Shown piece by piece: positions 1 to 64,000 of a stretch of 64,000 nt of DNA. The translations under genes were made by a program, and so were the position numbers. Location of the stretch: assembly GCF_003287275.1 (NCBI RefSeq), contig NZ_QEVW01000001.1, forward strand, positions 124,001-188,000, written 5' to 3'. The stretch's first letter is position 1. Every line of letters begins with the position of its first letter. Source of the stretch: Paenibacillus taichungensis. GTDB taxonomy: Bacteria; Bacillota; Bacilli; Paenibacillales; Paenibacillaceae. The notes beneath the pieces are model-generated. The model saw only the letters and a program-made list of their open reading frames with translations. It did not search any database and was not told the DNA's origin.

Positions 1-44
1 AAATTCCGTATATAGATTAGGGTAGCTCAAAAGGCAAATACATT

Positions 45-139
45 AGATAACAAAGTATACACGCAGCGGAGATCCGTTCTTGGTCTGGTAGTCGCCAGAC
101 ACCCAACATTCGTTGGTTCGTAATACAGGAACGTTATAC
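45..139 (+). other. attC-like recombination site 1
   Basis: This structured spacer lies before the HNH gene. A GATAAC-type left core (45-51) is followed by an AGCGG box, a strong hairpin with GTCTGG/CCAGAC arms, and a second hairpin with CCAAC/GTTGG arms. It ends in AACGTTATAC, whose GTTATAC (133-139) resembles the integron R' core GTTRRRY. The hairpins, the AGCGG box and the AACGTTATAnGAAA end recur in the spacer at 2785-2919. The attC identity is inferred from architecture; the cassette to the left is outside the window. Confidence 0.5.
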
Positions 140-211
140 GAAATTCAAAAAAACTAGAAAGATAGGTAAAGTTTTTATTATCTTAATATATTTATTTCGA
201 GGGAGAAGCTT

Positions 212-1399
212 ATGGATAAATGTATATATTGTAATGCTGAGATAATAGAAAAGTCTAATGAACATATCATTCATTCTGCTCTAGGATCTAGTTTGCAGTC
301 AAATAAGATTATCTGTAAAGGGTGCAATAATCACTTTTCAACAAAAGAGTCGGGGTATATGGACAATAAATTTGTTGAGCAGTTTGCAATCATAAGAAAT
401 CTATTAAATATAAAAAGTGATCGAGGGAAAATGCCTCCTGTGATAAAAAGGCTAGAACATGAGGGTAGTGCAATATTACTAGAGCCGGGTGGGAAGTTTA
501 CTCATCAAAAATCTAAAAGGCAAGAAGTAACCGATGAGGAAGGTAATATTCAAGTCAAAATATCAACTCCAAATTTAGAAAAGATGAAAGAGCAACTAGA
601 GCATATAAAAAAGCAATATGGAAAAGGTTTTTCTTCTATTGATGCAGTATTAAGGAAAACATATATTAATAAGCCTATTAAATTCGAATTGAGTTTAGGA
701 GGAGAAGAGAATACTAAAGCTGTTGCTAAAATATTGTATAACTTCATTCATTATTTAGATAGAGAGTCAATAGTTACTCTGCCCAGCATTAACTGGAGCA
801 GTATTCAAAATTATTTGAGATACAACAAGGATTTAGACAATAATGATACTGGAATTGATTATGTGAATCCTATCCCTTACTCAATTCCCGAAGGAGATTT
901 AGCAAACTATGTTTTTATCTCAGGATCAAAGCAACAAAAACTTATTTATGGACATGTTATAGTGTTCGGGCATATATCTTTTTCAGCTATAATTCATAGC
1001 AAATATGAAGGAGTTGATTTTAATTATGGAGTTAGACAACCTATCGATAGTAAACGCGAGGAGATATTTCTCGAACTCAAAAATCAAAAATTTAACCCAG
1101 ATGTAATTAGAGATAAAAAATGTTACTTTGAGGCGAATATTGAGGGGATGAGAGCTGGATTAAATAAAATTCTGGGAATTTATTTAGAAAGAGCGAGGAA
1201 GGAAGAACAAGATAGAATTATTCGCCAAGCAATAAATGAAGTTTTTGATGGATACGAAGGAGCTTACATCACTTTAGAACATATTCAAAAATTGTCTTCG
1301 GAACTAGCAAAAGATTTTGTGAATTGGAGATATAGAATTGACTCAGAAGTGCCTATCAATTTAGAGGAACAAGCTCAAAAAATGAACTGCAAGGAGTAG
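212..1399 (+). CDS. HNH endonuclease-type protein (HNH_5-like)
   Basis: This 395-residue protein carries an N-terminal zinc-ribbon HNH motif. C4 and C7 form the first CxxC, EHIIH spans residues 17-21, and C35/C38 followed by N39 complete a treble-clef arrangement as in HNH_5 proteins. The remaining 340 residues are charged, soluble and unrecognised. A GAGGGAGAAGC ribosome site precedes the ATG. Base composition is very AT-rich, unlike the genes after 6 kb. It is the sole intact gene between attC-like sites 1 and 2, so it probably travels as a cassette. Genes of this kind are often anti-phage or mobile-element nucleases, but that role is inferred here. Confidence 0.65.
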   Translation: MDKCIYCNAEIIEKSNEHIIHSALGSSLQSNKIICKGCNNHFSTKESGYMDNKFVEQFAIIRNLLNIKSDRGKMPPVIKRLEHEGSAILLEPGGKFTHQKSKRQEVTDEEGNIQVKISTPNLEKMKEQLEHIKKQYGKGFSSIDAVLRKTYINKPIKFELSLGGEENTKAVAKILYNFIHYLDRESIVTLPSINWSSIQNYLRYNKDLDNNDTGIDYVNPIPYSIPEGDLANYVFISGSKQQKLIYGHVIVFGHISFSAIIHSKYEGVDFNYGVRQPIDSKREEIFLELKNQKFNPDVIRDKKCYFEANIEGMRAGLNKILGIYLERARKEEQDRIIRQAINEVFDGYEGAYITLEHIQKLSSELAKDFVNWRYRIDSEVPINLEEQAQKMNCKE

Positions 1400-1403
1400 A
1401 AAT

Positions 1404-1553
1404 AATAAAGATATATTTAATGATTTTGAAGAACATCATTATCAAATAAAAGCAAGATTTGATAACTACATTGATGTATATTTTACTTTAAAATTTTCTC
1501 TTGTTGGGGAAAACAAGGGCATAACGAAAAAAGTGTATTTTAGAGACGTTTAA
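1404..1553 (+). pseudogene. Degenerate short reading frame after the HNH gene
   Basis: An open frame of about 50 codons directly follows the HNH stop and an AAGGAG site, but no ATG, GTG or TTG begins it; the bases at the expected start read AAATAATAAAG. The translation is plausible coding sequence (KARFDNYIDVYFTLKF), suggesting a second cassette gene that has lost its start. It could also be non-coding AT-rich DNA. The rest of 1554-1734 shows no convincing gene. Confidence 0.25.
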
Positions 1554-1734
1554 GTTCTTTGGAAAAGATAGATAACATATGTATTTTAAACTTAATGAAT
1601 TAATGAATGATACAGAACTTAGAAATGCTATTAATTATAAGAATCAGATTACACATAAGCAATCCCCAAACATTTTAGTTTTAATAAGGACTCAAGATAT
1701 AAAATGGATTAGAAACAGCGGTGAATCAGCAGAC

Positions 1735-1814
1735 AGCCCTGCGAGGCCAAGTCCATCGGACCTAGCGCGATGCGCCCTAGGCCTCTCGGGTTTGTAGATA
1801 CACAAACGTTAGGT
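1735..1814 (+). other. attC-like recombination site 2 (cruciform)
   Basis: This GC-rich island in AT-rich DNA folds as nested stems. GAGGCC pairs with GGCCTC and encloses two hairpins (GTCC-atc-GGAC and GCGC-gat-GCGC). A third hairpin follows (GTTTGT/ACAAAC). The end is AACGTTAGGT, whose GTTAGGT (1808-1814) fits the integron consensus GTTRRRY exactly. The left core expected from the preceding cassette (GTATAAC) is not found close by; the nearest is GCATAAC at 1519. It separates the HNH and DUF2971 genes. Confidence 0.5.
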
Positions 1815-1859
1815 GAAGTAGTACAAATTGTTTAAAAAATTGTTTAAGAGGAGCAAGTT

Positions 1860-2723
1860 ATGAAGATAAGAGAACATGAAGAAAAGTTATACTATCATTA
1901 TTGTTCTGTAAATACATTTGTAAAAATCATTGAAAATTCTACTATTCGTGCATCAAATCCTTTCAAAATGAATGATACACAAGAGTTTAAATGGTTATTT
2001 AAATTCATTCCAGAAGTAATTGAAAGTTATGTATCGGTACTAACAGATGAAAAACAAAAAGAGCAATATAAATATTTTTACATAGAGACTTTAACTGAAA
2101 TATATGAAGGTTATTACTCTGAACAAGTAAATCCATATATCGCTTGTTTTTCGGAAGAAGGTGATATATTGAGCCAATGGCGTTCTTATGCAGATAATTC
2201 AAGGGGAGTGGCTATCGGATTCTCGTTAGAAGAATTCAAAAAACACCAATTGATCGAAATCATTAATATAAACTATGATCTTAAGCAACAAAAAGAGTTA
2301 TTGTTACAAGCATTGATAGATTTCGGTTTAGAAGATCCAACTAATTTAAACTTTGATAGAATGAAACACGTTTTCACAGCAGCTACTATTGCAATAGAAC
2401 ATATCTTAGATAAGTCAATATACTGTAAAAACCCTGCATTTTCCGAGGAAAAAGAAGTAAGATTAGTATACAACCCTGAAAAATATTCTCCGTTTAATCA
2501 AGAACAAAGTCAACTAATAGTAAGTGATATTCAATTCAGAAACGATAATGAAAAGTTGATTTCCTATTATGATATCAATTTTTCTGAATTCAAAAAAGAA
2601 GTGGTAAAAGAAATATATATTGGCTCTAATTCAAAATTGAATGACCGTGATTTAACACTTTTTTTGGAGAAAAATGGATATTATAATTTGGAAATTAAGT
2701 CCTCTGCTTCTACCTATAGATAG
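1860..2723 (+). CDS. DUF2971 domain protein
   Basis: This 287-residue protein matches DUF2971 by its N-terminal YHYCS segment, the following SNPFKMNDTQEF segment (residues 32-43), and a central ACFSEEGDILSQWRSYAD stretch (residues 95-112) followed by GVAIGF. The biochemical role of the family is unknown; members are common in genomic islands and sometimes in defence loci. AAGAGGAGC precedes the ATG. The gene fills the unit between attC-like sites 2 and 3, alone and on the plus strand, as a one-gene cassette. Like the HNH gene it is strongly AT-rich, which suggests horizontal origin. Confidence 0.7.
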   Translation: MKIREHEEKLYYHYCSVNTFVKIIENSTIRASNPFKMNDTQEFKWLFKFIPEVIESYVSVLTDEKQKEQYKYFYIETLTEIYEGYYSEQVNPYIACFSEEGDILSQWRSYADNSRGVAIGFSLEEFKKHQLIEIININYDLKQQKELLLQALIDFGLEDPTNLNFDRMKHVFTAATIAIEHILDKSIYCKNPAFSEEKEVRLVYNPEKYSPFNQEQSQLIVSDIQFRNDNEKLISYYDINFSEFKKEVVKEIYIGSNSKLNDRDLTLFLEKNGYYNLEIKSSASTYR

Positions 2724-2784
2724 AGGATTGTGAATGATATGATAACTTGTGAGCAGCTAAAGTAACCAAGGTAGGGAATATTCC

Positions 2785-2919
2785 ACCTAACATAATATGC
2801 ACATATCGAACATTCGATTTTGATCCCAGAAGCGGATTCAGTGAAGTAGTTGCTGTGGACACAACCGGCAATCGCCGGAACCCAATATAGGGTGAAACGT
2901 GAACAAAGTAACGTTATAT
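2785..2919 (+). other. attC-like recombination site 3
   Basis: The left core ACCTAAC (2785-2791) is the exact reverse complement of GTTAGGT, the core that opens the DUF2971 cassette at 1808. This is the pairing expected between the R'' and R' sites of one integron cassette. Inside are an ATCGAA/TTCGAT hairpin, an AGCGGATTCAG box shared with site 1, a CCGGC/GCCGG hairpin and an ACCC/GGGT hairpin. The right end is AACGTTATATGAAA with core GTTATAT at 2913-2919. Confidence 0.55.
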
Positions 2920-2941
2920 GAAAGATTAAAAGGAGAAAACG

Positions 2942-3589
2942 ATGGCAGACAAACTTCTAAAACTCTATAAAAAGGATTTAAGCTTACTTCACATCATGTT
3001 TAAAAAAATGAAGTGGCAAGGATTTAAAAGATCTATTATTTTTTTGGTGTCATGCATTATTTTAATCATATTAATAAAATATAACTTCAAATCAGAATGG
3101 AGTAATATTTCTTTTATTTCTTTAATTATGTGTTTTTTGGTCTCTTTGAGAGATTTGACATTAGAAAGAGATCGGATAATTGAATCTGATAATAACGGAA
3201 AAAACTATTACCAGGTTAGAATTGAAGGATTAAGGAAATTTTTGAGAAATGAGAGTATTGACACAGATCCTAAAAAGATAGAATTGCTAATAAAGCTAGT
3301 AGAAAAACAAGCTGAAGAACAGAAAGTCTCATTCTTTGTAGGGAGAGGAATCCTATTGACTGTTCTTTTGCCTATTATTTCTGCTACTTATACAAATATA
3401 TTAAATAAATATACTGATGATTTAACTACTGTTCTAATAATATTTTCAATACTTTTAATAGTTATTTTATGTATATTTATTTATGCTACTTTGTTTAGAT
3501 TTATTTACGATGATTTTATTAATGGAGATTATCAGAGATATAAGACTATAGCTAATGACTTGCGAGAATTACATTTTAAATTAATATAG
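2942..3589 (+). CDS. Four-helix membrane protein in putative defence cassette
   Basis: No family is recognised. The 215-residue product has two hydrophobic helices near residues 28-46 and 52-70, a charged cytosolic stretch of about 60 residues (residues 72-130), and two further helices near 133-155 and 160-188. AAAAGGAGAAAACG precedes the ATG. It is followed after 53 bp by the HEPN-type gene, with no terminator between them, so the two are probably co-transcribed. Small multi-helix partners of HEPN or nuclease proteins occur in abortive-infection modules, but nothing in this sequence proves that role. Confidence 0.55.
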   Translation: MADKLLKLYKKDLSLLHIMFKKMKWQGFKRSIIFLVSCIILIILIKYNFKSEWSNISFISLIMCFLVSLRDLTLERDRIIESDNNGKNYYQVRIEGLRKFLRNESIDTDPKKIELLIKLVEKQAEEQKVSFFVGRGILLTVLLPIISATYTNILNKYTDDLTTVLIIFSILLIVILCIFIYATLFRFIYDDFINGDYQRYKTIANDLRELHFKLI

Positions 3590-3642
3590 TTTTATATTAT
3601 TTATAAAAATATTCGAAATCATAGAATTTAAGGGGCTAGATT

Positions 3643-5586
3643 ATGAGAGAGATTAAATTCTATTCAAGAAATGACTTGGCAAGCGGGTTTGTCTTAAAAG
3701 AAATCGAAAATTATCTAATAGAGGGTAGAGCAGAAAAAGAAGAATTAAATATTAATGATCTGATTGAAATATATAATATAAAACAATATTTTGAGCATAA
3801 GCTATACCTCCTTACTTGGACTTCGAATGAGATAGAAAAATATGAGAAGCAAGTTAATATTTATTTCAAAAAGATTGGACGTTTTTTTCATTCCATTAAC
3901 AGTGAAAACCTAGCAGATTTTTATAATGAATTGGAAATAGAATACAGAGAGGATTTTTGGGCACTTTTTGAAAAATTCAAAGTATACGAAAGAATTACTG
4001 ATTTAAGTTTTAATCAATTTTTAACCGAAAATAATATTTGGCTATATCAACTATTAAGGCACAAAACGTTAGTTCAACACTTTGGTAATGTTATTAAGGA
4101 ATATATGTTGAGTGATCATTCAGTAGCAGAACTACTGTTAGATGAATATGAAATGCAACATACAACAGATAAAGAAAAGTTGAATTTCCCAAAAGAGCTA
4201 ACATTTTTGGATAAAGAAAGAATCATTATTAATTACATTAATAGCGGAAGTCCTAATTTGAATTATTTGCGGCTTATTGTGAATGTACAAAGTAATAAAG
4301 ACAAACTTCTGCTCTCACCGAGAACTATATTAACCGCGAAAAAAAGAGTAGAAAAAGAAGAAGAAAGACTTTTTCCTGAAGACTCGGGGATGCTAGTCGA
4401 AACTACCGTAGGTTTTTCTAAAAATCAGGAAGAAGTTGTTATTTCTAATATAGATGGGCTTTCAATAAAGACTATGTACAGTACAAAATGGTTTGAAAAC
4501 AATACCGATTATGGAACACTATTAAATAACTTTATATATTTATTCGAATTTGTTGATTATCAAATGAGATGTAACTTTGTAAACAAATCTAATCAAATGG
4601 GGGTAATGGAAAAAATTCTTGATTCTCGTTCTCGAAATGCTTATTTGACAGGAATGGTATTTAATCAAAAGGATTCATTATCTTTATTACAAATAAACGG
4701 ATATTATAATGAACTGTCTAGCCTAGGAGTGCGTATTGAGTTAGTGATTGAATGGTTTTTTAAAGAATACTTGCCGAATGAGTTCTTAGTATCAAATTTT
4801 GATATTAATATGCCATCAACTCACTCTACATTACTCGAGAAGTGCACTAATATAATGCCAGCGGTAGAGTCTGTTCTAAAACAATTTATTTTATACGTTG
4901 AAGAAGGTATAGTTGATTTCGATTTACTTGAAATACGCTCTGAACATCTTATATATAGCAATATTCCTTCACTAGTAAATAAAAAGTATGCTTATGGTAA
5001 AGGCGAGGAGTTTGACTACGCATCTTTTCTCTTTTTTTCTGATCAAAGTGGACTTGGCTATAGTAAAAAAAATCAGAGTAGCTACAATAACTACTTTGAA
5101 TTACTATGCAATCAACCTCTCAAGTTAGCTGATTATCCAGAATACTCTCATAACAAAATTGAATGGTTAATTGAAAAGAACTATCTCAAGAATGATGAAG
5201 AAGGATTCATTGTTTTTGAAGATGAGTCTGTGGTTTTGGTAATGAAAGATTTATTTGCTAATGAAGTAGTTAACTTTTGGCGAGCTCCACTAATAATGAG
5301 AAATGCTTTGGATAAACTTGAAACAAAGAATGTAGTAGTTTTTGAAAGTTCCTTGCTATCAAAACCTGAGCAAGAGTATATCAATTATACGCTTAATAAG
5401 TCACAGTTTAACAACGGATTGGATTTAAGGAATAGATATAGCCATACTCAACCTAAAAGTACTGAGAATGATAAAACGCACGAGTATAACTATATGATCT
5501 TCCTAAGATTATTGATTTTGTTTGTGATAAAAATAAATGATGATTTTTGTATAGAAGATATGTTATCAAGAAGAGAAGCTAAATAG
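3643..5586 (+). CDS. Large protein with C-terminal HEPN-like R-x4-H motif
   Basis: The 647-residue product is soluble, charged and mostly helical, with no recognised N-terminal domain. Near the C terminus LRNRYSH contains R596 and H601 in the R-x4-H spacing of HEPN RNases, followed by a hydrophobic helix (residues 618-632), as in DUF4209-like and Abi-type HEPN proteins. A GGGGCTAG sequence precedes the ATG. It is the second gene of the cassette between attC-like sites 3 and 4, downstream of the membrane protein. HEPN proteins often cleave RNA in defence or toxin systems. The motif is visible; the defence role is inferred. Confidence 0.55.
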   Translation: MREIKFYSRNDLASGFVLKEIENYLIEGRAEKEELNINDLIEIYNIKQYFEHKLYLLTWTSNEIEKYEKQVNIYFKKIGRFFHSINSENLADFYNELEIEYREDFWALFEKFKVYERITDLSFNQFLTENNIWLYQLLRHKTLVQHFGNVIKEYMLSDHSVAELLLDEYEMQHTTDKEKLNFPKELTFLDKERIIINYINSGSPNLNYLRLIVNVQSNKDKLLLSPRTILTAKKRVEKEEERLFPEDSGMLVETTVGFSKNQEEVVISNIDGLSIKTMYSTKWFENNTDYGTLLNNFIYLFEFVDYQMRCNFVNKSNQMGVMEKILDSRSRNAYLTGMVFNQKDSLSLLQINGYYNELSSLGVRIELVIEWFFKEYLPNEFLVSNFDINMPSTHSTLLEKCTNIMPAVESVLKQFILYVEEGIVDFDLLEIRSEHLIYSNIPSLVNKKYAYGKGEEFDYASFLFFSDQSGLGYSKKNQSSYNNYFELLCNQPLKLADYPEYSHNKIEWLIEKNYLKNDEEGFIVFEDESVVLVMKDLFANEVVNFWRAPLIMRNALDKLETKNVVVFESSLLSKPEQEYINYTLNKSQFNNGLDLRNRYSHTQPKSTENDKTHEYNYMIFLRLLILFVIKINDDFCIEDMLSRREAK

Positions 5587-5830
5587 ATATTTAAATGCTT
5601 TGGTAGATTTAGCTCTTTGTTCTCAAATGATTAGTACAAAGTGGAAATTAACTAATAGACTCATTCAACAATTGAAAGGTAGTATTTAAACTTTTCTTTA
5701 GTCGGTTCAACAATTTACTTTCTTGAGGAAAATAGAGAGCTTCTAGAGAATGCCTCATATCATTGAGAAATCTTCGTATATATCCGTCCCAAAAGCAATG
5801 GCCTGGGAATAAGACAATCAGTATTAAGTT

Positions 5831-5858
5831 GCCTGTCGAGTTTTTGGCAGGCTTTTTT
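5831..5858 (+). terminator. Rho-independent terminator
   Basis: A stem GCCTGTC/GGCAGGC with one wobble pair is followed by six T on the plus strand. It lies 240 bp past the HEPN-type gene and immediately before the last attC-like site. The stretch 5587-5830 holds no convincing gene; a minus-strand frame across it has no plausible start or domain. Confidence 0.7.
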
Positions 5859-5863
5859 AATGC

Positions 5864-5951
5864 ATATAACAATCGGAAAGATGGTAAAAGAGTGGATGCT
5901 TTCGTGTGTATAATCAAATGCATTCGTTCACAGGGGAATTAAGGTTTATAT
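5864..5951 (+). other. attC-like recombination site 4 (array end)
   Basis: ATATAAC at 5864-5870 is the exact reverse complement of GTTATAT, which opens the HEPN cassette at 2913. The segment continues with an imperfect inverted repeat (GTGGATGC / GCATTCGTTCAC) and ends near GTTTATAT (5944-5951). The right core deviates from GTTRRRY by an extra T, so this edge is uncertain. Ordinary chromosomal genes begin right after it. Confidence 0.4.
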
Positions 5952-5971
5952 ACAGTAATTTAGATAATCAA

Positions 5972-6217
5972 TTATTCTTCCCCAAGCAAATACCCCACAG
6001 AAACATCCAAAGCTCTCGCAATCATTACTACTTCATAATCCTGAACAAGACGATACTGACCCTCCAAACGTGAAAGACTGGTCTGACTGATATCCAACCC
6101 CAGTGTTTGCAATCTGGCGAGGAATTCTCTTTGTTTGATTCCTTTACTTTTACGGATAGCTACGACTCGGGAACCGATAATATTTTTGTTGCCAGGTGGT
6201 TCTTGTCTATGCTTCAT
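5972..6217 (-). CDS. XRE-family transcriptional regulator
   Basis: This 81-residue protein is almost entirely a Cro/C1-type helix-turn-helix domain (about residues 15-78), with the typical SLSRLEGQ recognition-helix end and a VGYLLGEE C terminus. The ATG at 6217 is chosen because GAGGGG sits 8 bases before it; a GTG three codons upstream lies inside that spacer. It faces the Spo0E-like gene across a region with a long inverted repeat, its likely operator. Targets probably include itself and 6381-6566. Confidence 0.85.
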   Translation of the reverse strand: MKHRQEPPGNKNIIGSRVVAIRKSKGIKQREFLARLQTLGLDISQTSLSRLEGQYRLVQDYEVVMIARALDVSVGYLLGEE

Positions 6218-6264
6218 TATGTACACCCCTCATTTCAACCAAATTGTATGAGAAATAATGGTTG

Positions 6265-6316
6265 TTTTAATGCGTATATCGAATTAAAATAAAATAAACC
6301 GATAATCGCATTAAAA
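6265..6316. promoter_or_regulatory. Inverted repeat between XRE and Spo0E-like genes
   Basis: TTTTAATGCG (6265-6274) and CGCATTAAAA (6307-6316) are perfect arms, and the match extends inward to TATCG/CGATA for 15 of 17 paired bases. The AT-rich centre should carry the divergent promoters. The position suits an operator for the XRE protein at 5972-6217. Confidence 0.55.
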
Positions 6317-6380
6317 TGACTGCTCAAGTCTAGTCTTACCAAGACATGAAGTAGTTTAGACCTATCAGAGAGGTGGATGT

Positions 6381-6566
6381 ATGAGCCGGTTGCTTGACTT
6401 ATTGGAAGATGAACGGCGCAAGCTTAATCAGCTTGGTGAGGCATCCTTGAAGCAAGCGATTCCGTTGTGGGAGAACCCTGAGGTTCAGGAACAGAGCCGA
6501 AGGGTGGACGAACTGGTGGCACGAGTTAGTGAACTGAGGGCGAAGCATAGTCGAGTGGTACGGTGA
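6381..6566 (+). CDS. Spo0E-like aspartyl-phosphate phosphatase
   Basis: This 61-residue two-helix protein resembles the Spo0E family. A first amphipathic helix (LLDLLEDERRKLNQLGE) is followed by a loop with NPEVQ and by SRRVDEL (S39-L45), matching the SQxLDxL signature except for R at the Q position. Family members dephosphorylate Spo0A~P and delay sporulation. AGAGAGGTGGATGT precedes the ATG. The XRE gene is divergent, and 6598-6900 follows closely and is probably co-transcribed. The altered signature leaves function uncertain. Confidence 0.6.
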   Translation: MSRLLDLLEDERRKLNQLGEASLKQAIPLWENPEVQEQSRRVDELVARVSELRAKHSRVVR

Positions 6567-6597
6567 TGAGTACGGTACATATAGGGGAGGAGAAGCA

Positions 6598-6900
6598 ATG
6601 AATTTTCCACCGTGGATGCAACGAGCGATTCAAGCAAGGCTGGATGAGGTGACTGCCCGGCTTGAACATGATCCTGAACTGAGTCGAGTACGTGGGGAAA
6701 CAGACAAAGCGTTTGGAGTTTTGTTTGCAGGTAAGGATGTGGAGCAGACACCTGAATATATCGAGTGGGAGAATCGTTATATTGTCAGCAAGGGCATAGA
6801 AAATGAGCGGTTGTATATGCAGGGACTACGAGATGGCATTCAGCTCACAGTATCCTTGCTGGGTCAGTCGATGCCAGAGGAGACCGAGACAGAGGCTTGA
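6598..6900 (+). CDS. Conserved hypothetical protein, 100 aa
   Basis: The product is small, acidic, helical and cytosolic, and I do not recognise its family with confidence. The pattern of a YIEWENRY segment, then a YMQGLRDGIQL helix near the C terminus, resembles small Bacillales proteins such as DUF6809. GGGGAGGAGAAGCA gives a strong ribosome site. It lies 31 bp after the Spo0E-like gene and ends at a strong terminator, so the two form a short operon. Confidence 0.6.
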   Translation: MNFPPWMQRAIQARLDEVTARLEHDPELSRVRGETDKAFGVLFAGKDVEQTPEYIEWENRYIVSKGIENERLYMQGLRDGIQLTVSLLGQSMPEETETEA

Positions 6901-6952
6901 TCCACTAAGGCGAACCCATAAGTCAGGGGGAAGCTACCTCGATCTTAACTTG

Positions 6953-6997
6953 AAAACCGGAGCCGAAGCGTGAATCTATCGCTTCGGCTCCGGTTTT
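6953..6997 (+). terminator. Strong rho-independent terminator
   Basis: The 15-bp stem AACCGGAGCCGAAGC/GCTTCGGCTCCGGTT ends in TTTT. It closes the Spo0E-like operon. The core GCCGAAGCG recurs in the terminator at 7819-7865. Confidence 0.9.
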
Positions 6998-7009
6998 AAT
7001 GCTCTACTT

Positions 7010-7033
7010 TTCCAAATTTCCAAATTTCCAAAT
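7010..7033. repeat. Three tandem copies of TTCCAAAT
   Basis: TTCCAAAT occurs three times in tandem with no interruption, just downstream of a terminator. It is a simple sequence repeat with no evident role. The rest of 6998-7195 holds only an orphan ribosome site near 7133-7141. Confidence 0.8.
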
Positions 7034-7195
7034 TCGAAATTATTACTTCCATGCAGATTGTGACGTTATATATGTATACACCTGTACACCATGAATTTAA
7101 TTCTGCGAAGGCTTGGGAGGAGCTTGATAAGGAAAGGAGGGTGTTAATTATGTATTAAGCTTAAAGAAACAAAGACAGAAGTGAGGTATGGTTAT

Positions 7196-7795
7196 ATGAA
7201 AAAAAGATCTAAATACTTAATCTTGCTTTTTATGTTTATTGTGATTGTATCTATTCTGTTATTTTTGAATTTCAACAAAAAGGAAGCTAATGAGCCAGTG
7301 GTTAATGGAAATATTATTCAAGTTGAAAACTTTGATCTGGATGCCAAATCAACGAATTTAAAGACAATGACAGAAGGATCGATATTTGTTGAGGGTGAGA
7401 AGGAGCATATTGAGCATATCAAAATAGTAGCACATGTAGAGATTGACCCCGCTGACTGGGGTGGTGTTGCATTTTATATCACTGATCAATGGAGTGTCTC
7501 CAGTATCACCAGCAGTTATCCTGAACATCAATCGAAGTTAAAGCCAGCTGAGTATGTATCCACCTGGATGAATTCTTCTGATGACTCTTCTTGGCGCACG
7601 ATGATTGAAATTGGGAGAGAACGAAATTACATAGCAAATGGCGGGGGTACTGGAACGATTGTGATCGATTTAAGTCCGGATCAAAAGGGGATGCCCCCAT
7701 CTAAGTCGTTGAAAATTGGTATTGAGGTCGGATCAGAAGAGAAAGATGGAAAAAGAGTTATGGGCACGGATTCTGTTGAAGTTTCTGTATTTTAA
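7196..7795 (+). CDS. Membrane-anchored extracytoplasmic protein
   Basis: A basic start (MKKRSKY) and one hydrophobic helix (residues 7-26) anchor an exported domain of about 170 residues that I do not recognise. There is no lipobox. The domain is beta-rich by pattern, with DPADWGGVAFYITDQW and a GGGTGTIVIDLSP segment. The ATG at 7196 is chosen because GTGAGG lies upstream at 7181-7186; the longer frame from GTG 7181 would start within that ribosome site. It stands alone between two terminators. Confidence 0.6.
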   Translation: MKKRSKYLILLFMFIVIVSILLFLNFNKKEANEPVVNGNIIQVENFDLDAKSTNLKTMTEGSIFVEGEKEHIEHIKIVAHVEIDPADWGGVAFYITDQWSVSSITSSYPEHQSKLKPAEYVSTWMNSSDDSSWRTMIEIGRERNYIANGGGTGTIVIDLSPDQKGMPPSKSLKIGIEVGSEEKDGKRVMGTDSVEVSVF

Positions 7796-7818
7796 AGTGC
7801 TGGGTTAACTAGATATAG

Positions 7819-7865
7819 AAAACAAGCCGAAGCGATGGCAATGTCCGCTTCGGCTTGTTTTTTTA
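7819..7865. terminator. Bidirectional terminator
   Basis: AACAAGCCGAAGCG pairs with CGCTTCGGCTTGTT, with T-runs on both sides. It serves the anchored protein on the plus strand and the binding-protein gene on the minus strand. Confidence 0.85.
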
Positions 7866-7900
7866 TTCTTTTATTTTGACCCATGTTACTTTTTCAATTC

Positions 7901-9583
7901 TTACTTCGCACTTACCGATTTAAACCAATCATTCACTTCTTGCGTGATCTGATCACCGCCATTGGATTTCCAGTTGGCGACGAATTGGTCAAAGGCATCA
8001 ACCGGCAGTTGGCCGTAGATGATTTTGTTGAAGGTTTCCATCTCGGACTGGCGGAGCAGGTTCCATTTGGATACCATGGTTGGTGTGGCTGCGCCAGTGA
8101 AATAGTTTTGTTTACGGATGTCGATCTGGGACATAACGACTTTACCAGCATACCAGTTTTCCGGTTTACGGAATTCGGCCATTTGTTTCTCGTAAGGTGT
8201 TTCAGGCTTCTCGCCGTTTGCCAGCTTCACGAGTGTTTTCATGTACAGATCCGGAATACGAGCCGGGCCAGTCAGGAACGGGAACTCGTTGGAGAAGTCT
8301 TTGATCTTCTCTTTGTCACTGGTCGGTTGTCCGTCTACGATATCCCAGTCGTAACCTTTGGCGAAGCCATATTCATACTCACTGCCCGCAGCCGGGTTAG
8401 CCAGGTTATCGAGCAGGTAGTTGTAGTACAGGAAGATGGCTTCTGGATGCTTCGCATCCTTGTTAATCATGATACTTGCGTTGACACCAGAGTTCTGCCA
8501 CTTCGTACCGATCTTGCCGTCTGGGCCAGCCGGAACAGGGTAAGCTTTATATTTTGAGCCAGGTACGTTCTTCAGCAGGTCAGGTGCAGGCCAGTCGGGT
8601 ACCCAGTTTGCACCAGGCAGAATGCCCGCTTTGCCAGCCGTCCAGCTTTCAGCGGATTTACCTTCGTCCCACAGAGCGGAGTCGGTATGGATATAACCTT
8701 TGTTCATCCATTCAGCCAGCTTGGCAAGGGCTTGTTTCGCACCCGGGTTAACGGAGCCGTACTCCAGATTGCCGTTTGCGTCTTTGTTCCATTGCTCCTC
8801 GATTGTGCCATATGCACCGAACAACCAGTCGAGCTGCCCCATCCAGGTGTTGGTGTTATTTTTCAGCGAAATCGCCAGCGGGAATACTTTGTCTGGAGAC
8901 AGACCGTCCGGGTTCTCGTTTTTGAATTTGTCCATGATGTTCTCAAGGTCTGCAATAGTTTTCGGAGCTTCCAGGTTCAGCTTCTCCATCCAGTCTTCTC
9001 TAAGCCACAGCAATGTGTCATCGTTATCCGTATACTCCATGATCGGCATATTGTATTTCTTGCCGTCCTTGGTGAACGGATACCACAGTTCAGGATGTGC
9101 TGCTGCGTGATCTTTCAGGGTCTGACTCGCGTACCTGTCGAACAACTCATCGATGGCGATGAATTGACCGGAGTCGATCAACTGATTGGTCAATACCGCG
9201 TTGGTCGGTACGGACACGAAATCCGGCAGCTTCTCACCAGAGGCGATAGCCAGTTGCAGCTTTTGTCTGTATTGATCGTCATTGGCCGGATACCAGGTAT
9301 CTTTATGCTTCATACCCAGCGTTTCCAGCATCCAGCGATCGTGTACGTTATTTTCTTTGGTGTCCCCTTGCACGTATTTTTTCGGCATCAATACCGAACT
9401 GAATTCGATGGGTGGGTCGTATTTTCCTTTGGCAAAAGCAGCTTCTGCTTCAGCTGAACCGACGGTCGCCGGTGTATCATCTTTGGTACCATTGTCACTG
9501 GCTGTATCGCCACTGCCGCACGCAGTGATCGTGATGAGCGCGATAACCATGAGCAGTGACCACCATGTTTTGAATTTGATCAT
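7901..9583 (-). CDS. Extracellular solute-binding lipoprotein (LplA-like)
   Basis: The 560-residue product starts with a lipoprotein signal ending in ITACGSGD, so Cys22 should be lipidated. The length and segments such as LWLREDWMEKLNLEAPKT, and a later GINASIM-type region, match the large family-1 binding proteins of LplA/YtcQ type that feed oligosaccharides to ABC importers. AGGGGG precedes the ATG. It is the last gene of a minus-strand series behind the YesM and YesN genes, and its permeases are divergent at 13526-15377. No ATPase is present; such importers usually share MsmX-type ATPases. The substrate is probably a plant-type oligosaccharide. Confidence 0.9.
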   Translation of the reverse strand: MIKFKTWWSLLMVIALITITACGSGDTASDNGTKDDTPATVGSAEAEAAFAKGKYDPPIEFSSVLMPKKYVQGDTKENNVHDRWMLETLGMKHKDTWYPANDDQYRQKLQLAIASGEKLPDFVSVPTNAVLTNQLIDSGQFIAIDELFDRYASQTLKDHAAAHPELWYPFTKDGKKYNMPIMEYTDNDDTLLWLREDWMEKLNLEAPKTIADLENIMDKFKNENPDGLSPDKVFPLAISLKNNTNTWMGQLDWLFGAYGTIEEQWNKDANGNLEYGSVNPGAKQALAKLAEWMNKGYIHTDSALWDEGKSAESWTAGKAGILPGANWVPDWPAPDLLKNVPGSKYKAYPVPAGPDGKIGTKWQNSGVNASIMINKDAKHPEAIFLYYNYLLDNLANPAAGSEYEYGFAKGYDWDIVDGQPTSDKEKIKDFSNEFPFLTGPARIPDLYMKTLVKLANGEKPETPYEKQMAEFRKPENWYAGKVVMSQIDIRKQNYFTGAATPTMVSKWNLLRQSEMETFNKIIYGQLPVDAFDQFVANWKSNGGDQITQEVNDWFKSVSAK

Positions 9584-9722
9584 TGTTCAATCCCCCTACG
9601 ATGTATGATCTTTACAAGTGTAACTGTACCAATTTGGACGGGAGGGCATCTATATGAGTTTGTTAGTTTCGATAGGACTCTATTAGTGAAAGTTCAAAAA
9701 ATTCGGTTTTCAGTCATGTTAT

Positions 9723-11330
9723 TTAATGCTGGTCTCGGTACTCCTGCGGCGTGACACCGAATTGACGCTTGAACACTTTGATAAAATAAGCCGGGTCCAT
9801 ATAACCAATCTCCATGCTGATTTCATACACCTTTTTGGTGGTCGTAACCAGCTTGTGGCAGGCCCGATCCATACGAAGACGCGAGATATAATCACTGATG
9901 CCTTCACCCGTTTCAATCTTATAAATCTTGGACAAATGGGTCGGATGCAGATTAACATGATCGGCGAGTACACGCAAAGAAACATCCAGATGCAGGTTTT
10001 TATCCGTAAAATCCTGAATCTTCTTCACATACTCGGAACGGATGTCCTTGATCTCGTTGGACGTGCCTTCCTTGAGTTTGCTGAGTACACTAAGCGACCA
10101 TTTGCGCAGTTTACTGATGGTGGTGAACGCTTCTCCGCTCTGCAACCACTCGATATCGTCACCCATTAAATTGGCCAAAGTTAGCTTGTTTCGGTGTGCG
10201 AGATTGGTGAACGAAGCCGTAATTAAAAAACCAGCCTCCATGCAATGCTCCCACGATTCCGACCATTTTTCATCCAGCTCCGCACAGACGGCCAGTATTT
10301 TTTCTTCTGCCGCATCCCATTGACCACTCTCTAACAGGTGAATGAACGTGGGTGGAGTATATAGGACATCCAGCGGGCCTTGCGCTGCCGGAGTCTCCAC
10401 GTCACTGACCCGCATCACGAATTCACGCTCGTCGCCGACAATTTGTCGGAAATAAGCGGAGGCCTGCCGAAAACGATCATATAGCTGATCGGGAAACGCG
10501 AACCATTCGGTGATGACGATAGAGAGGGAACCCTTCAGAAACTGCTTAACTTTGGACTGAAGTTGTACCGAAAGCTTCTCCAGTATGGTTTCTTTGCCAA
10601 TATCGGAGTTGTTCACTTTCAGTTGAAGCAAAAAGACTAGATATCCATGCTCCTCCTTCACGCCCCACACTTCCATAAACTCTCCCATAATCTCTTCCGC
10701 CATATTGATGACGGCATATTCAAGCAAGGTTTGGTCGTTGTTGTCGTATTGCCCGAATTCTTCTTCCATACGTACAAGCATTAATGCGCAATCCCCGGCG
10801 TGGAAGGGCAGATCGTAATTGGCAAGTTTCCGTGCCCATTCGCTGGAGGCAATTCGATGTCCCTGCAAAGCTTCAAGGAGCAGTCGACCCCGCAAATGCG
10901 GCAGATTCTCCCGCAGGGTAAACTGGGTTCGTTTTAGTGAACTGACGATTTCCCATTCGGTATTTAATTGATCAATGGCTTTCTGAACGGCACCCATTAA
11001 TTCATCATCCGTCGGCGGCTTCAGCAAGTAATCGACGGCTTCGAACTGGATCGCTTTTTTGGCGTAATCGAATTCGGAATGCCCCGATAAAAGAATACAC
11101 TTTATTTTTTTGTCACGGACTCTGATCCGTTCGATCAGTTCAATACCTGTCATTTCGGGCATTTGAATATCCGAGATCACAATATCTATAGGGTGGGTAT
11201 CGATCAGTTGAAGTGCTTCGTGTGCCGAATATGCTTTATGCACCTGTTCGATCCCCAGCGTATGCCACGGCTTGGTCATGGACAGGTTATCTACCCAATG
11301 TGCTTCATCGTCTACGATGATCATTTGCAT
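9723..11330 (-). CDS. YesN-type response regulator, AraC output
   Basis: The 535-residue regulator has a receiver domain (residues 2-120) with D7/D8, phospho-acceptor D54 in VISDIQMPEMTG and the KPP segment. A variable middle follows, and a C-terminal AraC/XylS double helix-turn-helix (about residues 435-535) ends GVTPQEYRDQH. The frame is open 141 bp further upstream, but that part overlaps a dispersed repeat. ATG 11330 has AAGGAGAC before it. Its partner kinase is immediately upstream at 11530-13356. It should activate the binding-protein and permease genes on phosphorylation. Confidence 0.92.
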   Translation of the reverse strand: MQMIIVDDEAHWVDNLSMTKPWHTLGIEQVHKAYSAHEALQLIDTHPIDIVISDIQMPEMTGIELIERIRVRDKKIKCILLSGHSEFDYAKKAIQFEAVDYLLKPPTDDELMGAVQKAIDQLNTEWEIVSSLKRTQFTLRENLPHLRGRLLLEALQGHRIASSEWARKLANYDLPFHAGDCALMLVRMEEEFGQYDNNDQTLLEYAVINMAEEIMGEFMEVWGVKEEHGYLVFLLQLKVNNSDIGKETILEKLSVQLQSKVKQFLKGSLSIVITEWFAFPDQLYDRFRQASAYFRQIVGDEREFVMRVSDVETPAAQGPLDVLYTPPTFIHLLESGQWDAAEEKILAVCAELDEKWSESWEHCMEAGFLITASFTNLAHRNKLTLANLMGDDIEWLQSGEAFTTISKLRKWSLSVLSKLKEGTSNEIKDIRSEYVKKIQDFTDKNLHLDVSLRVLADHVNLHPTHLSKIYKIETGEGISDYISRLRMDRACHKLVTTTKKVYEISMEIGYMDPAYFIKVFKRQFGVTPQEYRDQH

Positions 11331-11367
11331 GTTGTATTGTCTCCTTAGTGGTTGAACGCAGACATCT

Positions 11368-11502
11368 GTACACTTGCCACTCCGATGACAGAACAACCTT
11401 CCGATCGCTGTTACCCCCGGATTTATTGAATGAATTTTATAATGTGTAAATCTGGGGATAAAGGCGAGCACTCCGTTTCTTCAGGTTTTTTCTGTCCTCT
11501 GC
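11368..11502 (-). repeat. Dispersed 134-bp repeat, copy A
   Basis: Read on the minus strand, this segment begins AGGACAGAAAAAACCT, passes TCGCCTTTATCCCC, and ends with the run from ATCGGAAGGTTGTTCTG to GGAGTGGCAAGTGTA. It matches 61716-61849 over nearly its full length, with the outer thirds best conserved. It sits between the kinase and regulator genes, about 40 bp before the YesN start. Confidence 0.85.
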
Positions 11503-11529
11503 GTTTCCATGTACATGGCTTGTTCAAAA

Positions 11530-13356
11530 TCAATTCGTCAATTTATTGTTTGTATCGATATTTCCTTTATCGGAATCAGTATCCTCTTTCGGGATCTCCC
11601 AGATCATCTCGGTTCGGAATCCGCCGAGAGGGGATGGGCCGAATAGAAGGTAGGATTGATTGCCGAATAGATGCATGATTCGCTGATTCGTGTTCCAGAG
11701 GCCACAGCCCATTTCCTCCTGCAGCGGCTGCTGCATTTTCAGATTCAACGCCTCCAACTGATCCGGGCTTAAGCCGGGTCCATCGTCATCGATGTAAATT
11801 TTGCAGAACCCGTTCGAGCTCTCGCCAGTAATTCGAATTTCACCTGATGAATAAGACTTCGCTACACCGTGAATGACGGAATTCTCCACAATCGGTTGCA
11901 GCATTAATCGTGGTACGGACTGTGCAAGCATATCCTCAGGGATGTCGATGTGGTATTCAATTCTGCCATTACGCAGCTTCTGGATATCCAAATAGTTGAC
12001 GAGCAGATTGATTTCTTCTTTTAGAGAAGATGTCTCTCGCTCCACTCGTGTCGTATAACGATAGTAGGCACTTAGGTTATGCGCCATGGACACGACGGCT
12101 TGCTCGTCCTTCATCTGGGCCATGTTGATGATATAGCCAAGACAGTTATACAGAAAATGAGGATTGATCTGCGCCTGTAGCTGTTTCAGCGTAGCTTCCT
12201 TGGCCCTGATTTTTTCCTGGAACACGTTCTCGATCAGGTCTTGAATCTGATGTGACATATCATTGAATCGATGGAACAAAAACGAGAACTCATTCTGATC
12301 CTTGCTATGCAGACGTACGGAATAATCTCCGCGCTGCACGCGCCGTAAGCCCTGGATCAGCTTTTTGATCGGATATTGGATGTTTCGATATAACAGAATG
12401 GAGGCGGAAATGCCTACCACAAACAGCAGAATCATAAAGAGATAGAACAAGTTCCGACTGAGCGAGATCGGCTGCAGAATCTGATAGAGTGGAACCACAT
12501 CGACCAAATGCCAATCCAGATAGGAGGATTTCACCGAGCTAACGAGATACTTTTTCCCGTTCAGCTTAACGACATCCTGTGTGGTATCCTCTGGCGAGTT
12601 CTCATCCAGATAACGAATAAGTTCCTCGGATAGCTGCTTGTCTGCACTGCGATTCAGAATGGGTGAATTTCCTTTGTGATAAAAGAAGGGATCACCTTGT
12701 CCACCTGCTTTATACGTATCCAGCATGTTCTGAATATTCTCATAACTGAAGCTGGCTTCAATCACCAGATTACTTCCCGTCAACATGCCCGGCTGGGCCA
12801 AGGAATCCGTCAAGAACCAGTAAAAGGATTTCATATCCTCTTTTGATTCAGCACTTTGATCACCGTAGGTCCATTGTCCGCTCATATTTCTTTTCAGGTA
12901 ATCCTCATCATACCCGGAAGTTCTATTATAGTTGGCAATCACATCTTGATTCTGTTGTGAATACACAGCGTATCGGGTAGGCCATATATCGGTAACACCC
13001 GATTGAAGCATCAGTTTTTCCTGAATAACATATCGGGTCTGCATCTTGTCATAACGATCATTCCATATGTTCAAGCCATTAAATGCTCTGACATTGGGAT
13101 CTCTGGAGAGAATAAGACTGAAGTCCATCATCTGGTTAATACGGGAATCGATCTGACTGGATAAAAACGTGAGCTGCTTCGTATTGGAGACCTGTAGCTC
13201 TTTGCTTACAACATCATAAGTGACGTTGTTCGAGTAGGTATACATGATAATAATGGGGATGAACAGGACCACAATTAAACAGTTTATTTTGGCAAACAGA
13301 CTAAACCGGGATCTGGACGTTCTTCCCAAAGTTATAAAGCGCTTCCATGTATTCAT
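11530..13356 (-). CDS. YesM-type sensor histidine kinase
   Basis: The 608-residue membrane kinase has a first membrane helix near residues 22-45, an extracytoplasmic sensor of about 250 residues, a second helix near 300-325, and a HAMP linker (VQRGDYSVRL). The His_kinase box INPHFLYNCL contains the phosphorylated His, and a HATPase_c domain follows with a GPGLSPDQ segment. AAGGAGAC precedes the ATG. It pairs with the YesN regulator downstream and faces the permease operon, the usual arrangement for sugar-responsive control in Paenibacillus. Confidence 0.92.
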   Translation of the reverse strand: MNTWKRFITLGRTSRSRFSLFAKINCLIVVLFIPIIIMYTYSNNVTYDVVSKELQVSNTKQLTFLSSQIDSRINQMMDFSLILSRDPNVRAFNGLNIWNDRYDKMQTRYVIQEKLMLQSGVTDIWPTRYAVYSQQNQDVIANYNRTSGYDEDYLKRNMSGQWTYGDQSAESKEDMKSFYWFLTDSLAQPGMLTGSNLVIEASFSYENIQNMLDTYKAGGQGDPFFYHKGNSPILNRSADKQLSEELIRYLDENSPEDTTQDVVKLNGKKYLVSSVKSSYLDWHLVDVVPLYQILQPISLSRNLFYLFMILLFVVGISASILLYRNIQYPIKKLIQGLRRVQRGDYSVRLHSKDQNEFSFLFHRFNDMSHQIQDLIENVFQEKIRAKEATLKQLQAQINPHFLYNCLGYIINMAQMKDEQAVVSMAHNLSAYYRYTTRVERETSSLKEEINLLVNYLDIQKLRNGRIEYHIDIPEDMLAQSVPRLMLQPIVENSVIHGVAKSYSSGEIRITGESSNGFCKIYIDDDGPGLSPDQLEALNLKMQQPLQEEMGCGLWNTNQRIMHLFGNQSYLLFGPSPLGGFRTEMIWEIPKEDTDSDKGNIDTNNKLTN

Positions 13357-13525
13357 AAAAAGTCTCCTTCAAATTCGTGTAAATAACCTCTTTCAATGAT
13401 ATCCCTAACAAAACACTATCAAGCCTAACAATGTTATATAGTCAGACCTGAGAAATGCCTGATACTATTTATAGCAGAGATCCCCATTACACACAAAAAC
13501 TTTTTTTTGGGAACAGGAGCGCGCT

Positions 13526-14488
13526 ATGGAGGCTAATATGGAAGCTAACCGAGTACCTCAGGCGGACATTGGGAGCAAGCCGAACAGAAAAACAAAAAAA
13601 CGCTACAAACAACCATGGATTCTGCACTTGATGGTGTTGCCGGCGGCCATTATGGTCTTTATTTTTTCATACATTCCGATGTCCGGGATTTTGATGGCAT
13701 TTCAAGACTATAAACCTGCACTGGGTTTTTTCGATTCCGAATGGGTCGGACTGAAGCATTTCAGATACATGTGGGAAAATGATTATTTCCTGCAAATTAC
13801 GTGGAATACGCTGTTTTTTGCCTGTTCCAAGATCATTATGAACCTAATTATTCCGTTTGTCTTCGCCTTATTACTTAATGAGGTACGGAAGATGGCGCTG
13901 AAAAGAACCATTCAAACGCTCGTATATCTTCCGCACTTTTTGTCTTGGGTTACGCTGTCAGGCATTCTGATCGATATTCTGGCGCAGACGGGTATTGTCA
14001 ATCAGTTCCTGGTCTCCGTATTCGGCATTAAGCCAATCTTCTTCCTGGGGGATGGCAGCTGGTTCCGATTCACGATTATTGCGAGTGATGTCTGGAAAGA
14101 GTTTGGATTCAACACGATCATCTTCCTCGCGGCACTGTCTGGCATTAACCCGGCACTCTATGAAGCGGCTGAAGTGGATGGGGCAGGACGCTGGAAGCAA
14201 ACGATGTATATTACCATCCCGGCACTTATTCCGATTGGGATCGTAATCGCAACCCTGGCACTGGGTAATGTGCTTAACGCCAACTTTGACCAGATCTTTA
14301 ACTTATATAGTCCATTGATTTACCAGCAAGGAGATATTATCGATACGTTTGTGTATAGAGAAGGTCTGCTAAGTGGGCAGTTCAGTTTCGCTACCGCCGT
14401 GAATCTATTCAAATCGGTCATTAGTTTGATCCTGATTGTGATCTCCTACCGACTGGCTTACCGATTCGCCGGATACCGAATTTTCTAG
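13526..14488 (+). CDS. ABC sugar permease, LplB/YteP type
   Basis: This is a 320-residue inner-membrane subunit with six predicted helices after a basic cytosolic start of about 30 residues. The EAA loop EAAEVDGAGRWKQTMYITIP (about residues 212-231), which docks the ATPase, is intact. The C terminus RFAGYRIF is typical of LplB proteins. CAGGAG precedes the ATG. It is divergent from the YesM kinase, and the second permease follows after 16 bp. Together with the binding protein at 7901-9583 it forms one importer. Confidence 0.92.
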   Translation: MEANMEANRVPQADIGSKPNRKTKKRYKQPWILHLMVLPAAIMVFIFSYIPMSGILMAFQDYKPALGFFDSEWVGLKHFRYMWENDYFLQITWNTLFFACSKIIMNLIIPFVFALLLNEVRKMALKRTIQTLVYLPHFLSWVTLSGILIDILAQTGIVNQFLVSVFGIKPIFFLGDGSWFRFTIIASDVWKEFGFNTIIFLAALSGINPALYEAAEVDGAGRWKQTMYITIPALIPIGIVIATLALGNVLNANFDQIFNLYSPLIYQQGDIIDTFVYREGLLSGQFSFATAVNLFKSVISLILIVISYRLAYRFAGYRIF

Positions 14489-14504
14489 AAAGGATGACGA
14501 ACTC

Positions 14505-15377
14505 ATGTATCATAAAACGATGCCTTACCGCATATTCAGCATAATCAACAATGTGTTACTGACCATCCTTTCGCTGCTCTGCTTGCTGCCTTTGTATCAC
14601 TTACTCATGGTATCACTGAGCGCATCTGCTCCTGCCAATGCTGGACTGGTGACGTTCTGGCCGATTGGTTTTACACTGGAGGCGTATGCCAAAACGTTTG
14701 CTAACAGCAATTTCCTTTCCTCCCTGTGGGTGTCCGTAGAGCGGACGTTGCTGGGAACAGGGCTCGCGTTAATCGTCAATACGATTGCAGCCTACGCGCT
14801 CTCCAAAGAGACGCGGGTGTTCCGTGCACGCAACATCTATCTGTGGTATTTTGTCATCACGATGCTGTTCAGCGGTGGTCTCATTCCGGGGTACATCCTG
14901 ATTCTGAAGCTGGGACTAATGAATACATTGCTGGCCTTGATCCTGCCGGGATTGGTTGCGGTGTTCAACATTATTCTGCTGCTGAATTTCTTCCGTACCG
15001 TTCCCAAAGATCTGGAGGAAGCTGCATTTATCGATGGGGCAGGGCACTTGCAGACATTTATCAAAATCTATCTGCCTGTCTCCGTACCCGTTATTGCAAC
15101 GGTTTCACTCTTCATGATGGTCGGACATTGGAACTCGTACTTTGACGGGATCATCTACATCCGTGATGCAGAAAAGCTGCCACTGGCGACATTCATGCAG
15201 ACGATCATCGTGCAGGCCGACATGTCGAAACTTGATCCGGAAGCGGTAGCGAACCTGTCCCAGCGGACCATTCGGGCTTCACAGATCTTTATCAGTGCGC
15301 TGCCGATCCTGCTCGTGTACCCGTTCCTGCAACGTTATTTCGTGACTGGGATTGTGGTTGGGGCGGTGAAGGAGTAG
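14505..15377 (+). CDS. ABC sugar permease, LplC/YtcP type
   Basis: This 290-residue partner permease has six predicted helices and an EAA loop EAAFIDGAGHLQTFIKIYLP (about residues 173-192). The end QRYFVTGIVVGAVKE is characteristic of LplC/YtcP subunits. AAAGGATGACGAACTC precedes the ATG. It lies 16 bp after the LplB-like gene and is the last gene of the operon; no ATPase or glycosidase follows, so the ATPase must be encoded elsewhere. Confidence 0.92.
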   Translation: MYHKTMPYRIFSIINNVLLTILSLLCLLPLYHLLMVSLSASAPANAGLVTFWPIGFTLEAYAKTFANSNFLSSLWVSVERTLLGTGLALIVNTIAAYALSKETRVFRARNIYLWYFVITMLFSGGLIPGYILILKLGLMNTLLALILPGLVAVFNIILLLNFFRTVPKDLEEAAFIDGAGHLQTFIKIYLPVSVPVIATVSLFMMVGHWNSYFDGIIYIRDAEKLPLATFMQTIIVQADMSKLDPEAVANLSQRTIRASQIFISALPILLVYPFLQRYFVTGIVVGAVKE

Positions 15378-15427
15378 TTAAATGTAGGGGTTAGAATAGG
15401 GGTTGAAAAAGGAGTCACTGAACTGGG

Positions 15428-15455
15428 GAAGGCCAGGGAGGCGGCTTCTTTTTTT
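15428..15455 (+). terminator. Probable terminator of permease operon
   Basis: GAAGGCC pairs imperfectly with GGCGGCTTC and is followed by seven T. It lies 50 bp after the second permease. The stem has a bulge, so confidence is moderate. Confidence 0.55.
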
Positions 15456-15605
15456 GTGGAAATTAACTAAAGAATACAATGGATGCAGATGTTAAAAGAA
15501 TGGAGAGAAGAGATTATCTCTTTTTCTCTTTCCTGCAATGATAGGATTCCCGATGTCACCATGCTGGAAAAGCATCTTCTCTCGCGGCAAAATAATGCAT
15601 TAAGC

Positions 15606-15632
15606 AAGGTCGCTCTTAGGAGCGACCTTTTT
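15606..15632 (+). terminator. Rho-independent terminator, orphan
   Basis: AAGGTCGCTC and GAGCGACCTT form a perfect 10-bp stem with a TTAG loop and a T-tail. It closes no recognisable gene. The stretch 15456-15605 contains only a 60-codon frame (15483-15665) that runs through the stem and has no ribosome site, so I do not call a gene in this 337-bp gap. Confidence 0.75.
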
Positions 15633-15714
15633 GTTGTGATCATCTTACTAATGATAACGTGTTAGTAGGGTTGATTCATTTTCGCAAAAAAAGTGCCCAT
15701 CAATAGAACTTAAA

Positions 15715-16320
15715 TCATATCGTTCTTACTTCATGTTGAGTTGTGCTGTCCTTGCCGTAATTTAGTCCCAACTGATACGCCTGTTTCAGAAGTGCGTCAT
15801 AATGCTCAGGCTTCGCATCCAGCGTTTCATATAAAAATTCAACGCTCGACCGGGGCACCCCGCAGTAATTGGCGATACCCACATTGAGCAGATTCTTGAT
15901 CGATTCATCATAGTTTCGCTTTTGCATTTGTTCTTCCGTCACGCCCGCAAGAGTAATCCATAACATCTGCTGATGATGAAGCTTGTTCGAGCCGTAGGCA
16001 AACCCGTTGTTCATGACACGATCCACATACCCTTTCAGCATGGCTGGCAGATGCCACCACCAGAGGGGAAACACAAAAGCGACAGCATCGTGCTTCTTCA
16101 ATCGCTCTATCTCCGCTTCTATCTCAGGGGAGAATACCTGATGTTCCTTGGTAAAGTCAGGTTCATCTATGCCTTGGAGGACAGGGTCGAAGCCACTGCC
16201 ATGCAAATCCAATATCTCAAAATCGTGACCAGCCTCGGCAAGGCCCTGCACGAAATGATCGGTAACCTGGAAGGTCAGGGAATCTTTTCTCGAATGGGAC
16301 ACAACGACTAATACATTCAT
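15715..16320 (-). CDS. NAD(P)H oxidoreductase, flavodoxin-like fold
   Basis: The 201-residue product matches the MdaB/KefF-type quinone reductase family, which binds FMN or FAD and reduces quinones or electrophiles. It opens MNVLVVVSHSRKDSLT (phosphate-binding loop), contains AFVFPLWWWHLPAMLKGYVD (about residues 76-95) around the flavin, and has a GFAYG segment after it. ATG 16320 is chosen, with GAAAGGTAG upstream; the frame is open for 43 further codons without a ribosome site. The divergent HxlR regulator and palindrome suggest induction by an electrophile or quinone. Confidence 0.88.
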   Translation of the reverse strand: MNVLVVVSHSRKDSLTFQVTDHFVQGLAEAGHDFEILDLHGSGFDPVLQGIDEPDFTKEHQVFSPEIEAEIERLKKHDAVAFVFPLWWWHLPAMLKGYVDRVMNNGFAYGSNKLHHQQMLWITLAGVTEEQMQKRNYDESIKNLLNVGIANYCGVPRSSVEFLYETLDAKPEHYDALLKQAYQLGLNYGKDSTTQHEVRTI

Positions 16321-16409
16321 CTTATCTTTCACTACCTTTCTGCATTGCTGTCTTGTAGCCATGAATCGCTGGCTGATGCTATTATAAACAGGTATGAAAA
16401 CATCTGGAA

Positions 16410-16464
16410 GTACGCACTTTGATGTTCTATAGGAAGAATGAAGTGCCATAGGAACATCAAAGTA
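16410..16464. promoter_or_regulatory. Palindromic operator between reductase and HxlR genes
   Basis: CTTTGATGTTC followed by TATAGG mirrors CCATAGGAACATCAAAG across a 12-base spacer, giving 15 to 16 paired positions per arm. Both arms carry a GTAC flank. Its location between divergent oxidoreductase and HxlR genes marks it as the probable HxlR site. Confidence 0.6.
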
Positions 16465-16567
16465 CCCTGAATCACTACCTCGAAATGGAGTTCAAATAAC
16501 GAAACGAAGAGAAATAAGAGGGTTATGATTATACCTCGGTAACAGCTTGATGAAGGAGGGATAAAAG

Positions 16568-16954
16568 TTGACGGAACATGGAAAAACGAGCACTCCAAAG
16601 AAATATAAAGTCGGCGTGGAGGCGGCCTTGGAAGTAATGGGCGGGAAGTGGAAGCCTTTGATTATTTATCATTTGATGACAGGACGGAAACGTACATCGG
16701 AGCTGCGTCGGTTGATACCGGACATCACGCAGAAAGTACTGACAACGCAGCTCAGAGGTTTGGAAAAGGACGAGATTGTGCAGCGAAAGGTGTATTCGGA
16801 GGTTCCTCCAAAAGTGGAATATGAGTTAACGAGCTACGGTTGGGGACTCAAACCCGCTTTGGACCATTTGTGTTACTGGGGAGAGGAGCACCTCGAAAAG
16901 GTTCACGGGGATAAGTTTAAGGTGTTGGAGGAGTTAGACTCTCCAGAGTGTTGA
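16568..16954 (+). CDS. HxlR-family transcriptional regulator
   Basis: This 128-residue winged-helix protein contains the hallmark GGKWKPLIIYHL (about residues 25-36), the RRLIPDITQKVLTTQLRGLE recognition region, and YELTSYG near residue 89. The start is TTG at 16568, with GAAGGAGGG six bases before it. It is divergent from the flavodoxin-fold reductase, a standard pairing in which HxlR proteins sense electrophiles or redox stress through a conserved cysteine. Here the likely Cys is C-terminal rather than near the start, so the sensing mode is uncertain. Confidence 0.9.
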   Translation: MTEHGKTSTPKKYKVGVEAALEVMGGKWKPLIIYHLMTGRKRTSELRRLIPDITQKVLTTQLRGLEKDEIVQRKVYSEVPPKVEYELTSYGWGLKPALDHLCYWGEEHLEKVHGDKFKVLEELDSPEC

Positions 16955-17181
16955 AGAGGCGAACCTGGTCCAGTTCGGTGATGGATGATAACGCTAATCC
17001 ATATGTTGGTGATCTGTCAACCAAATTAGTCGAATAGAGAGGGACCAGTAGGTAAACTAAACGTAGACGACTTTAATCAGGGATTTCCCATAGATATGTA
17101 AATGAGATCCAGTCTTTCCGATTAAATCTTGAACATAATATAGCAAGTACCAATGGAGAGAAAGAATAGGAGGAATATCTT

Positions 17182-17619
17182 ATCACATATTCGACGACTT
17201 ACCCCAGAGCTGTTCTGAATTTAATATGCATGCTGGCCATTGAAGTTATTATTCTCAGTAATGTTATATTCGACGAAAATGGCATTCTGAAGTATTTCGG
17301 TATCGTTATATTGACTTTTATTCTGGGTTATATCATTTTTTTGATCCGGCGTTTGTTATTTACCAAACCGAGCATTACGCTGGAAAGCGATCATGTGATC
17401 TCTACAAAACATCGGAAATACGATGCATCCCAGATTGAGTGTATTTATGTGAATTACAGACGGATTGGTATTAAACTCTATGGAAAACGGTTAGTTCCGA
17501 TGGATTTATGCTTTTATTTCCAAAGAAATCAGGAGTCCGAAGGATTAGAGGAGTTACATGCATGGGCGGCACGGAATCATAAAGATATGAAACACAAGTT
17601 CTTTCAAACCTTGGCGTAG
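17182..17619 (+). CDS. Two-helix membrane protein with a lost or non-standard start
   Basis: From ATG 17230 the product has 129 residues, with helices near residues 1-12 and 20-42 and a cytosolic domain of about 85 residues (ESDHVISTKHRKYDASQIE). That ATG has no ribosome site. The same frame is open back to 17170. A perfect AGGAGG (17170 region) lies 8 bases before an ATC codon at 17182, and the intervening residues (ITYSTTYPRAVLNLICM) extend the first helix naturally. The original start was probably ATG, now ATC. ATC starts are rare, so expression may be low. Function is unknown. Confidence 0.5.
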   Translation: MTYSTTYPRAVLNLICMLAIEVIILSNVIFDENGILKYFGIVILTFILGYIIFLIRRLLFTKPSITLESDHVISTKHRKYDASQIECIYVNYRRIGIKLYGKRLVPMDLCFYFQRNQESEGLEELHAWAARNHKDMKHKFFQTLA

Positions 17620-17721
17620 AATCGTAGTTTATTGTATTGAGACCGTATGTCATGAGGATGATGAGAGCGTAATATTGTTCCTTTTGCCGAATAAAATTTG
17701 AAAGTTCTGGAGGTGTACACG

Positions 17722-18237
17722 TTGAAAACAATAGAACAATTACTAACAAGTGATTGGTATAAAAACGTCATTGCCGAGCTCGTTCAGCTAAAACCCCACG
17801 TCAAGTTTGTCGAGCATGCCAACTATGAAGCAGAGCTATTAATGGATTCTTTTAGAGAGCGGAAATATGTTCTGGAGGGCTTTGGGGTCTCGTCTCCAAT
17901 AGAGGAAGAATGTGTTCAGTGGATCATGGAGCAGATCGCCGAAGACAAGGACAAGATTATGTCTTATGTGGCGGCTCGATTAACGTTCAGTGAGCAATTA
18001 GACGATGATCCGGACGGAGAATTCCCAGAAGGCGAAGAGCCTGATTCAGGAGATAGATCTGAAGTGGTCGAGGTGTTAGGATTTACGAGATCAGTTATCG
18101 CTAACACGATCATTGAATATGATATGGTCAAAAATCATCCAAAACAGTTAACTGCATATTACAAACGTACACGTATTCCAGGTGCAGCTAAATTCTCAAC
18201 ACAAATTAAAAAGCTCTACGCCTCAATAGCAAAGTAG
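17722..18237 (+). CDS. Conserved hypothetical protein, 171 aa
   Basis: This is an acidic, soluble, mainly helical protein of unrecognised family. A proline/acid-rich linker (about residues 96-112, DPDGEFPEGEEPDSGD) separates two helical parts. TTG 17722 is chosen since GGAGGTG lies 9 bases upstream; the frame is open to 17698 without a site. It lies 28 bp before the DUF4085 gene, so the two are probably co-transcribed. Orphan acidic proteins like this are often immunity or stress proteins, but nothing here shows it. Confidence 0.6.
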   Translation: MKTIEQLLTSDWYKNVIAELVQLKPHVKFVEHANYEAELLMDSFRERKYVLEGFGVSSPIEEECVQWIMEQIAEDKDKIMSYVAARLTFSEQLDDDPDGEFPEGEEPDSGDRSEVVEVLGFTRSVIANTIIEYDMVKNHPKQLTAYYKRTRIPGAAKFSTQIKKLYASIAK

Positions 18238-18265
18238 ATTCTAAAGATCAACAGGAGAGATGCCC

Positions 18266-19129
18266 ATGAAATATCTAACGAAAGAATGGTATGAGATGTG
18301 TCAGCGTACTGGACTTCATTTTGGGATGAGGGTACATAGGGGAACTAACGAATTGGACGAAGCTCTTTTTCTGAGGCTGTACAAAAGAAAAGAAAAAGCG
18401 CATGTAAATGTGGAACGTGAGATATATAACATCGATCCTCGTTCTATGCTGAAGCATGATGGTACGGTTCTTGTACATGCTGATCAGTTTTTTAGTGAGG
18501 AAGCGGTGGCTGAAGAGGATCAGATGATTTATCATATGCCACCAGAACAAAGAGCACATATCGAGAAACTCATTGCAGAACATGATGTCCGCCCACCTTT
18601 TGACGAGAAAAAATGCAAAGAAGAGTATAAAGAAACGATGGAATGGATTGTCCAAAGCCAGAAAGAGCGTTTACCCCAAAACATCGTTGAGCAAATTGCA
18701 GATATCCGTGTGTTTACGCTCGGTTATTGCACAAGAGAAATATTGCTTCAGTTAAAGAAACAGAGTGCGGAAAATACGAGAGAGATGGACCGCGTATCGA
18801 AAGAATACAGGGAGGCCATTTTAGCGCAGGATATTTCGGATGAAATTCGTAGCCGGGTTCAGTTTCATGATTGTACAGTGACGGAACTACTGACGGGAGA
18901 GGAAGCTGTCATTCGTTTTGATACCAGTGGAGGCTTCACTAATATGAATAAACTTACGCTGATTGCACCCGAAATCATCAGGCAAGAGGGAGAGATTGTA
19001 GGCAGTTACTGGCTGTATCAAGAGCTGTACCAGATTGATAACGGATATGAGCTTCATGTTCTATTTTATGGAGAAGATATGCCTGAACTTATTGTTCGCT
19101 GTGAAGATATTCTCGCAGAAGAAGAGTGA
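18266..19129 (+). CDS. DUF4085 family protein
   Basis: The 287-residue product opens MKYLTKEWYEMCQRTGLHF, the typical start of DUF4085 proteins in Bacillales, and keeps the C-terminal YWLYQELYQIDNGYELHVLF segment of that family. The molecular role is unknown. ATG 18266 is chosen over ATG 18260 because AGGAGAG would touch the latter. It follows the 171-aa gene closely and precedes another orphan gene by 36 bp, all on one strand. Confidence 0.75.
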   Translation: MKYLTKEWYEMCQRTGLHFGMRVHRGTNELDEALFLRLYKRKEKAHVNVEREIYNIDPRSMLKHDGTVLVHADQFFSEEAVAEEDQMIYHMPPEQRAHIEKLIAEHDVRPPFDEKKCKEEYKETMEWIVQSQKERLPQNIVEQIADIRVFTLGYCTREILLQLKKQSAENTREMDRVSKEYREAILAQDISDEIRSRVQFHDCTVTELLTGEEAVIRFDTSGGFTNMNKLTLIAPEIIRQEGEIVGSYWLYQELYQIDNGYELHVLFYGEDMPELIVRCEDILAEEE

Positions 19130-19165
19130 GGCAGAGCCCAAGAGGCTGAGTATGGAGGGAATGTA

Positions 19166-19603
19166 GTGAACATCAATACAATAGAAACCAAATGTTCTTC
19201 AAGATACGATGAGTTCGATCCCGAACAAGACGGAAATAAAAACACGAAATTTGCAGACATCATTATTGATGGTAGATCGCTCTATCAGATACTGAAAAAA
19301 CATGATTTGGTACCTTGTCTAGGATGGGGAAGCGACGAGTATCAACGACTTCTTATTGACTATTTTCTACTTAATAAGCCACATGAATCCATGTATTATA
19401 GATATCCGATTTTAGTTTGCCCTTGGTGTGGAGATGAAGAATGTGGATTTATCTCAGTAAAGATTGATAGAGAAGATGATGTTGTGATCTGGAGTGATTT
19501 CTTATTGAACGACAATAAAATAGATGTGGGCCCATTTTATTTTCATTGGGAAAATTATAAACAAGCCATTGAAGCTACCTACGGAACAGCGGGAATTCAG
19601 TAG
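19166..19603 (+). CDS. Conserved hypothetical protein with CPWC motif
   Basis: The 145-residue acidic protein has a FDPEQDGNKNTKFADIIIDG start region and a central YPILVCPWCGDEECGFISV segment (about residues 81-99), where two cysteine pairs could bind a metal. Similar proteins are scattered orphans in Bacillales and resemble immunity proteins in size and charge. The start is GTG 19166 with TGGAGGG upstream. It is the third gene of a same-strand group starting at 17722 and precedes a broken Nudix gene by 24 bp. Confidence 0.6.
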   Translation: MNINTIETKCSSRYDEFDPEQDGNKNTKFADIIIDGRSLYQILKKHDLVPCLGWGSDEYQRLLIDYFLLNKPHESMYYRYPILVCPWCGDEECGFISVKIDREDDVVIWSDFLLNDNKIDVGPFYFHWENYKQAIEATYGTAGIQ

Positions 19604-19627
19604 CTGAAAGAAGGAGGTATACTCTAC

Positions 19628-20100
19628 ATGGGCATGTCTGATTATTATAAGAACCTTAGGGGAAAGATCGGAAACGAGCTGATTTTTATGCCGGGTGTGG
19701 CTGGGGTTATCCGAAATGACCATGGAGAGATATTGTTCGGTCGTAGACATAATGAAACCAACTGGGCTTAATTGCTGGGGCAATCGAGCTCGGTGAGACA
19801 CCTGCTCAAGCGATGATAAGAGAAGCATGGGAAGAGACAGGACTTATCATAGAACCGGAGAAAGTGATAGGGATCTATGGTGGTGAAGAGCAGCGGTTTA
19901 CATACAGTAATGGTCACCAGGTTGAATATTTAACAATCGTATTTGAATGCAGTATCAAGTCTGGACAACTGGCATCCGATAATGAAGAGATGAAAGATCT
20001 GCAATTTTTCCCCGAGCATGAGCTTCCACCTATTGCAAATAAGTATCCGGACTATATTTTTAGTTCTAATCAAGAGGAACGAGCGCATTTTATTATATAG
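19628..20100 (+). pseudogene. Nudix hydrolase interrupted by a frameshift
   Basis: The start ATG 19628 has AAGGAGG upstream. The first frame reads to RRHNETNWA and then hits TAA at about 19769. The +1 frame continues with LIAGAIELGETPAQAMIREA and the rest of the Nudix box (WEETGL). One missing T in the run at GGGCTTAATTG restores one 158-residue protein. All catalytic Nudix residues (REAWEETG) lie after the break. Either the gene is inactivated or the base is a sequencing error. Substrate unknown; family members cleave nucleoside diphosphate derivatives. Confidence 0.75.
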
Positions 20101-20127
20101 TCTCAATCATTAAAAGGAGGAGGGCTC

Positions 20128-20518
20128 ATGAGAAGCTCCAGGTTTACACCATATTTAAGTTTTATTGGTTTTGGGTTAATTATCAGGACTGGTCATAAAT
20201 CTTATTTTTAAATATGGAAGGAGATTGGATGAAGGTTCCCTTATGCTATTATCGGTTGCCAATGCCGTCTCATTAGTTTTCACTTTAGTATGGGGATTAT
20301 TTGGGACTATTGAGTTGTATTTAATATTGAATTCGAATAAGAAACTTAAATCCGGATTGGACACTGGGGGGATAGGTAAAGAAGAGTATATGAAATTAGC
20401 CAAAAATCATAAATTCAGTTTCGTTGTAAATATAAGTTATCTAGTTATGCTTTTATTTCAACTTGCATATGTCATTATGAATGGGACGAGGTTGATGTTT
20501 AGGAGGAATTATAATTGA
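20128..20518 (+). pseudogene. Small membrane protein interrupted by a frameshift
   Basis: AAAAGGAGGAGGG precedes ATG 20128, whose frame gives MRSSRFTPYLSFIGFGLII and stops at 20211. The neighbouring frame continues the same helix as LSGLVINLIFKYGRRLDEGS and runs to 20518, giving about 130 residues with helices near residues 8-28, 44-66 and 102-120. A single lost T in TTAATTATC joins them. Without the join, the downstream part would have to start at TTG 20225 or ATG 20243, neither well placed. It overlaps the SHOCT gene by 4 bases. Function unknown. Confidence 0.6.
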
Positions 20519-20802
20519 AAGCATTGTCGATCATTGGTATTGTGTTATTTACACTAACGTTTTTTATGATATTCGGATTAGGGCCAGAAGATCCTGATGG
20601 CGCAGCAATTTTTGGACTTTTCAGTATGCTGTACGCCATACCTTTTTCAATTGTAGTTTTGGTTAGAGCTAATAAATTAAGAAAGCCACGTGCAAATGTT
20701 CACGAACAGCTTCTGCAATTAGGTGAGTTGAGAGAAAAAAATATCATTACTGAGTTTGAGTTTGAACAGAAGAAAGAGAAGCTGTTCTCTAAAATCAAGT
20801 AG
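20515..20802 (+). CDS. SHOCT-domain membrane protein
   Basis: The 95-residue product has two helices (about residues 4-24 and 30-49) and a C-terminal short domain, EQLLQLGELREKNIITEFEFEQKKEKLFSKI, with the SHOCT pattern found at the ends of many small membrane proteins. TTG 20515 is used, preceded by AGGAGGAATTATA, and its bases overlap the upstream stop (TTGA), indicating translational coupling to the frameshifted membrane gene. A terminator follows. Role unknown. Confidence 0.75.
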   Translation: MKALSIIGIVLFTLTFFMIFGLGPEDPDGAAIFGLFSMLYAIPFSIVVLVRANKLRKPRANVHEQLLQLGELREKNIITEFEFEQKKEKLFSKIK

Positions 20803-20830
20803 TTCAGAGACAACTACATACCATAATGGA

Positions 20831-20872
20831 GGCCCGCCTAAGATAATAGTTATCCGGGTGGGTCTTATTATT
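20831..20872 (+). terminator. Rho-independent terminator
   Basis: GGCCCGCC pairs with GGTGGGTC using two wobble pairs, and an inner GATAA/TTATC stem follows. A T-rich tail lies after it. It ends the membrane-gene pair. Confidence 0.6.
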
Positions 20873-20910
20873 AATAAATATCTTCGTTAATTAAATGATC
20901 TAAATCGACC

Positions 20911-21342
20911 TTACTCGTTCGTAATATTTAACGTTTCATCGGTAATGGTCTTACCATCACTCCCCAATGCCTGAACAATCACATGGTGATGCACAGACTT
21001 ACCCGCAATATCCCACGTTATCTTCCAGCCATCGTCCTCGTTAGTATCATACCCAATAAGTTCTCGTTCTCCCCAAGTCTCAGTTCCTGTTGGAACGGCC
21101 CAGAACAGAAGTGTTTCCGCGTTGGTCGCCTCAACTGTGACATTTAACTCTGTGCTATCTGTAGGAACTATAATCCAACCTTCTTTTTTGGGAAAGTTAG
21201 TCTTAACATTCGTAATTATGGGGAGAGCTTCATTTCTTAGCATAACTTCAGTGTCATGATTTTCAGCAGGAACTTCTGAGGCACAGGCTGTGAGAAGAAG
21301 GAAGAGGAGCAGAAGCAACGGTAAATATGCTCTATTTGTCAT
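20911..21342 (-). CDS. Small lipoprotein of unknown function
   Basis: A signal peptide rich in leucine ends in the lipobox LLTAC (Cys19 or thereabouts), so the 143-residue protein should be anchored outside the membrane. The mature part is beta-rich, with PIITNVKTNFPKKEGW and a FWAVPTGTETWGERELIGYD stretch, resembling small immunoglobulin-like or FlgD-like repeats. AAAGAGGTAATAATC precedes the ATG. It stands alone between plus-strand genes, so it is a single transcription unit. Confidence 0.75.
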   Translation of the reverse strand: MTNRAYLPLLLLLFLLLTACASEVPAENHDTEVMLRNEALPIITNVKTNFPKKEGWIIVPTDSTELNVTVEATNAETLLFWAVPTGTETWGERELIGYDTNEDDGWKITWDIAGKSVHHHVIVQALGSDGKTITDETLNITNE

Positions 21343-21485
21343 GATTATTACCTCTTTCTATATATCGGTATTCACTAATCCTCCAGCGTAATTCCGTCGC
21401 ACTTGGTTTGACAATACGTTATATGCATGTAAACATAACAGTTAATCAATTACAGTTTAATATAAGTAAGGAGTTGTAAATCAGG

Positions 21486-21698
21486 ATGGAATTCTTTGGA
21501 GCTCTTATAGCTTTGATCCTATGTTTTATTGTGTTTCTTATCGTTGCTGCAGTTATACGTTATGCGATAGATTCATCAAAAACATCGAAAAGACTTGAGG
21601 ATCTAATAAAAGAAGTACACTATTTGAGAACTGAAATTAAAAAACAAAATAACAATAAACAAGGCGATAATAAATATATTATTGACGAGAAAGTATAG
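21486..21698 (+). CDS. Small single-pass membrane protein
   Basis: The 70-residue product has one N-terminal membrane helix (about residues 4-27) followed by a charged coiled-coil-like stretch, LEDLIKEVHYLRTEIKKQ. AAGGAG lies 12 bases before the ATG. I do not recognise the family. It precedes the 138-aa gene by 62 bp on the same strand. Confidence 0.5.
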   Translation: MEFFGALIALILCFIVFLIVAAVIRYAIDSSKTSKRLEDLIKEVHYLRTEIKKQNNNKQGDNKYIIDEKV

Positions 21699-21760
21699 GA
21701 TGCTTACTCAAGAAGCCATACCTTGCATCATGCAATTCGTTTTATGGAAGGAGGGTTAAG

Positions 21761-22177
21761 ATGCAAAGTGATTTCATTGAGCTCTCGGAAGAAAGTGATG
21801 AGAGGTACAAATGTTATGTATTGAAAAATACAGTGCAAATATTTAAGCAATCCATTAAGGATGAGGATTTAAATGATGTCCGCATCTTTATATCGACGAC
21901 TATTCAGTTAGATGCAATTGCTGATGTAATAGATTCATATTTGCATTGGTTTACGGAGTGTGAGGCCGTATTTCGAAATTATTATGAGAGTGAACTTTGT
22001 GAACAAGTACATAAGGATTGGTTTAATGAAATTGAAGTTTATCAAGTAGATATCACATTTAATAGCAAAGAGGACTACGGAGGAACGATTGCCTGTGGAG
22101 ACAATGTATTACAAGGTCACATTATGATTATTGATTTTGATCGAGAACATATCCAGGCTATCCACTTAAATGGATAA
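21761..22177 (+). CDS. Conserved hypothetical protein, 138 aa
   Basis: The acidic cytosolic protein contains YQVDITFNSKEDYGGTIACG and GHIMIIDFDREHI near its C terminus, a pattern shared with DUF2004/DUF6985-like orphan proteins that often sit in immunity or stress islands. GGAAGGAGGGTTAAG gives a strong start. It is convergent with a newly noted 42-residue minus-strand frame whose stop lies one base beyond its own. Function unknown. Confidence 0.6.
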   Translation: MQSDFIELSEESDERYKCYVLKNTVQIFKQSIKDEDLNDVRIFISTTIQLDAIADVIDSYLHWFTECEAVFRNYYESELCEQVHKDWFNEIEVYQVDITFNSKEDYGGTIACGDNVLQGHIMIIDFDREHIQAIHLNG

Positions 22178-22178
22178 G

Positions 22179-22307
22179 CTAATTATATATACCATTGATG
22201 ATGATATTTTGTAGTCTGTTGTTTTCTCTTAGCTCCAGGTAGTTAAGAAATAGAAGAAGTGTTATCAGTACAAGGATCACTGACATGAACTTTTGGAAGT
22301 TTCCCAT
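22179..22307 (-). CDS. Putative 42-residue membrane peptide
   Basis: The strong ribosome site GAGGAGG (minus strand, 22317-22323 region) lies 9 to 10 bases before an ATG. The frame encodes 42 residues: MGNFQKFMSVILVLITLLLF begins it, giving one membrane helix, and a polar tail ENNRLQNIIINGIYN follows. It lies in the gap between 22177 and czcD and converges with the plus-strand gene. The arrangement of helix and short charged tail fits a small membrane regulator or a toxin-like peptide; neither is shown. Confidence 0.5.
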   Translation of the reverse strand: MGNFQKFMSVILVLITLLLFLNYLELRENNRLQNIIINGIYN

Positions 22308-22421
22308 GGTAGATTTAACCTCCTCGTTATATTAAATAAATCATAGTGTACAACAAATTAATTTGATAATGCCATCTTGTATTACATAACACCCGAAAGG
22401 AATTAAAGTTACGTGCAAATG

Positions 22422-22461
22422 AAAAACAGGACTATTCCTCTAACGGGAATAAGTCCTGTTT
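22422..22461 (-). terminator. Terminator of czcD
   Basis: AAACAGGACTATTCC pairs with GGAATAAGTCCTGTTT around a six-base loop. On the minus strand it ends in TTTTT. It directly follows czcD. Confidence 0.85.
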
Positions 22462-22480
22462 CCATTAACAACTATTAATC

Positions 22481-23449
22481 TCAATGATGATGATGCGCAT
22501 GAGCATCCGGTGCGTCGCCTTTGACGGTACATAATACCGAGGTGTCGTGAAGATGCTTCTCAGACTCGACCTGCAAGGTCACATGCTTGATTTCTTTATG
22601 CTCCAACAGATGCTCAATCTTCTGAACAAGCACTTCTGATGCGTATACATCCATCGTTCCGTCTACCACAATATGAGCGGTCAATGCATTCAGGTTGCTG
22701 GTGATGGACCAGACATGTACGTCGTGTACGCCTTTGACACCATCTACTTTCTGAATGGTTTGAACAAGGTCATTCACATCGACATTCGCTGGTGTACCCT
22801 CCATCAAGATATGCAAGGATGATTTGGTGACGAAGAATCCGCTGCGCAGGACCAGTACAGCAACTATGACACTTGCGAGTGGATCGGCCCAGCCCCATCC
22901 GAAGAACATCATGAGCAGAGCGGCAGCAATGGCGCCAACGGATCCCAGCATATCACTGATGACATGGAGATAAGCCCCGCGCATATTCAGATTTTTCTCC
23001 GTATCACTACCGCGCATCATGATCCATGCCACCAGGATATTAATGAGCAAGCCGATGATACTGATGATCAACATACCGACTGTTGCGACTTCTGGTGGGT
23101 TGATGAAGCGACCAATCGCTTCGTAGAAGATGTAAAGAGAGATGGCGATTAAGGTGACCCCATTTAACGTGGCTGCCAAAATCTCAAAGCGTCTGTACCC
23201 GTACGTTTTGCCTGTATTCACCGCTTTTTCGCCAAAGGTGAACGCCAGCAAGGCAATCCCCAAAGCTATGGAATCAGACAACATATGACCTGCATCGGAG
23301 ATGAGGGCCAAGCTGTTCGTCATGAATCCGCCAACGGCTTCAACAATCATATAAACGGTAATAATAATGAAGGAAAATAACAGTACTTTCTTGTTATTGG
23401 TACTACCATGATTGTGTCCATGGTCGTGGTTGTGATGATGTCCGGACAT
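22481..23449 (-). CDS. czcD: Cation diffusion facilitator (CzcD-type Zn efflux)
   Basis: The 322-residue transporter has six membrane helices (about residues 22-205) and a cytosolic CDF C-terminal domain. SDAGHMLSD (helix 2) and HVISDMLGS (helix 5) supply the HxxxD-type metal site of zinc-specific CDF proteins. Both termini are histidine-rich (HHHNHDHGHNHG at the start, DAHAHHHH at the end). It should export Zn2+, and perhaps Co2+ or Cd2+, in exchange for protons. A palindrome about 100 bp upstream resembles ArsR/CzrA operators, which suggests metal induction. It is monocistronic with its own terminator. Confidence 0.92.
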   Translation of the reverse strand: MSGHHHNHDHGHNHGSTNNKKVLLFSFIIITVYMIVEAVGGFMTNSLALISDAGHMLSDSIALGIALLAFTFGEKAVNTGKTYGYRRFEILAATLNGVTLIAISLYIFYEAIGRFINPPEVATVGMLIISIIGLLINILVAWIMMRGSDTEKNLNMRGAYLHVISDMLGSVGAIAAALLMMFFGWGWADPLASVIVAVLVLRSGFFVTKSSLHILMEGTPANVDVNDLVQTIQKVDGVKGVHDVHVWSITSNLNALTAHIVVDGTMDVYASEVLVQKIEHLLEHKEIKHVTLQVESEKHLHDTSVLCTVKGDAPDAHAHHHH

Positions 23450-23545
23450 ATGAGATCCTCTCCTTTGGAGCCGTGCTCCGGTATGTAATTGATTTCTTTT
23501 GTGACTACAAGTGATCTTCGAAAATGATAAAGTGCTAATACATGA

Positions 23546-23568
23546 ATATATGAGCGGTTATTCATATG
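23546..23568. promoter_or_regulatory. ArsR/CzrA-like palindrome upstream of czcD
   Basis: ATATGA and TTCATAT flank a seven-base centre, the spacing seen in SmtB/ArsR-type metal-sensor operators. It lies about 100 bp before the czcD start on the minus strand. No ArsR gene is in the window, so the regulator would act in trans. The rest of 23450-23752 holds no gene. Confidence 0.45.
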
Positions 23569-23752
23569 TTATGGTTTTATTATAGGTGCGCCTAATAATA
23601 GTGTCAACCAGATTGGAGAAAATATAAACATGGACGCGGGACCTCATTGCATGTACGCTGGCGATTTACGGTGCTTTTGTGCTAACATCTGTGCAGGATC
23701 AATATCGCGGAGCTATATTATTTCAGCTTACAGAAAAGGGGCGGACAACGAT

Positions 23753-24430
23753 ATGAAGAATCTGCTTCTGGCGGACGACGATGCCAATATTAGAGCACTC
23801 CTCCGGCATGTCATGACCAAGGAAGGGTATCGGGTGCATGAAGCACAGGATGGAGTGGAAGCGGTCAAGGTTATGCAAGCAACGCCGATCGATCTGGCGA
23901 TTCTGGATGTGATGATGCCAGGTATGGACGGACTGGAGTTATGTGATTTCATTCGGCAACAGTACGACATTCCAATCATGCTGCTGACAGCACGGGATCA
24001 GCTATCCGACAAGAGGGATGGGTACTTGAGAGGTACAGATGAATATGTGACGAAGCCATTTGAACCCGAGGAACTGGTCTACCGGGTTAAGGCGTTATTT
24101 CGCCGTTACCATCGTACGTCCAGTGATATCATTCGCATGAATCGCATCGTGATTGACCGGAACAATGTCGAGGTCTCCGATGGGCAATCGATTCTCTTTT
24201 TACCAATGAAGGAGTTCGAGCTACTCTCTCAACTTGCTCAGTTTCCGGGGCGCTTATTCTCGCGTGATGAACTGATTCGGTTAGTCTGGGGAGCGGACTA
24301 TGAAGGAGATGATCGCACCGTGGATGTACATATTAAGCGGCTGCGTGATCGTTTTGCCGATTATGCGGATGACTTTGTCATTCAGACGGTACGGGGGATT
24401 GGTTATAAGATTGAGGTGAAAGCGCATTGA
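23753..24430 (+). CDS. hssR: Heme-responsive response regulator HssR
   Basis: The 225-residue OmpR-family regulator has a receiver domain with D8-D10 and phospho-acceptor D52 in AILDVMMPGMDG, and a winged-helix output domain ending QTVRGIGYKIE. The DGYLRGTDEYVTKPFEPEEL segment is characteristic of HssR. The start is ATG 23753; an open 41-codon extension has no ribosome site. The stop overlaps the kinase start. The downstream hrtBA genes and the direct repeat at 25810-25829 support the HssR assignment: it activates heme efflux when heme accumulates. Confidence 0.85.
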   Translation: MKNLLLADDDANIRALLRHVMTKEGYRVHEAQDGVEAVKVMQATPIDLAILDVMMPGMDGLELCDFIRQQYDIPIMLLTARDQLSDKRDGYLRGTDEYVTKPFEPEELVYRVKALFRRYHRTSSDIIRMNRIVIDRNNVEVSDGQSILFLPMKEFELLSQLAQFPGRLFSRDELIRLVWGADYEGDDRTVDVHIKRLRDRFADYADDFVIQTVRGIGYKIEVKAH

Positions 24431-25803
24431 GATCACTGTACTTTCGGGTGTTCATGATTACGATCGCGGTGATTCTGGTCAGCGCCATGCTGGGTTTTCT
24501 TTTATCCAATATTTATTATCATGCGAAGCTGAAGTCTTTCAATGACGAGAAGTTGGTGGGCATCGCGACGCAAATGAAGCAGTTTGTGGAACAGGAGCCC
24601 GCGACGGTAGAGCATTACCTGAACAATGCCGCAGCGCTCGGTTACGAAATTTATGTGACGGATGGAAAAGGGAATGACCAATTCTATGGCCGTGAATTTC
24701 GCCAGAAGGATCTGGACAAGCAGGCTGTAGATCGGGTATTAGGTGGTGAGATATACCACGGCGTTGCCGAGTTTCCCAGCAAACCTTTCATTACCGGTTT
24801 CTTCGATAATCAATTAAGCAATACCGTTGGTGTTCATCTACAGATGGGCAATGCAAGTTATGCGTTGTTTATGCGCCCGGATGTTATTTTGCAATTCGGT
24901 GAGTTGCGTATCTTTTTTGCGTTGATTGGAGCGTTTACGGTGGGCATTAGTATTCTGCTCTTTATAATCAGTACCCGCTATCTGGTGAATCCGATTGAAC
25001 GTCTGTCCGAGGCGACCAAACGCATTGCCCAAGGAAACTATAATTTGAAATTGTCCACGACTAGGCGTGATGAGATTGGACAGCTGGCCCAGCATTTCAT
25101 GACCATGAGTCGTGAATTGGAGCGGGTGGATCAGGCGCGTCAACAGTTTGTATCGAACGTATCTCATGAGATTCAATCGCCGCTGACCTCGATTCAGGGT
25201 TTTGCCCAACTGGTAGCGGATCGGGATCTGCCTGAACAGGAACGGGAGCACTATGCCTCCATTATAGAGGAAGAGAGTCGCCATCTCTCGTTGCTCAGTA
25301 AACAATTACTGCTGTTGTCCTCCCTTGAGCAAGGCCATGAGGATTTGACCAAAGTGAGATTCTCTCTGCGAGATCAATTCCGCCAAGCGGTTCAGGTGCT
25401 TCAATGGCAGTTGGAAGAAAAAGAACTGTTACTAAGGATCTCGGTACCCAAATCCATCCAACTTTATGGCAATGAAGTGCTGCTCATGCAAGTCTGGATG
25501 AATCTGCTGGGGAATGCCGTGAATCATCTTCCACAGGGGAGAAGCATTGAGATTCGTGCAGAAGAGACCAATGCCCAGTGTGTAATCCATATTCGGGATA
25601 CAGGAGACGGGATTGCAGCGGAGCATTTACCTTTCCTGTTTGATCGATTCTACCGGGTTGACCGTGCGAGAGAGCGCTCTTCCGGCCGAACTGGACTTGG
25701 ACTTGCCATTGTGCAGAAAATTATCCGCATTCATGACGGTACGATTGAGGTCTCCAGTTCGTCAGAAGGAACGGTCTTTACCGTGACGCTTCCGCAGTTG
25801 TAA
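24427..25803 (+). CDS. hssS: Heme-responsive sensor kinase HssS
   Basis: The 458-residue kinase has membrane helices at about residues 8-30 and 162-184, which enclose an extracytoplasmic sensor of some 130 residues. A HAMP domain, HisKA with H247 in SNVSHEIQSPLTS, and HATPase_c with GTGLGLAIVQKI follow; the G1 box here reads RTGLGLAIVQ. TTG 24427 overlaps the hssR stop (TTGA). It phosphorylates HssR in response to heme or membrane stress, as in Staphylococcus and Bacillus. The hrt genes follow after a short promoter gap. Confidence 0.85.
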   Translation: MRSLYFRVFMITIAVILVSAMLGFLLSNIYYHAKLKSFNDEKLVGIATQMKQFVEQEPATVEHYLNNAAALGYEIYVTDGKGNDQFYGREFRQKDLDKQAVDRVLGGEIYHGVAEFPSKPFITGFFDNQLSNTVGVHLQMGNASYALFMRPDVILQFGELRIFFALIGAFTVGISILLFIISTRYLVNPIERLSEATKRIAQGNYNLKLSTTRRDEIGQLAQHFMTMSRELERVDQARQQFVSNVSHEIQSPLTSIQGFAQLVADRDLPEQEREHYASIIEEESRHLSLLSKQLLLLSSLEQGHEDLTKVRFSLRDQFRQAVQVLQWQLEEKELLLRISVPKSIQLYGNEVLLMQVWMNLLGNAVNHLPQGRSIEIRAEETNAQCVIHIRDTGDGIAAEHLPFLFDRFYRVDRARERSSGRTGLGLAIVQKIIRIHDGTIEVSSSSEGTVFTVTLPQL

Positions 25804-25809
25804 TCTGTT

Positions 25810-25842
25810 ATTCATTTGCCGTTCATTTTCGCCTCCTATACT
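25810..25842 (+). promoter_or_regulatory. HssR direct repeat and hrtBA promoter
   Basis: ATTCATTTG-CC-GTTCATTTT forms a nine-base direct repeat with 11-bp period, the same layout as the known HssR site GTTCATATT-nn-GTTCATATT. It overlaps the expected -35 position, and TATACT (25837-25842) serves as -10. This places phospho-HssR where an OmpR-type activator contacts RNA polymerase. Confidence 0.75.
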
Positions 25843-25869
25843 TGGGTTATCAAGAGGAGGTCAGAGAAT

Positions 25870-26994
25870 ATGTACTTGGCTATTAGAGAGATGAGATTTG
25901 CCAAAGGGCGGTATGCATTAATTGCTACAATTATGGTGCTTGTATCATTTCTGGTTTTGTTTGTTACAGGCCTGGCACAGGGGCTTGCGTATGATAACGC
26001 GGCATCCATCAAAAATATGGCAGCAACCCATTTTGTTCTGGAGCAGGATTCGAATCATCGGTTTACCCGCTCCCAGGTGAATCAGGACGAGCTGGAGCAG
26101 ACACGCTCCGTTGTGGGGCAAGAGAATGCTGAACCGCTGGGTGTAAAAATGACAACAGTCAGTTCAGCTGGCGATATAAAGAAGATTGATGTAACGCTAT
26201 TCATGGTGAACCCGGAAGGTTGGCTGGCTCCAACCGTAACGGATGGCTCTCCAATCACGGATCTGAAAGACGGGCAGGTTGTAGTGGATCAAAAGCTGTC
26301 TGAATCTGGCGTGACGATTGGAACGGTTCTGGTCGATCAAGCCTCGGGAACGGAGTGGACCGTGGGTGGATTTGTGGAAAATGAGTCCTTCAGTCACTCA
26401 CCAGTTGTGTTCTTGAACGAGCAGGAATGGCTCGCTATTCAGGAAGGTTCCCGTACTTCGCTAGGAAAAGCAAACTCTAATGCTCCGGTATACAATGCGA
26501 TTGCCGTTAAGGATGCAGGCGAGAAGGTAGATAGCCTTAGTGCCGCTCTGCCGAATACGGAAGTAATTACGAAGTCCGATGCGGTATCGGCTATTCCTGG
26601 TTACAAGGAAGAGCAGGGTTCGCTGCTCATGATGATTGCCTTTTTATTTGTCATCTCGGCGTTTGTGCTTGCGGTATTCTTCTACGTCATCACGATTCAG
26701 AAAACGAGTCAATTTGGTATTTTGAAAGCCATTGGGACGCGAAATTCATATTTGGCGGGCAGTGTTTCGTTGCAAGTATTGCTTCTGTCCATCGGCAGTC
26801 TGGTGATCAGTGTGCTGTTGGTTCAGCTGTTTGAATCGATCTTGCCAGCTTCGATGCCGTTTCAATTAGGCTTGTCCACCCTGGCACTAACCTGCGTGTT
26901 ATTCGTGGTGATGTCTATGGCAGGTTCGTTATTCTCGGTGTGGAAGGTTACCAAAATTGATGCGCTTGATGCGATTGGGAGGACAGCAGCATGA
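25870..26994 (+). CDS. hrtB: Heme efflux ABC permease HrtB
   Basis: The 374-residue FtsX-type permease has one N-terminal helix (MYLAIREMRFAKGRYALI and onward), an extracytoplasmic domain of about 210 residues, and three C-terminal helices. This is the MacB-like topology of HrtB. The opening AIREMRFAKGRYALI and the GLAQGLAYDN segment match staphylococcal HrtB. ATG 25870 has GAGGAGG upstream; the longer frame begins inside the HssR promoter. It overlaps hrtA by 4 bases. With HrtA it removes excess heme from the membrane. Confidence 0.88.
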   Translation: MYLAIREMRFAKGRYALIATIMVLVSFLVLFVTGLAQGLAYDNAASIKNMAATHFVLEQDSNHRFTRSQVNQDELEQTRSVVGQENAEPLGVKMTTVSSAGDIKKIDVTLFMVNPEGWLAPTVTDGSPITDLKDGQVVVDQKLSESGVTIGTVLVDQASGTEWTVGGFVENESFSHSPVVFLNEQEWLAIQEGSRTSLGKANSNAPVYNAIAVKDAGEKVDSLSAALPNTEVITKSDAVSAIPGYKEEQGSLLMMIAFLFVISAFVLAVFFYVITIQKTSQFGILKAIGTRNSYLAGSVSLQVLLLSIGSLVISVLLVQLFESILPASMPFQLGLSTLALTCVLFVVMSMAGSLFSVWKVTKIDALDAIGRTAA

Positions 26995-27668
26995 GAAACC
27001 GATTGGTATTGCAGGGAATTACACAGTCTTTTGAAGATGGCGGGGTCAAACGGACGATATTGGATAAGTTGGATCTTAAGGTGGCCGAAGGAGAACTCGT
27101 CGCGGTCATGGGACCTTCCGGCTCAGGCAAAAGTACATTTCTGTCCATCGCAGGTGCACTGCTTGAACCAACAGAGGGACAGGTTCTGCTGGATGGCGCA
27201 TCGATTATGGGCAAAAACAAACAGGACATATCCGATGTGCGGCTCCAGCAGCTCGGGTTTATTTTTCAAAGTGCCAACCTCATTCCGTACCTGAAAGTGG
27301 AAGAACAGCTAATGGTGGTCGCCAAGCTTGCTGGAACGGACAAAAACAAGGCTGAGAAGCGGGTCGATGAGCTACTGGATACGGTAGGTTTATCGCATCG
27401 TCGTAAGGCATATGCCGAGAAGCTTTCCGGCGGAGAACGCCAGCGGGTTGCCATTGCCAGAGCTTTGATGAATGATCCAGCCGTCCTGCTTGCGGACGAA
27501 CCGACAGCCAGTCTGGATGCGGAACGCGGACTGGATATTGTGGGCATGATTGCACGGCTCGTGAAGGAGCAGGGCAAGAGTGCGGTGATGGTTACGCATG
27601 ATGAGCGGATTTTGCCGCTATGTGATCGGGTTCTCTTTTTGGAAAACGGGAAATTGGTACACCATTAG
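26991..27668 (+). CDS. hrtA: Heme efflux ABC ATPase HrtA
   Basis: The 225-residue ATPase of the MacB/LolD class has Walker A GPSGSGKST (residues 41-49), signature LSGGERQRVAIARAL (about 143-157), Walker B VLLADEPTAS and the H-loop VMVTHDER. The ATG overlaps the hrtB stop (ATGA), so translation is coupled. It powers HrtB. A terminator follows within about 50 bp. Confidence 0.9.
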   Translation: MRNRLVLQGITQSFEDGGVKRTILDKLDLKVAEGELVAVMGPSGSGKSTFLSIAGALLEPTEGQVLLDGASIMGKNKQDISDVRLQQLGFIFQSANLIPYLKVEEQLMVVAKLAGTDKNKAEKRVDELLDTVGLSHRRKAYAEKLSGGERQRVAIARALMNDPAVLLADEPTASLDAERGLDIVGMIARLVKEQGKSAVMVTHDERILPLCDRVLFLENGKLVHH

Positions 27669-27673
27669 CGCTC

Positions 27674-27706
27674 AGAGTGGATCGTGTAAACATTCTTTAG
27701 TTCAAC
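27674..27706 (+). repeat. Possible decayed end of the dispersed repeat
   Basis: GAGTGG, GTGTAAA, ATTCTTT and a GTTCAA-type end occur in the same order and spacing as the right end of the 61716-61849 repeat and the bases just past it. Only about 30 bp align, so this may be a remnant or chance. Confidence 0.3.
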
Positions 27707-27719
27707 TGAAATAACATTA

Positions 27720-27762
27720 GAAGGTCCATGGATTCCCGATGGGAAAAGTGGCCTTCTTTTTT
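27720..27762 (+). terminator. Terminator of hrtBA
   Basis: GAAGGTC pairs with GGCCTTC (one wobble), with a TTTTTT tail. It follows hrtA. Confidence 0.65.
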
Positions 27763-27836
27763 CTTTTTTGATCTATAATGAGAGATAGAACTTATAATGG
27801 AAGATTTATTTTACATAGAGAGGATCGGATAGAAAA

Positions 27837-28379
27837 ATGAAGACTTTGGATCGGGAACAGTTCCCGGCGCTTAGCACATCGATTCATTGGGGAATTGTTA
27901 AAGCGGAGTTTAGACTGAATGCCATCGTGGATGAAACGTTGGTAAGCAATGTGAGTATCATCCCGTTTGTCGGGAAACGAGTGGTTGTTTTTCAGATCGA
28001 TAACGGAAAATGGGAGCTGCCCGGAGGAACGTTGGAGGCAGGAGAGAAGTATATGGATGGATTGCAACGTGAAGTGATGGAGGAGCTCGGAGCCAAGTTG
28101 GTCACGTATCAGGTGTTTGGGCAATTTCATTGCATGTCGAGTGCGCCTAAGCCGTATAGACCACATATTCCTCATCCTCATTTTGTAAGACTTATTGGCT
28201 ATGGAGAGGTTGAACTCGTTGGCCAACCGCTGAATCCGGTGGATGGGGAACAGGTAATTGCTGTAGAGGTTGTGGAGATTGGTGAAGCGATCAGGAGATT
28301 TGAAGAACAGAATAGATATGACATTGCAGAAATGTACCGATTGGCCTATTTGCTTCGAGAAGAAGCAAACGGTAAGTAG
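27837..28379 (+). CDS. Nudix hydrolase
   Basis: The 180-residue protein has a complete Nudix box starting GGTLEAGEKYMDGL (about residues 62-75) and ending REVMEELG, with the catalytic glutamates in place. An N-terminal extension of about 40 residues precedes the fold. Substrates cannot be told from sequence. GAGAGGATCGGATAGAAAA precedes the ATG. It is separate from hrtA (a terminator lies between). A heptanucleotide repeat follows it. Confidence 0.88.
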   Translation: MKTLDREQFPALSTSIHWGIVKAEFRLNAIVDETLVSNVSIIPFVGKRVVVFQIDNGKWELPGGTLEAGEKYMDGLQREVMEELGAKLVTYQVFGQFHCMSSAPKPYRPHIPHPHFVRLIGYGEVELVGQPLNPVDGEQVIAVEVVEIGEAIRRFEEQNRYDIAEMYRLAYLLREEANGK

Positions 28380-28398
28380 CTGGAATACTAGTTTATTC

Positions 28399-28433
28399 TA
28401 AATCTTAAATCTTAAATCTTAAATCTTAAATCC
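28399..28433. repeat. Tandem heptanucleotide repeat, five units
   Basis: TAAATCT is repeated four times perfectly, and a fifth copy reads TAAATCC. The array lies between the Nudix gene and the DUF4275 gene, 18 bases before the latter's start. Unit number may vary by slippage and alter spacing of any promoter here. Confidence 0.9.
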
Positions 28434-28450
28434 AATAAACTTCGGAGGTT

Positions 28451-28957
28451 ATGATGATTAGAGATGAAATTAATGAGTTGTTGGATGCTCTACCGGAGCA
28501 TGAACTGAACGTGATTTACTCGCGAATCGAGCTAGTGCACCGCAAATATATGTATAACAAAAATTTGGAGGACAAGGGGGTCCTTGTGACTGAATTGTGC
28601 GAGGAATCCGAAGAAATTATACAGAAATGGGATAACACATTTGCCAAGAGCATCAGTGAAGAGGTAAAAGAGGCTATCTATTATAGCCAGTACAAGTGGC
28701 ATATGTTCAGTTATGAGAAACAGGATTGCCTAACAGACAATGCTGCACGAGATGCTTTCAATGCCGAAAATAAAAACGAATTGTATGTCATGTATCAACA
28801 TACACCATTCATACAGGTATTTCAGAATGCGAATAAGGTCATCGCAGAAGATTTTGATTCGGCACAGGACATTTATATTTTTGACCAAGAATTCACGTGG
28901 ACGTATGTACATACCCATGAATCCAGATGCGGACCGTATTTTTATAAATTGAAGTAA
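28451..28957 (+). CDS. DUF4275 family protein
   Basis: The 168-residue protein ends in the hallmark of DUF4275: YKWHMFSYEKQDCL, then the DIYIFDQEFTWTYVHTHE segment and GPYFYKL. The role is unknown. Two ATGs at 28451 and 28454 are possible; GGAGG lies 3 to 6 bases upstream, which favours the second. It is a lone gene after the heptanucleotide repeat. Confidence 0.75.
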   Translation: MMIRDEINELLDALPEHELNVIYSRIELVHRKYMYNKNLEDKGVLVTELCEESEEIIQKWDNTFAKSISEEVKEAIYYSQYKWHMFSYEKQDCLTDNAARDAFNAENKNELYVMYQHTPFIQVFQNANKVIAEDFDSAQDIYIFDQEFTWTYVHTHESRCGPYFYKLK

Positions 28958-29245
28958 CAAGGATTAGTAAGGAATAACAAGTTAGTGAGGAGTTTGGATT
29001 CAGCTTTTTTAACAAACGAATAATCTGCCAGAGGAGCCACCTGATGCGTAAGATTTTAACGAACATTTGAAGAAGTTTAAATGTTTTTTGTACAGAGCCG
29101 TGTGTAAGTTATTCTAATTTTTTTTGTAAATTACTTCCATGGCGGGGGGGAGAGTCAATGCATTTAGATAAAGAAGTGAGGTGTATGTATTTAGGTGCCA
29201 TTCAGGAATAAAAAACCTAAAAAAAATCGATAACATTATTGTGAA
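28958..29245. other. Intergenic stretch without recognisable gene
   Basis: No convincing gene is present. A GTGAGG site near 29176 leads only to an eight-codon frame. A run of seven G occurs at about 29143-29149. The terminator at 29246 closes the stretch. Confidence 0.6.
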
Positions 29246-29287
29246 GTAAAAGCTTATATCGAAATTTTTCGATATAAGCTTTTTACT
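29246..29287. terminator. Long bidirectional hairpin terminator
   Basis: GTAAAAGCTTATATCGAAA pairs with its near-perfect complement around a two-base loop, with T-runs on both strands. It ends the PLAT-domain gene on the minus strand. Confidence 0.8.
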
Positions 29288-29296
29288 TTAAATAAA

Positions 29297-29791
29297 TTAT
29301 TTAGGGTATAGAACCGTGCTTTCGGGACCAGTTTCTCCAAAGAAACCTGAGGGTACATTATATGCTTTACCATCAAAGGTAATTGAGCTAACTTTCCAAC
29401 CCGCTTTCCATCCACTACCATCTGTTCTTAAAGCAATGGCTTTGACTTTTCCGACATCTTCGCATCTAAAGTTAAATTGATCAGTTTGACCGCGTTCGAA
29501 TGGGTTAGAGCTAGTATTTGCGAGCAAAATTTCACCTGAAGTTCCATTTTCTCCAATAACCTTGATCCATATAATCGAATCTGTACCAGCATCAGCTACA
29601 TCAGCAGTCACGATATCTATCCAGTGGCTAACAAATGCTGCTGCTTGTACATTACTTTGATTGTTGTCCACATTGCTAGGCAAAACATTGGTACTAGTTG
29701 TATCTACAGTATCTGCAAAAACTGAAGCAGGTAACAATAGGGATGAACCTAATAATAAAGACGAGCTGAAGATTGATAGTTTTTTTCTCAT
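29297..29791 (-). CDS. Secreted PLAT/LH2-domain protein
   Basis: A signal peptide ending in PASVFA-D (cleavage near residue 26) precedes a 135-residue mature protein. Its main part fits a PLAT/LH2 beta-sandwich: WIKVIGENGTSGEILL, then QFNFRCEDVGKVKAIALR and the WKAGWKVSSITF segment. PLAT domains bind lipids or membranes, and bacterial single-domain forms are rare and uncharacterised. There is no cell-wall anchor, so it is probably released. AAAATGAG precedes the ATG. It is monocistronic. Confidence 0.75.
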   Translation of the reverse strand: MRKKLSIFSSSLLLGSSLLLPASVFADTVDTTSTNVLPSNVDNNQSNVQAAAFVSHWIDIVTADVADAGTDSIIWIKVIGENGTSGEILLANTSSNPFERGQTDQFNFRCEDVGKVKAIALRTDGSGWKAGWKVSSITFDGKAYNVPSGFFGETGPESTVLYPK

Positions 29792-29926
29792 TTTGTATAC
29801 TCACCATCCGATTTTGATATTTATACCAATATATAATTTAGTATAAAAGTATATATTCTACAAAAAATGAAATATACCTTCTTAAATATACATAAAAATA
29901 CAATTTAGTTATAAAGGAGGAGTTAA

Positions 29927-30064
29927 ATGGTCGGAGATAGAAATTATTATAGTAAAATAGTACCAGGGGAATTTAAAAGTGGAAATTGTCAATTAAGATT
30001 GTTTGATTTTGATTTTCATTTGAATAGTAGAACGGAAAGGTGTGAACTGCATGGCAAACACTAA
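29927..30064 (+). CDS. Putative 45-residue peptide upstream of the HhH protein
   Basis: AAAGGAGGAGTTAA gives an excellent ribosome site for this 45-codon frame. The product (MVGDRNYYSKIVPGEF at its start) has no recognised domain. Its last 14 bases overlap the start of the next gene in another frame, as in translationally coupled pairs. It may be a real small protein or a translated leader. Confidence 0.4.
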   Translation: MVGDRNYYSKIVPGEFKSGNCQLRLFDFDFHLNSRTERCELHGKH

Positions 30065-30344
30065 AGGAACACTAAGAACATGCGAACAAGGGCATTCCTA
30101 TTACAAAAGTAGCGATTGTCCAACTTGTCCGGTTTGTGAGAAGGAACGGAAACCGAAAGAAGGATTTCTTTCATTGCTGTCAGCACCCGCCAGACGTGCG
30201 CTGGAGAATCAGGGAATTACGTCGTTGCAGCTACTCTCGCAATACACCGGAAAAGAGATTTTGAAGCTGCACGGGATCGGGCCTTCTGCAATGCCAAAAC
30301 TTCGACAAGCACTTGAAGAAGAGGGGTTATCTTTTAAAGAGTAA
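30051..30344 (+). CDS. Zinc-ribbon plus RpoA-C-terminal-like HhH protein
   Basis: The 97-residue product has an N-terminal zinc-binding stretch (CEQGHSYYKSSDCPTCPVC, four cysteines and one His) and a C-terminal helix-hairpin-helix domain like the RNA polymerase alpha C-terminal domain (RRALENQGITSLQLL, then LHGIGPSAMPKLR). Such proteins are common in Bacillales and may bind DNA; none is well studied. ATG 30051 follows GAAAGGTGTG. It is followed by a terminator. Confidence 0.8.
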   Translation: MANTKGTLRTCEQGHSYYKSSDCPTCPVCEKERKPKEGFLSLLSAPARRALENQGITSLQLLSQYTGKEILKLHGIGPSAMPKLRQALEEEGLSFKE

Positions 30345-30434
30345 CCAGGTAGGACGATACTCACCTGTGCCATATGGATTCCTTATTTTATAAAATCAGT
30401 TCGAGTTCACAATACGTTTGTCAGATGAAAACAT

Positions 30435-30473
30435 AAGCCCCGACCTAAGATGTAAGATCTAAGGCCGGGGTTT
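30435..30473 (+). terminator. Rho-independent terminator
   Basis: AAGCCCCG and CGGGGTTT form the base of the stem, with CCTAAGAT/ATCTAAGG above a mismatch. It ends the HhH gene. Confidence 0.7.
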
Positions 30474-30506
30474 GTTAAAAGAGGATTCAAATAGAGGAGG
30501 GATATC

Positions 30507-31120
30507 TTGAAGATTTTCTTAGTAAGACACGGGATGGATGAGGAAGGCTACAGAGGTGGCTGGAGTCAACGAGGGCTCATTGAAGAAGGTGTTACTCAAT
30601 CGGAGAGACTCGGAGATTACCTGTACCATCATTCAGAAAACTATAAGATAAACACGGTGATTAGCAGTGATCTACCGCGTGCAGTCCAGACTGCCAAAGA
30701 GCTTGAAAAAGACTGTACATAAAGGGGCTTTATCTGAAGGACTGGAGAGAAATGAACAACGGAGATTTGGCTGGAATGCCAAATAAGGAAGCAGAAGTGA
30801 AATATGCAGGAGTTTATTTTAACACTCTTGGCATGGATACCCCGTTTCCAGGAGGAGAGAGTCCTCGGAATTTTTATTACAGAATATGTACATCCTTTCG
30901 GGATTTATGCAGAGGTATAGAGGAGCAGAAGATAGAATCGAATGCTCTACTGGTCACGCTCGGCGGAGTAATCAACATCCTTTATTATCTCTTAGGAAAC
31001 CAGGATTGGACCAATACATCGGAGTTTTATTCTATAGGAAATACCAGTGTTCATACGGTTGAAAAAGGACTAAATGGTTGGAAGTTTAGCAGCATGAATA
31101 TGATGAGTCATCTAGGTTAG
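30507..31120 (+). pseudogene. Histidine phosphatase interrupted by a frameshift
   Basis: The first frame begins at a TTG with GGAGGG upstream and gives KIFLVRHGMDEEG (catalytic RHG) and ISSDLPRAVQTAKELEK before a TAA at 30720. The next frame continues LYIKGLYLKDWREMNNGDLA to FPGGESP and on to 31120. Shifting by one base in the run GAAAAAG at about 30707 joins them into a phosphoglycerate-mutase-like protein of about 204 residues. The second catalytic His, which usually follows LLVT, is replaced by LGG, so even the repaired protein might be altered. Confidence 0.7.
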
Positions 31121-31241
31121 AAAAGGTTGCAATCCAATAAACGACAGGTGCAGGAAAGATATTAAGCTGTTCTGGCTTAACTTTAAGCTGGGTACATTCA
31201 TACCAATTTTCATTAGACACTGGCTTTAATACAACTACCAT
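31086..31241 (-). pseudogene. Truncated GNAT acetyltransferase (5' end only)
   Basis: GGGAGGAATTTTGT precedes a minus-strand ATG. The frame starts MVVVLKPVSNENWYECTQLK and continues KPEQLNIF, the conserved opening of BltD/SpeG-like N-acetyltransferases. After about 38 residues similarity ends where the frame enters the complement of the phosphatase gene, and it stops at residue 51. The acetyl-CoA site is missing, so this is a remnant cut at the junction with 30507-31120. A leader peptide and hairpin are preserved upstream. Confidence 0.55.
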
Positions 31242-31266
31242 ACAAAATTCCTCCCAAATTTTACTT

Positions 31267-31289
31267 CACAGAGGAATTAATCCTCTGTG
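31267..31289 (-). promoter_or_regulatory. Stem-loop between leader peptide and GNAT remnant
   Basis: CACAGAGGA and TCCTCTGTG form a perfect nine-base stem with a five-base loop. It begins one base after the stop of a 15-codon leader frame and lies just upstream of the GNAT ribosome site. No T-run follows, so it looks like a translational attenuator rather than a terminator. Confidence 0.5.
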
Positions 31290-31290
31290 G

Positions 31291-31338
31291 TTACTTCGTA
31301 TCCTTCCTAAAAACCAGTGCAACATGGTTATTCTTCAT
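31291..31338 (-). CDS. Putative 15-residue leader peptide
   Basis: GAAAGGAGTGATGTGGT precedes an ATG; the frame encodes MKNNHVALVFRKDTK and stops one base before a stable hairpin. The layout is that of inducible resistance leaders, where ribosome stalling exposes the ribosome site of the following gene. The following gene is a broken acetyltransferase. Confidence 0.45.
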   Translation of the reverse strand: MKNNHVALVFRKDTK

Positions 31339-31520
31339 ACCACATCACTCCTTTCGAAATGAAAAAAACCTAATGTATCTTATTTGCTCTTTTGTTTAAT
31401 ATATCCTTCTTTTATCAGTGAAAATAGATTGAACATATCAATCATTTCAAAACAAATAGTTGAGAAAATGGCCTACTACGCTACAATGGAATGAAATGGA
31501 AGTCTAAGGGGATTGCCGAT

Positions 31521-32177
31521 ATGAGTGATAAACCGAGTGATTTGCTGCGTGGTGTGAAGTCCTTGTCTGGACCCTTTCCGACTTGGGATACCGAACAGTT
31601 ACCGGTTCGACCAGGAAATCTTTTTCTGGAATGGCTGAGACTAGCCATTGATTATGGGGTGAAAGAACCTCATGCGATGACAATTTCGACAGTGGATTCG
31701 AATGGTTTTCCAGATGCACGAGTATTGATTTTGAAAGACGTAGTTGACGAAGTTTTTTATTTTGCATCTGGCTCGGAGAGTCGAAAAGGACAGCAACTGG
31801 GGAACAATCCGCATGTGGCACTGACCTTTTACTGGCCTGCATTGGGCAGACAGATCCGCATAAGGGGAGAAGCCGTGGATATGGGCGAGGAAGCAGGTAC
31901 AGCGGATTTTCGGAAAAGATCGGCAGGGGCACGCGCAGTTGCGATGACAGGACGACAGAGTCAGGAGCTGGAGAGCGAGGAAGAATTGGAACGCGCCATT
32001 GCCGCTCAGAAAGAGCGGATCAGCCGAGATCCTGATGTCATTACACCGAATTGGAGACTGTACGCCGTGAATGCAAAGGAAGTTGAGTTCTGGCAGGGAG
32101 ACTCGGAGCGAAAGCATATGCGAATTCAATATATTTTGCATCAAGGGCAATGGAAGCACCAGAGGTTATGGCCGTGA
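31521..32177 (+). CDS. Pyridoxamine 5'-phosphate oxidase family protein (PdxH-like)
   Basis: The 218-residue product follows PdxH in length and motifs: PHAMTISTVDSNGFPDARVL for FMN binding, SRKGQQLGNNPHVALTFYW, and the C-terminal WRLYAVNAKEVEFWQGDSER (about residues 178-197). PdxH makes pyridoxal 5'-phosphate; related proteins act on phenazines, so the substrate is not certain. ATG 31521 is chosen because AAGGGGAT lies 8 bases before it. It stands in a mixed region, followed by a small membrane gene. Confidence 0.85.
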   Translation: MSDKPSDLLRGVKSLSGPFPTWDTEQLPVRPGNLFLEWLRLAIDYGVKEPHAMTISTVDSNGFPDARVLILKDVVDEVFYFASGSESRKGQQLGNNPHVALTFYWPALGRQIRIRGEAVDMGEEAGTADFRKRSAGARAVAMTGRQSQELESEEELERAIAAQKERISRDPDVITPNWRLYAVNAKEVEFWQGDSERKHMRIQYILHQGQWKHQRLWP

Positions 32178-32198
32178 TTTTATTAAGGGGGAATATGT

Positions 32199-32507
32199 GT
32201 GAGTCGTAGAACTACAGGGACACTGCTGCTGGTCATAGCGGCATTTCTGTACAGTGTTCGATATTTGAGTGCTGCCATTTTTGGTTCTGGTGTGGCTTCG
32301 TGGAGTTCGGAATTGTTTCAGAAGATGCTGAAATATGTTGGAACCGCTCCGCAAAGTTGGAGTATAGCTGCTTTAATCCTGGGCCTATTCTATTTAGTAT
32401 GGGCGGAATATGAAGCAACCAGCTCCAAAACCAAAGAAAGTCTCAAGCGTTTTGTGAGTTACGAAACTGTAGATCAAGAAGCGAAAAGCCAGAACAAAAC
32501 AGAATAA
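32199..32507 (+). CDS. Small membrane protein, 102 aa
   Basis: The product has helices near residues 7-24 and 50-70 with a polar linker and a charged C-terminal tail (TSSKTKESLKRF). The start is GTG 32199 with AAGGGGGAATAT upstream. It lies 21 bp after the PdxH-like gene and is probably co-transcribed. Family not recognised. Confidence 0.55.
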   Translation: MSRRTTGTLLLVIAAFLYSVRYLSAAIFGSGVASWSSELFQKMLKYVGTAPQSWSIAALILGLFYLVWAEYEATSSKTKESLKRFVSYETVDQEAKSQNKTE

Positions 32508-32575
32508 CTGGATAGTGTGATTTCTTATCAATAACTGTTGTTATCCTAATTTGAATAAGCCGGGGAGGCATACAT

Positions 32576-33160
32576 ATGAAGTCCATTGAAAGTTATTTTG
32601 ACCCATTTCCGGTATTGGAAACTGAACGAACGCTGCTTAGGCCCATTACCTATGGTGATCTGGATGAGATGTACCGTTATTGCGCGGTTCCTGCTGTATC
32701 GGAGTACACGACCTGGGATGCTCATCAGAGCAAGGACGATACGAAAGGCTTTATTGATTTTGTCATGAGTCGATATGAGCTGGATAAGCTGGGGCCATGG
32801 GGAATCGAGGATAAACAAACAAAGAAGTTGATTGGCAGCTGCAATTATTTGGGGTGTGACAGTAACAGTATGAGGGTGGAATTGGGTTATGTGTTATCCA
32901 ACGAGTATTGGGGCCAAGGAATCATGACGGAAGTGGTTAGCCGAATCATTCAATTTGGATTTGAAGACATCGGATTGGAACGCATTCAGGCTAAATGTCT
33001 GGTGGGTAACATCGGTTCCGCAAAGGTCATGGAAAAGACAGGCATGAAATTCGAAGGAGTTTTACGGAATTATATGAAAATTAAAAACGAAATGCAGGAT
33101 TTGAAAATGTATGCGATGACCAGAGAAGATTTTGATTCAAACACAACTTCAACTTTTTAA
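32576..33160 (+). CDS. GNAT acetyltransferase, RimJ/RimL type
   Basis: The 194-residue protein opens with the RimJ/L pattern ETERTLLRPITYGDLDEMYR, has ELGYVLSNEYWGQGIMTEV (acetyl-CoA site, about residues 102-120), and the GSAKVMEKTGMKFEG segment typical of family C termini. It transfers acetyl groups to an amine, perhaps a peptide or antibiotic. GGGGAGGCATACAT precedes the ATG. It stands alone. Confidence 0.88.
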   Translation: MKSIESYFDPFPVLETERTLLRPITYGDLDEMYRYCAVPAVSEYTTWDAHQSKDDTKGFIDFVMSRYELDKLGPWGIEDKQTKKLIGSCNYLGCDSNSMRVELGYVLSNEYWGQGIMTEVVSRIIQFGFEDIGLERIQAKCLVGNIGSAKVMEKTGMKFEGVLRNYMKIKNEMQDLKMYAMTREDFDSNTTSTF

Positions 33161-33175
33161 GTGAGGTGAGGGTAT

Positions 33176-33844
33176 ATGATGAGAAAATATCCAGAACGTG
33201 TTACAGCGTCTATGTTTAGAGTGTACCATGATAATGAGGCCTTACTATTAAGACATAATACTTCAATACATTTCGGAGAATCTACTGAACAAATGGGTAT
33301 GGTAATCATGACAAATCCCGGAAGTTTTGAATTGAAGAAGACAGCAGAATGGATTTCTTATAAAAATGGTACTAGTGAAGGCAATACTTTTGAAGTTAAT
33401 GATTACGCAGACTTGACAATGAGAAATATAATTAAGCTAATCAAATTAAGTTTTGAAGGTCATTCTGAGCCAAGTGGTATTCTGCGTATCTATAATCTTT
33501 CCAATATTCGTCAACCACTTGGTTCAAAAGCAGAGATCTATCATTATCGAGCCAAACAAGCTATTTCCAACGAAGCACTCACATTACTTGAAGATCCTAT
33601 AACTCACTCTCAGAAATCATTTTTGGAAGAATGCAACAAGTCTCGCTTTGTAATTATGGGATTTGTAGATAAAGTGTTTGAAGAGAAGATGAGACGGGTG
33701 ATGAATTGGTCTGAGTATATTAAAGAGCGCCGTGTATGTGCTATTGACGATAAGGGCCGTTATTCGCATCCGCGAAGATGGATAACAGAACCCTTATTGA
33801 TGGGAAAAGCAGTTGAATCATTGAGAGCTGTATTACAAGTATAA
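33176..33844 (+). CDS. Hypothetical protein, DUF1643-like
   Basis: The 222-residue protein is more AT-rich than its neighbours. Its first third reads like DUF1643: a FRVYHDNEALLLRHN start, then GMVIMTNPGSFEL in the place of the usual IMLNPS motif. The C terminus has YIKERRVCAIDDKGRYSHPR. The role of the family is unknown. GTGAGGTGAGGG precedes the ATG. It follows the RimJ/L-like gene by 15 bp. Confidence 0.45.
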   Translation: MMRKYPERVTASMFRVYHDNEALLLRHNTSIHFGESTEQMGMVIMTNPGSFELKKTAEWISYKNGTSEGNTFEVNDYADLTMRNIIKLIKLSFEGHSEPSGILRIYNLSNIRQPLGSKAEIYHYRAKQAISNEALTLLEDPITHSQKSFLEECNKSRFVIMGFVDKVFEEKMRRVMNWSEYIKERRVCAIDDKGRYSHPRRWITEPLLMGKAVESLRAVLQV

Positions 33845-33952
33845 ATTTTAAAACTCCCCCAACGTACATAATGTCATATCGTGCATCTACCGAGATCCGC
33901 TATAATCTCCAAGTTGAAAAAACATGGATAAGGAATCGGGAGGTACATCGAA

Positions 33953-34921
33953 TTGACAGCGAAAAACAGATATAAATCACTTGAGCTTGAAACACCCGGC
34001 GTATATGAACTGGAAGGACTGGAGGTCGGCGTGACCTCCAATTGCAATTACAAATGCGACTATTGCTGCGCCTACAATCGAGACGATGGGCAATGCATTA
34101 GCGGTCAGGAGGTGATTCGGATCATTAGTGAGCTTCCGCGGATCAAGCGGGTGCGTTTGTCAGGGGGAGAGGTGACTCTGAAATATCAGGATTGCCTGGA
34201 AATTGTTACGTATTGTGGGGAACATGGCATCGACACGCAATTAAATACCAATGCCAGCCTGCTAACGGAAGAACGAATTCATGCTTTGCGGGATGCAGGC
34301 TTGTCCAATATTCATATATCTTTTAACTATACAGACCGGGAGGCTTATGCAGACTATTACCGTGTACATCCGCGCATGTATGAGCGATTGGAGCATAACA
34401 TTCGTCTTTGTACTGAAGCGGGGCTGGAAACTGTGCTTGAAACGCTGTTATTCGAAGGAACCCAAGCGAACATGCAAGCTATTAGCGATAAAGTCTATGA
34501 ACTGGGTGTGCGCATCCATGAGATTCAGAACAGCATCGTGATGCCACACAGTAAATGGAGCAAGATTGCCTCCAAGGAGTCCCTCATCCAGTCCGTAAAT
34601 GATCTGATCAATCACAAGAAAGAAGATACGACATTATATTTTACCTGTATGGATCGTTTCGCGGAGCAATTGGGGTTACGAGAACAACCGGGTGTGTATT
34701 TCTCCAATTGTGTGGATGGGACCAAACAGCTGCATTTGCACGGCAATGGGGATATTCTCATCTGTGAGTTATGCCACCCAGTCGTGATCGGTAATATCTA
34801 CGAGGGCACGTCTTTGAAGGATATTTATACCAAGCAGCCTCAAGCGTTAACGGATTATCTAGAAAAGCAGCCCTGCCCTGCATACGATGCTCTTTTTGCA
34901 AGTGAACAGTCACATGTATAA
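33953..34921 (+). CDS. Radical SAM protein with SPASM-like C terminus
   Basis: The 322-residue enzyme has the cluster motif C31-NYK-C35-DY-C38 inside a MoaA-like core, RLSGGEVTL as the glycine-rich SAM site, and a C-terminal cysteine group (SNCVDGTK, CELCHP, QPCPAY) like a reduced SPASM domain. The start is TTG 33953 with GGGAGG upstream, and TATAAT at 33901-33906 is a likely -10. No peptide precursor or maturation partner is adjacent, so the substrate is unknown. Confidence 0.85.
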   Translation: MTAKNRYKSLELETPGVYELEGLEVGVTSNCNYKCDYCCAYNRDDGQCISGQEVIRIISELPRIKRVRLSGGEVTLKYQDCLEIVTYCGEHGIDTQLNTNASLLTEERIHALRDAGLSNIHISFNYTDREAYADYYRVHPRMYERLEHNIRLCTEAGLETVLETLLFEGTQANMQAISDKVYELGVRIHEIQNSIVMPHSKWSKIASKESLIQSVNDLINHKKEDTTLYFTCMDRFAEQLGLREQPGVYFSNCVDGTKQLHLHGNGDILICELCHPVVIGNIYEGTSLKDIYTKQPQALTDYLEKQPCPAYDALFASEQSHV

Positions 34922-34997
34922 AAAAGTTGTTTAGCATCGTACTTGTCCCTATTTGGGGTACATATTTGGATTGAGATCCATCATTATCACTTATATG

Positions 34998-35045
34998 GAA
35001 GGTTGTCTTATCTCCTCATGGGGGAAAGGATGACCTTCTTTCTTT
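34998..35045 (+). terminator. Rho-independent terminator
   Basis: AAGGTTGTC and GATGACCTT pair fully (two wobbles), followed by TTCTTTC. It ends the radical SAM gene. Confidence 0.6.
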
Positions 35046-35126
35046 GCGTTCAGCCTGTTTCAGATTCATTTAAGCTAGCCCGCCTATGATGAGCCTTAAG
35101 AACTTAGATGAAGAGGTGAACTTCAC

Positions 35127-36113
35127 ATGATGAAGATCTATCCAAAAACCAACGAGAACGACCCATATAAAAATGCAAAACCAAGGCGCAAATGGCTGAT
35201 GATTACCCTTGTTATTGTTCTGGGCCTTGGTACCGTGATATACAGCCTGGCAGATCGCTACTTAATCCGGCATGTACAGGTTGTAGTAGCGGATGATAAT
35301 ACATCAGCAACCAGCACCTCCAAGGATACTTCAACCCCGACGACTGAAGTGAATGCAACGTCAGATGACTGGAACTATTCCAGCGATGATATGCAGGTCA
35401 AGATCGACAAGGTTCAGACGGGCTCAGGTTCAGATCAGATTACGTATTACGTCGCAGATGTACAGCTGACAGATGCGAGCAGCCTGCGCTCGGCTCTGGC
35501 AGATAACAGCTTTGGCACGAATATTACCGAAAACACTTCAGAGATTGCAGCGGCCAACAATGCCATCTTTGCGATCAATGGTGACTACTACGGCTTCCGC
35601 GATGATGGCGTAATTATCCGCAATGGTACGGTATATCGGGATGATCCGGTGCGTGATGCGATGGCATTGTTCAGTGATGGCACGATGAAGACTTATAACG
35701 AGACGGAAGAATCCTCATCGGAACTGCTGGCGGAAGGCGCGACAAATACGTTATCTTTTGGACCAATCCTGATTCAGGACGGTGAGATTGTAAGTGACTT
35801 CAGCAGTGTGAAAATCGATAACAACTTTGGTAACCGGTCGATCCAGGATGCCAATCCGAGAACAGCAATCGGCATGATCGCCCCGAATCACTATGTATTC
35901 GTTGTAGTGGACGGCCGGCAGGATGACAGCCGTGGCATGACGCTCGCAGAACTCGCTGATGTCATGAAAGGTCTTGGAGCAACGGAAGCCTACAATCTGG
36001 ACGGCGGCGGTTCATCCACAATGTATTTCATGGGTCGGGTTGTTAATAATCCGCTGGGGAGAAACCAGGAACGCGGCGTAAGTGACATCCTTTATCTGAA
36101 AGAGGGACAATGA
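35127..36113 (+). CDS. Membrane-anchored NAGPA-type phosphodiester glycosidase
   Basis: The 328-residue protein has one membrane helix (about residues 24-43) and an S/T-rich linker. An extracytoplasmic phosphodiester-glycosidase (NAGPA) domain follows, with NNAIFAINGDYYGF, NPRTAIGM, VVDGRQDDSRGMTLAELADVM and YNLDGGGSSTMYF. The family removes phosphodiester-linked sugars and is linked to exopolysaccharide work. AGAGGTGAACTTCAC precedes the ATG. Its stop overlaps the glycosyltransferase start. Confidence 0.88.
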   Translation: MMKIYPKTNENDPYKNAKPRRKWLMITLVIVLGLGTVIYSLADRYLIRHVQVVVADDNTSATSTSKDTSTPTTEVNATSDDWNYSSDDMQVKIDKVQTGSGSDQITYYVADVQLTDASSLRSALADNSFGTNITENTSEIAAANNAIFAINGDYYGFRDDGVIIRNGTVYRDDPVRDAMALFSDGTMKTYNETEESSSELLAEGATNTLSFGPILIQDGEIVSDFSSVKIDNNFGNRSIQDANPRTAIGMIAPNHYVFVVVDGRQDDSRGMTLAELADVMKGLGATEAYNLDGGGSSTMYFMGRVVNNPLGRNQERGVSDILYLKEGQ

Positions 36114-37129
36114 TCATGACCATATTAATTCCATCATACGAACCGGATGTTCGTTTATTAAATCTCGTGTTACAGTTGCAGACGTTTCAGTTAGGACCCA
36201 TTGTCATTGTAGATGATGGCAGCGGTTCAGGTTACAGGGGGATTTTCGAGACGGCAGAAGCATATGGGTGTACAGTCCTGACACATACGGTCAATCTGGG
36301 CAAGGGACGTGCGCTCAAGACAGGATTCCAACATATCAAGGAACATGGCCCACAGGGCGGTATTGTATGCGCAGACAGTGACGGACAGCATCTGCCGCAT
36401 GATATCAAACGCATCTTTGATGTACTATTGGAGCAAATGACCCCGGGGATTGTACTGGGAAGCCGTCGGTTCAGTGGAACCATTCCAGCGCGCAGTCGTT
36501 TTGGCAACACGGTCACACGAGGCGTCTTTTCTCTCACGACAGGTACGAAAGTATATGATACCCAGACAGGCCTGCGAGGTTTTCCATTCTCGATGCTGGA
36601 CTGGCTGTGCCAGATCCCTGGAGAACGATTTGAATACGAGATGAACATGCTGCTAACAGCGCATAAAGAAGGGTATGAGATCACAGAGGAGTTTATAGAT
36701 ACGGTCTATCTGGATCATAACAAATCCTCTCATTTTCGCCCATTGATAGATTCATTCCGTATTTATATGCCAATTCTGATGTTCAGTACGTCTTCGGTGT
36801 TATCGGCCTTGATCGATTTTGGCTTACTGTTCGTGATCCAGTACTTCACGCATAATCTGTTCCTATCGGTCGTTGCAGCGAGACTTTGCAGCTCCATCTT
36901 CAACTATACGATCAATCGGAAGTATGTATTTTCAGCCGGGAAAACGACCAGGGTCCGTCAATCTTTACCAAAATACTTCTCATTGGTCATTCTGGTGCTG
37001 CTATTAAATTACGGATTGTTGTACTTCTACAATGAAAAACTGATTATCCCACTGATTGCAGCCAAGCTGTTAACAGAGGTGTCGATCTTTGTGTTCAGCT
37101 ATTGGGCGCAGCGCAGATTTGTATATTAA
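36110..37129 (+). CDS. GT2 glycosyltransferase fused to GtrA domain
   Basis: The 339-residue protein joins a GT-A family 2 domain (residues 1-220; VIVDDGSG, the metal-binding ADSDGQH, and a QTGLRGF segment) to a GtrA-like region of four helices (about 222-338, ending FSYWAQRRFVY). The fusion suggests transfer of a sugar to a lipid carrier followed by flipping. The ATG overlaps the NAGPA stop (ATGA), so both genes act in one surface-glycan pathway. Confidence 0.88.
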   Translation: MIMTILIPSYEPDVRLLNLVLQLQTFQLGPIVIVDDGSGSGYRGIFETAEAYGCTVLTHTVNLGKGRALKTGFQHIKEHGPQGGIVCADSDGQHLPHDIKRIFDVLLEQMTPGIVLGSRRFSGTIPARSRFGNTVTRGVFSLTTGTKVYDTQTGLRGFPFSMLDWLCQIPGERFEYEMNMLLTAHKEGYEITEEFIDTVYLDHNKSSHFRPLIDSFRIYMPILMFSTSSVLSALIDFGLLFVIQYFTHNLFLSVVAARLCSSIFNYTINRKYVFSAGKTTRVRQSLPKYFSLVILVLLLNYGLLYFYNEKLIIPLIAAKLLTEVSIFVFSYWAQRRFVY

Positions 37130-37202
37130 CTTTGTATATTAAAACTCATAGACCAAAAGAAGACACGGCCACTCAAAAGAATATCATGCGCTTCTTGGTA
37201 AT

Positions 37203-37252
37203 AAAAAAGGTCGAGAACAGGGTAAAGCATACCCCTGTTCTCGACCTTTTAA
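37203..37252. terminator. Convergent terminator
   Basis: AAAAGGTCGAGAACAGGGG and its complement form a near-perfect 18-bp stem with a short loop, with T-runs on both strands. It ends nagE-like on the minus strand and can stop the GT2 transcript too. Confidence 0.9.
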
Positions 37253-37271
37253 ACTCAAAGGAGGACGAGCA

Positions 37272-38729
37272 TTACATCAGTTTCTTAATCTCATCCTTCA
37301 GAATTTCGGACTGGGTGCCGAAGATGACCTGCACAGCTCCGCCACCAAGCCTCATGATGCCGGAAGCGCCAAGCTGTTTGAGCGCCTGGTCGTTGACGGC
37401 TTTGTCGTCCCTAACAACAAGTCGGAGGCGAGTGATGCAGGCATCGATGCTCTCGATATTATCTGTTCCACCGATCTGGGCGAGCACTTTGCCAGCCTTG
37501 GTGTCGGCAGACGCCGCTGCCACGGCGGAAGCATTAGTGGCCACATCGGTATCATAAGCGTCATCCTCGCGACCCGGCGTTTTCAGGTTGAACTTGAGAA
37601 TCATGAACCGGAACAGGAAATAATAGACGACTGCAAATGCGAGTCCGACTGGAATCATGAGCAGTGGATTGGTCGATAGCTTCATGTTCACGAGGTAATC
37701 AATCAGACCTGCCGAGAAGGCGAAACCAAGCTTAACATTCAGCAGATACATGATCAGGGCCGCTGCACCGGTAAGAATAGCGTGCATCACATACAGCAGA
37801 GGCGCTGCGAACATGAAGGAGAACTCGAGCGGTTCGGTAATACCCGTTAAGAACGAAGCCACCGCTGCGCCGATAAAGATGGAAGCGACCATTTTGCGCT
37901 TTTCAGGTCTGGCTGTATGAATCAAGGCAAGCGCCGCCGCCGGAAGAGCGAACATCATAATCGGGAAGAATCCAGACATGAACATGCCTGCCGTAGGGTC
38001 TCCGTTGAAGAAGCGGGTTAGGTCCCCGTGCACGACTTCCCCGGCTGCATTGGTATAATCCCCGATCTGGAACCAGGCGATGGAGTTGAGGACATGATGC
38101 AGACCGAGCGGGATGAGCAGGCGGTTGGCGATCATGAACACCATGGAGCCAAAGCCGCCAAAGCCTACAATCCAGGCGCCGAAAGCGCCGATGGCATCCT
38201 GAATCGGGCTCCAGATCATGCCGATCAGGATGGCCAACACCAGCATGGAGCCGGCTGTGACCATCGGCACAAAGCGTTTGCCGGAGAAGAAGCCGAGCCA
38301 GTCAGGAAGCTTGATATTGTGGTATTTATTATACATATAGGCTGCAAGCAGTCCGGCAAATATCCCGCCCAAAACGCCCGTATCCAGCTTGACATCGTCA
38401 GGAATATAACCGAATACACCTGGGACGGCTCCCAGAATTCGGATCAGCACCATATAAGCGATCAGGGCGGAAAGAGCGGCGACCGCATCCCCCGCCAGTC
38501 CGATAGCCACCCCGATGGCGAAGATGAGCGCAAGGTTGCCAAAGATCGCCCCCGCTCCCTCATTCATGAATGGAACTACATACTGATTGAGAAATCCCCC
38601 TATCACGGGTCCAAGCGGAATGTCCTTTTCATAATTAAGAAGACCCAAGCCTTGAAGAATACCTGCTGCAGGCAGGGTTGCTACAGGAAGCATCAGGGAT
38701 TTCCCTAGCTTTTGCAATGCTTTCAGCAT
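37272..38729 (-). CDS. PTS EIICB, N-acetylglucosamine/glucose type
   Basis: The 485-residue protein has an EIIC domain of ten predicted helices (residues 1-380) opening with LQKLGKSLMLPVATLPAAGIL, with HHVLNSIAWFQIG and GITEPLEFSF in the conserved loops. A linker and an EIIB domain with phospho-cysteine C431 in IDACITRLRL follow. No EIIA is fused; EIIA is the neighbouring 38760-39266 gene. The features fit NagE/NagP or PtsG; the substrate is probably N-acetylglucosamine. Confidence 0.88.
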   Translation of the reverse strand: MLKALQKLGKSLMLPVATLPAAGILQGLGLLNYEKDIPLGPVIGGFLNQYVVPFMNEGAGAIFGNLALIFAIGVAIGLAGDAVAALSALIAYMVLIRILGAVPGVFGYIPDDVKLDTGVLGGIFAGLLAAYMYNKYHNIKLPDWLGFFSGKRFVPMVTAGSMLVLAILIGMIWSPIQDAIGAFGAWIVGFGGFGSMVFMIANRLLIPLGLHHVLNSIAWFQIGDYTNAAGEVVHGDLTRFFNGDPTAGMFMSGFFPIMMFALPAAALALIHTARPEKRKMVASIFIGAAVASFLTGITEPLEFSFMFAAPLLYVMHAILTGAAALIMYLLNVKLGFAFSAGLIDYLVNMKLSTNPLLMIPVGLAFAVVYYFLFRFMILKFNLKTPGREDDAYDTDVATNASAVAAASADTKAGKVLAQIGGTDNIESIDACITRLRLVVRDDKAVNDQALKQLGASGIMRLGGGAVQVIFGTQSEILKDEIKKLM

Positions 38730-38759
38730 ATTGTTCTTCCTTTCTTTTTTAGATTCATG

Positions 38760-39266
38760 TTATTTGGGCAAGCTGACTTTCATGATAGTTCCCAAGCCTG
38801 CTTCTACGTTGCCATACGTCGGGTGTGACTCCCACGGCTGTTCTGACGCATTCGCAACGATGACAGGGGTGATGACCGGATAACCAGCCGAAGCGATAGC
38901 ATTCAGGTCAAATTCGATCAGGGTCTGACCGACAGCGACCTGATCCCCGATCTGCACTTGGGGGGTGAAGCCCTGTCCTTTCAGACTGACAGTATTCATA
39001 CCGATATGCAGCAGCAGCTGCAGCCCGGAAGCATGCTCAATCATGACGGCATGATGCGATTTAATCAGGTGCACCACAGTGCCGTTGATAGGGGCGACCA
39101 GCCTACCCTCCTGGGGAATCACTGCAACTCCTGGCCCCATTAGTCCTTGTGCGAACGCTTCGTCAGGCACTTCTTCCAAACTGACGCAGGTTCCGGTGAG
39201 CGGGGAGACGATGGATATTGTCTCAGAATTTTTAGCAGATTTGTTGTTTTTCCATTTCCAGATCAT
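38760..39266 (-). CDS. PTS EIIA component, glucose type (Crr-like)
   Basis: The 168-residue protein is a free EIIA-Glc. It contains SPLTGTCVSLEEVPDEAFAQ, the HHAV segment (H71/H72) and LLLHIGMNTV with active H87, which accepts phosphate from HPr. The ATG overlaps the antiterminator stop (ATGA). It is placed before the EIICB gene so that the two together make one complete glucose-family permease. Confidence 0.92.
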   Translation of the reverse strand: MIWKWKNNKSAKNSETISIVSPLTGTCVSLEEVPDEAFAQGLMGPGVAVIPQEGRLVAPINGTVVHLIKSHHAVMIEHASGLQLLLHIGMNTVSLKGQGFTPQVQIGDQVAVGQTLIEFDLNAIASAGYPVITPVIVANASEQPWESHPTYGNVEAGLGTIMKVSLPK

Positions 39267-40147
39267 TGTGTGTTGTCCTCTCTGTTGTTGGTTTTGGCAT
39301 GGGTTTGAAAAAGCCGGTATAAATGCATGGCGAGAAAAGCCGTTTCTTCCTCGGGTACCTCTGTACCCAAATCTTCGGCCATGACAGCACTTAGCTTTCT
39401 GGCCAGCTGGTATTCGGATGGATAACCATTTTGCACATATTGTGCGAAGGTGGGGGACGTTATCGGCTCCTGATACAGGCGTTCCATGGAAAAGCGCAGG
39501 TGTATCAGGAGTCTTGCCTGGCCAAGGCTGCCCTGCCCAAAGCGAATGCCACCCTGCTCTTCAATAATGGACTGAAGCTTCCTGATTACATTGGATACCT
39601 TAACCAGCTGTCCGACAGGGACGTGATTTACGGAGGAGTACACATGGTATGTCAGGAACCCCGCCTCATCCTCCGGAACCTCTACAGCAAAGGCCTCCCC
39701 GATCATGGCCGCCGCTTCCGAAGCGATTTTGAATTCTTTCGGAAAACTGAGCTTTGTCTCCGTAAGGAAAGGATTCAGAATCTCCATGCCGTTGCGGAGC
39801 CGATATAAGGTGAACTGAATATGACTTGGAAGAGCAAGGTAGATCTTGTCATTCAGCTTGCCGGGAAACTGATCAGCGATGAGACGGATAATCTGGTCAG
39901 AGATTTCGATGACATTGGGGTCCAAGTCCTTCATCAGCTCCTGCGCCTGCCCCCACTCCTCCCGGTCCTCCAGCCGGAACCTTTTCTCAATCCGCGGATC
40001 ATCGGCCTGAATGGTGCTTTCCCCTTTGAACGCAAATCCCAAGCCTTTGCCGATTAGCACGTACTCCTTGGTACTCTGGTGCGACCGGGCCAGGACAATA
40101 TTGCTGCCGACGACCCGCTCCACCTGCAGCAGCATTCCTTTACTCAC
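39263..40147 (-). CDS. BglG/GlcT-family transcriptional antiterminator
   Basis: The 294-residue protein has an N-terminal RNA-binding CAT domain (residues 5-60; VERVVGSNIVLA and GKGLGFAFKG) and two PRD modules, each with paired histidines (LTYHVYSSVNHVP, then IHLRFSMERL and LAMHLYRLF). It binds the RAT element at 40243-40272 and prevents termination at 40207-40248. PTS phosphorylation of the PRDs would gate it. It lies first in the operon with EIIA and EIICB. GAGGAGGCGG precedes the ATG. Confidence 0.9.
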   Translation of the reverse strand: MSKGMLLQVERVVGSNIVLARSHQSTKEYVLIGKGLGFAFKGESTIQADDPRIEKRFRLEDREEWGQAQELMKDLDPNVIEISDQIIRLIADQFPGKLNDKIYLALPSHIQFTLYRLRNGMEILNPFLTETKLSFPKEFKIASEAAAMIGEAFAVEVPEDEAGFLTYHVYSSVNHVPVGQLVKVSNVIRKLQSIIEEQGGIRFGQGSLGQARLLIHLRFSMERLYQEPITSPTFAQYVQNGYPSEYQLARKLSAVMAEDLGTEVPEEETAFLAMHLYRLFQTHAKTNNREDNTQ

Positions 40148-40171
40148 GGTTCACCGCCTCCTCGTCTCTAA

Positions 40172-40185
40172 AGTTAGCGCTTCCA
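40172..40185 (-). promoter_or_regulatory. Putative CcpA cre site in the leader
   Basis: Minus-strand TGGAAGCGCTAACT fits the cre consensus TGNAANCGNWNNCW at every fixed position. It lies between the terminator and the antiterminator start, where a bound CcpA would act as a road-block. Confidence 0.5.
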
Positions 40186-40206
40186 GGTCCCGGAAACGGC
40201 AAAAAG

Positions 40207-40248
40207 AGCCAAGAAGCGAGTATAGTCTCATGTTCGCTTCTTGGCTCA
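40207..40248 (-). terminator. Conditional terminator in the PTS leader
   Basis: GAGCCAAGAAGCGA and TCGCTTCTTGGCTC form a perfect 14-bp stem; on the minus strand it ends in TTTTTG before the antiterminator gene. Its first bases overlap the RAT element. Confidence 0.88.
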
Positions 40249-40272
40249 TGCCCTCTGGAATGGTAACACGCC
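40243..40272 (-). promoter_or_regulatory. RAT antiterminator element (GlcT type)
   Basis: On the minus strand CGTGTTAC and GGGCATGAG are spaced as in the ptsG ribonucleic antiterminator, with outer GGC/GCC closing bases. Folding of this hairpin is exclusive with the terminator, since both need GAGCC at 40244-40248. Confidence 0.75.
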
Positions 40273-40389
40273 AATTCATTTTATGTTTTTATGCAGTACG
40301 TTCTTCCTACATAATATAGAAGCTGATCTGCCGCCGTCAACCATAATTTTGTCATCCGTCTGTTCGTCGTTTAATATAGGGGATGTTAA

Positions 40390-40584
40390 ATGAAAAGGTA
40401 CCTTCGCCATGAAAGACTGATGCGGGGAAGCAACTGCGTCTATTCGGCTTCGATTCTCATGGATTATCTGACGGACTGCGCGCTTCTCGGGCACACCCAC
40501 TTTCTGCATATGAACGCTTTGCAATCCGATCCAGGCTATCAGATGGTCAAAGAATTCGAGCGATTCCCGGACGAAAGCACGTGA
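40390..40584 (+). pseudogene. Possible transposase remnant
   Basis: The 64-codon frame includes MDYLTDCALLGHTHFLHMNA and FERFPDEST, reminiscent of the N-terminal part of DDE transposases that use an FPDEST-type segment. It stops straight after and nothing similar follows, and no terminal repeats were seen. I cannot name the family. It lies between the PTS leader and the VOC gene and has no ribosome site. Confidence 0.3.
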
Positions 40585-40697
40585 CGAACGGCCTCAATCC
40601 CCGCTATCAAGGTCGTCCTTCGTACAAGGTGTGGCAGGAACGGGAGAACTCATCCACATTCCGAATTCATGTTAAAAAGATATGGGAGGAATAATTT

Positions 40698-41126
40698 ATG
40701 GTTCCACAACGAGTGAGTCTGGTCACCATTGGTGCAATGCATCTGCCTGAGCTGCGTTCGTTCTATCAGAAGCTTGGGTGGAGTGAGAACGCAATCAGTT
40801 CAGATCAATACAGTGTTTTTGAAACAACAGGTGTATTGCTATCGTTATATCCCATTCAGGAGCTGGAGAAAGATACTGGGATGATATTCAGTGCATCTGA
40901 TGGGTTGAAAGGAACGCTGCTGGCCATCAATGTGGATCAAGCGGAAGACGTTGACGATACCATTGTGAATATCCGCGCTGCCGGAGGCAATGTAATCAGA
41001 GAGCCATATGACGCTGCCTGGGGCGGGAGAATCGCTTATTTCCTGGACCCGGAGAATAACTGCTGGGAAGTCACTTGGAATCCAACCGCCGTATTTGATG
41101 AAAAAGGAGCCATGATCACATTTTAG
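40698..41126 (+). CDS. VOC-family (glyoxalase-like) protein
   Basis: The 142-residue protein has the paired beta-alpha-beta-beta-beta pattern of the VOC fold. MHLPELRSFYQKLGWSENA lies in the first half and GGRIAYFLDPENNCWEVTWNP near the end, where the Glu is a usual metal ligand. Members range from glyoxalase and dioxygenases to antibiotic-binding proteins; the activity is unclear. GGGAGGAATAATTT precedes the ATG. It begins a long plus-strand run. Confidence 0.82.
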   Translation: MVPQRVSLVTIGAMHLPELRSFYQKLGWSENAISSDQYSVFETTGVLLSLYPIQELEKDTGMIFSASDGLKGTLLAINVDQAEDVDDTIVNIRAAGGNVIREPYDAAWGGRIAYFLDPENNCWEVTWNPTAVFDEKGAMITF

Positions 41127-41146
41127 GGTGAAATGAGTGTGACCGG

Positions 41147-41473
41147 ATGTTGAATCGTGTTCGCAAAGATTTGCGTTATTATCTTCAGGAACATCAGGAT
41201 CGGAACAACCTCATCTTGCATTATTTCGCATTTTTATCGGCGTTTGCGGCTTGGATTTTCTTGTTTATTAATTTTAAAGTCATGCTGGTTCTGGCACTTA
41301 TCCATTACGCCCTTTCCTGGATTGGGCACTTCTATTTCGAAGGCAACAAACCGGCAGCATTCCGATATCCGCATATCGGTTTTTATGCCGGCTTCACCTG
41401 GTTTTTTATCAGGACCATTGAGATCATCACCCGCAAAGAAATCATCCATCCGTGGATCAATAAACAGGACTGA
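41147..41473 (+). CDS. DUF962/Mpo1-like membrane protein
   Basis: The 108-residue protein has two or three membrane helices (about residues 25-65 and 76-94). HYALSWIGHFYFEGNKPAAF carries the His-rich Mpo1/DUF962 pattern; in yeast Mpo1 is an iron-dependent fatty-acid alpha-dioxygenase. The bacterial role is not known. ATG 41147 follows GTGAAATGAGTG, a weak site. It is closely placed between the VOC and ATPase genes. Confidence 0.7.
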   Translation: MLNRVRKDLRYYLQEHQDRNNLILHYFAFLSAFAAWIFLFINFKVMLVLALIHYALSWIGHFYFEGNKPAAFRYPHIGFYAGFTWFFIRTIEIITRKEIIHPWINKQD

Positions 41474-41513
41474 AACCAGCAGGAGTCGAACTTTATAAAA
41501 TAGGAGTGTGTCT

Positions 41514-42227
41514 ATGTATCTTCGAAGTGTGGAGTTACTGTCTGCTAAAGTCGAGAATCCGGATCAGTATCCGTTTCACATACCGTCCATACAGTCTCTG
41601 GAGCGATTGGAATTTAACAATAACATTACGTTCTTTGTTGGTGGGAATGGATCGGGTAAGTCCACGCTGCTGGAGGGCATCGCTCATCAATGTGGATTTA
41701 ACACAGCAGGGGGCGGGAAAAATAATGCATTTGAGATTGATGCTGCTGAATCATCATTAGGTGACTATTTGCGTCTATCCTGGTTGCCCAAAATCACGAA
41801 TGGTTTCTTCATGCGCTCGGAGTCCTTTTATCAATTTGCATCGCATGTAGATGAATTGGGGCCGGAGTCGCTCAAGTATTATGGTGGGCGTTCGTTGCAT
41901 GAACAATCCCACGGGGAGTCTTTTCTCAATCTGTTCGTGAACCGATTCAATTCCAAAGGCATTTATCTGCTCGATGAGCCCGAAGCCGCCTTATCGCCAG
42001 CCCGTCAACTCTCCTTATTGCGCATTCTTCATGATCTATCAGACACTTCCCAATTCATTATCGCGACGCATTCGCCGATTCTATTGGGTTATCCGGGTGC
42101 ACGCATTTTGAGTTTTGACGATGGTGGTATTCAGGACGTAGAGTATGAAGATACAGAACATTATCAGATCACCCGCAGTTTCCTGGAAAATCGCAACCGG
42201 ATGCTGAATGAGTTGTTCAAGGACTAA
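41514..42227 (+). CDS. AAA/ABC-type ATPase, single-domain
   Basis: The 237-residue ATPase has Walker A GGNGSGKST (residues 43-51), an ABC-like signature region (HGESFLNLF), Walker B GIYLLDEPEAAL, and the switch FIIATHSPILL. The compact architecture (AAA_21-like) resembles bacterial stand-alone ATPases related to RecF/SMC heads. No nuclease partner is next to it. ATG 41514 is chosen, with TAGGAG 7 bases upstream; GTG 41508 would touch that site. Confidence 0.82.
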   Translation: MYLRSVELLSAKVENPDQYPFHIPSIQSLERLEFNNNITFFVGGNGSGKSTLLEGIAHQCGFNTAGGGKNNAFEIDAAESSLGDYLRLSWLPKITNGFFMRSESFYQFASHVDELGPESLKYYGGRSLHEQSHGESFLNLFVNRFNSKGIYLLDEPEAALSPARQLSLLRILHDLSDTSQFIIATHSPILLGYPGARILSFDDGGIQDVEYEDTEHYQITRSFLENRNRMLNELFKD

Positions 42228-42261
42228 TTTTTTTTATTTTGAAAGGAGACAGGAGCCGAAC

Positions 42262-42747
42262 ATGAGTATCAAATTGGTGCTGTTGGACCAACTCGCTGCC
42301 TGTCATCATGACAAGAGCTGGTTTGTGCCGCTGGATGAGATGTTACGTGATGTAACCGCTGCGCAGGCCTTATGGCTGAATGATGAGGGGCAATCGATCT
42401 GGAAGTTGGTGAATCATCTGACTTTCTGGAATGAAACTTGGTTGGAGAGGTTTATCAAGGGTGAAGTGGTTTCGGACAATAGCATAAATAATGACGAGAC
42501 ATTCATTGTTAACCCATCCCAGGTAGGTGAAGAAGATTGGCAGAAAAGCATTGCACAGATTGGTGCAACATTTAGTCGCTGGATACAGGCTGTAGAGGAA
42601 AGTGATGATGCAAAATTAGGGATGACCATTCCATCGTACTTCAATGCCCCATGGTGGAATGTCATATCCAATCTGTGTATTCATAATGCGTATCATATTG
42701 GACAGATCATGATGCTGAGAAAGAAAGTAAGAGGAGAGATGATATGA
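42262..42747 (+). CDS. DinB-family protein
   Basis: The 161-residue four-helix protein shows the DinB/YfiT histidine triad: LVNHLTFWNETW (first His) and HNAYHIGQIMML (last His pair). The family binds a metal and may act as thiol-dependent transferase. ATG 42262 is chosen with GAAAGGAGACAGG upstream. It overlaps the isochorismatase-like gene by 4 bases, so the two are translationally coupled. Confidence 0.85.
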   Translation: MSIKLVLLDQLAACHHDKSWFVPLDEMLRDVTAAQALWLNDEGQSIWKLVNHLTFWNETWLERFIKGEVVSDNSINNDETFIVNPSQVGEEDWQKSIAQIGATFSRWIQAVEESDDAKLGMTIPSYFNAPWWNVISNLCIHNAYHIGQIMMLRKKVRGEMI

Positions 42748-43232
42748 AAATAGGTTTTCTGATCGTGGATATGCAAGAGAGTATTGTACGAGATAAGTTA
42801 GATCAAAAAGCTATAGACCGCGCTTGTGAATATATCAATCATGTTGCAGACGTGCTTCGTTCGAGCGGACATGTGGTCGTTCATGTACAAGACGTGGAAG
42901 GCATGGAGGATTCAGATTCTGAGGCGTATCGTATTATTTCTGAGGTTGATGTGAATGAGAAGGATCTGAAGGTGACGAAGGAGAGCTCCAATGCATTTTG
43001 GCAGACAGACCTGGAACAGCTTCTGAAGAGTAACAATGTTGAGCTGTTGATCATTTCGGGATTTGCTGCCGAGGAATGTGTTCTGTTTACCTATAATGGC
43101 GCGATGGAGCGAGGATTTAGACCTGTCATGTTGCAAAATGGGATTTTAAGTACGCATTCCGAAGCGGTGATTTCAACCTATAGAGACCGGAATGTGATTT
43201 CTTATCCTGTAGTTAATTATCTAATCCAATAA
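42744..43232 (+). CDS. Isochorismatase-family hydrolase
   Basis: The 162-residue protein has the family catalytic triad in place: D9 in FLIVDMQ, K79 in KVTKESSNAF, and C112 in GFAAEECV with the cis-peptide position before it. Cysteine hydrolases of this type cleave amides such as nicotinamide or ureidoacrylate; the substrate is open. The ATG overlaps the DinB stop. The gene then ends 50 bp before a small membrane protein. Confidence 0.88.
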   Translation: MKIGFLIVDMQESIVRDKLDQKAIDRACEYINHVADVLRSSGHVVVHVQDVEGMEDSDSEAYRIISEVDVNEKDLKVTKESSNAFWQTDLEQLLKSNNVELLIISGFAAEECVLFTYNGAMERGFRPVMLQNGILSTHSEAVISTYRDRNVISYPVVNYLIQ

Positions 43233-43283
43233 GTGTCAGTCGGTTAATTATAGATATCGTTGATTACTGTAAAAATGGAGGTG

Positions 43284-43529
43284 ATGGTTATAAATATGCT
43301 TAGCATTGCATTGGTCATGTGGATTGCAGTAGGGTTAGTACTTTTCGTTCAGGGGTTGAAGAAAGGATCTCCACTTATGCTGTTTTTCGGTGTGATATCG
43401 ATCCTGGCTCCCATACTTACGTTTATAGGTTGGCTGACTTTTTTACCTTTTGTTAATCCCGTTGCACTTGCTATTGCATACCTAGGGAAGAAAAGGCAAA
43501 CGACAAATATGCTTAAACAGACTCTCTAA
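43284..43529 (+). CDS. Small membrane protein, two or three helices
   Basis: About 81 residues with hydrophobic segments near residues 6-24, 31-50 and 54-66. A GGAGGTG site lies at 43275-43281; ATG 43284 is close to it while ATG 43296 is 14 bases away, so the start is uncertain. Unrecognised. A terminator follows immediately. Confidence 0.55.
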   Translation: MVINMLSIALVMWIAVGLVLFVQGLKKGSPLMLFFGVISILAPILTFIGWLTFLPFVNPVALAIAYLGKKRQTTNMLKQTL

Positions 43530-43544
43530 AGGGTCTATTTTTTT
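43519..43544 (+). terminator. Terminator overlapping gene end
   Basis: AGACTC and GGGTCT pair (one wobble) around TCTAAA, with a T-run of seven. The stem overlaps the last codons of the small membrane gene. Confidence 0.6.
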
Positions 43545-43703
43545 ATACATAAGTATTTCTTCAAGACTGGAGACTTCACGATTTAAATCAAACTTTGCCT
43601 ATATCCGCTGTGGTTGAAACGATATATTGAGAGCAGGACACAACAAGCACACTGTGTATATCGATAAGGATGAGCGTAAATCACATGATAAGGGAGATAT
43701 GCA

Positions 43704-44225
43704 ATGATGATGAATGTACAAATCACGAGTATTTTGGCAGAAAAGAAGGAATTATTTCTTAACCTGTACAACTTGTATTTATATGATCTTTCCGAATTCT
43801 CAGGTGAGGATTTGCTAGAAGAGGGGAAATTCGATCCAACGAATACCTATCTCTATCTGGAACGGGTGGAATTACATCCGTTTTTTATCCAATATGATGG
43901 AAAGGTAATCGGATTTGTGCTGGTTTGCTCTCCTCCTTATGTAGATGATGATGTCGATTATACGGTACAAGAGCTGTTTCTGGTCAAAAAGTATCGTGGA
44001 CAAGGATTAGCGGCTCAGGCGGTTGATCTGGTGTTTGCACAATTTCAGGGCAGATTCAAAGTGGAGCAACTGGCTAATAACCGATCAGCTGTTTCATTCT
44101 GGAAAAAATACTATGAACAACATCACATTGAATATGTAGAGTCTGAGTATAGCATTGAAATTGAAAACATCGCTGGCAGCCATCGGATTTTGTCTCAAAC
44201 CTTTGTACGTGCAAGAACGGACTAG
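43704..44225 (+). CDS. GNAT acetyltransferase
   Basis: The 173-residue protein contains QELFLVKKYRGQGLAAQAVD (about residues 96-115), the acetyl-CoA pyrophosphate loop of GNAT enzymes, and NNRSAVSFWKKYYE in the typical later helix. Three consecutive Met codons offer starts; GGGAGATATGCA precedes the first. Its substrate is unknown. Confidence 0.85.
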   Translation: MMMNVQITSILAEKKELFLNLYNLYLYDLSEFSGEDLLEEGKFDPTNTYLYLERVELHPFFIQYDGKVIGFVLVCSPPYVDDDVDYTVQELFLVKKYRGQGLAAQAVDLVFAQFQGRFKVEQLANNRSAVSFWKKYYEQHHIEYVESEYSIEIENIAGSHRILSQTFVRARTD

Positions 44226-44310
44226 ATTTTCCCATTTACCAATACATGGGTTATGATGAATGAAAAGGATTACTGGAGGGGAAGCGAGCTATTAGAGAGG
44301 AGAATGATGA

Positions 44311-44772
44311 ATGACAAGCCGCATTGTGGTTACGGGCGGAGCTATTATTCGTGATCATATGGGTAGAATACTGCTGCAAAAACGGTCAGATTATGGCGAT
44401 TGGGGATTACCTGGTGGTGGTATGGAGCCCGGTGAGAGTATTGAAGAAACTATGATTAGAGAAGTAAAAGAAGAAACGGGGCTTGACGTGAGTTCATATG
44501 AACTGGCATACATCTACACAGGTGAGAAAATGAAATATACATATCCGGATGGCAACGAGGTTGTATTTGTTATGTTCCTGTTCAACGTCACCGCGGAGTT
44601 GGGTGGGAAACTTGATGATAATCAAACAACCCTTTTATTTAAAGATGAACAGAATGAATCGCTAGAACTTGTTTTTAAAAGTTTAGGTGAAATTGATATT
44701 TCCACAATCAACAAGGTACAGAAGCCTGTATTGGTAGATTTGATGCAAGGGGAACTCACAATTCTGCGTTAA
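44311..44772 (+). CDS. Nudix hydrolase
   Basis: The 153-residue protein has an intact Nudix box: LPGGGMEPGESIEET starts it and REVKEETGL ends it (residues 33-57). AGAGAGGAGAATGATGA precedes the ATG. It stands between a GNAT gene and the phospholipase-like gene. The substrate is unknown. Confidence 0.9.
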   Translation: MTSRIVVTGGAIIRDHMGRILLQKRSDYGDWGLPGGGMEPGESIEETMIREVKEETGLDVSSYELAYIYTGEKMKYTYPDGNEVVFVMFLFNVTAELGGKLDDNQTTLLFKDEQNESLELVFKSLGEIDISTINKVQKPVLVDLMQGELTILR

Positions 44773-44876
44773 GCCCTAAGGGATTTAACAGAAAGAAGAT
44801 CCAGAGAGGGAATAGGGAAAATATAGTTTGTGAGTACATTAAAATCCCTGATTTTAATAGAGAGAGGAGCATTATT

Positions 44877-45497
44877 ATGCCTTGGCCCATGGTTCATTTT
44901 GCAATCGCATCTGAATTATTATCTAATCCAACCCCTGAATTTATAGTGGGCAGTCTTGCTCCTGACTCCATTCATGTGAGAACGAATGAAAGAGCCGAAA
45001 AGGCAAAAACTCATCTCATGCCAGAAGCAGGACGATTTGCAACAGACGAAGAGCTCGGGGCATTTTTTAATTCCAACAAGGAACGCGCGCATAATGATCC
45101 TAAGTTCATGCAATATTTGTGCGGGTACATCGCTCATATATATACGGATCGGATCTGGACTTTCGAGATTTATCCCCCATATGAGGAAAACCCTAATGGA
45201 CGAAGTATTTATACGGAGGATGTTACAAAGTTGGAATTTATGATTTTGAGAAAAGGGTCTAATGGCCATGACCATGATTTATTGAATAAGCTGGAAGCAG
45301 GTAAAGCTTTTGACTTGGGTGGATTGCTGGAGCAAGAGGTGTATCAATATAGAAAAGAAAAAGTAGACTTTTTAAATAACCTTGAAAATGAGCCCTCAGG
45401 TGATTTGAGCATTTTATCTATGGAAGCTATAGAAGAGTTTATTCACACAACAGCCGAGAGACTCAGACAATTGTTTGCAAAGTGGGAGGTATTCTAA
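44877..45497 (+). CDS. Zinc-dependent phospholipase C-like protein
   Basis: The 206-residue protein matches the zinc-dependent phospholipase C/D fold (PF00882-like) by MVHFAIASELL, FIVGSLAPDSIH, LCGYIAHIYTDRIW (about residues 81-94) and a NGHDHDL segment, which supply the His/Asp metal ligands. No signal peptide is present, so it is intracellular, as in many Firmicute members of unknown role. Its stop is directly followed by the ATG of a GNAT gene. Confidence 0.75.
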   Translation: MPWPMVHFAIASELLSNPTPEFIVGSLAPDSIHVRTNERAEKAKTHLMPEAGRFATDEELGAFFNSNKERAHNDPKFMQYLCGYIAHIYTDRIWTFEIYPPYEENPNGRSIYTEDVTKLEFMILRKGSNGHDHDLLNKLEAGKAFDLGGLLEQEVYQYRKEKVDFLNNLENEPSGDLSILSMEAIEEFIHTTAERLRQLFAKWEVF

Positions 45498-45980
45498 ATG
45501 GAAAAACGGATTAGCCTTGCCCCATATAATGAAAAGTACAATCAAGACTTGGCTAATTTTGTACTAAGTGATGAACAGGTACAATTTACTGCAATGCCTG
45601 CGGAAGTGATGGAGGAGGCCTTCCAAAATCTGAACAAATATCCGGTAGTGATTTTAAATGAAGAGACTCCAGTGGGTTTCTTCATATTACATAAAAATTC
45701 TGAATACGTAGCGGAAAGAGATACTTCCCGTACAATACTGGTACGTGCATTATCCATTACGTTAGAACATCAGGGGAACGGGTATGCATGGGCTGCGATG
45801 AGGGAACTGCCTACACTGGTTAAGCAGCTTGATCCGAAGGTCGATGAGATTATTTTAGCCGTGAATGAGGGGAATATTGCCGCACAAAAGCTGTATTTAA
45901 AAGCAGGTTTTCTGGATATGGGAGAACGGAGAATGGGTATCAATGGTCTTCAGCTAATTCTGCAATATAGAATAGGATAG
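45498..45980 (+). CDS. GNAT acetyltransferase
   Basis: The 160-residue protein has RALSITLEHQGNGYAWAAM (acetyl-CoA loop, QGNGYA) and the later NEGNIAAQKLYLKAGFLDMG. Its ATG directly follows the stop of the phospholipase-like gene, with GGAGG inside that gene's end. A coupled pair is likely. Confidence 0.88.
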   Translation: MEKRISLAPYNEKYNQDLANFVLSDEQVQFTAMPAEVMEEAFQNLNKYPVVILNEETPVGFFILHKNSEYVAERDTSRTILVRALSITLEHQGNGYAWAAMRELPTLVKQLDPKVDEIILAVNEGNIAAQKLYLKAGFLDMGERRMGINGLQLILQYRIG

Positions 45981-46071
45981 GGCCCGGGAATAGGGGGATT
46001 TCCAATATCGTCAAGCACAATCCACTCCGAACGGGCGCTATGGTATATATTTGACAAAAAGGAGGAGTAGT

Positions 46072-46575
46072 GTGGCGAACATACACAAGGGAAGATATTC
46101 AGCTGAGATCGATGGCGAGTTTGTTGTGTTTATTATTGGCATGAGAGTTAATCGCCTATGGGCCATACATAAGTGGTTACCTGTTTTTAAATCCATGGGC
46201 CCGATGATCAAAGAACTGTACATGAACCCGGATACCGGGTTTCTGGGGACGGAATTTTTTATGAGCTGGCGTGGAGTGACTCTGCTGCAATATTGGAGAT
46301 CTTATGATGAGTTGGAGAAATACGCACGCGCTGGCCTGCACTTGGAGGCATGGAAACGATTTAACCAATCCATTGGATCGGATGGAAGCGTGGGGATTTA
46401 TCATGAAACGTACAAAGCTCAATCCGGTTCATATGAGACCATCTATGCGAATATGCCCAAATTCGGATTGGCTAAAGTGTCCAACCATGTTCCAGCGACA
46501 GGCAGGAAAGAAACGTCCAGACGGAGAATGGGTGGAGAGAATGAACCGGCAGTAGAAACACCAGAGAATCCTTAA
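46072..46575 (+). CDS. DUF4188-like monooxygenase-fold protein
   Basis: The 167-residue product resembles DUF4188, a heme-oxygenase or dimeric alpha-beta-barrel-like family. RYSAEIDGEFVVFIIGMRVN begins it, and FMSWRGVTLLQYWRSYDELE and IYHETY follow. The start is GTG 46072, chosen because AAGGAGGAG lies 5 to 8 bases before it. The charged C-terminal tail (RKETSRRRMGG) is longer than usual. Function unknown. Confidence 0.7.
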   Translation: MANIHKGRYSAEIDGEFVVFIIGMRVNRLWAIHKWLPVFKSMGPMIKELYMNPDTGFLGTEFFMSWRGVTLLQYWRSYDELEKYARAGLHLEAWKRFNQSIGSDGSVGIYHETYKAQSGSYETIYANMPKFGLAKVSNHVPATGRKETSRRRMGGENEPAVETPENP

Positions 46576-46628
46576 CATATGACTAATGAAGTTCGAATCT
46601 ACATTCAGCAGCGTAAGTAGAGAGGAGC

Positions 46629-47144
46629 ATGTTATTGAAGGTTAAAGTCAAACCAGAAGATTTGGGTTCTGAGCAGCTTAGCTGGCTGTGCGTCCAACCG
46701 ATGTTGGTCTCCGTTCGTGGTAAAGATGTTGCAGCAAAAGTAGAGATATATCGGCAATTACATGAAGGACAACAAGCGATATTTTTGTTCTATTCCTATC
46801 ATAACCATACCAAGAGCTTGGCGGAGTTTTATTGGTTTTCGGCGTACAACATTATCGACATGAAGAGCTGGAATGGAATTAAGAACGGGATGCGCTATTT
46901 TAACCAAAATGAAATGGTAAGCCTGTTGGACGACATCGAGCGTTTGATTACAGAAAAAAATAAAGTTGAAGACACGTGGCGTGAGGTCCTGCCCACGGAC
47001 TTGGAGAAAGACCCGATTCTGCTGCAAAGAACGGAAGAACTATACGTTAAATATCGAGCCGCGGCTCAGGAAGCTATTTTACACATGAATGAAATCATTC
47101 GGCAAAATCAGGAGATGTATCTGGAGAACAGTGCGGTAACCTGA
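46629..47144 (+). CDS. Hypothetical protein, 171 aa
   Basis: The acidic, soluble protein has a mixed N-terminal half and a long C-terminal helix (about residues 115-165, coiled-coil-like). No family is recognised. AGAGGAG is 3 bases before ATG 46629 and 9 before TTG 46635, so the start could be either. It is followed by a terminator. Confidence 0.5.
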   Translation: MLLKVKVKPEDLGSEQLSWLCVQPMLVSVRGKDVAAKVEIYRQLHEGQQAIFLFYSYHNHTKSLAEFYWFSAYNIIDMKSWNGIKNGMRYFNQNEMVSLLDDIERLITEKNKVEDTWREVLPTDLEKDPILLQRTEELYVKYRAAAQEAILHMNEIIRQNQEMYLENSAVT

Positions 47145-47176
47145 TTCCAGAACGACCGTCTGAAAGAGAGACATGG

Positions 47177-47207
47177 AGGGCTACTCTTCAATGAGTAGTC
47201 CTTTTTA
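47177..47207 (+). terminator. Rho-independent terminator
   Basis: GGGCTACTC and GAGTAGTCC pair around TTCAAT with a TTTTT tail. Confidence 0.8.
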
Positions 47208-47237
47208 TCGTGTCTATACGCTGAAAAATCAGTACCG

Positions 47238-47279
47238 ATGTAACAAACCTGCAATTTCATGCAACAAAACGCAATACTG
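47238..47279 (+). promoter_or_regulatory. LytTR-type direct repeats (21-bp period)
   Basis: ATGTAACAAACCTGCAAT and ATGCAACAAAACGCAAT begin exactly 21 bp apart, two helical turns, the usual spacing of LytTR operators. TAATAT at 47303-47308 is a plausible -10. It precedes the LytTR gene, so it is probably the autoregulatory site. Confidence 0.6.
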
Positions 47280-47332
47280 TGGGTTTATCGCAGCTTTGCT
47301 TGTAATATGAGTTTTGAGAGGAGGAACAGCAA

Positions 47333-47779
47333 ATGAAAGTCGTTTTTGAAGAAGAACTATTAATGGAAAAAAGCATGGCGAAGGTCATAACCCATCCTGA
47401 TGAGAAGTCCCATTGGGATAGTATCCAAGAAGCGATCTGCCAATCGGAAACAAAACTTGTTGTCATCAATGCCAAGAACAATCGCAATGTGCAGATCGAG
47501 TTGAGTTCTGTGGTCGCGATTGAATCAGAGGATCGGTTGTGCGGTGTACGTGTCATCACAGGCGAAATGTATTTGCTCAACAAACGTCTGAAGTTTGTGG
47601 AACAGGATTTGGGGTCTTCCCACTTTGTAAAAATCAACAATCAAACGATCATCAACACGCGTTTTATTAGCGAATTTTTATCAACAGACCATGCCAGGAT
47701 CAAGGTTGATCTGAACGATGGTTCCAGTTACTTTGTCAGCCGATTTTACATTAAAAACTTTAGGGGGAAATTATCATGA
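47333..47779 (+). CDS. LytTR-domain transcriptional regulator
   Basis: The 148-residue protein has an N-terminal helical part and a C-terminal LytTR DNA-binding domain (about residues 55-146), with VVAIESEDRLCGVR, LKFVEQDLGSSHFVKINNQT and the SRFYIKNF end. No receiver is present. It is followed at once by DUF3021. This pair is a known unit in Bacillota, where the membrane partner opposes the regulator. GAGAGGAGGAACAGCAA precedes the ATG. Confidence 0.9.
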   Translation: MKVVFEEELLMEKSMAKVITHPDEKSHWDSIQEAICQSETKLVVINAKNNRNVQIELSSVVAIESEDRLCGVRVITGEMYLLNKRLKFVEQDLGSSHFVKINNQTIINTRFISEFLSTDHARIKVDLNDGSSYFVSRFYIKNFRGKLS

Positions 47780-48186
47780 TTAGTCAGTTGAAGCATTCAT
47801 TTTTTCAGGTTTTTACAGTAACTTCGTTGTGGGTCACCTTGTTATTGACACTATTCTCTAATAGTCAGTCCTTTGAAATGGGTTACCTGTGGAATATTGC
47901 CGGGATTTCAGCTATTGCCGCTATACTGTTTGGCGTAATGTACAATGCACTTTGGAACTACTTTACGATGAAACCCGTGTGGAATATCATCATTTCTTCC
48001 ACATTTAATATTGCAGGAGGAATGGCGATTGTATGGTTGTTTTCTACAGAGATGTTCCTATTGATTGCTCCCTGGTTCCCTGGAATGTGGATCTTATCCA
48101 TCGTACTGCACATTATTGGTTTTTATTTCTATGCTAGAATAGATAGCAGGAAAAAAGCGGAAGAATTAAATAATATTCTGAAGTAA
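47776..48186 (+). CDS. DUF3021 membrane protein (LytTR partner)
   Basis: The 136-residue protein has four membrane helices (about residues 12-27, 36-56, 68-88, 93-117) and a charged C-terminal end, as in DUF3021. The ATG overlaps the LytTR stop (ATGA), indicating tight coupling. Related LytTR-membrane protein pairs act as cell-envelope stress or competence switches. Confidence 0.85.
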   Translation: MISQLKHSFFQVFTVTSLWVTLLLTLFSNSQSFEMGYLWNIAGISAIAAILFGVMYNALWNYFTMKPVWNIIISSTFNIAGGMAIVWLFSTEMFLLIAPWFPGMWILSIVLHIIGFYFYARIDSRKKAEELNNILK

Positions 48187-48201
48187 GCAAGGGGAACGAA
48201 T

Positions 48202-48603
48202 ATGAACGAAGAAGAGATCTTGGAGTTGTACGGTTTAGATCCAGATACCAAACATAGGGAGCATATTAAGGAGTTGTTGCACCAAGAGATTGAGAATCAA
48301 GAAACAGTGGATCATGACTACCTTAAAACCTTATGTATTATGTTATTCTGCATCGGAAATGTAGAGGACACTGGGCTGATCTGGCAGGCAAAATGCAAGA
48401 ATCAGGATACGGGCAGTTATGTTGATGTGCAGCTTCTGTGTGGTGCCGGTTATGAGAAGACAGTGACTTATCTGGAGCAGAATCTCGAGGACTCAGCGGC
48501 AGAGCAGTTGAGCTATCTTAGACAGTGTGAGCCGTATGATTTTGTTGATTTTTCCAAAGAGGAATGGGTCTCTAATTATAAACAGTACTATGAACTACCT
48601 TAG
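48202..48603 (+). CDS. Orphan immunity-like protein
   Basis: The 133-residue acidic protein contains LCIMLFCIGNVEDTGLIWQA (about residues 47-66) and DVQLLCGAGYEKTVTYL, which I recall from orphan Bacillales proteins near polymorphic-toxin immunity genes. No toxin lies here. GCAAGGGGAACG precedes the ATG. It follows the DUF3021 gene by 15 bp and may be in its operon. Confidence 0.55.
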   Translation: MNEEEILELYGLDPDTKHREHIKELLHQEIENQETVDHDYLKTLCIMLFCIGNVEDTGLIWQAKCKNQDTGSYVDVQLLCGAGYEKTVTYLEQNLEDSAAEQLSYLRQCEPYDFVDFSKEEWVSNYKQYYELP

Positions 48604-48639
48604 TCATATCCAACATGTGAGAAATGAGATGATTAACTG

Positions 48640-48993
48640 ATGATAAATGCTGCTTCCATCCAGGAACAGATGCAGATGTGTCAGAAATATAACGCCGACT
48701 ATGTGCCCAGCGAACTGCACCGTAAGATCGGAATCGCCTGGAACGTCAAGGAAAAGTTGGAACCGATTCACGGCATGCGTATTCAGCCCGAGGGAGATAC
48801 AACCGGATGGTATATTTGGGCGGATGAATACTCGGAGGCAGATGATTTTTTTGTACCTTTACATGTCACACACATCGATGACTGGGACCCGAAAATCAAG
48901 AAGTACCTTGGACTTGCGCCGGGATGGCGGTTTGTAATTGCAGAAGATTATGAGGATGTATGGTTTGACGAACAGTTGCTTAACAGAGCGTAA
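48640..48993 (+). CDS. Imm33-like orphan immunity protein
   Basis: The 117-residue protein matches the Imm33-like pattern: HGMRIQPEGDTTGWYIWADE, ADDFFVPLHVTHIDDW and KYLGLAPGWRFVIAEDYEDV. These proteins neutralise toxins of contact-dependent systems. No toxin gene is present near, so it may be an orphan. GAAATGAGATGATTAACTG is a weak site before the ATG. Confidence 0.6.
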   Translation: MINAASIQEQMQMCQKYNADYVPSELHRKIGIAWNVKEKLEPIHGMRIQPEGDTTGWYIWADEYSEADDFFVPLHVTHIDDWDPKIKKYLGLAPGWRFVIAEDYEDVWFDEQLLNRA

Positions 48994-49040
48994 GCAGAGC
49001 AAGTAATGAGTTAAAATGGAACTTTGAAAGGAGTCATACA

Positions 49041-49436
49041 ATGGCAAGTGTGCATGATAACATCATATTAAGTTACGAAGTCGATTTGGAGAATGAACGT
49101 ATAAGGATGCGTACCCGTTCGTATCACTCTGATTTGTCTGAAGATACGGATATCCTTTTCTCGGATGTATTGGCACATTCGTTTGATACACCGATGCAAG
49201 GCAGCATTATCTTCGATATTAACGATGTTGGTTTAGAACATTTTATCAACTACAACCGCGAGTTGTTGGAAAACGGGAAAGGTCAGGGCTGGCCTATCAT
49301 GTATGAAACGGATGAAGAGCTGGAAACCAAGTTGATCGAAGGGAAATATCTGTATCTGGTCATTACATCATCGTATGGATTAAGTGGCTGGGTATTGGCT
49401 AAAAAGGTTGAAATGATAACAAAGATGGCGGAATGA
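49041..49436 (+). CDS. Hypothetical protein, 131 aa
   Basis: The acidic protein is beta-rich with DNIILSYEVDLENERIRMRT and ends in a short helix. No family is recognised. Overlap of its stop with the next ATG (ATGA) and the small-protein context suggest another immunity-like orphan. GAAAGGAG lies 8 bases before the ATG. Confidence 0.5.
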   Translation: MASVHDNIILSYEVDLENERIRMRTRSYHSDLSEDTDILFSDVLAHSFDTPMQGSIIFDINDVGLEHFINYNRELLENGKGQGWPIMYETDEELETKLIEGKYLYLVITSSYGLSGWVLAKKVEMITKMAE

Positions 49437-49780
49437 ACAAGATGAAGAGTAGTTTTAGCTATGACCCGAATATGTTCCGTAAATTACCAGTTGTTATGAG
49501 TCTTGTCATTTTAGTTGTCATTATGATTATTACCAATCCAACCAGAACCGATTTCTATACATGGCTGGAAAGCGAGTATGGTTTACATGTCTCCTACGAC
49601 ATCAATGAAACGACGTATACACAGATCACGAACGGCCAGGAAAAAAGTCTTAATTTCAGAAGCGGGCATATACAGCATGTGGGAATCTTTACTACGTATA
49701 ATGAGACTTTTATGGATGTTGAGGGTAATGAGATCAACATTAAAGCCACTGGTGTAATGAACATGTTTTTTAAAAGATAG
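49433..49780 (+). CDS. Single-pass membrane protein
   Basis: The 115-residue protein has one helix (about residues 19-36) and an extracytoplasmic domain of about 75 residues (YGLHVSYDINETTYTQ). It overlaps the previous gene by four bases, hence coupled. No family is recognised. A terminator follows. Confidence 0.5.
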   Translation: MNKMKSSFSYDPNMFRKLPVVMSLVILVVIMIITNPTRTDFYTWLESEYGLHVSYDINETTYTQITNGQEKSLNFRSGHIQHVGIFTTYNETFMDVEGNEINIKATGVMNMFFKR

Positions 49781-49818
49781 TTGGTTGCTGTTCAGATGTT
49801 GGAAAGGGGTTATTACAT

Positions 49819-49865
49819 ACCACGCTTTTGTATGATGCAAACATGCAGAGCAGCGTGGTTTTTGT
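49819..49865 (+). terminator. Rho-independent terminator
   Basis: ACCACGC and GCGTGGT form the base stem, with an inner TGCA/TGCA stem, followed by TTTTT. Confidence 0.65.
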
Positions 49866-50009
49866 GTTGAGCAGAATACGTAAGGGGGGAGGATTACGTT
49901 ATTTGGTTCATTCGCAAATTCCACATTATGGGTTATGATGTACCTACAGAGAAAATTTAACATACATAGGAAGTTTTTTGGATTAGCGCATTCCAGTTGG
50001 AGGGATAGA

Positions 50010-50687
50010 ATGAAAGCCATTTTTCTTGATTTTTATGGGACAGTTGTTCATGAAGATGATGATATTCTTCCAGTGATTTATAAAAAGGTCCAAGCATCTG
50101 CGCAGGTTGATTGTACGACGGATGAGATTGGCGCATATTGGTGGAAGGCTTTTTCAACGTTGTTTTATGCAAGCCACGGCAGTCAGTTTACAACGCAAAG
50201 AATGCTGAATGTGCAATCTCTGGCAGAAACGCTACTCCATTTCAAATCGGATCTACAAGCTGAGTCGCTTAATCAGGAACAGTTGGCACATTGGCGTAAC
50301 CCCGGCATATTTGTTGATTCAATTCCCTTTCTTCATTCTTTTGAAGTCCCGGTATATATTCTGTCCAATATCGATACGGATGACGTGAAAGCCGCAATGA
50401 AGGCACATAAGATTGAAGTAGCCGGAGTGATTACCAGCGAGGAGGTTCGATCTTATAAGCCAAGGTCAGAGATGTTTGATGAAGCGATCAAGAGGTATGG
50501 TTTGCAGCGAGATGAGGTGATCCATATAGGGGATTCTCTGGTCAGTGATGTACAAGGCGCGCAAAATGCGGGAATTAAGGCTATCTGGTTGAATCGAAAA
50601 GGAAAACCCAAACCGCAACAGATTACACCGGATTTTGAGTGCAAAGATCTTGGCGAAGTTGTGCATATGTTGGAGACTTGGGTATGA
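50010..50687 (+). CDS. HAD-superfamily hydrolase
   Basis: The 225-residue enzyme has the nucleophile D7 in IFLDFYGTVV, a helical cap, VYILSNIDTDD (motif II), SYKPRSEMF (Lys, motif III) and IGDSLVSDVQGA (motif IV acid pair). It is likely a small-molecule phosphatase of the YjjG or phosphonatase class. GGAGGGATAGA lies before ATG 50010. Its stop overlaps the next ATG. Confidence 0.9.
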   Translation: MKAIFLDFYGTVVHEDDDILPVIYKKVQASAQVDCTTDEIGAYWWKAFSTLFYASHGSQFTTQRMLNVQSLAETLLHFKSDLQAESLNQEQLAHWRNPGIFVDSIPFLHSFEVPVYILSNIDTDDVKAAMKAHKIEVAGVITSEEVRSYKPRSEMFDEAIKRYGLQRDEVIHIGDSLVSDVQGAQNAGIKAIWLNRKGKPKPQQITPDFECKDLGEVVHMLETWV

Positions 50688-51193
50688 GAAAGTTAATCGT
50701 GATGTCGTTATTATTTCTGTTCTTAATTGCCTGCCAAGATAAAACAACCCATGAAGCTGTGCAGAAACCAACGATTTCAGTGACGGAAAGCGTTACTGAT
50801 GAAGCGATTGAGCAGAAGGACGATGAAGAAGCACCCAAAAAAGACAAAGGCACTCCTCCTGTTTACCTTGATGAAACGAAGTATACAGGCGATGAACTGG
50901 AAATCGTCAAACTGATGAACGTTCGCATGCGTTATATATGGGAAGAGGATGAGAAGGGCTATATGAGCCTTTTTGATCCACAATCGCCAGTCTCAGGCAT
51001 GCCAATCTCAAAAGTTCGCAAGGTGATCTCAATGAGCAAGATCAAGATTCGAGAGCAAAAGAAGCTTTATGAAGCACTTGTGATGGTTACTGAATTAAGA
51101 GAGAACGGGGAAGAGTTCGGCCCTAGCATGGTGTTTTGGAAAAAGAAAGCGGATGACGATGCTGCGAAATGGATTTTTGCAGACATCGATTAA
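50684..51193 (+). CDS. Lipoprotein of unknown function
   Basis: The signal MRKLIVMSLLFLFLIAC ends in the lipobox LIAC, with Cys17 lipidated. A Glu/Lys-rich linker and a helical domain of about 100 residues follow (LKIVKLMNVRMRY-type region; the real string is VKLMNVRMRYIWEED). It is coupled to the HAD gene by ATGA overlap, although the two products act in different compartments. Family unknown. Confidence 0.65.
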   Translation: MRKLIVMSLLFLFLIACQDKTTHEAVQKPTISVTESVTDEAIEQKDDEEAPKKDKGTPPVYLDETKYTGDELEIVKLMNVRMRYIWEEDEKGYMSLFDPQSPVSGMPISKVRKVISMSKIKIREQKKLYEALVMVTELRENGEEFGPSMVFWKKKADDDAAKWIFADID

Positions 51194-51231
51194 CTACAGC
51201 TGAAGGAAATGAAGTTAAGGGTGATGAAATC

Positions 51232-52080
51232 ATGACAAGACAATTGATACTTATTGAGGGATTACCGGGTTCAGGAAAGTCGACGATTGCCAAGATGGTA
51301 TCCGAGATTCTGATTGAGCATGGCAAAAAGGTGCGACTAGTCCAGGAAGGGAACCTGGATCATCCTGCTGATTATGATGGTGTGGCCTTTTATTCTGCGG
51401 AAGAGTTCAGTTCTTTGGTGGATGCTCACGAGGCATGTAAACATATATTGGAGAGAGGAGCTACAACCTACCAGGATGGTTTCCTGATTCCGTATCGCAA
51501 AATGAAAGAGGAATTTGGAGTGGATTTCCCTGATCATGTGGTGCAGGAGATATTTAGTAACGATATTTACGAACTACCTTTTGAACAAAATGTGAAGCTG
51601 ATCACCGAAAAATGGCGGAATTTTACTGAAAGCGTGATAAGCGCGGATGGTGATTCCATCACCATATTCGAATGTTGTTTCATCCAAAATCCATTGACCA
51701 TGGGTTTGGTGAAATACAATCAATCCAAAGAAGAAAACGTGCAATATGTTTTGGAATTGGAGCGCATCGTTCAACTATTGAATCCGTTACTAATCTACAT
51801 TCATCAGCAGGATGTTGCACACACCTTTGACAAAGCAATCCAGGAAAGATCCAAGGAATGGTCAAATGGATTCATACAATATTACACAAATCAGGGATGG
51901 GGACTCGCGGAAGGATACCATGGTGTTGAAGGCACGGTGAAGGTTCTTCAGGCAAGAAAGGAGCTGGAGACTGAGATTTATCAGTTATTGAAGATAGACA
52001 AACACTGGCTGGACAATTCGGAATATAACCGGGCTGCTTGCCAGGGGGGATTGGAGAAGATTTTGAAAATTTCACTTTGA
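51232..52080 (+). CDS. P-loop kinase-like protein
   Basis: The 282-residue protein starts with a nucleoside-kinase type P-loop GLPGSGKST (residues 10-18) and has YQDGFLIPYRKM and VISADGDSITIFECCFIQNP, which resemble AAA_33/zeta-like or chloramphenicol-phosphotransferase-like proteins. The later half has long helices. ATG 51232 follows AAGGGTGATG. Substrate unknown. Confidence 0.75.
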   Translation: MTRQLILIEGLPGSGKSTIAKMVSEILIEHGKKVRLVQEGNLDHPADYDGVAFYSAEEFSSLVDAHEACKHILERGATTYQDGFLIPYRKMKEEFGVDFPDHVVQEIFSNDIYELPFEQNVKLITEKWRNFTESVISADGDSITIFECCFIQNPLTMGLVKYNQSKEENVQYVLELERIVQLLNPLLIYIHQQDVAHTFDKAIQERSKEWSNGFIQYYTNQGWGLAEGYHGVEGTVKVLQARKELETEIYQLLKIDKHWLDNSEYNRAACQGGLEKILKISL

Positions 52081-52146
52081 GATACTAAAGTACAAGTACG
52101 AGATTTCTTTGTGCGGTAATAAAATACATAATGGAGGTTTATTTTC

Positions 52147-52332
52147 ATGTTATTTTTGGAGGCAACACTGATCGTCATTACCGCTTTATTGTTCATCATA
52201 GGTGTAAGGAGCAAACGCAAAACATGGATTAGATGGGGTATAGGGAGTTTAACTTTGTTAATTGTACTTTTTATTCCATCGTTTGTTAATGGGTTTGTGG
52301 AGGGGTTATCTTCTGGCTGGTCGGCAAAGTAA
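52147..52332 (+). CDS. Small membrane protein, 61 aa
   Basis: Two helices (about residues 3-20 and 28-50) separated by a basic RSKRKTW loop, with a short tail. TGGAGGTTTATTTTC precedes the ATG. Small and unrecognised. Confidence 0.5.
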   Translation: MLFLEATLIVITALLFIIGVRSKRKTWIRWGIGSLTLLIVLFIPSFVNGFVEGLSSGWSAK

Positions 52333-52447
52333 ACCTGGATGCATTCAAAAGGTATGGAGGTTGATCTGGTGTTTTAAAAAAAGGATCTGGAGTAGTCAGC
52401 GTGACATAGATAGCCTTAAGCATTACGTACAGAAATAGGAGGAGCTC

Positions 52448-53014
52448 ATGGATCTCACATTTATTCGTCATGGTCATGCTGAACATTTGCTTCATTATCC
52501 TCATCAGCTAAACCAGTTGCATCCGGGACTTACTGAACAAGGAAAGAGGCAGGCGACTGCATTGCGAAAGCAGATTAAAATCTTACCTGAAGACATAATT
52601 TTGGTGAGTCCTACGAAACGAACGATAGAAACGGCATTCCTCTTAACATCAAGCGATAAACTGACAGTCTGTCCACTCGTTGGCCCGAGAATGTTCCCTC
52701 AAAATCCGGATTTCTCCGTTCTGCGCTGTGATCATATTTATTCGAAAGATGAATTGATTGCTCAGTATACAGGGCTGCGAATTCTTGATTTTGAACTTGA
52801 TTGCTGGTTGGATGGGATTAATCGAACGGAAGAACATCAATTTGAGGTTTATGCTGGACAGCTAATTCAATGGTGCAGGGAGCAGGGCGGGAGTACTTTT
52901 ATCATTTCACATGATGGTACGATAACGAGTTTTAGAGCTTTTCTTGGAGAGCAGGGGTTAACCCGAAGTGACTTTTTAGGCGAAGCGGGTCATTACACGA
53001 TTAGAGATCTCTAA
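52448..53014 (+). CDS. Histidine phosphatase family protein
   Basis: The 188-residue protein has FIRHGHAE (phospho-histidine H8), the SPTKRTIETA segment with Arg, a long insertion with a KDELIAQYTGL element, and SHDGT near the end for the second catalytic His. AGGAGGAGCTC precedes the ATG. Unlike its frameshifted relative at 30507, it is intact. Substrate unknown. Confidence 0.88.
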   Translation: MDLTFIRHGHAEHLLHYPHQLNQLHPGLTEQGKRQATALRKQIKILPEDIILVSPTKRTIETAFLLTSSDKLTVCPLVGPRMFPQNPDFSVLRCDHIYSKDELIAQYTGLRILDFELDCWLDGINRTEEHQFEVYAGQLIQWCREQGGSTFIISHDGTITSFRAFLGEQGLTRSDFLGEAGHYTIRDL

Positions 53015-53051
53015 TTTAGAAGGTCAATATCTACACTAAGGGGGATTTTTC

Positions 53052-53564
53052 GTGAGATTATCGGACTATGAATATTTAGTTTTGGCTCTGGAAGAGGCAG
53101 ATCAGGCGTTAATAGAGGGGACATATCCGATTGGTGCGATAATTGTGGATGTGGATGGGACTGTCGTGAGTAAAGGAAGAAACCGAGTCTTCTCCGAATG
53201 TGATCCGACCGCACACGCTGAAGTCGATGCTATTCGTCAGGCAGGGCAACATTTGCTGGATGTAAGTAAGAAGCGATACACGAAGAATGACCTGACCCTC
53301 TACACTACCTGTGAACCTTGTCCCATGTGTTCATGCACCATATTAATGTCGGGGATCAAAAAGATCGTATGGGCGGCGGATGATGAAGGGTATGGCGGGC
53401 TTAGACGTTTTAAGGAAGGCCCTCATTTTATCCATTTGTTCGACACACTATCCTATGTTGCAGCTCCATATCTTGATTTGGAAAATAGACAACGGGCATT
53501 GCTTGCCCAATGGAATATTGGTAGAGGTATGCTTAATACAGAGTGGGAAACTGCCAAACAATGA
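53052..53564 (+). CDS. Nucleoside/cytidine deaminase-fold protein
   Basis: The 170-residue protein has zinc ligands H55 in HAEVDAIR with catalytic E57, and C90/C93 in TTCEPCPMCSC. This is the HAE...PCxxC arrangement of TadA, guanine and cytosine deaminases. The start is GTG 53052 with AAGGGGGATTTTTC upstream. TadA itself usually has different C-terminal features, so a free-base or small-molecule deaminase is likely. Confidence 0.88.
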   Translation: MRLSDYEYLVLALEEADQALIEGTYPIGAIIVDVDGTVVSKGRNRVFSECDPTAHAEVDAIRQAGQHLLDVSKKRYTKNDLTLYTTCEPCPMCSCTILMSGIKKIVWAADDEGYGGLRRFKEGPHFIHLFDTLSYVAAPYLDLENRQRALLAQWNIGRGMLNTEWETAKQ

Positions 53565-53676
53565 AATCCATGCCGATCTCCATTTTACTAGCCAGTGTCA
53601 TAGAAGATATATGAATGGGCAGATGCAATAGTCCTATGGGAACGAGGGCTTAGACAAACAAAGGAGAGAATTTGAA

Positions 53677-54258
53677 ATGGAGTTCGCGGGACAGAAGATC
53701 AGAATAACACCTGTCACAGAACAGGACCTCGACTTTATAAGCAAACTTGAGTGTGATGCGAGTATATGGAGTTTTGAGGAAACTGTTGAAATGGATACTA
53801 AGACAGTTCGCGATAAATATCGTAGTCATTTTTTCACTGTGGAGGAAAAGCCGTATGCCTATGATTTCATTATTCGTCGTTTGGAAGATCTAGAAGGTGA
53901 ACCAATTGGTCTTATCCAAATGTGGAGCTATGTGGATCATAGAAAAAGCTGGGAACTCGGATTCGCGCTGCTTCCGAATTATGTAGGGGAGGGCTACGGA
54001 AGTGAGGCTACGAATCTTTTATTAGAATTTGCATTCAACGGGTTACACGCCCATAAAGTGATAGGAATGTGCAATGCTCAGAATGTCCGATCGGCTGCGC
54101 TGATGCAGAATGTAGGTATGACAAGGGAAGCTGTGTTCAAGGAAGAACTTTGGTGGAACAATCAATGGACGGATCAATATTTCTTCTCCATTTTAGAAAA
54201 AGAATTTAGTGAACAAAGAGGGAGAAATTCAGATGACCAAGTTGGTCTTGTTAAGTGA
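53677..54258 (+). CDS. GNAT acetyltransferase, RimJ/RimL type
   Basis: The 193-residue protein has ELGFALLPNYVGEGYGSEATN (about residues 91-111), the RimL-type acetyl-CoA loop, and SAALMQNVGMTRE. AAAGGAGAGAATTTGAA precedes the ATG. Its last 26 bases overlap the peptidase S51 gene, so the two are translated together. Confidence 0.88.
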   Translation: MEFAGQKIRITPVTEQDLDFISKLECDASIWSFEETVEMDTKTVRDKYRSHFFTVEEKPYAYDFIIRRLEDLEGEPIGLIQMWSYVDHRKSWELGFALLPNYVGEGYGSEATNLLLEFAFNGLHAHKVIGMCNAQNVRSAALMQNVGMTREAVFKEELWWNNQWTDQYFFSILEKEFSEQRGRNSDDQVGLVK

Positions 54259-54871
54259 TTTATATTTCGAATCTAACCACGAACTAAATCAGAAAATTTT
54301 GAGCTTGTTCAACTCTGACCAGCCTTCCATCGGTTATGTGCCTTCGTGTTCCGACCCGGGACGGAAATATTTCGAGCATACAAGACGTTACTATAATCAA
54401 CTGGGAATCCAAACAATCGATTATTATGATCTCGATCTAGAATACGAGGAAAACAGATTTAATACCATATTTGAAACTGAAGCGATTCATTTATCTGGAG
54501 GTAATACATTTTATTTTCTAAGTTTATTGCAGAAGAGAAATACAATGGGATTGTTGCGTTCCTATGTGCTTAAAGGTGGCATTCTGATTGGGGTTAGCGC
54601 AGGCAGTATTCTAACTACACCAACGATTGAAGTGGCCGGATATGGTAAAGATGCAGACGAGAATAATGTTGGATTATTGGACAAGCAGGCTCTGGCACTC
54701 GTTGATTTTGAATTTTCACCACATTGGGATGGATCGGAAGAAGCTCTGGAATCATTAAGAGATTACGCGCGTGCCAACTCTACAACAATCTATGCTTGCA
54801 AAGATGGTAGCGGGATTGTTATTGATGGTGAAGTGGTAGAGTCATATGGCGATGCACGGCGTATAAATTGA
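54233..54871 (+). CDS. Peptidase S51-like (dipeptidase E type)
   Basis: The 212-residue protein has HLSGGNTFYFLSLL and the nucleophile S123 in GVSAGS, matching the PepE/cyanophycinase family in length and order. ATG 54233 is chosen with GAGGGAGAAATTCAG upstream. It is the second gene of a coupled set from 53677. Confidence 0.85.
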   Translation: MTKLVLLSDLYFESNHELNQKILSLFNSDQPSIGYVPSCSDPGRKYFEHTRRYYNQLGIQTIDYYDLDLEYEENRFNTIFETEAIHLSGGNTFYFLSLLQKRNTMGLLRSYVLKGGILIGVSAGSILTTPTIEVAGYGKDADENNVGLLDKQALALVDFEFSPHWDGSEEALESLRDYARANSTTIYACKDGSGIVIDGEVVESYGDARRIN

Positions 54872-54888
54872 AAAAAGGTGGGTCTCTA

Positions 54889-55782
54889 ATGAGTGTAATC
54901 ACTGTATATCATTATGATGCTTTTTCGACAGTTCCTGGTAAAGGAAATCCGGCCGGGGTCGTCTTTCATGCCGATTCGCTCAGTGAGGAAGCGATGCAGC
55001 AGATTGCGCATAAAGTTGGCTTTAATGAAACGGTCTTCGTGATGAGTTCCGAGGTAGCAGATGTTAGATTACGATATTTCACACCAGGTCATGAGATTAA
55101 TCTATGTGGGCATGCCACGATGGCATCCATGTATGGGTTAAAGACTAGAGGGCTACTGGAGGATAAACAGTCGATCACTATTGAAACTAATGTAGGCATA
55201 TTGCCGATTCAGTTCCAGCAGGATGGCGATACGATCAACATCGAGATGAAGCAGGATCAACCCCGTTTCATGCCATTCCAAGGTGACATAGAGAAGCTGG
55301 CAAATTCCATAAATCTAACCATGGATGATATTGATCTATCCACACCCATCGTCTATGGAAGTACAGGCGCCTGGACTTTGTTGATACCGATTCGTAAACT
55401 GACTTCTTTCCAACAAATGAAACCGGATTCTTCTCTATTCCCTGAGATATTAGTTGAAAATCCGAAAGCTTCTTTGCATCCCTTTACTCAGGAAACCCGC
55501 GATTCAGATGCGCTAATGCATGCCAGACATTTTTCCTCGCCCTTTTCGGGAACTACGGAGGATCCGGTTACGGGAACTGGATCCGGTGTGATGGGTGCCT
55601 ATTATTTGGAGTATATGAATTCTGAGACGGATCAGGCTCATTTTGTTGTGGAGCAAGGACACGAGGTTGGAAGAGATGGGAAAGTTTATGTTAGCGTGGT
55701 GAGGGATGGAAAGGACATGGATGTGAGGATACGAGGAACGGCTATTTTTGTGGAAGAAATGAAAGTGGAGTTGGATACGTAA
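54889..55782 (+). CDS. PhzF-family isomerase/epimerase
   Basis: The 297-residue protein has GKGNPAGVVFHAD, the catalytic E47 in GFNETVF, TPGHEINLCGHATMAS, and a mirrored second half with EDPVTGTGSGVMGAYYL. PhzF isomerises DHHA in phenazine making; most chromosomal members have unknown substrates. ATG 54889 follows AAAAAGGTGGGTC. It is located 17 bp after the S51 gene. Confidence 0.92.
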   Translation: MSVITVYHYDAFSTVPGKGNPAGVVFHADSLSEEAMQQIAHKVGFNETVFVMSSEVADVRLRYFTPGHEINLCGHATMASMYGLKTRGLLEDKQSITIETNVGILPIQFQQDGDTINIEMKQDQPRFMPFQGDIEKLANSINLTMDDIDLSTPIVYGSTGAWTLLIPIRKLTSFQQMKPDSSLFPEILVENPKASLHPFTQETRDSDALMHARHFSSPFSGTTEDPVTGTGSGVMGAYYLEYMNSETDQAHFVVEQGHEVGRDGKVYVSVVRDGKDMDVRIRGTAIFVEEMKVELDT

Positions 55783-55808
55783 CAACGTAAATGAAGGAGT
55801 GGAGTTAG

Positions 55809-56603
55809 ATGGATGAACAGGCGGTATTACATAGAGTTACTCATTTGCTTGAAGAAGAATGCTTGGATTCCTTGGTAGGAATTTACTTGCACGGGTCCAT
55901 GGCTATGGGGTGCTTCCTTCCTAATCAAAGCGATATCGATATTCTGGTGGTATGCCGGGAGCAGCTGTCGGCTGATACCTATGGAAGGATTGCGAACAGA
56001 TTGATGCTCATTGAAGATGAAATGCACATTATCACAGGATTTGAACTAAGTATTGTTTTGGAGTCTACGGTTGCTAAACTGACGTTTCCAACTCCATTTG
56101 AATTTCATTATTCCGCGTATCACCGTGAAAAGTATAGAACTGATGATCAATATCTTTGTGGTGGATACGAAGATCCTGATCTGGTAGCACACCTGGCCGT
56201 TATTGTTGACCGTGGAATTGTGCTTGTTGGCAAACCGATTAAGGAGTTATTCCAGCCCGTAAAACGTGAATATATGTTGGCCTCTATTACATCTGACGTT
56301 GGTTCAGCTCTGGAAGAAATAACGGAGAATCCTGTCTACTATGTTTTGAACCTATCACGGGTTCTATTGTATGCGAAAGAGTCGGTCATATACTCCAAGC
56401 GAGAAGCAGGCGAGTGGGCACACATTCATATTTTACCGAAGTACAAAGAAGTCATCTCACAATGTCTCGCAAAATATAACGGAGAGCTGGAAAGCGTTAA
56501 TCTAAGTGATGATTTACTTCTGGATTATGCGAAGTACATGTTGGATGAAATAAAAAGGAGACATCATGATGACCATAACGACAGAGGATTTGGAACTGAT
56601 TGA
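55809..56603 (+). CDS. AadA-like aminoglycoside nucleotidyltransferase family protein
   Basis: The 264-residue protein has the polymerase-beta motif HGSMAMGCFLPNQSDIDILV (H28, G29, S30; D42 and D44) followed by a helical C-terminal part of the ANT(3'')/ANT(9) type (DUF4111-like). The YVLNLSRVLLYAKE segment matches. It could adenylylate streptomycin or spectinomycin, but homologues without resistance are common. TGAAGGAGTGGAGTTAG precedes the ATG. It overlaps the deaminase gene by 38 bases. Confidence 0.8.
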   Translation: MDEQAVLHRVTHLLEEECLDSLVGIYLHGSMAMGCFLPNQSDIDILVVCREQLSADTYGRIANRLMLIEDEMHIITGFELSIVLESTVAKLTFPTPFEFHYSAYHREKYRTDDQYLCGGYEDPDLVAHLAVIVDRGIVLVGKPIKELFQPVKREYMLASITSDVGSALEEITENPVYYVLNLSRVLLYAKESVIYSKREAGEWAHIHILPKYKEVISQCLAKYNGELESVNLSDDLLLDYAKYMLDEIKRRHHDDHNDRGFGTD

Positions 56604-57000
56604 AGCAGCAAAGAAAGTAATTTCGCGTTTGTATCAGGAGGGCAAGCATCACGTTGGGGCAGCAGTACGAACTCGCTCTGGAAAAGTATTTACGGCGGTA
56701 CATCTGGAAGCTTATATCGGTCGTGTCTCGGTATGCGCGGAAGCGATTGCCATAGGTAAAGCCGTTTCCGAAGGGGAACATGAATTTGAAACGATTGTAG
56801 CCGTAAGACACCCAGAAGTTGATCCCAATGATGCAACGAACGGAGCGGAAATCCAGTTAGATGTGGTATCTCCTTGTGGTATTTGCAGAGAGCTGATTAG
56901 TGATTATGGGAAGGACACACAGGTCATTTTGCAGGGAGAAGAGGGTTATTCTAAAACAACGATTGGGCAGCTATTACCACAAAAATATACAAGAACATAA
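56566..57000 (+). CDS. Blasticidin-S-deaminase-like cytidine deaminase
   Basis: The 144-residue protein has C57-A-E59 (VCAEA) and C104/C107 (SPCGICRE), the zinc set of the tetrameric cytidine deaminase family. The end IGQLLPQKY resembles the C terminus of blasticidin-S deaminase, and the loop after the first motif is also similar. AAAAGGAGACATC precedes two ATGs. The start lies inside the AadA-like gene, showing close coupling. Confidence 0.8.
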   Translation: MMTITTEDLELIEAAKKVISRLYQEGKHHVGAAVRTRSGKVFTAVHLEAYIGRVSVCAEAIAIGKAVSEGEHEFETIVAVRHPEVDPNDATNGAEIQLDVVSPCGICRELISDYGKDTQVILQGEEGYSKTTIGQLLPQKYTRT

Positions 57001-57018
57001 TAAGGAAGGTAGACTGTG

Positions 57019-57477
57019 ATGTTTGAGATAGTTGATATTCGGCAAAAGCCGGACATGCTGCAGACAGCTGTACAATACTTTTGGAAGCAGTGGGGCTCGG
57101 AATCAAGTTATCATTTTTACCGGGATTGCATTGAGCGTTCCGTGGAAACCGACAGTGATGTGCCCCGGTTTTATGTACTGTTGGATGGCGACAGGATTGT
57201 TGGAGGATATGCTCTGTTACGAAGTGATTTGAATAGCCGGCAGGATTTGTTCCCTTGGTTTGCGTGCCTTCATGTTGATCCAGAATATCGAGGCCAGAAC
57301 CTTGGTGGGCAACTACAGAATCATGCGATTAATGAGGTGAAGACGAAGGGCTACGACAAGCTTTATTTATGTACGGATTTGACGGACTATTATGAAAAAA
57401 ATAACTGGGTGTATATCGGTAAAGGATATTTGCTCGATGATGAAGAGACTCGGATCTATGAAATTTGCATAAAATGA
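57019..57477 (+). CDS. GNAT acetyltransferase
   Basis: The 152-residue protein has CLHVDPEYRGQNLGGQLQNH (about residues 75-94) as acetyl-CoA loop and LYLCTDLTDYYEKNNW near the end. ATG 57019 follows AAGGAAGGTAGACTGTG; a GTG precedes it directly. It is part of the coupled series from 53677 to 59750. Confidence 0.88.
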   Translation: MFEIVDIRQKPDMLQTAVQYFWKQWGSESSYHFYRDCIERSVETDSDVPRFYVLLDGDRIVGGYALLRSDLNSRQDLFPWFACLHVDPEYRGQNLGGQLQNHAINEVKTKGYDKLYLCTDLTDYYEKNNWVYIGKGYLLDDEETRIYEICIK

Positions 57478-57502
57478 GCGCTTTAATAACACGAACGGAG
57501 TG

Positions 57503-58306
57503 ATGGTCATCGAACAAACCATTCGTTTAGCCCAAGAGATTGCGGAGAGTGTCATTCGAAGAGCCGGAAAAGTTGCCAAAGAGCATTTTGATCAGATCAT
57601 CTGTGCAGAGGAGAAGGGTATCTTTGGGGACGTCGTTACTGAAGTAGATCATGAAGCAGAGCGGATAATATGTGATGAAATTAGCATTCGTTTTCCCGAT
57701 CATGAAATCCATAGTGAAGAGCGGGGGCATAACGGACAGAAGAGTGATTGGCTGTGGATGATTGATCCGTTAGACGGAACAAATAACTTTGCCATTGGTC
57801 TACCGATATTTTCCGTCTCGATTACATTAATGTATCGTTCAACACCCGTTCTCGGGGTTATTTACGAACCTCTGGTGGATCGTTTGTTTGTGGCATCACG
57901 TGGGAATGGAGCAAGTTGTAATCTGAACCCCATGAAAGTCCAAAAGAAAGAGCATATTCATAAAGGGACCATTGGATGGATCCAGGGGCATCAGGTGCAA
58001 AATGAGGAGAAGGCTGTACGGCTACGTCAACATCTGGATGTTCGTTTCAAACGAATGATGCGATTATGGGCTCCAACCATACAGTGGTGCATGTTAGCTA
58101 AGGGGGATATTGACGGTATTGTGCTCTACAATTCGGAAGGAGACGATTTGTATTCAGGCATATTAATGGCGAAAGAAGCAGGTGCCATTGTTATGGATTT
58201 TGAAGGTACTCCCTTTGATGGTATGAATTCAGAGCCATATTTAATTGCCTGTCATCCGGATCATCGTGAGTATTTCCTGAGTGTTGTTCGGGAGGGGATT
58301 AACTGA
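57503..58306 (+). CDS. Inositol monophosphatase family protein
   Basis: The 267-residue protein has EE at residues 72-73 (HSEERG), the metal motif DPLDGTNNF (D88, D91) and a later GDDLYSGILMAKEAGAIV in place of the family WDxAAG, so the third acidic site is shifted. It may act on inositol phosphate, NADP or a sugar phosphate. The start is ATG 57503 with CGGAG upstream. The stop overlaps the HD gene start by one base. Confidence 0.88.
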   Translation: MVIEQTIRLAQEIAESVIRRAGKVAKEHFDQIICAEEKGIFGDVVTEVDHEAERIICDEISIRFPDHEIHSEERGHNGQKSDWLWMIDPLDGTNNFAIGLPIFSVSITLMYRSTPVLGVIYEPLVDRLFVASRGNGASCNLNPMKVQKKEHIHKGTIGWIQGHQVQNEEKAVRLRQHLDVRFKRMMRLWAPTIQWCMLAKGDIDGIVLYNSEGDDLYSGILMAKEAGAIVMDFEGTPFDGMNSEPYLIACHPDHREYFLSVVREGIN

Positions 58307-58902
58307 TGAACGAATCATTGCAGGAGCAGATTCAATTTCTAATTGAGATTGATAAACTGAAAACGATTGAACGAAAAACGAGAATCATCCATGGTGATAG
58401 ACTTGAAAATGATGCGGAGCATTCCTGGCATCTGGCGATGATGGCCTTGATTTTGCAGAGCCATTCCAACAAAGAGGTGGATATTCTCAAAGTCATTAAG
58501 ATGCTTCTCGTTCATGACCTCGTTGAGATTGATGCCGGAGATACATTTGCCTACGATACGGTAGGGCATGCGGATAAATATGACCGAGAGATCAAGGCTG
58601 CGCACCGACTATTTGGGATTTTACCTGAGGAACAAGCCCAAGAACTGTTGAACCTGTGGCTGGAGTTTGAGGCAAAGGAGACTCATGAAGCGCAGTTTGC
58701 CTCGTCCATGGATCGGTTGCAGCCGTTAATCCACAATCATCAGAATGAGGGAGATACGTGGCAGAAATACAATATTACGAGTGAACAGGTGTTAAACAGA
58801 AATCGTGAGATTGAGAACGGTTCCGAAACACTGTGGACGTACGCACAGCAGATTATCCAAAATTCCGTAGACAAGGGAATCTTGACTAAATCCAAGTCGT
58901 AG
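58306..58902 (+). CDS. HD-domain phosphohydrolase (YfbR-like)
   Basis: The 198-residue protein has H40 in NDAEHSWHLA, the HD pair in LLVHDLVEIDAGD, and a later D in SSMDRLQP, the H...HD...D set. The size and the DIVEIDAGDT-like stretch match YfbR 5'-nucleotidases. The ATG shares one base with the preceding stop. Confidence 0.85.
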   Translation: MNESLQEQIQFLIEIDKLKTIERKTRIIHGDRLENDAEHSWHLAMMALILQSHSNKEVDILKVIKMLLVHDLVEIDAGDTFAYDTVGHADKYDREIKAAHRLFGILPEEQAQELLNLWLEFEAKETHEAQFASSMDRLQPLIHNHQNEGDTWQKYNITSEQVLNRNREIENGSETLWTYAQQIIQNSVDKGILTKSKS

Positions 58903-58947
58903 AGCACATTGCTGAACTTATCTGATTACAGACGGGGGAAAATCTTT

Positions 58948-59397
58948 ATGGGATATATCATGGAGTTGAGAAAGCTGGTGGGTTCGCGTCCTCTAATCAT
59001 GGCTGGTTCATGTGTGTTGGTCTTTAATGAGCAGGGCCATCTGCTGTTGCAAAGACGTACAGATAGTCTGGATTGGGGAACCCTTGGCGGATCATTGGAA
59101 CCGGGAGAATCTTTGGAGGAAGCTGCTGCCCGTGAATTGTATGAGGAGGCTGGACTGAGAGCGGGTGCATATAAACTCATTACCGTTTTCTCAGGTCAGG
59201 ACATGTATTACAAGTATCCTCATGGAGATGAAGTGTATAATGTCATGGCTGTCTATGAAGCTACTGATATTCAGGGCAAGCCAACCGTCATGGATGATGA
59301 AGGATTGGAACTGCGCTATTTTGATCTGAGTATGCCCATCCCAGAGATTAATCCGTTCACGGAATATGTGCTGAAAAAAGCGGGATATATTAACTAA
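58948..59397 (+). CDS. Nudix hydrolase
   Basis: The 149-residue protein has an intact Nudix box, GGSLEPGESLEEAAARELYE followed by EAGL (about residues 47-70). ATG 58948 is chosen because GGGGGAAAA lies upstream; the frame is open 13 codons further. It is the third intact Nudix gene in the window and sits between the HD and HIT genes, both also nucleotide-type enzymes. Confidence 0.88.
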   Translation: MGYIMELRKLVGSRPLIMAGSCVLVFNEQGHLLLQRRTDSLDWGTLGGSLEPGESLEEAAARELYEEAGLRAGAYKLITVFSGQDMYYKYPHGDEVYNVMAVYEATDIQGKPTVMDDEGLELRYFDLSMPIPEINPFTEYVLKKAGYIN

Positions 59398-59417
59398 GTA
59401 ATGAAAGGGGATCGTAC

Positions 59418-59750
59418 ATGACACAGGATTTTTATTGTGATGAAGTGCTTAGTGGTAATACCAAAGTAAATATCGTCATGGAAACAGACAAGGTGCTGGC
59501 TTATCATCATACCCGCCCATACTACAAACATCATATTGTTGTTATTCCAAAGATCCATATCCAATCATTCATTTCACAGGAAGAAGCTAATAATGATGAA
59601 CTATTACTGGAGATCATGCGCGTTATCAAAAAGGTTGCTGCGGATATGGTAGTTCAGACGGGTTCTTCCAAAATCGTAACTAACCTTGGTACTTACCAGG
59701 ATTCGAAGCATCAACACTGGCATGTGGTAAGTGGTGAACGCATCCAATAA
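59418..59750 (+). CDS. HIT-family hydrolase
   Basis: The 110-residue protein has the histidine triad HQHWHVV near its C terminus and HHIVVIPKIHIQSF in the N-terminal half. HIT proteins hydrolyse nucleotide phosphoramidates and related bonds. GAAAGGGGATCGTAC precedes the ATG. A terminator follows, which ends the long enzyme series. Confidence 0.9.
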   Translation: MTQDFYCDEVLSGNTKVNIVMETDKVLAYHHTRPYYKHHIVVIPKIHIQSFISQEEANNDELLLEIMRVIKKVAADMVVQTGSSKIVTNLGTYQDSKHQHWHVVSGERIQ

Positions 59751-59764
59751 AATAAGTCTTACGT

Positions 59765-59801
59765 AAAATCTTCCTGCCGGATGTCCGGGGGAAGATTTTT
59801 T
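59765..59801 (+). terminator. Terminator of the enzyme series
   Basis: AAATCTTCC pairs with GGAAGATTT, with an inner GCCGGA/TCCGGG stem, and a TTTTTT tail. Confidence 0.85.
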
Positions 59802-59975
59802 GATCTTAATGATTAGATTTCAGCCTAATCAAGAATGAGGGATTTGATTGGAGAAAGTAAAGAGAGGTAAAATATGCTAAAATAGGTTAGTGAATTAATA
59901 AATTGAACTATTTATAAATCATGATGATCATATGAATTATGAATTCAGTACGGTGATAAAAAAGGAGGAAGTGTG

Positions 59976-60131
59976 ATGAGTTTTTCATTCTTTTCAACAT
60001 TTGCAGTTTTATTTAATTTGGTGTTACTGGGATTGGGAGTGTATATCCTTATTTTATTTATCAAACTTGCTCATCGGGGGATCAAGGCGCTGGACATCTA
60101 TATAAATGAGAAACGAGGAGAACGGTTCTAA
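59976..60131 (+). CDS. Small membrane protein, 51 aa
   Basis: AAAAAAGGAGGAAGTGTG gives an excellent ribosome site. The product has one helix (FAVLFNLVLLGLGVYILILF) and a basic/acidic tail (INEKRGERF). The length is under 60 codons. It lies alone between the HIT gene and the metalloprotease-like gene. Role unknown. Confidence 0.6.
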   Translation: MSFSFFSTFAVLFNLVLLGLGVYILILFIKLAHRGIKALDIYINEKRGERF

Positions 60132-60239
60132 GCTGTAGAATATCACCCGTCAATAGAATTATCATTTTTCTCTCAGTGTTTTATTGTTGCTCTATTGATA
60201 TGATTAACTCATCATTCAACTAAAGAGAGGGTAAATGAC

Positions 60240-61016
60240 ATGGATACTTTTTTAGAGCAAATCAACGAATTGCAGGAGCTTCAAAAAGATTTGGTCAGTA
60301 TACATCCTTTATTCGCAGACTATTATCCCGTGGTTGTGGCATTTGAAACTTTATTATATATCTATGATTATTCGTCCAAGACACAGCAATATGAATGGGT
60401 GAAAACCGTTCCGGATGACCTGAATATTCCCGAAGGATGCCTTGCAGCATTTCCGGTGCATCACATGGGTGGGCGGATGTGCGCAGTGGTGACGGATGCG
60501 GCGTTCCAAAATTTTGAGCAGAAAGTCTATCTCTTTCATGAATTTGTTCATTGTTACGTAAATGAGCAGTACACCGACATGGGTGACCGTCTTGAGATCA
60601 AACGTAAGATGGAGCAAATCAAGCGTGTAACATGGGAACTGGATTATGAGTTTCCTTATGACAATGAGATGGTTGTCCAGCGGATCACTTCGTTGCTGTC
60701 AGCCTTGAAGAGTAAGGATCTCTTGCAAGTGAAAGAGGCGAGAGTGGCCCTGTTCAGCTCTTTGAGTGAAGAACAAGGGGAGTACTTCAACTGGCTGGAA
60801 TGGAACGAAGGTTACGCGCGCTATCTGGAGAATCGAATACGGGAGAAATTGGGACTGGAAATCAATCATATGGGGGATTCAGCTCCGTTTAATCGTCTTG
60901 TTTTCTATGAATGCGGGTCGGAATACATAAGCCTGCTCGTTAACGAACAGCCGGATCTTCATGCAGATTTGGAGCAGTTATTTGTGAGGGTACAAACAGA
61001 GCGAGTGCAGGCTTGA
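60240..61016 (+). CDS. Putative zinc metalloprotease-like protein
   Basis: The 258-residue soluble protein has HExxH at residues 100-104 (LFHEFVHCY) and a downstream WNEGYARYLE segment with E190, the spacing of gluzincin-type ligands. No signal peptide is seen, so it would be intracellular. The family is not recognised. AAGAGAGGGTAAATGAC lies before the ATG. Confidence 0.65.
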   Translation: MDTFLEQINELQELQKDLVSIHPLFADYYPVVVAFETLLYIYDYSSKTQQYEWVKTVPDDLNIPEGCLAAFPVHHMGGRMCAVVTDAAFQNFEQKVYLFHEFVHCYVNEQYTDMGDRLEIKRKMEQIKRVTWELDYEFPYDNEMVVQRITSLLSALKSKDLLQVKEARVALFSSLSEEQGEYFNWLEWNEGYARYLENRIREKLGLEINHMGDSAPFNRLVFYECGSEYISLLVNEQPDLHADLEQLFVRVQTERVQA

Positions 61017-61147
61017 ACACCGGGTATAGTTCCCAAAACATTACGGACGTAAAGATAAGTCCCTTTGTGGCTGATACCGCCCAGGGTTTAAAAGTGTTGC
61101 TCCAAGGATGGGACACCGAGCTGCAGCTTGCGAGCATAAGCATTTAG
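61013..61147 (+). CDS. Possible short coupled reading frame
   Basis: A TTG at 61013 overlaps the previous stop (TTGA) and opens 44 codons (NTGYSSQNITDVKISPFVAD at the start). The translation looks like a beta-strand fragment, not random sequence, but no clear ribosome site is present. It may be a remnant of a longer domain. Confidence 0.25.
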   Translation: MNTGYSSQNITDVKISPFVADTAQGLKVLLQGWDTELQLASISI

Positions 61148-61213
61148 AGCTAAATACAGATGATTACGTAGAGCGTTTACGCTCATGTTCTAAGTAAGAA
61201 TCGGGAGGTTCAT

Positions 61214-61642
61214 ATGCTAATGAAAAAAGCAGGGATTCTCTTAGGTCTCTTCATGGTGCTCCTTGCAGGCTGCAATCCTCCAAATGGAACTAATTCTATT
61301 CCGAAAGAAGCTCTGCCTTCGCTCATTACATTAACCTGCAACCCCAACTTCACGATTGAAGCGTGTGAGGATGTGAAAATCGGGAATCCTGTTGAGATCG
61401 GAATCGTAATCGAGGCTATAAACAAAGCGGAGCGTATATCAGGAAGTCTTGATTATAGCGTGGAGTATAAAATGAACTTAACAGATGCGGATGGCGCCTT
61501 AACCAAGTATGATTTTTCCATAGGCAAAGATCCCAAGCAGTCAGCCCTTCTGGTCAACCATGAGGATACCCACGTGGGATACAGCATACCCATAGAGGAT
61601 GCAAACCGAGTGAGGAAACTGATTCAAAGTCATACGGACTGA
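61214..61642 (+). CDS. Small lipoprotein
   Basis: A signal peptide ends in LLAGC, so Cys20 (from ATG 61214) should be lipidated. The mature protein of about 120 residues includes two more Cys (TCNPNFTIEAC) and a beta-rich domain. Both ATG 61214 and ATG 61220 fit GGGAGG. Family unknown. Confidence 0.7.
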   Translation: MLMKKAGILLGLFMVLLAGCNPPNGTNSIPKEALPSLITLTCNPNFTIEACEDVKIGNPVEIGIVIEAINKAERISGSLDYSVEYKMNLTDADGALTKYDFSIGKDPKQSALLVNHEDTHVGYSIPIEDANRVRKLIQSHTD

Positions 61643-61715
61643 CACAGAAGATTACAGATTACCATCGGTAAGTCAGTTTACTATATAGGTTCAACAAAAA
61701 ATTACACGATAACGG

Positions 61716-61849
61716 AGAGGACAGAAAAAACCTAAAGAAGCGAAGCGTTCGCCTTTATCCCCGGATTTTCCCCTTTGAAAATAGGAATCAAAAAAATCTG
61801 GGGATAACAGCGATCGGAAGGTTGTTCTGTCATCGGAGTGGCAAGTGTA
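61716..61849 (+). repeat. Dispersed 134-bp repeat, copy B
   Basis: It starts GAGGACAGAAAAAACCT, contains a GAAGCG-aag-CGTTCGCC region, and carries a TTTATCCCC/GGGGATAA inverted pair that spans its middle. It ends with the run from ATCGGAAGGTTGTTCTG to GGCAAGTGTA. Copy A at 11368-11502 on the opposite strand matches it. It lies 50 bp before the GNAT gene. No coding potential is seen. Confidence 0.85.
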
Positions 61850-61899
61850 AATATTCTTTGGTTTAATTTATATATCTATTGAAACGGAGAGACGGTCAT

Positions 61900-62466
61900 A
61901 TGAGTCACCTGATTACCATTCAACCTTTAACATCTTCGGATATGGAGGGTGCCTACCGGGTATTCGAGACATCCATTGCGAATGCATTTACACAGGAAGG
62001 GCTGGGTTCCCTGCACGAAGACATACGCGATGAAATTGAACACAAAAAAGCGGTGCTTCACTTAGCTTTAAATCCTTACAACAACAAGAAATCGAGTGTT
62101 TTCTTTCTGCTGGCCAAAAGGGAAGATACTATCGTGGGCACCATTTCGTATGGACCTTGCGGCGAGGAAATTCAAGAATGCACGGACCACCAACTGAACC
62201 ACGTAGGGGAACTGGGTAGTCTCTACGTTTTGCCAGAGGTTCAGGGTCAGGGAATTGGCTCTGCTCTCATTCAGGCTTTGGCTACTGAACTTCAGAGGCG
62301 TGAGATTACGCAATTTTGCCTGGATAGTGGATACCGGACAGCGCAGAAGAAATGGCAGCGGAAGTTTGGAGAACCCTATGCCGTGGCAAAGAATTATTGG
62401 GGTGAAGGCACGGACCATATGGTGTGGTTATGTGATGTGAGGGATTTTGCTGAAAATATAAAATGA
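61900..62466 (+). CDS. GNAT acetyltransferase
   Basis: The 188-residue protein has ELGSLYVLPEVQGQGIGSAL (about residues 102-121), a clear acetyl-CoA loop, and CLDSGYRTAQKKWQRKFGEP. ATG 61900 follows ACGGAGAG; the open frame to 61879 (TTG) lacks a site. It is directly downstream of dispersed-repeat copy B. Confidence 0.88.
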   Translation: MSHLITIQPLTSSDMEGAYRVFETSIANAFTQEGLGSLHEDIRDEIEHKKAVLHLALNPYNNKKSSVFFLLAKREDTIVGTISYGPCGEEIQECTDHQLNHVGELGSLYVLPEVQGQGIGSALIQALATELQRREITQFCLDSGYRTAQKKWQRKFGEPYAVAKNYWGEGTDHMVWLCDVRDFAENIK

Positions 62467-62469
62467 CTA

Positions 62470-62509
62470 AGAGATGACGACCTGTATTGAACAGGGGTCA
62501 TCTCTTTTA
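62470..62509 (+). terminator. Rho-independent terminator
   Basis: AGAGATGAC and GTCATCTCT pair, with an inner CCTGT/ACAGG, ahead of TTTT. Confidence 0.8.
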
Positions 62510-62574
62510 CTAAGTCAATCTTTCTGCATCGATAGAGGACTATTCTTCGTACAGTAAGAAAAAGGAGTGAAGAT

Positions 62575-63072
62575 ATGCAGTACATACAGAGTACACCCGA
62601 GCAACGTTTATCGCCGGATGCCATAACCATATGGAGAATCAGTGCGGTTATATCGAACGGAATAGTATTGATTGTGCTTGCAGCACTGCTGGTTCTGGAT
62701 TCCATCTATGGATGGAAGGCGTGGATTGGTTGGTTGCTGTGGGGAGTGTTTGCCATCTCAGTGCTGTATGCGGTGTGGGAGATTTTTATCCGGCCTTCAT
62801 TGTTATACAAGCATTGGTATTACGATGCGAATGAAGAGTTCTTGCAATTGAAGCACGGGGCTTTGAAAAAGGTACATCAGATCATTCCCATGGCCAAAGT
62901 ACAATCCGTTACGACGAATCAAGGTCCCCTTTTGAGAAAATATGCCCTATTTTCTGTATCGGTTGGCACGATGGGTTCATCTCATACGATTCCGGCGTTG
63001 CCAGAGGAAGTGGCGCTTGAACTGCGTAATCAGATTGCATCCTATGCAAGGATTAACGAGGTGGATGAATGA
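62575..63072 (+). CDS. YdbS-like bPH_2 membrane protein
   Basis: The 165-residue protein has two membrane helices (about residues 24-44 and 49-70) and one bacterial PH domain (bPH_2; YDANEEFLQLKHGALKKVHQ and IPMAKVQSV). The next gene is YdbT-like and overlaps its stop (ATGA). YdbS/YdbT proteins in Bacillus affect resistance to some amyloliquefaciens peptides. AAAAGGAGTGAAGAT precedes the ATG. Confidence 0.88.
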   Translation: MQYIQSTPEQRLSPDAITIWRISAVISNGIVLIVLAALLVLDSIYGWKAWIGWLLWGVFAISVLYAVWEIFIRPSLLYKHWYYDANEEFLQLKHGALKKVHQIIPMAKVQSVTTNQGPLLRKYALFSVSVGTMGSSHTIPALPEEVALELRNQIASYARINEVDE

Positions 63073-64000
63073 GCGAGATGAAAAGACAACACCCGTTAGC
63101 CATGCTCTGGAGTTTGTGGAAACTGGTGAAAAATTCTTTTGCATTTATCGTTTTTTTATTTATTCTCCGTCATGGCTCGGTGTCCACATGGATTATGTAT
63201 GGCAGAATCGTCTTTTATGTAGCTATCGCGCTTAGTGTGATAAGCATTATCTGGAGTTGGTTTACACTACGTTATACCGCAGATGATAAGGCTTTTCAGA
63301 TCTACAGTGGGGTGTTCAATCGGACAAGAAGAATAATACCCTATACCAAAATTCAGAACGTAAACCGGCATACGTCGCTGTTTCATCGTTTGTTCCGAGT
63401 CACATCCATTCGTTTTGAGACGGGCATCAAGGGAGACGATGCTACTTTTCAGCTGCAAGTCGTTTCACTTTCGGAATCGGATCGGCTTGAAAAGGTTGTA
63501 GCAGGGTATATGTCTGAAACGAATGTCGCCAGTGAAGCTGTAGAACCAAATGAAGAACCAGTGACGCGACCTGAACACGTAACACTGGAAGAAGATATCC
63601 CTTCGACTGTAAAAGAAGAGCTTGAACGGAATGTCCATTATAGGTCCACCCGAAAAGATATATTCAAAGCTTCATTTACCTCGCTCAGCTTTCTGGTACT
63701 TATTCCGATTCTGGGATCGCTCTATTCGTCGGTGAAGGATTTCTTTCCCGATGAAAAAGTGACGGAAAGCATCCTTTTAACATGGCTGGATACCTGGTGG
63801 ATTACCGCATTGATCATCACAGGACTTATTGCTGTTTCCATTATGCTAGGTATTGTCAGAACCTTTGTGAAGTATGGCGATTTCCAAATCTCTTCTGATC
63901 GCAAACGTATCTACATTACGAAGGGCATGTTGGAACAGACCGCATTTTCGATCCTGAAAGAACGAGTTCAGGCGGTGAAAATCACACAGTCTCCAATGAA
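63069..64000 (+). CDS. YdbT-like multi-bPH_2 membrane protein (partial)
   Basis: The frame is open to the window edge for 310 codons. It begins MSEMKRQHPLAMLW, has helices near residues 17-33 and 42-60, a first bPH_2 domain (YTADDKAFQIYSGVF, IPYTKIQNV), a linker of about 45 acidic residues, two more helices (about 197-215 and 235-258) and the start of a second bPH_2 domain (LKERVQAVKITQSP). The 3' end is outside the window. Coupled to ydbS by ATGA overlap. Confidence 0.88.
   Translation, partial: MSEMKRQHPLAMLWSLWKLVKNSFAFIVFLFILRHGSVSTWIMYGRIVFYVAIALSVISIIWSWFTLRYTADDKAFQIYSGVFNRTRRIIPYTKIQNVNRHTSLFHRLFRVTSIRFETGIKGDDATFQLQVVSLSESDRLEKVVAGYMSETNVASEAVEPNEEPVTRPEHVTLEEDIPSTVKEELERNVHYRSTRKDIFKASFTSLSFLVLIPILGSLYSSVKDFFPDEKVTESILLTWLDTWWITALIITGLIAVSIMLGIVRTFVKYGDFQISSDRKRIYITKGMLEQTAFSILKERVQAVKITQSPM

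Follow-up and report, generated by a model that had tools for sequence, protein, structure and literature searches.

What kind of sequence lies twice, in opposite orientation and each time just ahead of a gene, in the 64,000-nucleotide stretch of Paenibacillus taichungensis DNA analysed here (the window)? A first-pass annotation, made from the letters alone, had marked a 134-bp dispersed repeat at 11368-11502 and 61716-61849. Our sequence comparison found these two stretches to share 84% identity over 147 bp in opposite orientation, with a matched core somewhat longer than first drawn (11366-11518 and 61698-61852). The pairing that had been noted in the middle of the element is present as TTATCCCC/GGGGATAA in copy 2 and, with one mismatch, as TTACCCCC/GGGGATAA in copy 1. 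Strand B denotes the reverse complement of orientation A. The parts of both copies and the genes beside them are:

11366-11518, plus strand: core of copy 1 in orientation A (covariance model, 155.1 bits), between the histidine-kinase and response-regulator genes; its folding strand B is the minus strand
11387-11399, plus strand: 5' arm of the outer helix of copy 1, GACAGAACAACCT, with its partner at 11483-11496
11402-11412, plus strand: conserved motif arm of copy 1, CGATCGCTGTT
11460-11485, plus strand: conserved motif arm of copy 1, AAAGGCGAGCACTCCGTTTCTTCAGG
11470-11476, minus strand: mini-hairpin ACGGAGT on strand B of copy 1, a GNA triloop closed by A-T
9723-11330, minus strand: response regulator gene with AraC-type domain (YesN-like; PF00072, PF12833), downstream of copy 1
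11530-13356, minus strand: sensor histidine kinase gene (YesM-like; PF06580, PF00672), upstream of copy 1
61698-61852, minus strand: core of copy 2 in orientation A (covariance model, 185.7 bits, the best in the genome); its folding strand B is the plus strand
61682-61699, plus strand: left terminal inverted repeat of copy 2, TATATAGGTTCAACAAAA
61857-61874, plus strand: right terminal inverted repeat of copy 2, TTTGGTTTAATTTATATA
61740-61746, plus strand: mini-hairpin GCGAAGC on strand B of copy 2
61755-61807, plus strand: central hairpin of copy 2, TTATCCCCGGATTTT ... AAATCTGGGGATAA
61900-62466, plus strand: GNAT acetyltransferase gene (PF00583), downstream of copy 2

With its terminal inverted repeats, copy 2 spans about 61682-61874 (~193 bp). 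Both copies do lie just upstream of the genes first named, a YesN regulator and a GNAT protein: the core of copy 1 is 35 bp from the response-regulator ATG (11330, minus strand) and that of copy 2 is 47 bp from the GNAT ATG (61900, plus strand). The absence of notable coding capacity was also read correctly: a GTG-started ORF of 582 aa (9723-11471) overruns copy 1, but the response-regulator gene starts with the ATG at 11330. This GTG-started ORF was called automatically, and the element may make gene callers mis-start the response-regulator gene. No sigma-70-type promoter site was found near either window copy. A terminator-like site is present on strand A of copy 2 and absent from strand A of copy 1; termination as the reason for avoiding strand A is thus no more than an idea.

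Copy number and range

The repeat had been counted as present twice, with a whole-genome search for copies proposed as a check. Both stretches are real, but the count was too modest, as the genome from which the window comes (the home genome; 7.0 Mb, 57 contigs, 100% complete) holds about 100 copies. A covariance model built from 39 of the first 40 copies returned 108 rows there, the weakest with E about 1e-4; seven are reverse-strand shadows of stronger rows, leaving at least 101 distinct places from the 150 candidates scored. A separate sequence-profile count gave 103 copies in the home genome, and the complete chromosome of another genome of the species (G058) gave 109 rows, shadows included. 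A chance match or a plain two-copy duplication is ruled out by the 101 places and the 84% match. The unit is a core of ~155 bp in orientation A and 155-195 bp overall; in 7 of the first 40 copies, one bulge carries an insert of ~40 nt.

All 75 genomes of the genus contain the element, as do 242 of 295 genomes of the family, covering 13 of 19 genera; in a sample of the class it occurs in 27 of 299 genomes, every one of them Paenibacillaceae (searches spanning more than 40 genomes used stricter filters). None of 50,697 phage records contained it, and plasmid records gave two weak and partial matches, on large replicons of one species. The core motif was also seen in 19 stretches (L373-L391) on 18 IMG/VR contigs, which perhaps represent chromosome joined to predicted prophages.

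A covarying hairpin around a fixed motif

RNAalifold recovered three parts: the outer helix, the upper portion of the central hairpin and one local hairpin to the side. Single-sequence folds led to a 45-pair structure that joins these into one long imperfect hairpin. Double changes fall in 18 pairs in the home genome, against 6.5 +/- 1.7 after shuffling, and 92.9% of cells are paired. For other genera (33 rows from eight genomes), 34 of the 45 pairs show double changes and 94% of cells are paired; with reverse-strand shadows removed, there are 275 double-changed cells against 84 +/- 7 in shuffled alignments (maximum 106 in 500 shuffles), and with 10 short shadows kept the figures are 285 and 86. 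Other alignments also contained shadows, 13 of them full-length in one case, and repeating the counts after their removal altered none of our conclusions. These cells are not independent, because the rows are related, and covariance-model alignments favour the model structure. The stem covariance that the first-pass annotation had proposed to compute is thus present; only two copies without covariance had been named as the finding that would speak against a spreading element, and we find 101 places with strong stem covariation.

In other genera the stem sequences are mostly different, and CTTNCGATCGCTGTTG and CAAAGGCGAACGCTNCGCTTCTYCAGA are largely kept. The best-conserved part of the element is this internal asymmetric motif, not the ends, and the fixed mismatches and loops are retained across genera. 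At the site of copy 1, central hairpins of two kinds (TTATCCCC... or TTCAAGCCCC...) occur with two kinds of outer stem in combinations that differ among genomes, which reads as an exchange of modules between copies; the motif is retained there although entire stems have been substituted. Constraint acts on the pairing, on the fixed motif and on one strand. No known RNA family matches: Rfam gave no hit in the window at the gathering score, and for the region of copy 2, searched at E up to 10, the best match reached 19.6 bits against a cut-off of 98.

Strand B and its mini-hairpin

On strand B, a bulge of the hairpin holds a mini-hairpin of the form GC-GNA-GC. Three-base loops were matched in 61 of 98 copies of the home genome, 73 of 115 in other Paenibacillus, 21 of 33 in other genera and 42 of 45 at the copy 1 site. 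In the first three of these sets, loop base 1 is G in 58/61, 67/73 and 19/21 and loop base 3 is A in 61/61, 73/73 and 20/21, the middle base being free; at the copy 1 site, base 1 is G in 31/42 and A in 11/42. G-C and A-T alternate as the closing pair (47 and 11 copies in the home genome), which covaries. Four-base loops are GNNA in 17 of 20 cases, of which only 3 are GNRA. On strand A, the counterparts of the three- and four-base loops would be pyrimidine-rich. Very stable DNA mini-hairpins are characterized in an excerpt of one paper by "a GNA or GNNA loop and at least two G-C pairs" (PMC4686876).

In most copies, strand B folds at a lower energy than strand A. With RNA parameters this holds for 83/98 copies of the home genome, 104/115 of other Paenibacillus, 29/33 of other genera and 32/45 at the copy 1 site, and with DNA parameters for 89/98, 111/115, 30/33 and 41/45, respectively. 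This advantage of strand B is compatible with RNA and DNA alike. Wobble pairs over all copies number 140 on strand A and 175 on strand B (p=0.055). In the 40 copies without other mismatches, strand B has 33 wobble cells against 14 on strand A (16 vs 2 copies); the 77 copies with one other mismatch have 41 on A and 65 on B, and more decayed copies show no lean. Counts per pair (A:B) are 4:8, 6:10 and 3:9, none significant. A SAM riboswitch control gave 22 GU vs 7 AC, two constitutive G-U pairs being excluded. Wobble is not decisive as a test of RNA against DNA, and we dropped the argument "no wobble, therefore DNA only", as the least decayed copies lean to wobble on strand B.

Position relative to genes and replication

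Strand B is usually the sense strand of the neighbouring genes. Among 103 elements of the home genome, 82 could be counted (17 overlap a predicted ORF and the rest are without a neighbour): 57 are codirectional with B, 6 are against it, 11 are divergent and 8 convergent (p=1.6e-11). For other Paenibacillus, with 102 counted of 138 elements (16 overlapping, 20 at an edge), the figures are 62, 11, 19 and 10 (p=9e-10), and background gaps split 78 vs 77. The 27 copies without overlap among the 33 rows of other genera comprise 13 with B, 5 against, 1 divergent and 8 convergent, so that there the orientation bias is weaker and a larger share of the sites is convergent. From the core to the predicted start codon downstream on B, the median distance is 52 bp in the home genome and 50 bp in other Paenibacillus; these distances are approximate because genes were longest-ORF calls, not annotations. 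In copies inspected by eye, the ends finish just short of the ribosome-binding site. The genes downstream on B, 66 of 68 of which were scanned, carry 117 Pfam families, the commonest in 4 genes, and have no common pathway by Pfam; core families are represented among them, with enolase, SecA and thymidylate synthase as examples.

Replication is largely confounded with gene direction. In the complete chromosome, with the origin assumed near base 1 and the terminus near 3.75 Mb, strand B runs with replication in 82 of the 100 copies counted. These counts used 100 of 109 rows there and 97 of 108 rows in the home genome (excluding 7 shadows together with 4 weak or end rows). In the 73 of 82 copies available for a joint comparison, from which unplaceable contigs were excluded, B is leading in 47/50 copies with leading genes, 12/18 neutral copies and 2/5 with head-on genes. 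Replication as the sole cause of the orientation bias is rejected, since gene direction adds to it. A genome of another genus (G260) showed no clear polarity along its chromosome, judged by eye from part of its rows.

Gain, loss and persistence at individual sites

The site of copy 2 is filled in the second genome of the species (G058) and, with a long variant, in G057 and in P. xylanivorans. In six further genomes the site is a short gap with no element; copy 2 is therefore a lineage-specific gain. In G020, only the left ~40 bp are left, with the junction at a ACGGAGAG repeat. This repeat is common to the element and to the stretch just before the next gene, giving a natural deletion derivative. 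The long variant in G057, with an extra hairpin of ~40 nt, stands where the window has the short form at 61698-61852, and so the two forms interconvert in place.

The kinase-regulator gene pair around copy 1 was examined in 49 of the genus's 75 genomes, including two from a single species. The element is present, with unchanged direction, in 45 of the 49; where it is absent (four genomes), the two genes lie about 1.5-3 kb apart. This persistence suggests a function in place. In one genome (G054), the kinase-regulator gap holds two adjacent elements that differ in score class.

Ends and mobility machinery

In 69 of 204 copies, both ends carry the inverted repeat with 12 or more of its 18 positions matching; the left terminal repeat occurs in 97/204, against 16/204 after shuffling. 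Where longer ends are present, they are of the type TATATAAGTTGAACTAAA ... TTTAGTTCAACTTATATA, and terminal inverted repeats were seen by eye in some copies of other genera. Aligning the ends for target duplications, a further check proposed at the outset, gave short direct repeats (2-6 bases) beyond the ends in numbers near expectation (6, 2, 0, 1 and 0, against 3.9, 1.2, 0.4, 0.1 and 0), with the proviso that a TA duplication could hide in TATA ends. Several pairs of filled and empty sites were found, whose junctions are blurred by short-repeat deletions.

No parent transposon with the same ends was found in about 1.7 Mb of DNA, nor with one exact 13-base pattern across the home genome. A search for an autonomous copy among 360 clusters gave 15 partial ones, none with the complementary half elsewhere in the same locus. 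The Y1 transposase domain of RAYT proteins (PF01797, Y1_Tnp) has no match in the home genome, and 5 of 14 control genomes are positive. Two lone terminal repeats in the home genome (L267 at about 2026, L268 at about 2008) are deletion or truncation remnants, one an internally deleted element and the other truncated; the truncated one adjoins a predicted gene of 691 codons.

Discussion

The first-pass annotation had proposed a non-coding element that spreads, and this idea stands: there are about 100 dispersed copies, with strong stem covariation and a fixed direction upstream of genes. The label MITE-like suits the short, non-coding unit and the terminal inverted repeats of 69/204 copies; no target duplication could be demonstrated, and no parent transposon was found in the about 1.7 Mb of DNA searched. 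The label REP-like, in the strict sense, is not supported by a unit of 155-195 bp in a genome without a PF01797 match. The imperfect hairpin covaries around a fixed asymmetric motif, has been gained at one site and decays by deletion; its strand B folds better than strand A and is usually sense to the genes beside it. Based on these findings, we consider the chances about even that the repeat is a non-coding, non-autonomous, MITE-like interspersed element of Paenibacillaceae whose strand B hairpin is moved in trans. A trans-acting enzyme would recognize strand B as a single-stranded hairpin; in most copies of the complete chromosome, B would be the lagging-strand template. The recognition handle could be the conserved bulge with its d(GC-GNA-GC)/d(GC-GNNA-GC) mini-hairpin. 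For the outer stems and the central hairpin, pairing alone would be needed, which would be why they drift and swap between copies. Survival would be best for intergenic copies whose B strand is the message; such copies would be incorporated into leaders or intercistronic transcripts, where they may modulate expression.

Several observations sit uneasily with this mobile hairpin. The transposase, the parent element and the target duplication were all not found, and without Y1_Tnp the best-known transposases of single-strand hairpins are missing from the genome. Replication direction alone fails to account for the orientation (47/50, 12/18 and 2/5), the other-genus chromosome has no clear polarity by eye, loop base 1 is A in 11/42 at the copy 1 site, and the filling of that site in 45/49 genomes suggests function in place. 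The folding advantage of strand B also suits RNA. The RNA reading is a strong rival, which we rate as a real if lesser possibility: strand B would be a folded mRNA leader or intercistronic element, acting on stability, processing or translation and selected on expression, with mobility secondary. B is sense in 57/63 codirectional settings of the home genome and 62/73 of other species, the predicted start codon follows the core at a distance of about 50 bp, and gene direction counts beyond replication. Presence and direction are retained at the copy 1 site, and in the 40 mismatch-free copies the wobble lean to B (33 vs 14) resembles that of the SAM riboswitch control (22 vs 7). The RNA reading has in turn to accommodate wobble that is near even over all copies (140 vs 175, p=0.055) and not significant per pair, 66 downstream genes with 117 Pfam families and without a common pathway, four-base loops that are GNNA rather than GNRA, and a copy 2 site filled in close relatives only. 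The B strand may thus act either in the form of single-stranded DNA or within an mRNA leader.

It is unlikely, in our judgement, that the repeat is an ordinary MITE. Such an element would derive by internal deletion from a DDE insertion sequence with terminal inverted repeats, and its internal fold would be a side effect of the long inverted repeats. The TATATAAGTTGAACTAAA-type repeats at both ends of 69/204 copies, seen again by eye in some copies of other genera, and the lone ends left behind by deletion are what such an origin would give; conservation nevertheless peaks at the internal asymmetric motif rather than at the ends, the fixed mismatches and loops recur from genus to genus, and neither a target duplication nor a parent with these ends was found in about 1.7 Mb of DNA. 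A REP or REPIN moved by a RAYT (Y1) transposase shares the palindromic form, the intergenic placing and the about 100 copies. We hold it to be highly improbable, as PF01797 has no match in the home genome with 5/14 controls positive, and the unit is far longer than the 20-40 bp given for REP in an excerpt of PMC3733652. A RAYT/IS200 type is disfavoured by the lack of Y1_Tnp in the genome. Our preferred reading, the mobile strand B hairpin, could be extended, though this is a doubtful step, to a class of single-strand mobile elements with a stable GNA/GNNA mini-hairpin, moved by a non-Y1 enzyme, exchanging modules at the fixed motif and adopted as sense mRNA leaders at conserved sites such as that of the yesN-like gene.

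Imperfect palindromes of roughly 100-200 bp that are intergenic and partly transcribed are familiar as ERIC/IRU, NEMIS/Correia and BOX-type repeats. The Paenibacillaceae element is like them in palindrome, size and placing, and they belong to other lineages; we know of no fixed asymmetric motif with a GNA/GNNA mini-hairpin, or of a like strand bias, in any of them. The closest known kind is bcr1 (with bcr2 and bcr3) of the Bacillus cereus group, which published excerpts describe as MITE-like, folded and often in UTRs or operon gaps (PMC3446304, PMC2267715). Going by such descriptions, the two are alike in being about 150 bp, intergenic, folded and MITE-like. They differ in that ours belongs to another bacterial family and no end duplication was seen in it, whereas bcr mobility is linked, in an excerpt of PMC6542083, to a TTTAT motif; direct repeats of any sequence outside the ends of our element are not beyond chance. 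In REPIN/RAYT and IS200/IS605, a hairpin is recognized on one strand, as we propose here, and IS200/IS605 members target the lagging-strand template, according to an excerpt of PMC6006769; unlike them, our element is much longer and its genome has no Y1_Tnp match. No published account of such a repeat in Paenibacillus was found in the open-licence PMC literature, and a term search of the excerpted text of a review of prokaryotic MITEs (PMC10969869) gave no hit for Paenibacillus, Bacillus, bcr1 or hairpin. This family of small mobile hairpins in Paenibacillaceae is apparently undescribed so far.

The element has about 100 copies here and is present in most sampled genomes of its family, yet has no Rfam match. 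Its strand-specific covarying fold and fixed motif pose two testable questions. One is which agent moves the element, the other whether interspersed hairpins in bacteria are retained as mRNA leaders. Copies are also numerous in the other-genus genome G260, with 146 rows in one chromosome. Three of them lie in close tandem at 914690-915374, and the copies examined there have outer ends unlike those of Paenibacillus copies.
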